Position numbers and translations under genes: made by a program | Notes under the pieces: model-generated | Told to the model about the DNA's origin: nothing | The model's input: the letters and a program-made list of their open reading frames with translations, nothing else | Databases searched by the model: none | Part shown: piece by piece, positions 1 through 33,134 of the stretch | Layout: each line of letters opens with the position of its first letter | Position numbering within the stretch: position 1 is the first letter of the stretch | Origin: Terriglobia bacterium | GTDB lineage: Bacteria > Acidobacteriota > Terriglobia > Bryobacterales > Bryobacteraceae | NCBI GenBank assembly: GCA_010084195.1 | Contig: RGPS01000043.1 | Span: forward strand, 1 to 33,134 | Direction: 5' to 3' | DNA: 33,134 bases

Positions 1-905
1 CGGTAGGGAATCCCGGTGTACTCCCACATTTTGGGAAACATGCTGATCGACGTGAACCCGGGAATCGTGTTGATTTCATTAATGAAGATTTGCCCGGTGG
101 AGGTTTCCCGCAAAAAATCAACGCGCCCCATCCCCTCGCACCCCACTGCTTCATAACAGGCTACGGCCAGACGCCGCATCTCCGCCGTGTCTTCTTCAGA
201 GAGTTTCGCCGGCAGTTCTACCTTCGCCAGATTCAGCAGGTACTTGTCTTCGTAGTCGTAAAACTCTTTTGACGGCAGAATCTCGCATGGCACAGATGCC
301 GCAGGGTTTTCATTGCCCAGCACGGCGCATTCGAATTCCCTGCCCTCCACACCCCGCTCCACAATAATTTTCCGGTCGAACTCGGCAGCCAGTTGCAGCG
401 CCGCTTCCAGTTCCGCCATGTCGTGGGCTTTTGAAATCCCCACCGATGAACCCAGGTTGGCAGGCTTCACGAACAGGGGAAAGTGCAACCGCGCTGCCAC
501 GACCGCCGCATCCATCTCATCCCGCGACAGTACCAGGTAATCCACCACCGGCAGACCCTTGTCCCGGCAAACCCGTTTCATAATGTCCTTGTCCATCGAA
601 ACGGCAGAGGAGAGGACATTTGCACCAACATAGGGCAGATCGGCCAGCTCCAGGAGCCCCTGTATCGTACCGTCCTCCCCAAAAGTTCCATGCAGGACCG
701 GGAAAACCACGTCGATATCCGGATGCGCTCCCGGCACGGGCAAAATTGGCCCCGGCTCCCAGCGCCCTTCCAGGCTAATGAAATAGCGCGAAACCTCGTA
801 TTTATCCGGGCTCAGGGCAGCGATTACCGCCTCCGCAGACCTGAGTGAGATGTCATGCTCGCCGGAACGCCCGCCGTAAAGAACTGCGACTCGAAGCTTG
901 CTCAT
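1..905 (-). CDS. ddl: D-alanine--D-alanine ligase, C-terminus cut by window edge
   Basis: ATP-grasp ligase that joins two D-alanines in the cytoplasm for peptidoglycan precursor synthesis. About 301 residues are visible from the ATG at 905-903. The N-terminus has the family signature YGGRSGEHDISLRSA, the middle has the glycine-rich ATP-binding loop PANLGSSVGISKA, and near the window edge stands the metal- and substrate-binding motif EINTIPGFT. Family members run to about 350-370 residues, so roughly the last 50-60 are outside the window. The start codon shares one base with the asnS stop codon (TAATG), which implies translational coupling to asnS. The family call is firm; Ddl subtype is not decided. 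Confidence 0.95.
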   Translation of the reverse strand, partial: MSKLRVAVLYGGRSGEHDISLRSAEAVIAALSPDKYEVSRYFISLEGRWEPGPILPVPGAHPDIDVVFPVLHGTFGEDGTIQGLLELADLPYVGANVLSSAVSMDKDIMKRVCRDKGLPVVDYLVLSRDEMDAAVVAARLHFPLFVKPANLGSSVGISKAHDMAELEAALQLAAEFDRKIIVERGVEGREFECAVLGNENPAASVPCEILPSKEFYDYEDKYLLNLAKVELPAKLSEEDTAEMRRLAVACYEAVGCEGMGRVDFLRETSTGQIFINEINTIPGFTSISMFPKMWEYTGIPY

Positions 906-2212
906 TAAGGCCTCAGCCGGTACAGCATCCGGGGGAAAGCAATGGTTTCGCGAACGTGTTCCAGACCACAGATCCACGCCACGCAGCGTTCAATACCCAT
1001 GCCGAAGCCACCATGCGGGACTGTCCCGTACTTGCGCAGGTCGATGTACCATTCAAACGCTTCCTGGGGAAGGTCATGCTCTTTGATCCGACGAAGCAGC
1101 AGTTCCGGATCGTGGATACGCTGGCCACCACCAATAATCTCACCGTAACCCTCCGGGGCCAGCACGTCCACGCCCATGGCGACTTCCGGTCTTTCCGGAT
1201 CCGGCTGCATGTAGAACGCTTTGATCGCAGTGGGGAACCTGTCCACCAGCATCGGTCGATCGAACTGCTGCGTCAGGATGGTCTCATCGCCGCCGCCAAA
1301 ATCACTGCCCCACTCGATATTAGACCCGTGCTCCTGCAGGTTCTTCACGGCATCCGTGTAGCTCATCCGAACAAACGGACCCTGCACCAGTTCCAGTTTT
1401 GCCGTGTCGCGTTCCAGGACCTTGAGTTCTTCACGTTTCTTGTCCAGAACACGCCCCACCACGTAGATCACAAACTCCTCGGCGACGCGCTTCACGTCTT
1501 CCAGATCAGCCCAGGCCATCTCGGGTTCGACCATCCAGAATTCCGTCAGGTGGCGGCGCGTCTTCGATTTTTCGGCGCGGAACGTCGGCCCAAAACAATA
1601 AACTTTGCCGAACGCCATGGCATTGGCTTCGTTATAGAGTTGGCCGGACTGCGTCAGGTACGCTTTTTCATCGTCGAAGTAGTTGCATTCGAACAGCGTG
1701 GTGGTGCCTTCGCAGGCGGCCGGGGTGAAGATCGGCGTATCGACCAGCGTGAAGCCATTGTTATCGAAGTAATCACGGGTGGCCTTGATAATCTCGTGGC
1801 GGACACGGATGATCGCGTGCTGCCGCTGTGAGCGGAGCCACAAGTGCCGCCGGTCCATCAGAAAATCGACGCCATGCTCTTTCGGCGTGATCGGATAGGG
1901 ATCTTCTTCGGAGACCTTTTGGATGATCTGTACATCATCCACATCCATCTCAAAGCCGCTGGCCGCACGTGCCTCTTCGCGGATCACACCCGTCACAATC
2001 AACGATGACTCCTGCGTCAGGTGCTTCAGGCTCTCAAACAACTCTTCCGACAGGTTGTTCTTCATCGCCACACACTGCATCAGGCCGGTGCCGTCACGCA
2101 GGATGGGAAAAACGATCTTGCCAGACTTCCGAAGGTTATAAAGCCAGCCGGGAATCTCAACGCGTTGTCCGGTGAAGGCTGCGGCCTGGCTGATGGTGAT
2201 CCGTTTCGTCAT
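905..2212 (-). CDS. asnS: Asparaginyl-tRNA synthetase
   Basis: Class IIb aminoacyl-tRNA synthetase that charges tRNA-Asn. The 435-residue protein has an N-terminal OB-fold anticodon-binding domain (residues about 15-105, with [15 protein letters not shown]), then the class II core with motif 2 ([21 protein letters not shown] region) and motif 3 ([16 protein letters not shown]) close to the end. The short, direct link and the length fit bacterial AsnRS rather than AspRS, which carries a large GAD insertion. I use the ATG at 2212 (MTKRIT), 22 bases after the upstream stop; a TTG at 2245 is also in frame but lies inside the end of the upstream gene. The 3' end overlaps the ddl start by one base. 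Confidence 0.95.
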
Positions 2213-2234
2213 TTTGTTTAGATCTCGTTTTTTC

Positions 2235-3062
2235 TTAGATCTCAAGAAGCTGTTCGCTGGCGCGTTTGGCTTCGTCCAGAGGGTTGGAGTGTGTCCCGTA
2301 ATCCCTCAGTTCCAGCATCAGGGGATACTGGCCAGGCCTGGACTTCAACAGCTTCATCGTGTCGGGCCACGCAACTGTGTCGCCTTCGGCAAGGGGAAAC
2401 AGGTGCGAATCTTCTTTGCCGTCATTGCCATGCACATGGGTGGAGCGGATATGGCTCGACATGATTTCGAACTCATGCTGCACACCCGTCCCCAAATGGG
2501 CATGCCCCGTATCGAAGCAATAGTTCAGGCGGAGGTGCGTCATGTTGTTGAACAGTTCCAGGCGCTCCGCCGTGGAAAGATCATTCGGCGTATTTTCCAA
2601 CAGGATTTCCACACCCCGCTGGCGGGCAAAATTTTGCAGTTCCTCCAGCGAGTTGAAAGCCGCATCTATGGAATACTCCGAAAACTCCTGGCCCGTGACG
2701 CCAAGATGCTGAATCAGGTATTTGAACGGAATCGTCTCGGCAACTTCGAGGGCGCGCTTAATCTCATCCACCCAATGCAGCCGCTCCACCTTGCCGCGTT
2801 CGGTGATGTTGACGTGAGTGTCCGGCCCCGAGCGGCCCCACACCTCATCGGTAAACATCGGCGAGTGAAGCGAATGAAGCTTCAGTTCCGAATCGCGAAA
2901 CCAATGGCCCAGGTCGGCAACCTGCAGACTGTCACGATAATCAAAATGCTGGCGGGCGCAGAAAATCTCCACTGCCGGAAACCCTGCCCGTTCCACTTTT
3001 CCCAGCCAGGAGGTTGTCAGGCGATGGCCCACAGCCAGGTGCGACGAAATCAATCTCTGCAT
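2235..3062 (-). CDS. Xylose-isomerase-like TIM-barrel protein (AP endonuclease 2 superfamily)
   Basis: Predicted cytoplasmic sugar-phosphate isomerase/epimerase-type TIM barrel of 275 residues. Metal-ligand positions typical of the superfamily are visible: ILLENTPND (Glu, strand 5 area), [10 protein letters not shown] (Asp/His pair), [14 protein letters not shown] (His cluster), and LMLELRDYG (terminal Glu). The substrate cannot be named; the superfamily also contains endonuclease IV, inosose dehydratase and hexulose epimerases. It starts 7 bases after the ggt stop codon and ends 22 bases before asnS, so it sits inside a compact four-gene minus-strand run. There is no signal peptide. Confidence 0.85.
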
Positions 3063-3069
3063 TTAGTTC

Positions 3070-4761
3070 TCAATACCCCTTCGCCGTCGCTTCGGTGCGA
3101 CCGTCCGGAGCGCCTTCCAGCCACTCCCCAAAAATCCGGATTGCGGCAACTTCGGCAATCGAGTTCGTCGTCTTAACAGTGTGGCCGAACTGCTGCAAAA
3201 GGGCAATCGTATCGGGTGAGATAGTGTTCTCCGCTGAAATCAAATCCGGCATCCACTGGTGATGAATCCGCGGTTGGTCCACCGCCTGCTGCATGTTCAT
3301 GCCAAAGTCGATCACATTCAGAATCACTTCCAGCACCGCATTGATGATAGTCGGCCCGCCGGGCGACCCGAGAACCATATACAGTTTCCCGTCCTTCGTG
3401 ACAATCGTCGGCGTCATGGATGATAGCGGCGTTTTGTGTGGAGCCACTGCATTCGCCTCACCCTGAACCAGCCCGAACAGGTTTGGCTTTCCCGGGACGG
3501 CGGCAAAATCGTCCATTTCATTGTTCAGCAGGAAGCCGAGGCCCCTCGCTGTCACTCCCGAACCATAGCCGCCGTTGAGCGTGTAGGTGACGGAAACCGC
3601 ATTTCCTGCCTCATCGACAATGGAGTAGTGGGTGGTTTCCAGGCTCTCATACGGCGCGGGATCACCCTGCTTGATCTCTGCACTCGGTGTCGCTTTTCCC
3701 GGCTGAACAGACTCCGCACGCTTGCGCAGGTACTCCGCATTTACCAGACCCTTCGTCGGGACCTTCACAAAGTCCGGATCCCCGAGCCATTCGGCGCGGT
3801 CCGCAAAATACCGGCGCATGGCCTCCGCTTCATAATGCAGAGAACTGGCCGATCCGGCCCCCCCCTTCGAATAATCGGTCAGCGCCAGCATCCCCATCAT
3901 TTGGAGGATACCGATGCCGCCCGAACTCGGCGGCGGCGCAGTAATCACCCCATAACCTTTGTAGTTGCCTTCCAGCGCCTTGCGCTCGATTGCTTTGTAC
4001 TGCTTCAGATCTTCGAGCGTGATCTCGCCACCGTGAGCCGCCATATCAGCAGCCAACAGACGCGCCGTCTCGCCTTCGTAAAAATCTCTGGCGCCCGTAT
4101 CCCGAATCCGTGCCAGTGTGGCTGCCAGCTCCGGCTGTTTCAGCGTCTCACCCACTTCGTAGAAGGCGCCGTCCCTGAGAAAAATGCGCTTCGACTCGGG
4201 GAACTGCGCCAGCTTTTCACTGGTTATCTTGCCCCGCAGAGCCTGCGAGAGGCCCCAGGAAACAGGGAAACCCTCAGATGCCAGTTCCACGGACGGTTGC
4301 ACCAGAGCCTTCCATGCCGTCTTGCCATATTTCGCATGTGCCAGTTCCATGCCACGAACGGTCCCCGGCACCCCGGAGGCTCGATACCCCAGCTGCGAAT
4401 CCTTCGTAGCCTGGCCCGTCGCCGGATCGAGATACATATTGCGGGAAGCCGAAATCGGCCCCCGTTCCCGGAAATCAATAAACGTGGACGTCCCGTCCGC
4501 CAGGCGCACCAGCATAAAACCACCGCCGCCCAGATTTCCCGCAGAGGGATGCGTCACTGCCAGAGCAAAAGCCACCGCCACGGCGGCATCCACGGCATTC
4601 CCGCCACCCTGTAAGACCTTCACACCCACATCGGTAGCATGCGGCTCACGAGTCACCACCATCGCATGCTTCGCGTGGACGGGCTGGCGAGCAGAAAGGG
4701 CTGCCGTACTTGCCAACAGTAAGCCAGCCCACAGTAAGATTGCTACCCGAGACACCCGCAT
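3070..4761 (-). CDS. ggt: Gamma-glutamyltransferase precursor
   Basis: Exported Ntn-hydrolase that cleaves gamma-glutamyl bonds such as that of glutathione in the periplasm. The 563-residue precursor opens with a signal peptide (about residues 1-24, ending near ALSARQ). The large-subunit signatures GGNAVDAAVAVAFAL and GGGGFMLV follow. The autoprocessing site and catalytic nucleophile is T376 in ETTHYSIVDEAGNAVSVTYT, so the small subunit is about 188 residues. The strongly conserved PLSSMTPTIV and GSPGGPTIINAV segments are present. Length and order match the family. About 70 bases separate its start from the peroxidase gene at 4833. Confidence 0.95.
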   Translation of the reverse strand: MRVSRVAILLWAGLLLASTAALSARQPVHAKHAMVVTREPHATDVGVKVLQGGGNAVDAAVAVAFALAVTHPSAGNLGGGGFMLVRLADGTSTFIDFRERGPISASRNMYLDPATGQATKDSQLGYRASGVPGTVRGMELAHAKYGKTAWKALVQPSVELASEGFPVSWGLSQALRGKITSEKLAQFPESKRIFLRDGAFYEVGETLKQPELAATLARIRDTGARDFYEGETARLLAADMAAHGGEITLEDLKQYKAIERKALEGNYKGYGVITAPPPSSGGIGILQMMGMLALTDYSKGGAGSASSLHYEAEAMRRYFADRAEWLGDPDFVKVPTKGLVNAEYLRKRAESVQPGKATPSAEIKQGDPAPYESLETTHYSIVDEAGNAVSVTYTLNGGYGSGVTARGLGFLLNNEMDDFAAVPGKPNLFGLVQGEANAVAPHKTPLSSMTPTIVTKDGKLYMVLGSPGGPTIINAVLEVILNVIDFGMNMQQAVDQPRIHHQWMPDLISAENTISPDTIALLQQFGHTVKTTNSIAEVAAIRIFGEWLEGAPDGRTEATAKGY

Positions 4762-4832
4762 ACCTCCGATTGTAGCCAGCGCGAAGATTCAGACAGGCCG
4801 GAGCAACCGCCCCGGCCTGCCCGGTCACCGAT

Positions 4833-5789
4833 TTAGAGCGCCTTCAGGAACGCCACCAGGTCTCGCCGCTCTTGCGGCGTGATCCCGACATTGAACCTCT
4901 TGTTGTAAAAGTCGATCACCTCTTCCAGCGTGTCTGCCGACCCGTTGTGGAAATAGGGTGCCCGGCTCGCCAGCCCCCGCAGGATTGGACCCTTAAACCG
5001 CCCCACATCCTTCCACAGGCCGCTGATCATCGCCCGGCCCGGATCAGTCGTCACCTTGATCTCCCCCGTGACCTTGTTCTGCAGCTTGATAACCGGCAGA
5101 TACTTCAGGCTCAGGGAATTGGAACTGTCGCTGACACCAATATTCAAAGGAGCAGAAACCGAGTGATTCCCCACGTTCGGAGAATCGTGGCACGTACCGC
5201 AGGTTCCCGGAATTGTCACCGCATTCAGATCATCGTTCAGCCCGGCCACGCCCTTGATCAGAATCGCCTTCGAGTTAAACAAAGCCTGACCTCGGGCAAT
5301 ACTCTCGCGCCTGGAAGCGGCATTGCCATCACCATGCCGATCATCATGGCGATCATCATCCCCGTCATCGTCGTGGCCATGTCCCGTCTGAGGAGTAGCC
5401 GTCCACGTCTGAGGAGTAGCCGTCCACGTCGAAAACAAGTTAAAGATCGCAGGGGTAAAGGCCGTCCGCTGTGGATTGCCACCGAGAGGATCATTGATTC
5501 CGACGAAGAACGCAGGCGTCGTCACGGTGGACAGCACCACAGGCCCACCAGTCGCACCCTTCGCGTTCAGCGGGCCTGCCTTGAAATCAATCGCCTGTGC
5601 CGTGGAAAGGGACATCTCGAAATCGACAATCCCCTGCTGCTGCGCCGGAGTCAGCGCCACGCCCGCCTGGGTATGGCCGTTCGTTGCATCCACTGCCTGG
5701 TGCGCCAAATCCGCCAGAAGATCTGCCGGATTCGTGGCAAACGTAATCTTCTGCGTCCCGGTCTGTGTCGACGATTCCCGGCCATCATC
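4833..5789 (-). CDS. Diheme cytochrome c peroxidase-like protein, 5' truncated
   Basis: C-terminal two thirds of a periplasmic MauG/cytochrome c peroxidase-like protein. The frame is open from an in-frame TGA at 5795; recognisable sequence starts at about 5786 with DGRESS, which in the family follows a first heme domain. A usable start would be the TTG at 5708. One heme site is left (GTCGTCH), then the typical RGLASRAPYFHNGSADTLEEV ending. The first CXXCH domain and the signal peptide are absent, so the product as it stands is probably neither exported nor functional. Before the remaining heme lies an unusual insert: TWTATPQ twice in tandem, then a His/Asp-rich run (HGHDDDGDDDRHDDRHGDG). The missing end coincides with the junction to the plus-strand peroxidase fragment. 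Confidence 0.8.
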   Translation of the reverse strand, partial: DDGRESSTQTGTQKITFATNPADLLADLAHQAVDATNGHTQAGVALTPAQQQGIVDFEMSLSTAQAIDFKAGPLNAKGATGGPVVLSTVTTPAFFVGINDPLGGNPQRTAFTPAIFNLFSTWTATPQTWTATPQTGHGHDDDGDDDRHDDRHGDGNAASRRESIARGQALFNSKAILIKGVAGLNDDLNAVTIPGTCGTCHDSPNVGNHSVSAPLNIGVSDSSNSLSLKYLPVIKLQNKVTGEIKVTTDPGRAMISGLWKDVGRFKGPILRGLASRAPYFHNGSADTLEEVIDFYNKRFNVGITPQERRDLVAFLKAL

Positions 5790-6154
5790 AGTTCATGCAG
5801 GCGGGCTGTATGTCCTGCCACAACGGTCGCGACATCGGAGGCCAAACGTTTCAAAAACCTGGAGCAAAGAAGGCCGCGCCCGACGGCAAAGATGTCGGTC
5901 GAATGGCAGTCACCGGCGACACGGCGGACCGCCTGATGTTTAAGGTGCCATCCCTGCGCAACGTGGAAAAAACCGGCCCCTACTTCCACACTGGTAAAGT
6001 CGCTACAGTGCAGGAAGCCGTACGGCTCATGGGTGAATTCCAACTCGACCGCAAGCTCGACGACCACCAAATCGCTGAAATCGTTGCCTGGCTGAAAACA
6101 CTCACCGGCGAAATCCCGGCGGACTACATCCGCCAGCCCGATTTACCTCAATAG
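5765..6154 (+). CDS. Cytochrome c peroxidase/MauG-type C-terminal fragment, 5' truncated
   Basis: The second heme domain of a diheme peroxidase: GCMSCHNGRDIGGQTFQK at its start, then VPSLRNVEKTGPYFHTGKVATVQEAV and a closing helix (DHQIAEIVAWLKTL). Family members are about 330-400 residues with two hemes; here only about 125 residues and one heme remain. The GTG at 5765 is merely the first possible start: homology begins around 5787 and an in-frame TAA lies at 5744. So the N-terminal heme domain and signal peptide are missing. The stop codon at 6152-6154 runs into the ribosome binding site of the next small gene, so this was the first or an early gene of the plus-strand operon. Confidence 0.75.
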   Translation: MSTIPGHHQFMQAGCMSCHNGRDIGGQTFQKPGAKKAAPDGKDVGRMAVTGDTADRLMFKVPSLRNVEKTGPYFHTGKVATVQEAVRLMGEFQLDRKLDDHQIAEIVAWLKTLTGEIPADYIRQPDLPQ

Positions 6155-6162
6155 GAGATCAC

Positions 6163-6324
6163 ATGCCTGACTGGTTACAAATCATTCTTCTCTTCGCCGC
6201 CTGGTTCGCGCTCCAGCGCTGGATTCTGCCCCGTTTCGGGGTGGCCACCTGAATGTCGAACACCTGCCGTGTCGAGTCTCGACACGATAAAACAACGGCA
6301 CCCAAACCCAATGAATTAAGCTAA
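6163..6324 (+). CDS. Candidate small selenoprotein, one membrane span, UGA at codon 30
   Basis: A tiny gene with a strong ribosome binding site (AGGAGA at 6153-6158, five bases before ATG 6163). The conventional product is 29 residues: MPDWLQ, a hydrophobic helix, then RWILPRFGVAT and TGA at 6250-6252. The same frame stays open after TGA for 23 codons (MSNTCRVESRH...) to TAA at 6322-6324, five bases before the oxidase gene start. Immediately after the UGA lies a perfect 8-bp hairpin with a GUC loop at bacterial SECIS spacing (separate entry). If read as selenocysteine the protein is 53 residues with the pattern U-x4-C just outside the membrane helix, suggesting a redox pair. The alternative is a 29-residue membrane peptide with an ordinary stop. 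I do not recognise a named family. Confidence 0.6.
6268..6286 (+). promoter_or_regulatory. SECIS-like hairpin downstream of in-frame UGA
   Basis: Perfect inverted repeat CGTGTCGA-GTC-TCGACACG: an 8-bp stem with a three-base loop beginning with G. The loop G at 6276 is 23 bases after the last base of the UGA at 6250-6252. Known bacterial SECIS elements need a short stem with a G among the first two loop bases, about 16-37 bases after UGA; the Escherichia coli fdhF loop reads AGGUCU, here AGUCU. The hairpin is followed by ATAAAACAACGG, not a T-tract, so it does not look like an intrinsic terminator. Function is inferred. Confidence 0.55.
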
Positions 6325-6329
6325 ACCAC

Positions 6330-7760
6330 ATGCCCGAGAGTTCGGAAGAGAGCGCGCCGCCTGTCGTCGAGACATCCCTTGTCTACGCCCACGGTCTGGC
6401 AGCTTTCGTCGCGCTCCTCATCTCAGCCTGCTTCGGCTTTTGGGCCGCGGCGGAGCTCGTGGTCCCCCAACTGGCGGGCAGTTCCCCCTGGCTGACCTGG
6501 GGCAGGCTCCGCTACGACCATACCCAGGGGATCATGCTTGGCTGGCTTGGCAACGCCTTCTTTGCCTTCCTCTATCACGCCGTGCCTGTCCTGACGGGTC
6601 GGTCGGTCACCAACCTCAAACTGGGCCAATGGCTCTTTGGCCTCTGGAATTTCATCGTGGTGATCCCGGGTTGGATTCTGGTTCTCGCCGGCTTCAGCCA
6701 GCCCCTCGAATGGGCCGAGTTTCCGCTCGTCATTGACGGTTTTGTCGTCCTCGCCCTCCTCCTCGCCGCCATCCAGTTCCTGCCACCATTCTTTTCGCGC
6801 GGCCTCGAAGATCTCTACGTCTCCAGCTGGTACATCATCGGGGGCCTGGTGTTCACCCTGCTGGCATATCCGATGGGTAACTTCGTCCCGGAACTCCTCC
6901 CCGGAGCCCGCGGTGCCGCCTTCAGCGGCCTCTGGATACATGACGCGGTTGGCCTTTTCGTCACACCCCTCGCGCTGGCCATCATCTACTTCGTGATCCC
7001 CGCCTCCACCCGCAGGCCTATTTACAGCCATTTCCTCTCCATGCTCGGCTTCTGGCTGCTCTTTTTCCTCTACCCTCTGAACGGCACCCACCACTACGTC
7101 TTCTCCGTCATCCCGATGTCCGCCCAAATCGGGGCCATCACCGCCTCCACCCTGCTGGGCGTGGATGTCGTCATCGTGGTCACCAACCTCTTCCTGTCAC
7201 TCCGGGGCACCGGCTGGTTCCCCCGCGATCCCGGCCTGCGCTTCGTCTCGACCGGCACCATGTTCTATCTGGTCGTCAGCCTGCAGGGTTCCCTGCAGGC
7301 GCAGATGTCCATCAACCAGAGCGTGCATTTTTCTGATTGGGTCATCGGGCACTCGCACATGGCCATGCTCGGCTTCGCCAGCTTCGCAGCCCTCGGGGGC
7401 CTCGTCCATGCGTGGCAGCGTATTCCGTGGGCCAGTTACCAAGCGGGCATGATCAACACCGGCTACTGGCTGCTCCTCTCGGGCGTGATTGTGATGGTGG
7501 TTGACTTGACCATCGCGGGTCTGGTCCAGGCCAGTTCCTGGAAGTCCGGCGCACCGTGGCTCGATTCCGTCCGAGCCTCCCAACCTTATTGGGCTATCCG
7601 TATCTTCACCTTCCTGCCCATCGCCGCCGGTTTCTTCATGGTCATGGCGGGCCTGTTTGCCGGTAAACCTGGTGCCGGCCTCAAAGCCATCCGCGACACT
7701 GTTGGGCCCGAACCGGTGGCGGAGATCGCCCCCCGTTTCGCTACCGGAGGCCAGGCGTGA
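6330..7760 (+). CDS. ccoN: cbb3-type cytochrome c oxidase subunit I
   Basis: Heme-copper oxidase catalytic subunit in the inner membrane; reduces O2 with electrons from c-type cytochromes. It has 476 residues and about 12 hydrophobic segments. Candidate heme/copper ligands lie at the expected places: H64 (RYDHTQG, low-spin heme), H204 (WIHDAVGLFVT, CuB), H254-H255 (NGTHHYVFSV, CuB), H341 and H343 (DWVIGHSHMAMLG, the two hemes). The DWxIGHxH motif and HDAVGxF point to the C-family (cbb3), not aa3. No good ribosome binding site precedes ATG 6330; the start is five bases after the end of the extended small ORF, hinting at translational coupling. Its stop overlaps the next start by GTGA. Confidence 0.9.
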   Translation: MPESSEESAPPVVETSLVYAHGLAAFVALLISACFGFWAAAELVVPQLAGSSPWLTWGRLRYDHTQGIMLGWLGNAFFAFLYHAVPVLTGRSVTNLKLGQWLFGLWNFIVVIPGWILVLAGFSQPLEWAEFPLVIDGFVVLALLLAAIQFLPPFFSRGLEDLYVSSWYIIGGLVFTLLAYPMGNFVPELLPGARGAAFSGLWIHDAVGLFVTPLALAIIYFVIPASTRRPIYSHFLSMLGFWLLFFLYPLNGTHHYVFSVIPMSAQIGAITASTLLGVDVVIVVTNLFLSLRGTGWFPRDPGLRFVSTGTMFYLVVSLQGSLQAQMSINQSVHFSDWVIGHSHMAMLGFASFAALGGLVHAWQRIPWASYQAGMINTGYWLLLSGVIVMVVDLTIAGLVQASSWKSGAPWLDSVRASQPYWAIRIFTFLPIAAGFFMVMAGLFAGKPGAGLKAIRDTVGPEPVAEIAPRFATGGQA

Positions 7761-8971
7761 GACGCGTCCTGCGGATGTCGTATCTCGTGGCTGGCCTCGG
7801 AGGCATCGGTTTCTTTGGCATGTCGATGCTGCTCCTCGGCGTCTGGCCCGGTCGCACGCTGGAAGAACAAATCCGCCGAACCCAGCCTGCCTACCCTCTG
7901 CCGCCCACCGCGAGCGAACAACGGGGCCGCCGCATCTACAGCCGGGAAGGCTGCGCGTACTGCCACACCCAGCAAATCCGCTACGTCGGGAGCGACTTCA
8001 AACGCTTCGGAAAAGCCACCCTCGCCTGGGAGACTATCTTCGATTTCCCCCACCTCTGGGGTACCCGGCGCATCGGCCCCGACCTTTCCCGCGAAGCAGG
8101 CATCCGCTCCTCGGACTGGCAACTCTCCCACCTCTACGCTCCTCAGGCTCTGGTGGCCGACTCCGTAATGCCGGCGTTTCCATGGCTTTTCGACGGCGCT
8201 CCCAATCGGCCCCGGCAGGAAGCCCGTGACCTTCTGGATTATCTGGACACTCTGGGACGAAACCGCGCTCTGGCCGGACCCGAGGCTGATGTCCATGCCC
8301 GCGATGCCATGGATTGTTCCGCCGACGAACGACGCTACGCCTTCGGCAAGGGCGAACTCAATGCCAGCCCCGCCATGGCCCGCCGAAGCGGTGAATTCCC
8401 CCTCTTGCCCCGCGTCAAGACTCAGCCAGCCGGACAAGATGTGTACGCGCGTAACTGCGCCGGATGCCACGGTGCGCGTGGCGAAGGGAATGGCAAAGGT
8501 GCCGACGGCCTGAGCCCCAAACCCACCAATTTCACCGAGCAGGAGTATTCGCAGACCCGCCTCAGCCAGGCACTCTGGCATGGCGTGGCAGGCAGCGCCA
8601 TGCCTGCGTGGCGCGACGTCTCACGGCCCGATCTTGCCGCTGTCGCCCAGGTTGTTCGCAGCTTCTCAGCCACACAGGCCGAACCTCAAATCCCCCCCCC
8701 CGTCCTGGAACTCGGAGCCTCCGTGTACAAGGCCCGCTGCGCCCAATGCCACGGGGCCACTGGCGGCGGCGACGGCACCGCAGCCGGTCAGTTCCCCATC
8801 GCACCCACCAACTTCCGGACCCAACGCCCCAGCCTCGCTGCCAGCCTCCGCACCGTCCGGAACGGCATCGAAGGTTCCCCCATGGCCCCGTGGACCAACG
8901 AACTCCGGGAAGATGAGATCAACGCCGTCGCGTACTATGTACGAACTTTCTACACCGGAGATGTCCGGTGA
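7757..8971 (+). CDS. Fused CcoO-CcoP cytochrome c subunit, three hemes
   Basis: Membrane-anchored electron-entry subunit of the cbb3-type oxidase. One N-terminal membrane helix (residues about 8-30) is followed by a CcoO-like domain with heme site C66-H70 (GCAYCHTQQIRYVGSDFKRFG) and candidate axial M139 (SVMPAFPWLF). Two CcoP-like cytochrome c domains follow, with heme sites C234-H238 (NCAGCHGARGEG) and C328-H332 (RCAQCHGATGGG) and candidate axial Met at GSAMPAW and GSPMAPW. In classical cbb3 oxidases these are two separate proteins, CcoO (one heme) and CcoP (two hemes); here all 404 residues are one chain. The GTG start sits in a GTGA overlap with subunit I; the end does the same with the next gene. 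Confidence 0.85.
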   Translation: MRRVLRMSYLVAGLGGIGFFGMSMLLLGVWPGRTLEEQIRRTQPAYPLPPTASEQRGRRIYSREGCAYCHTQQIRYVGSDFKRFGKATLAWETIFDFPHLWGTRRIGPDLSREAGIRSSDWQLSHLYAPQALVADSVMPAFPWLFDGAPNRPRQEARDLLDYLDTLGRNRALAGPEADVHARDAMDCSADERRYAFGKGELNASPAMARRSGEFPLLPRVKTQPAGQDVYARNCAGCHGARGEGNGKGADGLSPKPTNFTEQEYSQTRLSQALWHGVAGSAMPAWRDVSRPDLAAVAQVVRSFSATQAEPQIPPPVLELGASVYKARCAQCHGATGGGDGTAAGQFPIAPTNFRTQRPSLAASLRTVRNGIEGSPMAPWTNELREDEINAVAYYVRTFYTGDVR

Positions 8972-9183
8972 ACGACACAATCACCGGTTACGACATGACG
9001 GCGATGAACATCATCGTCGCCTTCGTTGTGATCCTGTCTGTAGCCTTTCTTACGGCCTGGGCCAGCTCCCCGACGCTCCGGGCGTGGATTGAAAAACCCA
9101 ACCAGAAATTCCAAAACGAAGCTCACCGCTTCGACGAGGCATTGAAAGCATCTACCATGGCCAAAGGAAGGGATACCCTGTGA
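8968..9183 (+). CDS. Small one-span membrane protein, CcoQ-like position
   Basis: A 71-residue protein with one hydrophobic helix (residues about 13-32, NIIVAFVVILSVAFLTAWAS), then a charged cytoplasmic-looking tail. It starts with GTG inside a GTGA overlap with the CcoO-P fusion and ends in another GTGA overlap with the TsdA gene. Size, topology and place match CcoQ, the small stabilising subunit of cbb3 oxidases, but there is no diagnostic motif. An alternative start at the ATG for MTAMNI (codon 10) is possible. Confidence 0.7.
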   Translation: MNDTITGYDMTAMNIIVAFVVILSVAFLTAWASSPTLRAWIEKPNQKFQNEAHRFDEALKASTMAKGRDTL

Positions 9184-10157
9184 AACCAAATTCTATGCGT
9201 GGCCTGGGAACTGTACTGGCGCTATGTATCCTCGTTGGCATCAGCACTGTTGCCGGTACCATCGCTTTCGGTCGCGCGACCCTCCCCGGGCAACCGGCTG
9301 CAGCGCGAACAACACCAGGCAACCGCGATGCTACCGAAGACTACGGCAAGCGCCTCATCGCCCAGACCACGGAATACCTGGGCCCCGACGTTGCCGACCC
9401 CAAAATGCGATTCATGGATAGCCGCCTCGCCTGCGCGTCCTGCCACATCGGCGCGGGTCTGGAACCGGGTAGCCTCAGTCTCGCCACCGCCATCACCCGT
9501 TACCCTCGCATCTCGCCCCGCAGCGCGACCAATGAAACCATTCAGGACCGCATTAACGGCTGCATGATGCGCAGTATGAACGGTCGCGCCCTGGCAGAAA
9601 ACAGCCGGGAAATGGTCGCGATGGTCGCATACCTTCGCTTCCTCGCCAGTCAGGACGCCGAAACGGGGGCCTCACAGAAGAAAGTTCACGAGCCCGCCGC
9701 GTTCAAGACTCCGAATCGCGCTGCGGATCTGAAAAACGGCAGTCTGGTTTTCGAACAGCGCTGCGCCGCCTGCCATGGCCCGGACGGTGCCGGTCTTCCC
9801 GCCGCCCGCGAACTGGTCCAGGGCTTCGTCTTCCCCCCGCTCTGGGGCCCGAACAGCTTCAATGACGGAGCCGGCATGCACCGCGTCCTCACTGCGGCCA
9901 AATTCGTTAAAGCAAAGATGCCCCTCGGTAATGCCGACCTGACCGACGACCAGGCCTTTGACGTCTCCGCGTACCTCAATTCCAGGCCCCGCCCCCACAA
10001 AGAAGGTCTGGAGCAGGATTTCCCCGACCGGGCAAAAAAGCCGATCGACACCGGTTACGGCCCTTACGCGGACCCCTTCTCCGTTGAACAACATACTTTC
10101 GGCCCCTTCGCGCCCATCGAAGCCTTTTATAAGAACGCTAAGAAGCCCGCAAAATAG
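9180..10157 (+). CDS. tsdA: Thiosulfate dehydrogenase (TsdA-like diheme cytochrome c)
   Basis: Periplasmic diheme enzyme that couples two thiosulfate to tetrathionate (or the reverse) and passes electrons to a cytochrome acceptor. The 325-residue protein has an N-terminal hydrophobic segment (signal or anchor, residues 8-30). Heme 1 is C85-H89 (CASCHIG). C128 in RINGCMMRSMNG matches the conserved cysteine that ligates the active-site heme in TsdA enzymes. Heme 2 is C195-H199 (RCAACHGPDGAG) with candidate axial M247 in KAKMPLG. The PLWGPNSFNDGAGM segment is also typical. The GTG start is in a GTGA overlap. Placement directly after the oxidase subunits suggests that the oxidase takes its electrons. 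Confidence 0.85.
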   Translation: MKPNSMRGLGTVLALCILVGISTVAGTIAFGRATLPGQPAAARTTPGNRDATEDYGKRLIAQTTEYLGPDVADPKMRFMDSRLACASCHIGAGLEPGSLSLATAITRYPRISPRSATNETIQDRINGCMMRSMNGRALAENSREMVAMVAYLRFLASQDAETGASQKKVHEPAAFKTPNRAADLKNGSLVFEQRCAACHGPDGAGLPAARELVQGFVFPPLWGPNSFNDGAGMHRVLTAAKFVKAKMPLGNADLTDDQAFDVSAYLNSRPRPHKEGLEQDFPDRAKKPIDTGYGPYADPFSVEQHTFGPFAPIEAFYKNAKKPAK

Positions 10158-10182
10158 CCTAACCTTGAGGAAACTACCCGCC

Positions 10183-10809
10183 ATGAAATTCACCCTGTGC
10201 CTGCTGGCCGCGACCGCCCTTGCCTCAGCCGCCGTCCACCCCGAGATGCTGGTTTCCACCGAATGGCTGGCGCAACATGCCACCGATGCCAACGTCGTCA
10301 TCCTGCACGTAGCCGCCAACCGAACCATCTACGACAACGGCCATATTCCGGGTGCGCGTTTTCTCCCGCTCACGGAACTCGCCGTGACGGTGAACGGGGT
10401 CCACAACGAATTCCCGCCTGTCGCCGACCTGAAAAAGCTTCTCGAAGCCGCCGGAGTCTCTGACGCCTCCCGCGTCATTCTCTACTCCGACGCCGCCGTG
10501 TTGCCCGCCACCCGCACTTACTTTACGCTCGACTATCTTGGCCACGCAGAGAAGACCTCGCTGCTCGATGGCGGTCTCGAAAAGTGGCGCAGTGAAGGCC
10601 GCAGCCTGAGCAAAGAGAGCCCTGCCCCCGGCCCCTCCGGAGTCTTTACCCCGCGCCTCAGGCCGGAGGTACTTGCCCCGCTGGAAACCGTAAAGCAGCT
10701 CTCAGCAAAACCTGCCTCCGCCGCGATGTGCGCATGTACGATGGGTCGCTTTCCGAGTGGAACGCCCGTGGCGGACAAACCGAAAAGTAAAGCGAGCCCA
10801 CCTATATGA
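10183..10809 (+). pseudogene. Rhodanese (thiosulfate sulfurtransferase), out-of-frame internal deletion
   Basis: Exported two-domain rhodanese whose second domain is gutted. It has a signal peptide (MKFTLCLLAATALASAAVHPE). The N-terminal, normally non-catalytic, domain is intact to about residue 160 (DNGHIPGARFLPL, TRTYFTLDYLGH, LLDGGLEKWRSEGR). The linker runs to about 10720, after which the frame yields unrelated residues ending at TGA 10807-10809. In the next frame the true family ending appears from 10725: DVRMYDGSLSEWNARGGQTE, K, then TAA at 10788-10790. About 90-100 codons, including the catalytic cysteine loop of the second domain, are therefore missing and the frame is shifted. A GAGGA at 10167-10171 serves as ribosome binding site. 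Either a real decay event or an assembly collapse. Confidence 0.8.
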
Positions 10810-11507
10810 GCACCCAGCCCACACCGCAGCGCCGTTCCTTCTTCCGCAGCCTGAATAGCCGCCTCGCCGGACTCACGGCCGTCGCCCTCGGCACCGCAGC
10901 CGCCACGCAGGCAAAAAAAACGAAGCCAGCTCCACCATGGGAACCCGCCCGTCATGAAAAAGATGACTGGCTGGAAAAACCGCAGGCCAAACACCGCCTT
11001 GTTTTCGATACCACCAGCGGGAAGGGCTTCGGAGAAGGCCTCGCGTTTGCCGGCAACTACATCCGGGTGAACGGTGTCGATTATGGCCTGCAGGACAGTG
11101 ATTTATCCGTCCTCATCGTCGCCCGGCACCACGCCACGGCATTCGCTTACAACGACGCCATGTGGGCCAAATACGGCGAGCCGCTCGCCGCCCAGGCCGT
11201 CTTTGAGGACCCCAAAACCAAACAGGCGCCGGTGCTCAACGTCTACAATGCCACAGGTTATGGCGGCCTCCTGCCGAGCCGTGGCAGCACCATCGATTCA
11301 GTCACCAAACGAGGCCTTCAGTTCGCGGTATGCGCCACTGCCACCCGCGCCTTTGCCGGAGCCATCGCGAGGAAGGTCGGCGGCAACGCGGACACCATCA
11401 ATAGCGAGTTGATCGCCAATCTCGTCACCAATGCCCGCATGGTGCCGGCCGGCATCGTCGCGGTCAGCCGGGCCCAGGAACGCAGCTACACCGTCGTAAC
11501 CGCCTGA
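10806..11507 (+). CDS. Tat-exported DsrE/DsrF-like sulfur-relay protein
   Basis: A 233-residue protein beginning with a twin-arginine signal (QRRSFFRSLNSRLAGLTAVALG), so it is predicted to be exported folded. The mature part resembles DsrE/DsrF-like proteins: an alpha/beta fold with ARHHATAFAYNDAMW, then LQFAVCATATRAFAG holding the single cysteine of the segment, and the ending VPAGIVAVSRAQERSYT that is typical of this group. Related cytoplasmic proteins relay persulfide sulfur; the role of exported versions is unsettled. The ATG overlaps the stop of the shifted rhodanese frame (ATGA). Position among TsdA and rhodanese supports a sulfur role. Confidence 0.75.
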   Translation: MSTQPTPQRRSFFRSLNSRLAGLTAVALGTAAATQAKKTKPAPPWEPARHEKDDWLEKPQAKHRLVFDTTSGKGFGEGLAFAGNYIRVNGVDYGLQDSDLSVLIVARHHATAFAYNDAMWAKYGEPLAAQAVFEDPKTKQAPVLNVYNATGYGGLLPSRGSTIDSVTKRGLQFAVCATATRAFAGAIARKVGGNADTINSELIANLVTNARMVPAGIVAVSRAQERSYTVVTA

Positions 11508-11529
11508 CATCAAAACAGAGGGAATAAAA

Positions 11530-12081
11530 ATGAAAACAACACTGCTCAGCATTGCCCTGGGACTTTTGGCTTCTATGGCCCAGGCGCAGGTCACCAAATC
11601 CACCGTCGAAGGTATCGGCAGCTTCGCCCAGGTAGAAACCACAGTCGCCTGCAGTGGAGCCATCAAGCCCACCTCCGTGGCCGGAATCAAGAAAATGGGC
11701 TTCGCGTCCATCATCAATCTCCGTGTAGCCAGCGAAGCCGGTTCCGACATGGAAGCGGAAGCGGCCGCCGCCAAAGACGCCGGCATCCACTATTTCCACC
11801 TCCCCTTCGCCGGCGGCGCCCCCGACCCGGCAGTAGCCGACCGTTTCCTCGAAACCATTCAGACGGCAGGCAATCAGCCCGCTTTCATTCACTGCGCGAG
11901 CGGTAACCGCGCCGCCGCCATGTGGCTCATCAAGAGAGTTCTCATCGATAAGTGGGAACTCGACAAGGCTACAGAAGAAGCGGCACAGCTGGGCCTCACC
12001 AGCGCCCCGCTAAAGAAATTCGCACTGGACTTCGTCGAAGCCCACAAACCAACAGTGTGGATATCGTCCGGGCTTTCGTAA
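11530..12081 (+). CDS. Exported DUF442/BLH-type phosphatase-like protein, 3' end replaced
   Basis: A 183-residue protein with a signal peptide (MKTTLLSIALGLLASMAQAQ) and a dual-specificity-phosphatase-like fold of the beta-lactamase-hydrolase-like (TIGR01244/DUF442) type. The signature loop is HCASGNRAAAMWLIKR (Cys and Arg of HCx5R). This domain is often linked to persulfide dioxygenases and sulfide metabolism, which fits the block. The ribosome binding site is AGAGGGA before ATG 11530. The natural domain ends at about FALDFVEAHK (12048); the last ten codons are read from the antisense of the neighbouring cupin gene, so only the stop codon and perhaps a few residues were lost at the junction. 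Confidence 0.75.
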   Translation: MKTTLLSIALGLLASMAQAQVTKSTVEGIGSFAQVETTVACSGAIKPTSVAGIKKMGFASIINLRVASEAGSDMEAEAAAAKDAGIHYFHLPFAGGAPDPAVADRFLETIQTAGNQPAFIHCASGNRAAAMWLIKRVLIDKWELDKATEEAAQLGLTSAPLKKFALDFVEAHKPTVWISSGLS

Positions 12082-12389
12082 AAGGTCTGCCCTGCAGGGA
12101 GGGTCACTTCCTTGCCACCCTTTACCTGCATAACGATACTGCCTGCCAGAACGTAGACAAACGTCGAAGCTTGGTGAAAATGTGGAGGCGATGAGGCACC
12201 AGGCGCGAACTCAATGGTAAGCATCATGCCCTCTCTGCCCGGGATACCTGGCAAGTCCTTGGTGAGGAGCGGTGCCGCCTTAGCGGGCGGTGCCGCAGGA
12301 GCCTGTAGTAACGACGCAAACAGCACAAGAGAAATTATCTGAAGATTGTAGCTCAGAAGATGATCACCGGACTGCGAAAGCGCCGCCAC
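11889..12389 (-). CDS. Exported cupin-domain protein, 3' truncated by junction
   Basis: Single-domain cupin with an apparent signal segment (LVLFASLLQAPAAPPAKA). Cupin motif 1 is present (PPHFHQASTFVYVLAGSIV) and motif 2 follows (LPAGQTFYESPDDIHTV). Related proteins then continue with a short strand and stop; here recognisable sequence ends at about 12051 and the last 54 codons are simply the antisense of the phosphatase-like gene. The GTG start at 12389 is the furthest good one but no clear ribosome binding site is seen. The protein may still fold, because both metal-binding motifs survive. Substrate unknown. Confidence 0.65.
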   Translation of the reverse strand: MAALSQSGDHLLSYNLQIISLVLFASLLQAPAAPPAKAAPLLTKDLPGIPGREGMMLTIEFAPGASSPPHFHQASTFVYVLAGSIVMQVKGGKEVTLPAGQTFYESPDDIHTVGLWASTKSSANFFSGALVRPSCAASSVALSSSHLSMRTLLMSHMAAARLPLAQ

Positions 12390-12610
12390 CCGATGATCCG
12401 GGCACGGCAGGAAGACTATCCTTGGTTCGCGCGCGCCCTGAAACCGCGCCAGCCTCTGGAGTGCGGGCTGGAGGCTGCGGTCGCGGGATAACGGCAGCAG
12501 GTCGGTGTGGCTGGAAACCAGCAGCGGTTCAGGTGCTGGCCACGAGGAGGGCCGCTCCGGGGCGCGTGTTGCTGTAGGATGTCATCAGATCGTCCAACTG
12601 GAGCAATCGC
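12390..12610. other. Intergenic region, nothing recognised
   Basis: About 220 bases between the divergent cupin and the frameshifted exported-protein gene. No gene, hairpin with T-tract or repeat was recognised. It should hold promoters for both directions, but no convincing -35/-10 pair can be named. Confidence 0.4.
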
Positions 12611-13317
12611 ATGAATGTCCGCCGCCTCGTGCCGTCCGTGAACCGCCTCCTCCTTCCTATGCCTTCCGTCATGTTGGCTTCCCTCCTGTTGGCGACCGGC
12701 CTGCAGCAACCGGTTCACGCGGCAGATACAGACCTCGCAAAGTTCAGGCGCATCGAACCGCAGTACATCGCAGCGCTGGGCGACCCCGGGGCCACTTCCG
12801 GCACCGGCGCGCAGGCATGGGGCCTATGGAGCCAGGACCCGGGTCCGCGCGGTTGCAAGCTGGACCGCTACCCGGAATTGAAGGCGTCCGGCGTGGCACC
12901 GTCACGGTGGAAATTCGACGATAAGGACTGGTGGCGCTCCGGTTGACTCACAGAGCGGAACACGGCCTGATCATGGAGAAGCCGACCTTTCCGCTGCCCG
13001 CCGGCAAATACCTCGTCACCGGCGACCGCGAGGTGACAAGCGTGCTGACAGTTCATCCCCCGGACAAGTCAGGCAAAGACAAGGCCGGCAATCAGTGGTG
13101 GGAACTCGCCGACGGCGCGACCCTCTACGATGTGACCCATCTCGGATGCCGTTCCGCGCGCTACACCCCGGCGGCAATCAACAACCCGTGCACACCCTCG
13201 AACGTTCGGACCACTGGTTTTCCGGTGTATCCAGGCGCGGACATGCCCATCGTGAACGGCTGCCGCAAGCAGGACTACACAGTTCTCATCGCCGTTGGCC
13301 TGCCCGCCAAGCAGTGA
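12611..13317 (+). pseudogene. Conserved exported protein interrupted by a frameshift
   Basis: One gene split into two frames. The first part starts at ATG 12611 with a signal peptide (ending near QQPVHAAD), reads YIAALGDPGATSGTGAQAWG and KFDDKDWW, then hits TGA at 12944-12946. The second part, in another frame, continues as AEHGLIMEKPTFPLPAGKYL, GDREVTSVLTVHPPD, WELADGATLYDVTHLGCRSA and ends at 13317. The break lies between about 12930 and 12955. The two parts fit as one domain of about 230 residues of unknown function (a conserved exported protein; GATLYDVTHLxCRSARYTPA is its best conserved part). A one-base insertion or two-base loss explains it; a sequencing error cannot be excluded. Confidence 0.7.
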
Positions 13318-13366
13318 GTGGCGCGGAGACCGGCTCTGCGGACGGCCATGTCACGCCTGAGGTTTG

Positions 13367-14761
13367 TCAGGCCTGAGCCTTGAGTTCCTCGATCTGCTTC
13401 GTCGCGATCCCAACGGGCCGGTCGTTCGGAACGCCGGCGCAGGCGAGCAGCGTGGTGAGCAAATCGCCTTGATTTCCCTTCGTATCTGCGAAGTATCGTC
13501 CCGTCCGGATCGAACCGCCGCCCTTTCCCGCGATCACAAAGGGGAGGTTTTCACGAGCGTGAATGTTCCCATCCTCGAGCCCCGAGCCCCACATCATGAT
13601 GCAGTTGTCGAGCAACGTGCCGTCGCCCTCCCGCAGGCTCGCCATCTTCGTCACCATGTAGGCAAATTGCCGGATATTGAATTCGGTGATCATGGCGATC
13701 TTGCGAACCTTCACGGCATCGTTGTTGTGGTGGGTGTTGGAGTGGTGCTGGTCGTTGAAACCCAGTTCCGGATATGACGCCCCGTTGGGCGTGGACCCAA
13801 TGTAGGTGCTGACCCGCGTCATATCGGTCTGAAACGCGAGGATGTTCAGGTCGCACATCACCTGCATGTACTCGCTCCGCTTTTCGCCCTCCGGAATCCG
13901 GATCTCGATCGGTGGCGAATCGGAGGCGTGACGCTTGCTCGCCCGGACGCCGGCCTTCTCCAGAGCGGCCTCCTTCTGCCGGACCTCGATGGCGGCGATG
14001 CGCCGCTCCACGGAGCGCACGCTGTCAAGGTATTCATCCAGCTTGCGCTGGTCCGAGACGGGCAGGGTCCTCCGCAGGTCGCGGGCGCCGCCAAGCACGA
14101 TGTCCAGAAGGCTGCGATCCAGTTCGCTCAGGGGCGCGGACCCCGGGGCCTTCGTCGGCTCCTGTTTATTGACGAGGCGATTGAGCACGTTGCGCGGATT
14201 GACCTCCGCAGGCACCGCCTGCGTGGGGGAACTGAAGCTGCAATGCGAGTAATAGCCCTCGTTCAGGCCTTCCTGGTTCTCTTTCCAGGTCTGCGGCATG
14301 GTGGCCAGTTCCAGCGAGGGCAGCGCGGTGAACGCACCCAGGTGATTGGCGGCGATCTGATCCGCGGAAATCGCGATATTGATCTCATTCCGCTTCTCAG
14401 GAGCGGGCAAGGTCGCCGTCAGCCAGGTAGAAAGCTCCAGGGCGTGCGGCGCGCCATTGAACGGGTCGATCGGTACGCCCGAAATCCCCTTCATCACGAC
14501 GCACTGGTCCAGTACCGCGCGCAACGATTCCAGTGCCCGCGGCGGCGACGAAAGGAAGCTCTCTGGACTGGTCGGCCAGAACTCATTCATGATCACGCCG
14601 TGTGGCATGTACATGAAGCCCAGACGCACCGGCGGCTTGTCCGCCTTGCCCGTCGGGACGCCGGCCCAACCCAGGGATTCCATCCATGGCAGGGCGAAGG
14701 TAACCCCCAACGCGTTGAGACCAACCCCCTTCAAACAAGCCCGCCGGTTAATTCTGCGCAT
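13367..14761 (-). CDS. DUF1552 family protein
   Basis: A 464-residue exported protein starting at ATG 14761 with a twin-arginine-like signal ([19 protein letters not shown]). Typical DUF1552 landmarks are [27 protein letters not shown], the helical [22 protein letters not shown] segment, [11 protein letters not shown] and [22 protein letters not shown]. The HHSxxHHN part and the overall design recall alkaline-phosphatase-like (DUF1501) sulfatase relatives. The function is not known. The start overlaps the end of the DUF1592 gene by 14 bases, so the two are co-translated; this pair is common in Planctomycetota, Verrucomicrobiota and Acidobacteriota. An upstream start at 14857 would add 32 non-signal residues and is rejected. 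Confidence 0.85.
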
Positions 14762-16757
14762 TGCGCCTCCTGGGCGCTTCGATGCGCCGATACTTAAAAG
14801 GATAACTGGAAACAACGCCGGTGATAATGGCCCGCATACGATAGCCATCGCCCGCAAGGTCGCTCATCAGGTCGTCGACCACAATTTCGTCGTAGCCGTC
14901 GAGTTTACGGCCCAAAGCGTAGGCCAGCATCTTTTCCACCAGATTGCGGGCCACGTCGCGGTTGCGTTCGGCAATGATGGCTTTCAGCTCCGCCGGGCCC
15001 GAAAAGCGCTTAGCTTTTAACCCTTCACTGCCGGACCCTTCACCGCCGGGCAGTTCGCCGGAGGAATCGATGGCCTCGCCGTTGGTATCCCGGTCCCGCC
15101 ATCGTCCGATGGCATCGAACTTCTCCAGCCCGAACCCGATGGGATCGAGGATCTTATGGCAATTGGCGCAGACGGGATTGGTGCGATGGAGTTCGGTCCG
15201 CTGCCGCAGCGTGAGCCGGGCGACCGCCGCAGGATCCTGCTTGTCCAGCGCCGGGACGTCCGGCGGGGGCGCGGGCACCTGTTCGCCGAGAACCTGTTCC
15301 AGTACCCATACGCCGCGCTTCACCGGGCTGGTGCGATTGGGCAAAGAGGAGGCCGCCAGAATGCCCGGCATGCTCAGCACGCCTCCGCGATGGCTGTTGC
15401 TCAGCCGGACCTTGCGCATCGCGGGTCCCCGCACTGTGTTTTCCAGACCGTAAATCGCCGCCACCGCGCCATTAAGATACGTGTAATCGCTGTTCACAAA
15501 ACGAATTGCGGGTTCGTTGTCCCGCACGATGCTCTGGAAGAACAGCCGGACTTCGTCATACATCCCCAGGCGCAGGGCGGGGGTCATCTGCGGAAACAGA
15601 GCCGGGTCGAAAACCTGGCGCTGCAGGCCGCCGACGTTCAGCCACTGCGCGCCGAAGCCATCGAACAGAGCCCGCGAACGGGGATCGTCGAGCAGGCGTT
15701 TCGTCTGGGCCTGGAGAACCGCAGGCTCGTGCAGTTTGCCGCGACCGGCCAGCGTCATCAGTTCTTCGTCCGGCATGGTTGCCCATAAAAAATAGGACAG
15801 ACGCGAGGCGAGTTGGTAGTCGTCAAGCTGGACAATCCCTGCATTCGATTCTGCTTCTGCCGCAGGCGTGATGAACAGGAACTGAGGCGAGACCAGGATG
15901 CCTTTCAGCATCAGGCCAAGCGCCTGCGGGTATGCGAGTTTATTGCGAGTGCCCAGGTCGAAGGTGGCGACCAGAGTATCCAGTTCTGCTTCCGTCGGTG
16001 GCCGGCGGTAGGCTTTGCGGGCCAGAGACCGGGCGACTTCCCTCGCTGCTTTCCTGGGCTCGCCCCCCGGTTGGGTGCCTGCCCGGGCCGACTGGCCAAA
16101 CAGTCGCTTCTCGGTCGCCGTGCGCCGACGGCCGGGCGGTGCCACAATCTGGCGCAGGACATTGTCCGCAACAGCGAGATACTGTTCCAGTTGAAGCGGC
16201 GAGAGCGAATTCAGGTACCCCTGGCCCGCGACTTCATCGGGCAGTCCGTCGGCGATGGACGTGGGCACGCCGAAGAGATCATGCAGAGTATTGGCGTACT
16301 CGGGTTTGGTCAGGCGCCGGATGACGAACGGTCCCGGATCCTTGTCGCTGAGGTACTTCAGCCTGGGCAACCACTCTGCAAACATCCGGCGATCGTCGTC
16401 GGACGGCTGCTTCGCCTCTTTAGGAGGCATGTCATGCGCCCGGACCCGGGCATCGGCCTTCTTCCAGTTTTCTGTGAAAGCGGCGTGTTCGGGAGTCTTG
16501 AGGGCTGGCGTGAAATTCACTCCGGCCCTTGTAGGGCGCTCACTGCGGTGGCAGGGAAGGCAATAGGTTTTGACGAAGGGCGTGACGCGGTCACGAAAGT
16601 ATTGACTGGCGTCGGCTTTGAGAGCGTCGTGGTTTTCAGCACGCAAGCCGCACGGGCAGGTCAGGGCCAGAACCAGGGACACGATCAGCCAGAGGCTCGC
16701 CGCAGACGTCTGCAGGAGACGACGGAGCGCGGCGGCAACGGGCACCAGTGAGGACAT
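14748..16757 (-). CDS. DUF1592 family cytochrome c-like protein (planctomycete-type)
   Basis: Large exported multi-domain protein of about 669 residues. It has a signal peptide ([19 protein letters not shown]), a planctomycete-cytochrome heme site ([12 protein letters not shown]), then in order the DUF1587, DUF1595, DUF1592, DUF1588 and DUF1585 segments: [72 protein letters not shown], and [20 protein letters not shown], which contains a second CXXCH. The biological role is unknown; a redox partner of the overlapping DUF1552 protein is likely. I use the ATG at 16757, with AAGGA just ahead; a GTG at 16844 would put 29 charged residues before the signal peptide. Confidence 0.85.
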
Positions 16758-16910
16758 GTCCTTGCGAAGTTTATCACTCGTCTCGGTTGCGCGGGCGTTC
16801 TCACTACGGAGCACTGTGAGGCCATGCACTTCGGGGCGTATCACGCGCCACGCGGAGAAGGGGCTGTTCGGCCCGGCGGCGGATCGGTCCGGATTCTAAT
16901 ACCTCATACC

Positions 16911-17264
16911 TCAGCGCACTTCGTCGAAGGTAATTGTTGCTCCCGCGTCGTATTTGCGGTCTGCCGAAAACTTAAACTCATTCCGAAAGCGTTTCTGGCC
17001 GCGGGTTGTCGTAATGACAGCGGAAGCAGGCAGGATCAAAGACCGATCCGAAAGCATAACAAGTGCGTAGTCCGTTTCGAGGCGCATCTCGCCGAACACA
17101 TAGCCGGGCGGCCCGGCACTCGACGATTCTGTGCGGCTCTAATTGCCCACCGTGTCGTCATAAAAGATTCGCCCGCTAACTTTCAATTCGTAGCCAGTCT
17201 TGCCATCGGGATAGTTGAACCCAATAGCCTTGAAGGCGATTACCGCGATCTGGTGGGTGGCTCT
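16911..17264 (-). pseudogene. Remnant frame with internal amber codon, family unknown
   Basis: Minus-strand frame open across the region except for one TAG. The upstream half reads IAVIAFKAIGFNYPDGKTGY and SGRIFYDDTVGN, then TAG at about 17140, then SRTESSSAGPPGYVFGEMRL and onwards to DEVR at 16911. The beta-rich, non-random composition on both sides of the TAG suggests one protein with a nonsense mutation, but two short coding pieces are also possible. A GTG at 17099 could restart translation. The upstream end disappears at the TIGR03435 fragment at about 17265. I do not recognise the family. Confidence 0.35.
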
Positions 17265-17471
17265 CGCCTCCCAGTGAAAACCGGACTCGACGGGTTCTAC
17301 GATTTCACCCTCGAATGGGTTCCGGAAACCACCGAATATGACCCGGCGGCAACACTACCTTCGAGCTACGCGTCGATCGAACAGCAACTCGGCCTCAAAC
17401 TCCAACCTGAAAAAACGCCCATTGAGTTCCTCGTCATCGACCATACGGAAAAGCCGACGGGAAACCAGTAG
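17265..17471 (+). pseudogene. TIGR03435 family protein, C-terminal remnant
   Basis: Only the last 65-68 residues of this Acidobacteria-expanded family remain: VKTGLDGFYDFTLEWVPE, SIEQQLGLKLQPEKTPIEFL and VIDHTEKPTGNQ, ending in TAG at 17469-17471. Family proteins are about 250-300 residues and begin with a signal peptide and a DVASIKP-like motif; none of that is found upstream. The frame runs further upstream (to about 16824), but that part is unrelated residues. It is a dead 3' end joined to other sequence at about 17265-17277. Confidence 0.7.
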
Positions 17472-17505
17472 TAACGGCTACCACCTCGTGAATGACTGCG
17501 GGCGG

Positions 17506-17808
17506 TTAAGAGGGCCTTCGTTCGAGCGCAGAAACACGATCTTCCACATTAAGCATACGTTCGTTCAGCGCAGCGCTTTCGCCAAGCGACTGACCTGTGC
17601 GCATGTCGGATGTGCGCCCCCACTTCCAAAATTCCCCGACGATCTTCGTCTCAAGGGCGAGAATAGCGCTCCCGACAAAATCCTTCATACGTGATTCGAC
17701 GGCGTCGATCCTTCCGTCCACGCGCGCCATGATGCGGTCTTCCATAGTGGCCACATCCTGCTTCACCGAGGTCAGATCCTGCTTCAGGGAGGTCAGATCC
17801 CCCTGCAT
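17506..17808 (-). CDS. Small coiled-coil protein
   Basis: A 100-residue, strongly heptad-patterned protein. The start has a seven-residue repeat (DLTSLKQ, DLTSVKQ, DVATMED), then RIMARVDGRIDAVESRM, a middle FWKWGRTSDMR and a final coiled coil (RMLNVEDRVSALERR). The ATG at 17808 is preceded by GAGG. Proteins of this design, with a Trp-rich FWKW centre between two coiled coils, are frequent single genes in Acidobacteriota. No function is known; there is no signal peptide or membrane span. Confidence 0.6.
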   Translation of the reverse strand: MQGDLTSLKQDLTSVKQDVATMEDRIMARVDGRIDAVESRMKDFVGSAILALETKIVGEFWKWGRTSDMRTGQSLGESAALNERMLNVEDRVSALERRPS

Positions 17809-17979
17809 GGCCTCAAGATACTGCTTCAGTCGCTGTCCCTATTGACTATCCCGATCTTATCGCAATCGGCCCATCAGTTTGAAGCACCAGAAAGTAGATG
17901 CGGCCCCGCATTTCGTGCGTCAGTTCGGATGAGATCACGGGCCCGTTGGTTTGCTTTCGAGCAGTTGTCCAGAGGGTCC
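17809..17979. other. Short intergenic stretch, possible gene scraps
   Basis: No complete gene is seen. A minus-strand frame ending at 17846 reads SSELTHEMRGRIYFLVLQTD before its TAG and could be a fragment of a lost gene, but it is too short to call. Confidence 0.3.
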
Positions 17980-18186
17980 CTAATAATTGCGCACCATCGC
18001 GTTCAGGCCAACCACGAAGAGGAAGATTGCGGCTGCGAATCAATGGATTGTTTTCTCCGCGAACCGATCCGCACCGGCGCGGCCAGCCCGTATCTCCCCG
18101 ATTGCGTCGCACATTGACCAGGCAAGCCCCAGACTGGCTGCAACCAAGGTAAGCACAAGAACTGTCAGAACCGTGGCGATCACCAT
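17980..18186 (-). pseudogene. Small two-span membrane protein interrupted by in-frame UGA
   Basis: Starts at ATG 18186 with an excellent ribosome binding site (GGAGG, five bases before ATG). The first 48 residues hold a hydrophobic helix (VIATVLTVLVLTLVAASLGL) and a charged loop, then TGA at 18042-18040. The same frame goes on with FAAAIFLFVVGLNAMVRNY and TAG at 17982-17980, giving a second membrane helix. A Trp codon (TGG) changed to TGA is the simplest reading: a 68-residue two-span protein broken by a nonsense mutation or sequencing error. No SECIS-like hairpin follows this UGA. It is divergent from the gcvP riboswitch. Family unknown. Confidence 0.5.
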
Positions 18187-18224
18187 AGGTATCCTCCGCC
18201 GCCTGCAGGGGGGACGCACCCCGC

Positions 18225-18230
18225 TACGAT
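18225..18230 (+). promoter_or_regulatory. Possible -10 element for the gcvP riboswitch leader
   Basis: TACGAT lies about 12 bases before the first riboswitch stem, as expected for a -10 box. No good -35 hexamer is seen 16-18 bases upstream, so this is tentative. Confidence 0.3.
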
Positions 18231-18242
18231 ATCCTGAAACAG

Positions 18243-18393
18243 ACGGGAGAGACCAGCTTCATCGCTGGCGCCGAAGGAGCAACCGCCCCGGAAACTCTCA
18301 GGCAAAAGGACCGTCACACATCAACATCTGGAGAGTAGCGGGCCGCGAGGTCCGTTCGCCGACGGAATAACGTTCTCAGGCACAAGCGACAGA
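18243..18393 (+). promoter_or_regulatory. Tandem glycine riboswitch (gcvT motif)
   Basis: Two glycine aptamers in a row, 20 bases before gcvP. Aptamer 1 (about 18243-18312) has CGGGAGAGACC, the core GGCGCCGAAGGAGCAA, then AAACTCTCAGGCAAAAGGACC. Aptamer 2 (about 18328-18393) has TCTGGAGAG, the core CGCCGACGGAATAA, then GTTCTCAGGCACAAGCGACAG. The conserved P1 strand and CTCAGGCA-AA core in both copies are diagnostic. Such riboswitches usually turn on glycine cleavage genes when glycine is in excess. Between aptamer 2 and the start codon there is no terminator hairpin, so control at translation initiation is likely (inference). Confidence 0.9.
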
Positions 18394-18412
18394 TGGGGCG
18401 AAAGGTTCTTCC

Positions 18413-21196
18413 ATGTCCTCCGCCCGCTCCGCCGCAGCCGCCACCACCTTTGAGCGCCGCCACATCGGCCCCTCACCTTCTGACATTGAAGCCATGCTCC
18501 AGGTCGTCGGGGCCACTTCCCTCGAAGACCTGATGAGCCAGACCCTGCCTGCCTCCATCCGGCAGAAGGCCCCGCTCACCACCGGCCCGGCCATGTCCGA
18601 AACCGAAGCCCTCGACTTTCTGCGCGGCATCGCGGCCCAAAACCAAGTTCACACGTCCCTCATCGGCCAGGGTTACTACGGCACCCTCGTCCCCGGCGTC
18701 ATCCAGCGCAACATCCTCGAGAATCCAGCCTGGTACACCGCCTACACGCCCTACCAGCCCGAAATCAGCCAGGGCCGCCTCGAAGCCCTCCTCAACTACC
18801 AGACGATGATCTGCGACCTCACCGGTCTCGACGTCGCCAACGCCTCCATGCTCGACGAAGGCACCGCGGCCGCAGAAGCCATGGCCGTCGCGCAGCGCTC
18901 CGCCAAATCCCGCTCGACGCGCTTCTTCGTCGATAGTGCCGTTCACCCCCAGACCCTCGCCGTGCTCCAAACCCGCGCTGAACCCGTCGTTGGGGACGCC
19001 CTCCCCGAAGGCGATTTCTTCGGCGCTCTTTTCCAATACCCCGACACCTTCGGCGACATCCGCGACTTCCGTGCCGCCATCCAGGGAATTCAGGCCCAAG
19101 GTGGCCTCGCCATCCTCGCCAGCGACCCCCTCGCCCTCACCCTCCTCACGCCTCCCGGCGAACTCGGTGCCGATATCGCCCTCGGCTCCGCCCAGCGCTT
19201 CGGCGTCCCGATGGGCTGCGGCGGGCCCCACGCGGCGTATCTTGCCGTGAAGGACGCCTATAAACGGTCCCTCCCCGGGCGCCTCGTCGGCGTCTCCATC
19301 GATTCCAAAGGCAAGCCCGCTTTCCGTCTGGCCCTCCAGACCCGCGAACAACACATCCGCCGCGAAAAGGCGACGTCCAACATCTGCACGGCCCAGGTCC
19401 TGCTCGCCGTGATGGCCTCCATGTATGCCGTCTACCACGGTCCGGAAGGCCTGGTCTTCATCGCACAGCAGATCCGCCGCCGCACCGCGAATGTGGCCGC
19501 CGGCCTCCGGGCTCTCGGTTTCACACTCCGTAACACGGCCTTCTTCGATACCCTGACGGTGAATGTCGGCGCGCAGCAAGCCGCCATCCTCGCCCGTGCC
19601 GACGCTGCGAAACTTAACCTCCGCATCGTTGACGCCGAGACCCTGGGCATCTCTCTCGACGAAACCTCCACGCCGCAGACCGTCTCCGCGATCCTTACAG
19701 CCTTTGGCGCAACCTCTGCCCCGGCAGAAACCGAAGCCCCTGCCCTGCCCCAGGCCCTGGCCCGCAACTCCGAATTCCTCACTCACCCCGTCTTCCACAA
19801 GTACCGTTCGGAAACGGAAATGCTGCGATACCTCCGCAAGCTCAGCGACCGTGACCTCGCCCTCGACCGCGCCATGATCCCGCTCGGCTCCTGCACCATG
19901 AAGCTGAACGCGACCTCAGAAATGCTGCCCGTCACCTGGCCCGAGTTCGGCAACATGCATCCCTTCGCACCGAAGGAGCAGGCCGCCGGGTACCACGCCA
20001 TGTTCCAGGATCTGGAAGAAAAGCTCTGCCAGATCACCGGCTATGACGCCATCCTGCTGCAGCCCAATTCCGGCGCGCAGGGTGAGTACGCGGGGCTCCT
20101 CGCGATCCGCGCGTATCACCTCAGCCGCAACGAGGGCCACCGCAACATTTGCCTCATCCCGTCCTCCGCCCACGGCACCAATCCAGCCTCCGCGCACATG
20201 GTGGGCATGGACGTGGTCGTTGTCGCGTGTGACGCCAAAGGCAACGTTGATCTCGCCGACCTGAAAGCCAAGGCCGCACAGCACGGCGACAAACTCGCCG
20301 CCCTGATGGTCACCTACCCCTCCACCCACGGCGTCTTCGAAAACGAGATCAGCGAAATCTGCGCCACCATCCACCAGTACGGTGGTCAGGTTTATCTCGA
20401 TGGCGCGAATCTCAACGCCCAGGTTGGCCTCGCCCAACCCGGCAAGTACGGTGCCGATGTCTCGCACCTCAACCTGCACAAGACCTTCTGCATTCCCCAC
20501 GGTGGCGGCGGCCCGGGCATGGGTCCCATCGGCGTGCGCGCCCACCTCGCCCCCTTCCTGCCGCAACACGTTTCCGCAGCCCCTTACGGCTCCGCGTCTA
20601 TCCTGCCCATCTCGTACATGTACATCCTGATGATGGGCAGCGAAGGCCTCCGCAAAGCGACCGAAGTCGCCATCCTCTCGGCCAACTACATCGCCGTGCG
20701 GCTCGATTCGTCCTTTCCGCTCCTCTACAAGAACGACAACGGGCGCATCGCGCATGAGTGCATCATCGATCCTCGCCCCCTGAAAGACCTATGTGGCGTC
20801 TCAGTCGACGACATCGCCAAGCGCCTGATCGACTACGGCTTCCACGCCCCCACGATGAGTTTCCCTGTCCCCGGAACCCTCATGATCGAACCCACAGAAT
20901 CGGAATCAAAGGCCGAACTCGACCGCTTCTGCGACGCCATGATCGCCATCCGCAAGGAAATTGCCGATGTGGAAAACGGTCGCTTCCCCATCACCGATTC
21001 CCCGCTCCGCCACGCCCCCCACACGGTCTACGACCTGGTGGAAGACTGGACCCGCCCGTATCCGAAAGAGGAAGGCTGTTTCCCGTCAGGGTCAGCAAAG
21101 ATGGACAAATATTGGTGCCCCGTCGGTCGCATCGACAACGCCTACGGAGACCGCAACCTCGTCTGCTCCTGCCCGCCTCTCGAAGAATACAAGTAG
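18413..21196 (+). CDS. gcvP: Glycine dehydrogenase (decarboxylating), P-protein, full-length
   Basis: PLP enzyme of the glycine cleavage system; decarboxylates glycine and passes the aminomethyl group to the lipoyl H-protein. The 927-residue single chain joins the two halves that are separate (GcvPA/GcvPB) in many other bacteria: [17 protein letters not shown] at the start, [40 protein letters not shown], then the catalytic half with the glycine-rich [13 protein letters not shown] and the PLP lysine K690 in [18 protein letters not shown]. All key segments are present. It is not followed by gcvT or gcvH; the next gene is convergent, the two stop codons abutting as TAGCTA (21194-21199). It is controlled by the tandem glycine riboswitch in its leader. 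Confidence 0.97.
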
Positions 21197-21484
21197 CTAC
21201 ACTTCAGGATCATCAGGCGGGACCTCGTCCAGTGGCGGCTGATCCAGCAGGGCAGTCGCCTCCGCAGCATCAAGCGGCGAAACCTGCAGCCGAATCCCCC
21301 GCGAAAGCGGCCAGTCCACTCGGGCAATATTGAGATCCGCCAAAAAGCACTCAATCCCGTGAGCCTGCAAACAGCCCTCCGCCATCAGGGCCTCAGAAAT
21401 ATCGCCGAACTGGCGGATCGTTACCAGATCAGGCTCGGTGGTGCGCGCTTCGTTTTCCAATCCACTACTGTGGCAGAAATTCAA
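21197..21484 (-). CDS. DUF2007-type putative signal-transducing protein
   Basis: A 95-residue protein whose centre matches DUF2007: LVTIRQFGDISEALMAEGCL, then GIECFLADLNIARVDWPL and RLQVSPLDAAEATALL. The fold is a small ferredoxin-like domain related to PII-like signal proteins; no biochemical role is established. The TTG start lies in a TTGA overlap with the sulfotransferase stop, so the two genes form one minus-strand unit. The acidic tail (DEVPPDDPEV) ends at a TAG that abuts the gcvP stop. Confidence 0.7.
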   Translation of the reverse strand: MNFCHSSGLENEARTTEPDLVTIRQFGDISEALMAEGCLQAHGIECFLADLNIARVDWPLSRGIRLQVSPLDAAEATALLDQPPLDEVPPDDPEV

Positions 21485-22059
21485 GCCTTCTGCCGGTAAA
21501 GTGCCACGTCCACTTCACCGACCATCCGGGCTTCGTCCAGCCCTCCTCCCAGAAATCGGTTCACGTTCGCTGCAATCCCCGGCCCATCTTCGAAACAGGC
21601 ACGATGCGAAACCTCCAGCACACGGCATGAAGCATTCGCCGCCAGCCACGCGACAGTCCTCTCCATCTGCAGAGTGAAAATCTCCACCAGCCGGGCGTCG
21701 GAGAGATTCGCCCCGGACTTCCCCGTTCTCTGCAGCATCGCCCTTTGCGATGCCACCACTTCCCGTACGTCACGCACCATAAGGATCACGCGGTACGCAA
21801 ACCCCGCAGGCAACAAAGGCAGCAGGACATGAACAACCTTCACCGCTTTCCCTGCCGCCTCGGCCACCCAGCCCTGGGTACTCGACAGCTTTTTCACAGG
21901 CTCGAATTCCCGGTAGCCCCGAGGATTATCCGCATCCGCACCTCTCACCCCGTCCGTCAGAATCGGCATGCCCCCCGCCTGCAGCATTTGCATCATCATC
22001 GACGTACCCGAACGAGGAAGCCCACTCACCACCGTAATGTACCCGTCGTTGCCTGCCAC
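21481..22059 (-). CDS. P-loop sulfotransferase-family protein
   Basis: A protein of about 192 residues with the 5'-phosphosulfate-binding P-loop right at the start (TVVSGLPRSGTSMMMQML). The 3'-phosphate-binding Arg/Ser region follows as VILMVRDVREVVASQRAML. Family members transfer sulfuryl groups from PAPS, but many such small bacterial proteins have unknown acceptors; it could also be a nucleotide kinase-like relative. I chose GTG 22059 because GGAGG stands six bases ahead and the P-loop begins directly after; the ATG at 22122 would add 21 unlikely residues. The stop overlaps the next gene by four bases. Confidence 0.7.
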   Translation of the reverse strand: MAGNDGYITVVSGLPRSGTSMMMQMLQAGGMPILTDGVRGADADNPRGYREFEPVKKLSSTQGWVAEAAGKAVKVVHVLLPLLPAGFAYRVILMVRDVREVVASQRAMLQRTGKSGANLSDARLVEIFTLQMERTVAWLAANASCRVLEVSHRACFEDGPGIAANVNRFLGGGLDEARMVGEVDVALYRQKA

Positions 22060-22137
22060 GTCACGCCTCCGCGCCCACCAGCAAGGAGTATAGCTGTCCC
22101 CGCCCCCTCGCACCCGGAGCATCAGTTTGAACCAATC

Positions 22138-22166
22138 GGCTCCCCAACACGATGTGTCAGGGAGCC
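22138..22166 (-). terminator. Hairpin downstream of the metallothionein-like gene
   Basis: GGCTCCC and GGGAGCC form a 7-bp stem; inside it ACAC-GAT-GTGT forms a second stem after a small internal loop. It lies 22 bases after the minus-strand stop of the cysteine-rich gene. The sequence after it (GATTGGTTCA) is only weakly T-rich, so it may be an RNA 3'-end stabiliser rather than an intrinsic terminator. Confidence 0.4.
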
Positions 22167-22187
22167 CGGCCGCTAACTATAACTAAG

Positions 22188-22349
22188 CTAGCCGACCTGG
22201 CATCCGCACTGGCAGGCGTCAGCCTTACATTTGCAGGCACCCGCCTGGCATCCGCACGAGCAAGTTCCACACCCGCAACTCTTGCAGCACGTCGCCCCGG
22301 CCTTGTTCTCAACAGTGTTTTGAGTCAGTTTCTTTTTCATGTTCGGCAT
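22188..22349 (-). CDS. Cysteine-rich metallothionein-like protein
   Basis: A 53-residue protein starting at ATG 22349 (MPNMKKKLTQ) behind a strong ribosome binding site (AGGAGA, six bases ahead). The last 37 residues hold 12 cysteines in short-spaced patterns: CCKSCGCGTCSCGCQ, then ACKCKADACQCGCQVG. No histidine is present, so metal would be held by thiolates only. This suggests binding or storage of Cu(I), Zn or Cd in the cytoplasm (no signal peptide). Bacterial metallothioneins such as SmtA differ in spacing and contain His, so this is not a clear member of a named family. It is divergent from an ECF sigma factor with its own cysteine-rich tail, which probably controls it. Confidence 0.75.
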   Translation of the reverse strand: MPNMKKKLTQNTVENKAGATCCKSCGCGTCSCGCQAGACKCKADACQCGCQVG

Positions 22350-22414
22350 TTCGTTTCTCCTGTTTGTTCAGCGCCTCAAGGCACCTTCAACCCTGCTGAC
22401 GCACCACCTCCGAA

Positions 22415-22434
22415 AACCTTACAGTTCTGTGTTA
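22415..22434 (+). promoter_or_regulatory. Possible ECF-type promoter for the sigma factor gene
   Basis: AACCTT at 22415-22420 and GTTA at 22431-22434 are laid out roughly as an ECF -35/-10 pair (AAC-type -35), 14 bases before the sigma gene start. The match is loose, the leader would be very short, and no second copy is obvious facing the metallothionein-like gene. Confidence 0.25.
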
Positions 22435-22447
22435 GCCTTTCCACACC

Positions 22448-23026
22448 ATGAGTCCGGAACGACAAGCCACAACCCTTTCGCCCGAGGCCGTGAACCGCCT
22501 CGTCGAATCACACCGCCAGTTCCTCTCCTTTCTGGAGCGCCGCGTAGAATCACGCGCTGCCGCCGAAGATATCCTGCAGGCGTCCTTTGCCAAAGGCCTG
22601 GAACGCGGCGCCGAAGTGCCGGACGAAAAGATCCTCGCCTGGTTCTACCGCCTGCTTCGCAACGCCGTGATTGACCACTACCGCCGACGCGCCACCTCTG
22701 CGAGGGCCCTGGAAAGCTATACCCACGAATTCGCCGCCCGGGAAAATCCGGCAGCGGAAGTGGAACAGGAAATCTGCCGCTGCGTCTCGGAACTCCTCGG
22801 CAACCTCAAACCGGAATACGCCGACGCACTACGAATCGTGGACCTCGAGGAGGGCAATCTCAACCAGTTGGCCCGGCAGGCAGGGATCACTGCGGAGAAT
22901 GCGGCGGTCCGTGTCCATCGGGCACGAAAGGCCCTTCGCGGACAGGTATTGAAAGCCTGCGGTACCTGTGCTGATCACGGTTGCCTGGATTGCACCTGCA
23001 AGGGTGCTGATGGAACAGCCGCTTAG
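22448..23026 (+). CDS. ECF sigma factor with cysteine-rich C-terminal tail
   Basis: A 192-residue RNA polymerase sigma factor of the extracytoplasmic-function type. Region 2 spans residues about 15-85 (SHRQFLSFLERR, DILQASFAKG, WFYRLLRNAVIDHYRRR) and region 4 residues about 108-165 (YADALRIVDLEEGNLNQLAR, AAVRVHRARKALR). After region 4 comes an added metal-binding-like tail: C171-x2-C174-x4-C179-x2-C182-x-C184 (CGTCADHGCLDCTCKG). No anti-sigma gene is adjacent. The design recalls CorE-type ECF factors of myxobacteria, in which a C-terminal cysteine-rich domain senses metal directly; exact class is my inference. It is divergent from the metallothionein-like gene, and its stop shares four bases (23023-23026) with the convergent TonB receptor stop. 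Confidence 0.85.
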   Translation: MSPERQATTLSPEAVNRLVESHRQFLSFLERRVESRAAAEDILQASFAKGLERGAEVPDEKILAWFYRLLRNAVIDHYRRRATSARALESYTHEFAARENPAAEVEQEICRCVSELLGNLKPEYADALRIVDLEEGNLNQLARQAGITAENAAVRVHRARKALRGQVLKACGTCADHGCLDCTCKGADGTAA

Positions 23027-26000
23027 AAATTCAGACGTGCTGTAGCCTGCATGGTGCGCGGAGGCGTCGTCCCCGTCTTCTGACCCCAATTCACAATCGC
23101 CGGCCCGCTAAATCCGCCCACGTTGATGGCACTCGTAATCAGGTGGTTCGCCACGTTGTAAACCTCAAACCGCACATCCCACTTCAACTGTGAATCCCTT
23201 CGGCCACGCGTGAAGAACGATTTCGCCACCGAGGCATTCACATTGATCCAGCGCGGCAGATAGATATTGAAGGCGCCCAGATTTCCCCACGTTCCCGCAG
23301 TCGGCAGGGCAAACGCATTCTTGTTCAGATACTGAAATCCGCCCACGGTCTCGCCCGAGTAAGGATCGCCCACCAGCTGCGGCCGCTGCACACCGGCACT
23401 CCCCGTACCCGCCCGGTCCACCGAGATCGTCGGATTGATCGGCAAGCCCGACTGGAACTGCCCCGTCCCGTTCACTTGCCAGCCGCCAAACGCCTGTTTG
23501 TACCACCGCCCCCCACCCTGCCAGAACGGCAGCGGATACACCCAACTCGGGACCAGGACAAACTTACGGCTGTAGCTCGAAGCCCCGTAGTCTGCCCTCA
23601 GGTCGTAACTGTCCCGGGGCGTGTAGTTGTACGCATTGGCATCCGTCTTACCCTTCGCCCAGGTGAAGGCCGTGCTCAGCGAGCCCGTTTTCCCAAATCG
23701 CTTCTGGTACTGAGCCTGCAACGAATTGTAGATGTAGTTGGCTCCCGTATTGAACTGGTAGATGTTCGAATAACCCTTGTACGGACGCAGATAGTTCTGA
23801 TTGGGCACGGTCGTGGTGCCGGGCAGGAACGTATTCGTCAGAGTCCCCAGGGGAAGCTGGTTGATGTCCTGCTGATACGACAGGTTCGCTGCCGAGGACC
23901 CTACGTAGGACAGGGTCAGCGTCGAGTCCTTCGTCAGCTTCCGTTGCCCGCCGAAGCTCCAGGTCATCGCTCGCGGCACCCGCATGTCCAGCGCGTGAGA
24001 GTTGGTAATCTGGGAAACCGCAAGCGCTGTAGCTGCACCGTTGGTGGGGTTATCCACCACCCCGTCTACCACCACCGTTGAAGAGTTGAACGGCGCATTA
24101 TTAATTCCGCTGAAGATAAAATTCCCCTGAATCCGCTCGTAGGCCACGCCAAAACCACCCCGCACAACGGTGTTCGCATCCAGTTGATATGCAAAACCCA
24201 CACGCGGAGCAAAGTTCCCCCACGCAGTGTTGGCCCCACCCTTCGGCAAGTTATGGAACAAGGCATTCACCGCAGGATCCGCGTACTGAACCACGCGCCC
24301 ACGCGCTGCCTCCGGGAAACCATTGCCCGGAATCACCAGGCCGTTGTAGCGGTTCGGCGCACTGATGATTACGCCGGTTGAAGGATTGAGAACCGCCGCC
24401 TGCTTTGGATCATAGTACTCAGGCAGGAATTGTGTCGTGTTGTTCAGCGCACTGTATTGGGGCTGCATGTACGACCAGCGGAGCCCCAGGTTCACCGTGA
24501 AGTGTCGTGTCACTTTCCAGTCGTCCTGAAAGTAAGGTTCAATTTGGGTGAAGCGGTACCAGCCCTGCCGTACGCTCGGAAACTCGGTGTATTGCTGGAA
24601 CGCGCCCATCAGGGCATCAGCTAAACCCACACCGCTGCTCGGACGTCTGGCATTGCTGAAATTGAACTGGCCATTGATCGCCGGAGGATTGTCCTGATTC
24701 TTCCGGCTTCTCATGAACAGCGCACCCATCTTCAGCGTGTGGTTCCCCGCCACTCTGGTGAGGTTTTCTTTCAGGGAGAAGATCCGGTTGAAGTTATTGA
24801 ACGCCAGGGGTGTGGCGGAAAGCGTCGTGTAGTTCTGAATCGCCACCTGCGGAATCACATTCGACGCGTTGTAGATCGTCGGCAGCGTAATCCCAAAGCC
24901 CGCCCGGGTAAAGTCCTTAATGAACAACTCATTCGGCCGCACATCTTTTTGTTCAATAATCACATTTCCGCTGAACGAAAACTGCAGGACATTGATCCAC
25001 GTGGGCGTGATGACCCGGTTCCACTGCACCGAGGAGTTCAAACCCGGTATCTGCCGCAGGTACGACACCAGATTCGTGATGTTATTCAACTGCTCATAGT
25101 AGTCGTGGACCCAGTGGAAATTGATCTGATTGTTTGCATTCAGGTTGTAGTCCACCTTGAACACTTCCTGGTGGACATCACTTGGCTGCGGGGCATTGAA
25201 CACATAGTTCGCGGTACCCGAGTTCGCCAGCGGGTAGATGTTCACCAGCTTCTGCATACTCGGATGAATCCTGCTCGCAGGCAGCACGTTCCCCGGGAAT
25301 GGCGTCTGCGTCTCGGGATCACGGACAGCCGTGTTCCCGAAACTTCCGGACTTCTGCAGCGCTGTCGGCACGGTCCACGTGTTGGTTGTAGCCGTCCGAA
25401 GTGTCTTCATGTCCTGGCTGTAGAAGAAAAACAGCTTGTCCCGATTCCGGTTGAATCTCGTAAACGGCAACAGGATCGGTCCCCCAATATTGCCGCCATA
25501 GTTATTCCAGCGCAGTTTGGGCTTAGAAACCGTCGCCCCGTTAAACGCTCTCGCCGTCAGGTGATCGTTGCGCCAGTACTCATAGAGCCGCCCCCGGAAC
25601 CCTTTCGTGCCGCTGCGGATCGACAGATTAATCACCGCCCCCGAGCTCGTGCCCGATTCTGCGCTGTAGTTACTCGTCAGTGCCCGAAACTCCCCAATTG
25701 CATCCGGGTTGATGTTAATAAAGTTATTCCCGCCACCACCGTTATCTTTGTTATCCGCGCCGTCCAGATTCCACGTGGTGCTGTCGGTCCGCCCACCGTT
25801 AATCGACTGGGCGCTGTTGTTCACACCATAGCCGCCAAACAGCGAGAACCCGTCGGTATAAGTTGTCGAGACGCCCGGCAGCAGGGCCAGTAACTCGGGA
25901 AAATTCCGCCCGTTCAACTGCAGTTCGCTCGCCTGCGCCCCGGTCACCGTGTACCCCAACTCACCACTCGAGGTCTCCAAAACCAGCGCGTCCGCCTGCA

Positions 26001-26349
26001 CCGTAACTTCTTCGGCCTGGCTTCCCACCTGCAGCTTGAAATCCACCTCGACACTCACATTCGTATTCAGCTGGTTACCATCCACCGTCTGTCGCGAAAA
26101 ACCTTTCGCTTCTCCGGTCACCTTGTAGACCCCCGTCGGCAGCTCCGGCACAACGTAAAGGCCGTCCCCATTGGTCCTGGTGGTGCGAACCAGACCTGTG
26201 TCCTGACTGGTAACCGTAATTGAGGTCTCCGGCAAAGCGGCCCCCGTGATATCCGTCACATGCCCGGAGATCTGCTGGTTCAGCGTAGACTGAGCGAGCA
26301 ACCCGACCACGCCACAAAACGCAAGACACACAGTTCTGACATTTCGCAT
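23023..26349 (-). CDS. Oar-like TonB-dependent outer membrane receptor (1)
   Basis: An outer-membrane beta-barrel receptor of 1108 residues. A signal peptide (VCLAFCGVVGLLAQ) is followed by a carboxypeptidase-regulatory-like beta-sandwich (residues about 25-110, ISGHVTDITGAALPETSITV, DGLYVVPELPTGVYKV), a plug domain (LQLNGRNFPELLALLPGVST, YSAESGTSSGAVINLSIRSG) and a long barrel ending in aromatic ARLNF. The length and the lack of a classical TonB-box motif fit the Oar/TonB-carboxypeptidase group that is greatly expanded in Acidobacteriota. The substrate is unknown. It stands alone on its strand, divergent from the racemase-like gene, and converges with the ECF sigma gene. Confidence 0.9.
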   Translation of the reverse strand: MRNVRTVCLAFCGVVGLLAQSTLNQQISGHVTDITGAALPETSITVTSQDTGLVRTTRTNGDGLYVVPELPTGVYKVTGEAKGFSRQTVDGNQLNTNVSVEVDFKLQVGSQAEEVTVQADALVLETSSGELGYTVTGAQASELQLNGRNFPELLALLPGVSTTYTDGFSLFGGYGVNNSAQSINGGRTDSTTWNLDGADNKDNGGGGNNFININPDAIGEFRALTSNYSAESGTSSGAVINLSIRSGTKGFRGRLYEYWRNDHLTARAFNGATVSKPKLRWNNYGGNIGGPILLPFTRFNRNRDKLFFFYSQDMKTLRTATTNTWTVPTALQKSGSFGNTAVRDPETQTPFPGNVLPASRIHPSMQKLVNIYPLANSGTANYVFNAPQPSDVHQEVFKVDYNLNANNQINFHWVHDYYEQLNNITNLVSYLRQIPGLNSSVQWNRVITPTWINVLQFSFSGNVIIEQKDVRPNELFIKDFTRAGFGITLPTIYNASNVIPQVAIQNYTTLSATPLAFNNFNRIFSLKENLTRVAGNHTLKMGALFMRSRKNQDNPPAINGQFNFSNARRPSSGVGLADALMGAFQQYTEFPSVRQGWYRFTQIEPYFQDDWKVTRHFTVNLGLRWSYMQPQYSALNNTTQFLPEYYDPKQAAVLNPSTGVIISAPNRYNGLVIPGNGFPEAARGRVVQYADPAVNALFHNLPKGGANTAWGNFAPRVGFAYQLDANTVVRGGFGVAYERIQGNFIFSGINNAPFNSSTVVVDGVVDNPTNGAATALAVSQITNSHALDMRVPRAMTWSFGGQRKLTKDSTLTLSYVGSSAANLSYQQDINQLPLGTLTNTFLPGTTTVPNQNYLRPYKGYSNIYQFNTGANYIYNSLQAQYQKRFGKTGSLSTAFTWAKGKTDANAYNYTPRDSYDLRADYGASSYSRKFVLVPSWVYPLPFWQGGGRWYKQAFGGWQVNGTGQFQSGLPINPTISVDRAGTGSAGVQRPQLVGDPYSGETVGGFQYLNKNAFALPTAGTWGNLGAFNIYLPRWINVNASVAKSFFTRGRRDSQLKWDVRFEVYNVANHLITSAINVGGFSGPAIVNWGQKTGTTPPRTMQATARLNF

Positions 26350-26376
26350 AATTTTCCCGTTAACGATGTGAGAAAA

Positions 26377-26385
26377 ATTCTAGCA
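26377..26385 (-). promoter_or_regulatory. Possible extended -10 promoter of TonB receptor (1)
   Basis: On the minus strand TGCTAGAAT (TGn plus TAGAAT) lies 28 bases before the receptor ATG at 26349. No good -35 is visible, which is tolerable for an extended -10. GGGAAAA ahead of the ATG is a weak ribosome binding site. Confidence 0.3.
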
Positions 26386-26460
26386 CTGCAGGTACGAAAT
26401 AGTCTCGACCTTTGCTGCCGGGTTGCCAATGTACCATCAGCAATGGGAGGTCTGTTGAAA

Positions 26461-27132
26461 ATGCATATCGGGCTTATTGGCGACATCGGTCCCGCCGCTA
26501 CCGACTTCTACTCTCGGCGGCTGATTACCACTTTCGCCGGAGCGAACACCCCTCGGGAACTGACGCTCGTCCACGCCGATGCGCTAACCCTTCTCCGGCA
26601 CCTGGCGGCCAATCACGCAAAACCGCAGGTTGCCAGCTACCAGCGCCTCACCCGGCGACTTGCCTCAGCAGGTGCCGATTACGACGTCGTCACCTCCATT
26701 GCCGGCCGTTTTTGCATCGGGAATTTTACAGCAGAATCTCCTCTGCCCGTGGTCGACAGGCTCGCCGAAGTCAGTCGGGTTGTCGAGAGGCGAGACCTCC
26801 TCCGTATCGGAATGCTGGGGACCCGAACGGTCATGGAATCCCGCTTTTATGGCGGCATTACCAGCGCGGAGATCATCCCGCCAGATGGCCCGGAGCTGGA
26901 GGCTGTCCACGAGGCTTACGTCTCCATGGCGACATCCGGCTTTGTCACCGATCCACAGAGGTCCGTCTTCACTGCCGCCAGTCGAAGGCTAATCACTGAA
27001 CATGGCGCGGAGGCAATCATGCTGAGGGGCACTGATCTCGCCCGGGCCTTCAACGAACAGACTGCCGGGTTTCCGCTCGTCGACTGTGCGCCCATCCATG
27101 TGGACGCAATTACCCGTCTCGCGAAGCTATAG
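26461..27132 (+). CDS. Aspartate/glutamate racemase-family protein
   Basis: About 223 residues with the two-domain Asp/Glu racemase fold: MHIGLIGDIGPAATDFYSRR at the start (the GGxGPxAT region), RIGMLGTRTVMESRFYGG starting the second domain, and the ending VDCAPIHVDAITRLA, where C matches the second catalytic cysteine. The first catalytic cysteine, normally in a CNTA motif, is not seen; the equivalent stretch reads SIAGRFCIGNFT, so a cysteine sits a few residues later. The enzyme may therefore not be a typical racemase. I use ATG 26461 with GGGAGG about ten bases ahead; TTG 26455 and ATG 26443 are alternatives. The stop shares the palindrome CTATAG with the convergent nucleoside hydrolase. 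Confidence 0.75.
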   Translation: MHIGLIGDIGPAATDFYSRRLITTFAGANTPRELTLVHADALTLLRHLAANHAKPQVASYQRLTRRLASAGADYDVVTSIAGRFCIGNFTAESPLPVVDRLAEVSRVVERRDLLRIGMLGTRTVMESRFYGGITSAEIIPPDGPELEAVHEAYVSMATSGFVTDPQRSVFTAASRRLITEHGAEAIMLRGTDLARAFNEQTAGFPLVDCAPIHVDAITRLAKL

Positions 27133-28173
27133 AACTTTCGCCTTCGCCAGCTTCACAAACAGGTCGTAGAAAACCGGATCACGCTTCACATCCGTCGCGA
27201 CCCGGATGATATGGCGACCAGCCTTCTTCTCCCACCGCATGTCGCTGGTCAGCACCGGACTCGGAACAATTGCCGACGGGATCCACTCGGGATTATTGAT
27301 CCAGGCTATCACCGAAATGTCCCAAATCACCTTGGACCAGGGATACGGCTGGGGCTTACCCTTCGTATGCGACTTGTAGTAGTCGACGAATTCGTCGTAA
27401 AGATAGTCGCAGAGCTTTGACTTTCCTTTCAGCCAGAACTCGGCCTCCTGCATCGTGGTTTTCAGGTGCTCAGAGACGTTCTTCGTCGGAATCTGGACCA
27501 GAGGAACACCACTGTCAAACACCACCTGCGAGGAGTTCACGTCCTGCTTCAGATTGAATTCGGTAGCCGAAGGCCAATCGTGAGTCGTGCCACCCAGCCA
27601 CACCACAACGATCTTCTCCCTGATCTTCGGTTCCATCAGGATTGCCGAGGCAACATTGACGGGGCACCCGAGCGCCAACACGTAGAGTGGTCCCGAACGC
27701 GGCTTCATTGCCTTCTCGATCAGGTCGCGGGCCGCGGGACTATCTACCGGCTTCTTGTCAGCCCCCATCAAACTTGTGGAGCCTCGAAAGACGGTGCCTG
27801 AAGAATCGCGCCCCAGGAACTTCAGCAAGCGGAGAATCTCCTGATAGCTCTTCTCCATTCCGTCTGCTGCACCGGCAGAGCGATCATTCACGTAGGGTGC
27901 CGCATAGAACGCTTCCACGTTCATCCGGTCCGGAGACAGAATCGCATAGGCGACCGCATACTGGTCATCGATTTCGTTGTAAGTATCGGTATCGATGACC
28001 ACAGACACTTTACCCGTCGGCGGCTCCAGAATGCGACGCAAAGCCGATTCCGAAGCCGTGCCACTCTGTGCATTAAGCAAACCGGGTGCCGCTGCCGCTG
28101 CCAGTACCTGTAGTAATTGACGTCGCCTTGGCGTAGCAAGTCCAGCCGTGAATTCAGAGACTTCGGATTTCAT
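27127..28173 (-). CDS. Exported nucleoside hydrolase-family protein
   Basis: About 348 residues of the inosine-uridine nucleoside hydrolase fold. A twin-arginine-like signal (TPRRRQLLQVLAAAAAPGLL) predicts export. The calcium-binding Asp cluster is VIDTDTYNEIDDQYAVAYA: compared with the usual DTDPGxDDA it has two extra residues, as in the NEIDDQ subgroup. Other landmarks are LYVLALGCPVNVASAI and VVWLGGTTHD. The family splits the N-glycosidic bond of nucleosides, but this subgroup has little biochemical proof. The ATG at 28173 is 14 bases after the stop of TonB receptor (2), so the two form an operon, suggesting uptake and breakdown of the same compound class. Confidence 0.8.
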   Translation of the reverse strand: MKSEVSEFTAGLATPRRRQLLQVLAAAAAPGLLNAQSGTASESALRRILEPPTGKVSVVIDTDTYNEIDDQYAVAYAILSPDRMNVEAFYAAPYVNDRSAGAADGMEKSYQEILRLLKFLGRDSSGTVFRGSTSLMGADKKPVDSPAARDLIEKAMKPRSGPLYVLALGCPVNVASAILMEPKIREKIVVVWLGGTTHDWPSATEFNLKQDVNSSQVVFDSGVPLVQIPTKNVSEHLKTTMQEAEFWLKGKSKLCDYLYDEFVDYYKSHTKGKPQPYPWSKVIWDISVIAWINNPEWIPSAIVPSPVLTSDMRWEKKAGRHIIRVATDVKRDPVFYDLFVKLAKAKVL

Positions 28174-28187
28174 GACTCTACTCTGTC

Positions 28188-31100
28188 TCAGAAACTGATC
28201 TTCAGGCCCAACTGAATGATCCTTGGATCGCGGGCCGAATTGATCTGACCAAAAGCAGCCTGATCGATAAAGCGGTTTGGCGGATTCCACTGGGGGTGGT
28301 TGGGGAGGTTGAAGAACTCAGCGCGGAACTGCGTCACCACCCTCTCAGTAATCCTGGTGTTCTTCAGGATTCCCATATCCACGTTATGAATCAGCGGCCC
28401 CGTCACAGTGGAGCGACCGGCTGTACCGTAACGAATCGGGCTTTGGATAGCGAAACAATTCGTCGCGAAATACCGCTGAACGGTCCTTGTGTCGGAGGCA
28501 AGATTCGGATTGCAGATGAGGTCGGGGCGCGCATTGTCGGTACCCGACCCAAACACGTCTCCGTTGAACTTAACCGTCATGGGCAACCCGGTCTGGTATG
28601 TGTAAATGCTGTTCACCGACCAGCCACCCAGAACCTTATCCACAATGGCAGGAGCACTCGACAGAAAACGCTTTCCCTTGCCGAACGGCAAATCATAAAT
28701 CACCGATACGCTGAGGCGTTGCCGATGATCGATGCTGGCAAGACCCTTGTCGGCCTTCTTGTTGAACATGTCCTGAATGCGATTGCCGGTATCGAAAGGT
28801 CCGCCACCATTAAAGCCTGTAGCGTCGGAGAGCGCCTTCGAGAAGGTGTACGCCGCCAGGTAGGTCAGGCCGCCGGACTGCTTTTTTTCAAGGCGGAACT
28901 GGGCCGAGTTGTAGTTCGAAAATGCGGTCGAGGTGGTCTGGAAAACGTTGTCCAACAGGTAAAGTGCGTTGTTCTCCCAAACGTTGATTGCGTACGGAAC
29001 GAGGCGGCGGAAGCGCGACCGCAGTCCCGCGTTCTCAAAGGGGTCCGCCGAAAAGGGTGCCCCGGTCACGGGGTTCAGGGGCTGCGCGGGAATCGCGCTC
29101 AGAGGCACCCTGGCAGAAGGTCCATTGGGTTCCGCAGTATTCGTATTTTCGCGGCGATTGAGCCGTGTACCCTTGCTTCCTACGTAAGATGCTTCCACCA
29201 GAATATTGCCCGGCAGTTCCCTTTGGAAACCAAAATTCCAATGCTGTACATAAGCGTTCTTGAAATTCGGCGAGACATCGTTCGGCCCCGGATTGAACTG
29301 TCCGGGACCGGGATTCGCAATCAGGAAACCGTTGAAGGTTTCGCCGGTGGGCAGACCATCCTGGAACAGACTGAGGCTCTGTTGATCTTCCTTCAGATTT
29401 GGCAGGTTCTCCAGCGTGTCCTGCGTAATGTACAAGGGCACTGTGTCAAAGAAGATTCCGTAACCACCGCGGATCACTGTTTTTTCAAATGGCCGGTAAG
29501 CAAAGCCGAAACGCGGGCCCCAGTTATTCTTGTCCGCAGGGAAAAGAGAACGTGGCAATTCCTTGCCTGCACGACCCCAGTTCGGAGCAAATTTCTGATT
29601 TCCGGGGACCAGAAAGAAGAGAGCCCCTTCGTCATAGTTCGTGGGGCGGCGTTCGCCAGGATAGGTCAGCGTGGAAACCCGGTCCTGCGTCTCATACGGC
29701 GGTGTGTAAAGCATGTAACGCACGCCCATGTTGATCGTCAGCTTCGAATTTACCTTCCAGTCATCCTGCACAAAGCCCGCGTACTCGGTAGACCGCAGGT
29801 CCTGGAAGAAGCCACTCACGCGTCGCCCTTTCTGCACCGGCAGACCGAGCAGAAAATTGGCGAATGTATTGCCCGTATTGCCGAAACCCTGTTCACCCGT
29901 CCAGTTGGTGCTGGTGAAGTTGAATGACCCCCGAAGGGTATTGGCGCGGGTGATCGCGTTGCGCACCCGACGCGCTTCCCCGCCAACCTTGATAAAGTGC
30001 CTGCCCTTGTTAAACGAGAGCTGATCAATGAACTGGAACGTATTGTTGCGGGGACGGTATGGGCCATCACCATCGCCGATTGTGGCAAAGCCGCTGATGG
30101 CAAAGTTTGGTGCTCCGCGAAGCCCCGGCGTGCTGGCAAAATCGAGACCTCGGATACCGAGTTCTTTCACCACATCCCGATCCTGCAGGGTGTTTTCGCC
30201 CGCCTGAAACTGGGCCCAGCGCAAATAGCCGAACTTGAACTCGTTCACGACAGTGGGTCCAAACACGTGGGTGTGCGCAATCGTTCCAGCCATCTGCCGC
30301 TGATTGTCAAAAGTGCCGTACCCAGGGAAAGTGTTGGGCGCAAAGGCATTCGAGTCCGTAACGCTGTACCGCGCCATCAGGGTATCGTTCGACGAGAACT
30401 GATGGTCCACGCGCATGCTGAAGAGATCGTAGTTGTCGCTGCGCGTCCGGCCATCAAAGAAATTCTGGGTCGGATTCCCGTTCGTCCCGCGTCCCCCAGG
30501 AATATTCGGAGCCGGAATCAGGCCGGGGAAATTCACCATATTTCGCGCCACCGAATCGAATCGGCTCGCCGGCAGAGTGTTGGCTGGAAAGAGATCCCGA
30601 ACGTAAACATTGTTCACCAGACGCGATGTCCGCGCGTCGTAGATACCATTGCGGGGTACTGGCCGGCCGAGCGCGTCAGTCCCTGTGCTGGCACCTATGA
30701 ACGTAGAGAAATCGCCTCGTTTCATGTCAGCGGTGGGAACGGCAGTCAGAGTTGTGTTGCCCCGGCGGAGGCGGGACCCTTCATAGTTCACAAAGAAAAA
30801 CGTTTTGTCCTTCCCCCGATAGTGCGGAGCCACCACCGGCCCGCCAAGCGTAAAGCCAAACTGATTCTGGTTGTACGGCGGGGCTTTGAACTTCCCGCTG
30901 CTCGTCACAAATGCGGGATTGCGGTCGAACAGATTTCGAGCCTGCAATGCGTTGTTCCTGTTGAACTCGAACAAGGTGCCGTGGAAGACATTGTTGCCTC
31001 CCCGCGTAACCACGTTGATCTGCCCGCCGGCACCCTTCCCAAATTCAGCTGAGTAGCTGGAAGTCTGAATTTTGAACTCTTCAATCGCATCCACGGAAGG

Positions 31101-31706
31101 TCGGATGACCAGTGCGTTTTGAAATTGGTCGGAGTTCACGGTGCCATCCAGCAGAAAGCTATTCTGCTCAGGTCGCATTCCGCTGATGGAAATACCACCA
31201 CCCGACGAACTGCCACCATCTCCCGTATTCACGCCCGGCAACAACAGACCCAGTTGCACAAAGTTTCGTCCGTTCAGAGGAAAGTCAATGATCTTTTGCC
31301 GATCCACTACCGACCCCGTAGAAGACTGTTCCGTGTTCAGCAAGGCAGCCTGCCCTGTAACTTCCACCACTTGGGAAACGTCACCGACTTCCAGCTTCAC
31401 TTCGAGTCGGACAACCTGATCCACTTGCAACTTCAGGTCTTTGGTAGTCGATTTCTTAAACCCCTGCCGCTCCACCGTAACGGTATACGCACCGGGTTGC
31501 AGACCAATCAGGGAGAACTCCCCGGAACTGGTAACCGCGGATTCGCGGCGGAACCCGGTACCTTCGTTTTGGGCGACAACGGTTGCACCGGCCACGGCAG
31601 CCCCGCCAGGATCGAACACAGACCCCGAAATCGTCCCGGAACCTGCCTGACCAAATAGCAAGGTCGATGCTGTAAGAGTGAGGACCACACCCCGCAATAT
31701 ATTCAT
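28188..31706 (-). CDS. Oar-like TonB-dependent outer membrane receptor (2)
   Basis: About 1172 residues from the ATG at 31706 (an in-frame ATG at 31724 is the alternative). A signal peptide (MNILRGVVLTLTASTLLFGQ) precedes the carboxypeptidase-regulatory-like domain (SGSVFDPGGAAVAGATVVAQ, GEFSLIGLQPGAYTVTVE), the plug (FPLNGRNFVQLGLLLPGVNT, GMRPEQNSFLLDG, YSAEFGKGAGGQINVVTRGG) and the barrel with the aromatic terminus GLKISF. Same architecture as receptor (1) but clearly diverged, so not a recent duplicate. It is followed at 14 bases by the nucleoside hydrolase gene, which hints at nucleosides or related glycosides as cargo; this is inference from neighbours only. Confidence 0.9.
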   Translation of the reverse strand: MNILRGVVLTLTASTLLFGQAGSGTISGSVFDPGGAAVAGATVVAQNEGTGFRRESAVTSSGEFSLIGLQPGAYTVTVERQGFKKSTTKDLKLQVDQVVRLEVKLEVGDVSQVVEVTGQAALLNTEQSSTGSVVDRQKIIDFPLNGRNFVQLGLLLPGVNTGDGGSSSGGGISISGMRPEQNSFLLDGTVNSDQFQNALVIRPSVDAIEEFKIQTSSYSAEFGKGAGGQINVVTRGGNNVFHGTLFEFNRNNALQARNLFDRNPAFVTSSGKFKAPPYNQNQFGFTLGGPVVAPHYRGKDKTFFFVNYEGSRLRRGNTTLTAVPTADMKRGDFSTFIGASTGTDALGRPVPRNGIYDARTSRLVNNVYVRDLFPANTLPASRFDSVARNMVNFPGLIPAPNIPGGRGTNGNPTQNFFDGRTRSDNYDLFSMRVDHQFSSNDTLMARYSVTDSNAFAPNTFPGYGTFDNQRQMAGTIAHTHVFGPTVVNEFKFGYLRWAQFQAGENTLQDRDVVKELGIRGLDFASTPGLRGAPNFAISGFATIGDGDGPYRPRNNTFQFIDQLSFNKGRHFIKVGGEARRVRNAITRANTLRGSFNFTSTNWTGEQGFGNTGNTFANFLLGLPVQKGRRVSGFFQDLRSTEYAGFVQDDWKVNSKLTINMGVRYMLYTPPYETQDRVSTLTYPGERRPTNYDEGALFFLVPGNQKFAPNWGRAGKELPRSLFPADKNNWGPRFGFAYRPFEKTVIRGGYGIFFDTVPLYITQDTLENLPNLKEDQQSLSLFQDGLPTGETFNGFLIANPGPGQFNPGPNDVSPNFKNAYVQHWNFGFQRELPGNILVEASYVGSKGTRLNRRENTNTAEPNGPSARVPLSAIPAQPLNPVTGAPFSADPFENAGLRSRFRRLVPYAINVWENNALYLLDNVFQTTSTAFSNYNSAQFRLEKKQSGGLTYLAAYTFSKALSDATGFNGGGPFDTGNRIQDMFNKKADKGLASIDHRQRLSVSVIYDLPFGKGKRFLSSAPAIVDKVLGGWSVNSIYTYQTGLPMTVKFNGDVFGSGTDNARPDLICNPNLASDTRTVQRYFATNCFAIQSPIRYGTAGRSTVTGPLIHNVDMGILKNTRITERVVTQFRAEFFNLPNHPQWNPPNRFIDQAAFGQINSARDPRIIQLGLKISF

Positions 31707-31804
31707 GGGCTGCAATACTATCATCTGGTCGAATACAACACAAGCGGTAATACGGTCCGAAATGTCCTACTGAAAGGCGGTCATTTTACCCCGCACTCGG
31801 GACA

Positions 31805-33134
31805 TTAAAACGTCAGGCGAATTCCGCCCGTCACCCCCAGCGGAGCCGCCGGAGCTAAAAACGTAGTTTGCACGTTGGGATACTCTCCATTGCTCGCCAC
31901 CGGAAACGGCCGGGCAATAAAATTCCCCGCTGCCGTGAAGCCGGTCGCCCCCAATTGGGCACCTGTGTAGTATTTGCGGTCCAGCAGGTTATTCACCTGC
32001 ACGTAAGCCTGCAGATGCTTCACCACCTGGTACCGCGCCCCCAGGTTGACCACGCCATAGCCTGGCGATGTCCCCTGACCAACGTAGTAGGTCCCGTCCG
32101 GCTTGCTCAAATTGTTCTCATTGCCTCTGGCGAAGGCGCTGGACACTGCCCGGAAATCCAGATCGAGGGTGAATTTCGACGTCGCCTGGTAATCCACGAA
32201 GGCTTTCCCGATGTGCTGCGGAATAAGTGGAATGCGGTTCCCCGCCTGAATCTTTTGCACGCCCTCCTGGCCTCGCAACCCCTTCAACGCAAGATGATTC
32301 GCACTGTTCCCCGAGCCGCCCACCGTCTCCGAACTTTGGAATGTTGCGTCCAGAAACGTATAGTTACCACCCACCGTGAACCTCCCGACCCGAACCCGTA
32401 CCCCACCCTCCAGGCCCTGCCGTCTGGTCTTGCCGAAGTTCTTGAAATATCCCAGACTGGTGGCCGTGGAAGAAACAAACAAAATATCGTTACTGTTCTG
32501 GGCAAAAAACCAGCCCGCGTTCCAGGTCGTCCGGCGCTCGGGCCCGCTGCGGACACCGGCCTCAAGCGTACGTGTGACCACCTGCTGCAGCGGAGGGTCG
32601 CCGGCCAGCGAATTGGGCAGTTTGCACGGAGACGCCGGGTCCGCGCAGCCCAGCTCAATCGAGGTGGGGGCGCGACTGCCTTCCGCATAGCTCCCGTAGA
32701 TCCCGATTGCCGAATTCGGGCTGTATGTAAAACCAGCCGAGGGATTCAGGCGGCGAAAGTTATGGTGCCCCGTCAGGGAGCCCGTCCCGGCTGTGGGGCG
32801 AATCCGGTCGAAATTATCCAGTACCGTGCTGTTGTATCGCCCCGAAAAAGTCAGCGTCAGGCCGTGCCCCGCCTGTAGCGTGTCGGTTCCGAAAAGGCTG
32901 GATGTGTGAATTGTGCCCCGCAGATTCGCACGGTTGTCGAACGGTTCTCCATCAACATCTCCTGCGTTTACGCCGTCGGCGAAGACGCCCAGACCCTTCA
33001 CGTTCAGGTCCGGCAGAATGTACCCCAGTTCGGCGGTCTGAATGAAATCCACGTTGCTGCGGTCGTGCGCTGCCCCAACCGTGATTTGGTTCCGCTTCCC
33101 GCCCATTTGCGACAGCCACGTCGCCTGGCCCGAC
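31805..33134 (-). CDS. TonB-dependent receptor, C-terminal part (5' end outside window)
   Basis: About 442 residues of a beta-barrel; the frame is open to the window edge. It differs from the two Oar-like receptors: strands such as [20 protein letters not shown] and [20 protein letters not shown], then the typical conserved end of siderophore-type receptors ([20 protein letters not shown]) and the final aromatic GIRLTF. There is a cysteine-bearing external loop ([14 protein letters not shown]). The cargo cannot be named from this part; iron-chelate or vitamin receptors are the usual relatives. About 100 bases separate it from receptor (2). Confidence 0.85.

Follow-up and report, generated by a model that had tools for sequence, protein, structure and literature searches.

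A widespread uncatalogued family of putative single-helix membrane selenoproteins, frequent in uncultured Acidobacteriota

Introduction

The stretch of acidobacterial DNA analyzed here (33,134 nucleotides; hereafter, the window) contains a very short gene at 6163-6324 (+) that is interrupted by an in-frame UGA, closely followed by a hairpin. The question raised by this locus is whether the UGA terminates a 29-residue peptide or specifies selenocysteine (Sec) in a 53-residue protein. The frame begins with ATG at 6163 and runs for 29 codons up to TGA at 6250-6252, beyond which 23 open codons lead to TAA at 6322-6324. The translation, supported by homologs and their alignment, is MPDWLQIILLFAAWFALQRWILPRFGVAT-UGA-MSNTCRVESRHDKTTAPKPNELS-stop, with the putative Sec at codon 30. 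A Shine-Dalgarno sequence, AGGAGA, can be read directly at 6153-6158 (+) and is overlapped by the stop (6152-6154) of the upstream gene, a piece of a MauG-type peroxidase; the ATG lies 8 bases past that stop, and 5 bases separate the end of the gene from a CcoN-like gene (ATG at 6330). Each of these elements of the original prediction, namely the ribosome binding site, the 29-codon frame, the TGA, the 23 open codons and the adjoining next gene, was confirmed in the sequence and its translation. The warning that short read-through frames can occur by chance was also well founded, given that the 33-kb window contains, under loose rules, 11 UGA-interrupted frames in which a stem of 7 bp or longer occupies the position of a SECIS, the gene at 6163-6324 included. 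Because of this number, the observation taken alone is within chance expectation, and it is the relatives that decide.

Relatives of the gene and the residue at position 30

In the family sample (237 genomes), which was analyzed by a read-through search of whole genomes with hits counted by hand, a match at E 0.0017 or better contains an in-frame TGA in 92 genomes and no stop at all in 4 genomes. At the 30 family loci that were read out, position 30 is TGA in 26 and Cys in the 4 stop-free ones; the remaining matches in the family were judged by stop count alone. The phylum sample (396 genomes; profile search, cut-off E 0.001) gave matches in 86 genomes; an in-frame TGA is contained in 80 of these matches, and the other 6 are stop-free. 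One of the latter is the Cys form of G191, and the other five stop at profile position 28 or 29, short of position 30. None of the strong matches in the read-through searches of the 237 family and 396 phylum genomes carries TAA or TAG alone. Finally, 127 relatives were confirmed in a scan of named genomes, the retrieval pattern of which fixed part of the motif N-terminal of the UGA, and among the best 80 of the 127, position 30 is UGA in 76, Cys in 4 (L052, L057, L092, and L107) and UAA or UAG in none. The assignment of 6250-6252 (+) as a candidate Sec codon is based on this UGA/Cys pattern in the relatives together with the whole-genome searches.

By their labels, which come from records of metagenome-assembled genomes and may in some cases be wrong, 58 of these best 80 of 127 relatives belong to Acidobacteriota and the other 22 to Deltaproteobacteria (5), Verrucomicrobia (4), Myxococcales/Myxococcota (3), Rokubacteria (2), Spirochaetes (2) and, once each, KSB1, Bacteroidetes, Pirellulaceae, SAR324, Calditrichaceae, and 'bacterium'. 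The KSB1 locus (L079) and the Bacteroidetes locus (L081) are almost identical and share their neighbors, so that one of the two labels is probably wrong.

In an alignment of 27 family members assembled without motif selection (A1), W20, L22, P23, G26, T29, U/C30, and Cys35 are invariant. W20, L22, and G26 are also retained in all 87 unique members collected with a search expression that fixed P23, T29, U/C at position 30 and a later Cys, and that allowed a few alternatives at the places of W20, L22, and G26. The aligned motif W-[VI]-L-P-x-x-G-[VI]-x-T occupies codons 20-29 (6220-6249, +), just N-terminal of the putative Sec, and the size of the proteins is mostly some 45-80 residues. Several family genomes, such as G220, G009, and G223, contain two strong matches each, and locus L070 has two gene copies approximately 2 kb apart (Sec codons at 4120 and 6088), near DUF302 genes. 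The search for homologs with Cys or UGA at this position that had been proposed as a check has thus yielded both kinds, with constraint extending downstream, and on sequence evidence the gene at 6163-6324 is a member of a widespread uncatalogued family, not one lone candidate.

Coding constraint on both sides of the UGA

The ratio of nonsynonymous to synonymous change (pN/pS) was computed for 681 pairs (60-97% alike) among 76 unique UGA members with the U-x4-C spacing, leaving out codon 35 since the search expression had demanded Cys there. The ratio is 0.43 for codons 2-19, 0.23 for codons 20-29, 0.44 for codons 31-34, 0.79 for codons 36-41, and 0.94 for codons 42-48, these being descriptive figures because related sequences yield interdependent pairs. 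With four members lacking Cys35 added, the values for the same stretches are 0.43, 0.23, 0.45, 0.79, and 0.91. The near identity of the ratios for codons 31-34 and 2-19 argues for equal selection on the protein on either side of the UGA, and the last codons appear to be nearly free of constraint. Synonymous change amounts to 0.35 per site in codons 36-41 vs. 0.55-0.70 in the other multi-codon stretches, a reduction by about half that we attribute to an RNA structure overlapping the reading frame at this place. As judged from these substitution patterns, the comparisons show that the UGA at codon 30 is decoded and is not a stop.

The hairpin as a SECIS element

The candidate SECIS at 6268-6286 (+), to which the fold, covariation and reduced synonymous change all point, consists of 8 perfect pairs (6268-6275 with 6279-6286) closed by a GUC loop (6276-6278) and spans codons 36-41. 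The distance of 23 bases from the UGA originally given for the hairpin holds for the loop; the stem itself begins 15 nt past the UGA. The 25-nt hairpin folds with -11.7 kcal/mol (z -3.3). The published bacterial SECIS model (PMC13188914) calls for a loop of 3-9 nt with G in the first two positions, a stem of 4-16 bp, a distance of 16-37 nt from the UGA and a minimum free energy of -7.5 or lower; the window hairpin, with its 8 bp, GUC loop, 23 nt and the above energy, falls within this range in fold and spacing alike, as had been predicted. It also resembles the in-gene SECIS of the E. coli FdhF type as described there, where the UGA is followed by a hairpin with a loop starting with G within 16-37 nt (PMC13188914). 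No Rfam RNA reaches its gathering score over the gene, with weak matches of other kinds below the cut-off.

Covariation was assessed in 50 members (49 distinct) hand-picked from the 76, mainly for the same hairpin register, a choice that favors structure: in this set, 96.8% of cells are paired, changes on both sides are seen in 5 of 7 pairs, and the covariation score is 0.539, compared with 0.234 after shuffling and no more than 0.189 when the alignment is slid. When the whole set of 76 is used, which comprises 74 distinct sequences, 77% of cells are paired over the 8 pairs vs. 24-44% in slid positions. An ungapped stem of at least 6 bp in the 14-37 nt range is present in 68 of 82 UGA members vs. 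10% of shuffles; such a stem was not found in that range in the other 14, although in six of them a stem of 5 bp carries a 3-nt loop that starts with G at the usual distance of 23 nt. Together, these comparisons show that a predicted hairpin inside the coding sequence, right after the UGA, is conserved via compensatory changes.

A different hairpin, with the core GCUCGGUCGAGC or nearly so, is present in several members outside the phylum (L079, L081, L082, L095, L114, L123, and L125). In L126, a CUCGGUCGAG hairpin that resembles that of other members outside the phylum lies some 45 nt or more past the UGA, beyond the published SECIS range. Among the Cys genes, those of L023 and L024 retain 6 of 7 stem pairs and the other three just 4; the retention in L023 and L024 suggests a recent replacement of Sec by Cys in these two.

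Selenocysteine machinery in the host and its association with the gene

Insertion of Sec in bacteria requires selA, selB, selC, and selD. The host genome (628 contigs, 94.4% complete) carries tRNA-Sec with the anticodon UCA, SelA (482 bits) and SelD (357 bits), the gene for the latter itself containing an in-frame TGA. Close to the end of a contig lies a partial SelB-like GTPase, which scores 231 bits (cut-off, 242) and covers the N-terminal positions 1-236 of the 581 in the profile; the C-terminal domain of SelB was not found in the 628 contigs. The originally suggested check for the four genes therefore came out positive for tRNA-Sec, SelA, and SelD, and SelB is represented by a sub-cut-off N-terminal fragment only. 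Both refuting conditions set out in the original prediction turned out the opposite way: the homologs retain the UGA and show constraint past it, and the host encodes Sec machinery, with SelB as this fragment. Given its in-frame TGA, the host SelD (G000:C102:38204-39127, locus L139) is probably a selenoprotein as well.

In the phylum sample, 75 of the 80 TGA-form genomes possess selA vs. 173 of the 310 without the gene (p 1.3e-11, uncorrected for shared ancestry). The link is weak in the family sample, with selA in 83 of 92 TGA-form genomes vs. 105 of 141 without a match (p 0.004, likewise uncorrected). The TGA form occurs without detected selA in 9 of 92 family and 5 of 80 phylum genomes; one genome of this kind, G282, is listed as 100% complete. 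Outside the phylum, selA was found in 19 of 22 genomes, those without it being L107 (Cys form), L099, and L116 (UGA forms). Of the 5 genomes with the Cys form, 4 lack selA: 3 of the 4 from the family and the Myxococcales genome of L107.

Under the established scheme of bacterial Sec insertion, SelB would bind the hairpin and bring Sec-tRNA-Sec to the UGA. Were the UGA an ordinary stop instead, the product would be a 29-residue membrane peptide, and the hairpin an intergenic terminator or processing signal. Such a reading draws on the ease with which hairpin-bearing short read-through frames arise by chance (the 11 in the window under loose rules), and it becomes highly improbable given that codons 31-34 are constrained like codons 2-19, that among the best 80 of the 127 named relatives the UGA is replaced by Cys in 4 and by UAA or UAG in none, that the hairpin sits within codons 36-41 and covaries, and that the TGA form is associated with selA. 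A stop followed by a terminator hairpin was rejected on the covariation and the coding constraint past the UGA. Translation of the UGA without Sec, either as Trp via a suppressor tRNA or a code change or through programmed read-through, would account for the few TGA-form genomes in which selA was not detected. The only amino acid seen in place of the UGA is Cys, not Trp, the hairpin has SECIS geometry and covaries, the host possesses tRNA-Sec, SelA, and SelD, and selA is lacking in 4 of the 5 genomes with the Cys form, all of which make decoding without Sec scarcely credible. We consider Sec insertion the preferred reading: the family is almost certainly a real selenoprotein family, and the gene at 6163-6324 very probably encodes a selenoprotein with Sec inserted at its UGA.

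Protein architecture and the role of Cys35

AlphaFold2 predicts a single, presumably membrane-spanning helix for codons 3-25 (6169-6237, +), followed by a low-confidence tail; the mean pLDDT is 66, with block means of 87 and 83 in residues 1-20. The mean net charge in the 87 unique members is -0.8 for the first five residues vs. +2.5 for residues 19-41, and the C-side is more positive than the N-side in 87 of 87. Given the positive-inside rule, this charge distribution suggests that Sec probably lies at the cytosolic face of the membrane. The protein would be a single membrane helix with the N-terminus out and the C-terminus in, and Sec, within the segment W-x-L-P-x-x-G-x-T-U, would be located at the membrane surface on the cytosolic side; in most cases a Cys follows five residues later.

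This Cys is Cys35 in the window gene (6265-6267, +), a candidate resolving Cys separated from Sec by four residues (MSNT), that is, U-x4-C. Among the best 80 of the 127 named relatives, a Cys is present within the next few residues after position 30 in 76, and the other 4 (L099, L100, L104, and L128) have lost Cys35 and kept the UGA. Because of these four, the putative Sec is the constant residue, and Cys35 is a common yet dispensable partner. The redox pair of Sec and Cys that had been envisaged stands insofar as Cys35 is usual and falls as a constant unit, Cys being absent in 4 of these best 80 of 127, so the notion of a strict pair was dropped.

Genomic neighborhoods and possible function

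In the window, the gene is preceded by the C-terminal piece of a MauG/MbnH-type di-heme cytochrome c peroxidase (5765-6154, +), identified by domain similarity and by comparison with the sister contig L049, which carries a longer relative of 343 aa at the equivalent place. This piece and another one at 4833-5708 (-) are opposed, both C-terminal and MauG/MbnH-like, and meet near 5710-5765, a boundary that represents either a rearrangement or an assembly junction. Downstream, the selenoprotein gene is the first of a run that comprises, by domain similarity, a cbb3/CcoN-like haem-copper oxidase subunit I (6330-7760, +), followed by a CcoO/CcoP-like fused cytochrome c subunit (7757-8971, +), a SoxA/TsdA-type cytochrome c (9180-10157, +), a rhodanese (within 9958-10809, +), a TetH-like protein (10806-11507, +; weak match) and a BLH-type phosphatase (11530-12081, +); the part of the run at 9180-12081 (+) is a sulfur-oxidation-like cluster.

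Neighborhoods were surveyed at 77 loci (76 named ones and the window) with a home-made, composition-scored ORF caller. The commonest neighbor cluster, with a DUF302 representative, is present at 10 loci, and 10 of its 11 occurrences adjoin the gene. Pfam matches among 99 operon-type neighbors, a set that omits the window's own neighbors, those of at least 600 residues and any beyond the second on each side, include DUF302 (9), MauG peroxidase (4), thioredoxin (4), pyridine-nucleotide disulfide oxidoreductase (3), and sulfur transport (2). A thioredoxin reductase (416 bits) is the adjoining next gene in L120, and its cluster-mate comes after the gene in L121; the nearest upstream ORF in L107, the Myxococcales Cys form in which selA was not detected, is a thioredoxin-cluster gene. 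Transporters of the RND, ABC, or cation-efflux types adjoin the gene in several relatives; in L101 and L119, the downstream genes encode a YgaP-like membrane protein, an outer-membrane efflux protein, a probable HlyD-type protein and an RND-type permease (identified for L119). An operon-like neighbor is absent upstream at 38, downstream at 43 and on both sides at 25 of the 77 loci, contig ends included. Given that neighbors vary greatly and that these 25 loci lack any operon-like one, the functional reading rests on a minority of contexts.

With this context, the best guess for the function, held tentatively, is a thioredoxin-linked role in redox or sulfur metabolism. Sec would cycle as a selenol reduced by thioredoxin or thioredoxin reductase, and the protein would probably serve in handling oxidants or reactive sulfur species beside the neighboring respiratory and thiol systems. 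It is conceivable, and we give this a similarly guarded place, that the selenoprotein is not thioredoxin-linked and is instead a subunit that binds a metal, a metalloid or a thiol compound, or an accessory of the haem-copper oxidase. The position of the gene between the MauG-type piece and the CcoN-like subunit, repeated in L049, and the RND, ABC, or cation-efflux transporters next to it in several relatives are in keeping with a binding or accessory role. Against it, of the 77 loci only the window and L049 were found to have an oxidase subunit (a two-member cluster) next to the gene, and the efflux contexts are a minority too. Returning to the thioredoxin-linked role, a broader proposal, which is somewhat doubtful, is that this single-pass family, distributed over Acidobacteriota and, by the labels, at least eight other phylum-level groups, represents a selenium-based membrane relay and a counterpart of SelK/SelS in layout, which would link thioredoxin, DUF302 proteins, MauG-type peroxidases and sulfur-oxidation or efflux systems.

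Comparison with known selenoproteins

Scans of 27 members found nothing better than E 0.03 in Pfam and nothing better than E 0.11 in NCBIfam, with no match to the Tso models of the latter; no relative was found in PDB at E 1 or better. The plasmid collection contains weak matches only (best E 0.6), and a further search of it gave none. Table 1 of a 2026 catalogue of 119 prokaryotic families has no corresponding entry by name or motif, although some of its entries state no motif (PMC13188914). Membership in a known family was thus rejected with respect to Pfam, NCBIfam, PDB, and the entries of that table, and the suggestion that the protein is new agrees with these results. A literature search, the reach of which ended short of most subscription papers and all bioRxiv preprints, found no earlier description. 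The mode of Sec insertion is standard, and what is new is the protein family and its build.

The product of 6163-6324 is a membrane microprotein without the thioredoxin fold, in contrast to the FdhF-type bacterial selenoproteins, with which it shares the type of SECIS, and without detected similarity to the catalogued families. Eukaryotic SelK and SelS are small single-pass membrane proteins with Sec located past the helix in a cytosolic tail; the likeness is in layout alone and does not imply homology, theirs being eukaryotic proteins with another Sec insertion system. The YeeE/YedE, SO_0444, and mercuric-transport-like selenoproteins are multi-pass. These also are bacterial membrane selenoproteins, listed as a thiosulfate transporter, an efflux transporter and a mercuric-transport-like type with the motifs GUxSG, UxC, or C/SxxU (PMC13188914, Table 1), whereas the present product combines U-x4-C with one predicted helix. 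Redox selenoproteins of the thioredoxin fold likewise differ, having UxxC/CxxU within that fold rather than U-x4-C behind a single predicted helix. The Tso selenoproteins (Haft and Tolstoy, 2025, as reported in the catalogue, PMC13188914) are similarly uncharacterized. Near L119, an ArsR-type regulator bears a weak resemblance to TsoR (57 bits vs. a cut-off of 115).

The family described here is a putative addition to the known selenoproteins; it is common among uncultured Acidobacteriota, and its architecture, one helix without a thioredoxin fold and with Sec at the membrane surface, is unusual. Annotation and homology-filtered searches would miss this family because the open reading frame has 29 codons and Cys homologs are few. 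More generally, very short selenoproteins appear to be under-counted, since the UGA leaves an open reading frame below the usual annotation limits and since methods of the deep-Sep type require that the annotated proteins include either a Sec homolog already known or two or more Cys homologs. The Cys forms, 4 of 5 of them in genomes without selA, constitute a natural series for what selenium gains over sulfur at the membrane.

Other features of the window

The gene for a small secreted-looking protein at 12611-13317 (+) seems to be interrupted near 12944, where a frame change and not a Sec codon would account for the break; this is possibly the other UGA-broken small gene mentioned in the original prediction. 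A glycine riboswitch (67.9 bits) is located at 18234-18323 (+), with the gene for the glycine cleavage P-protein downstream at 18413.
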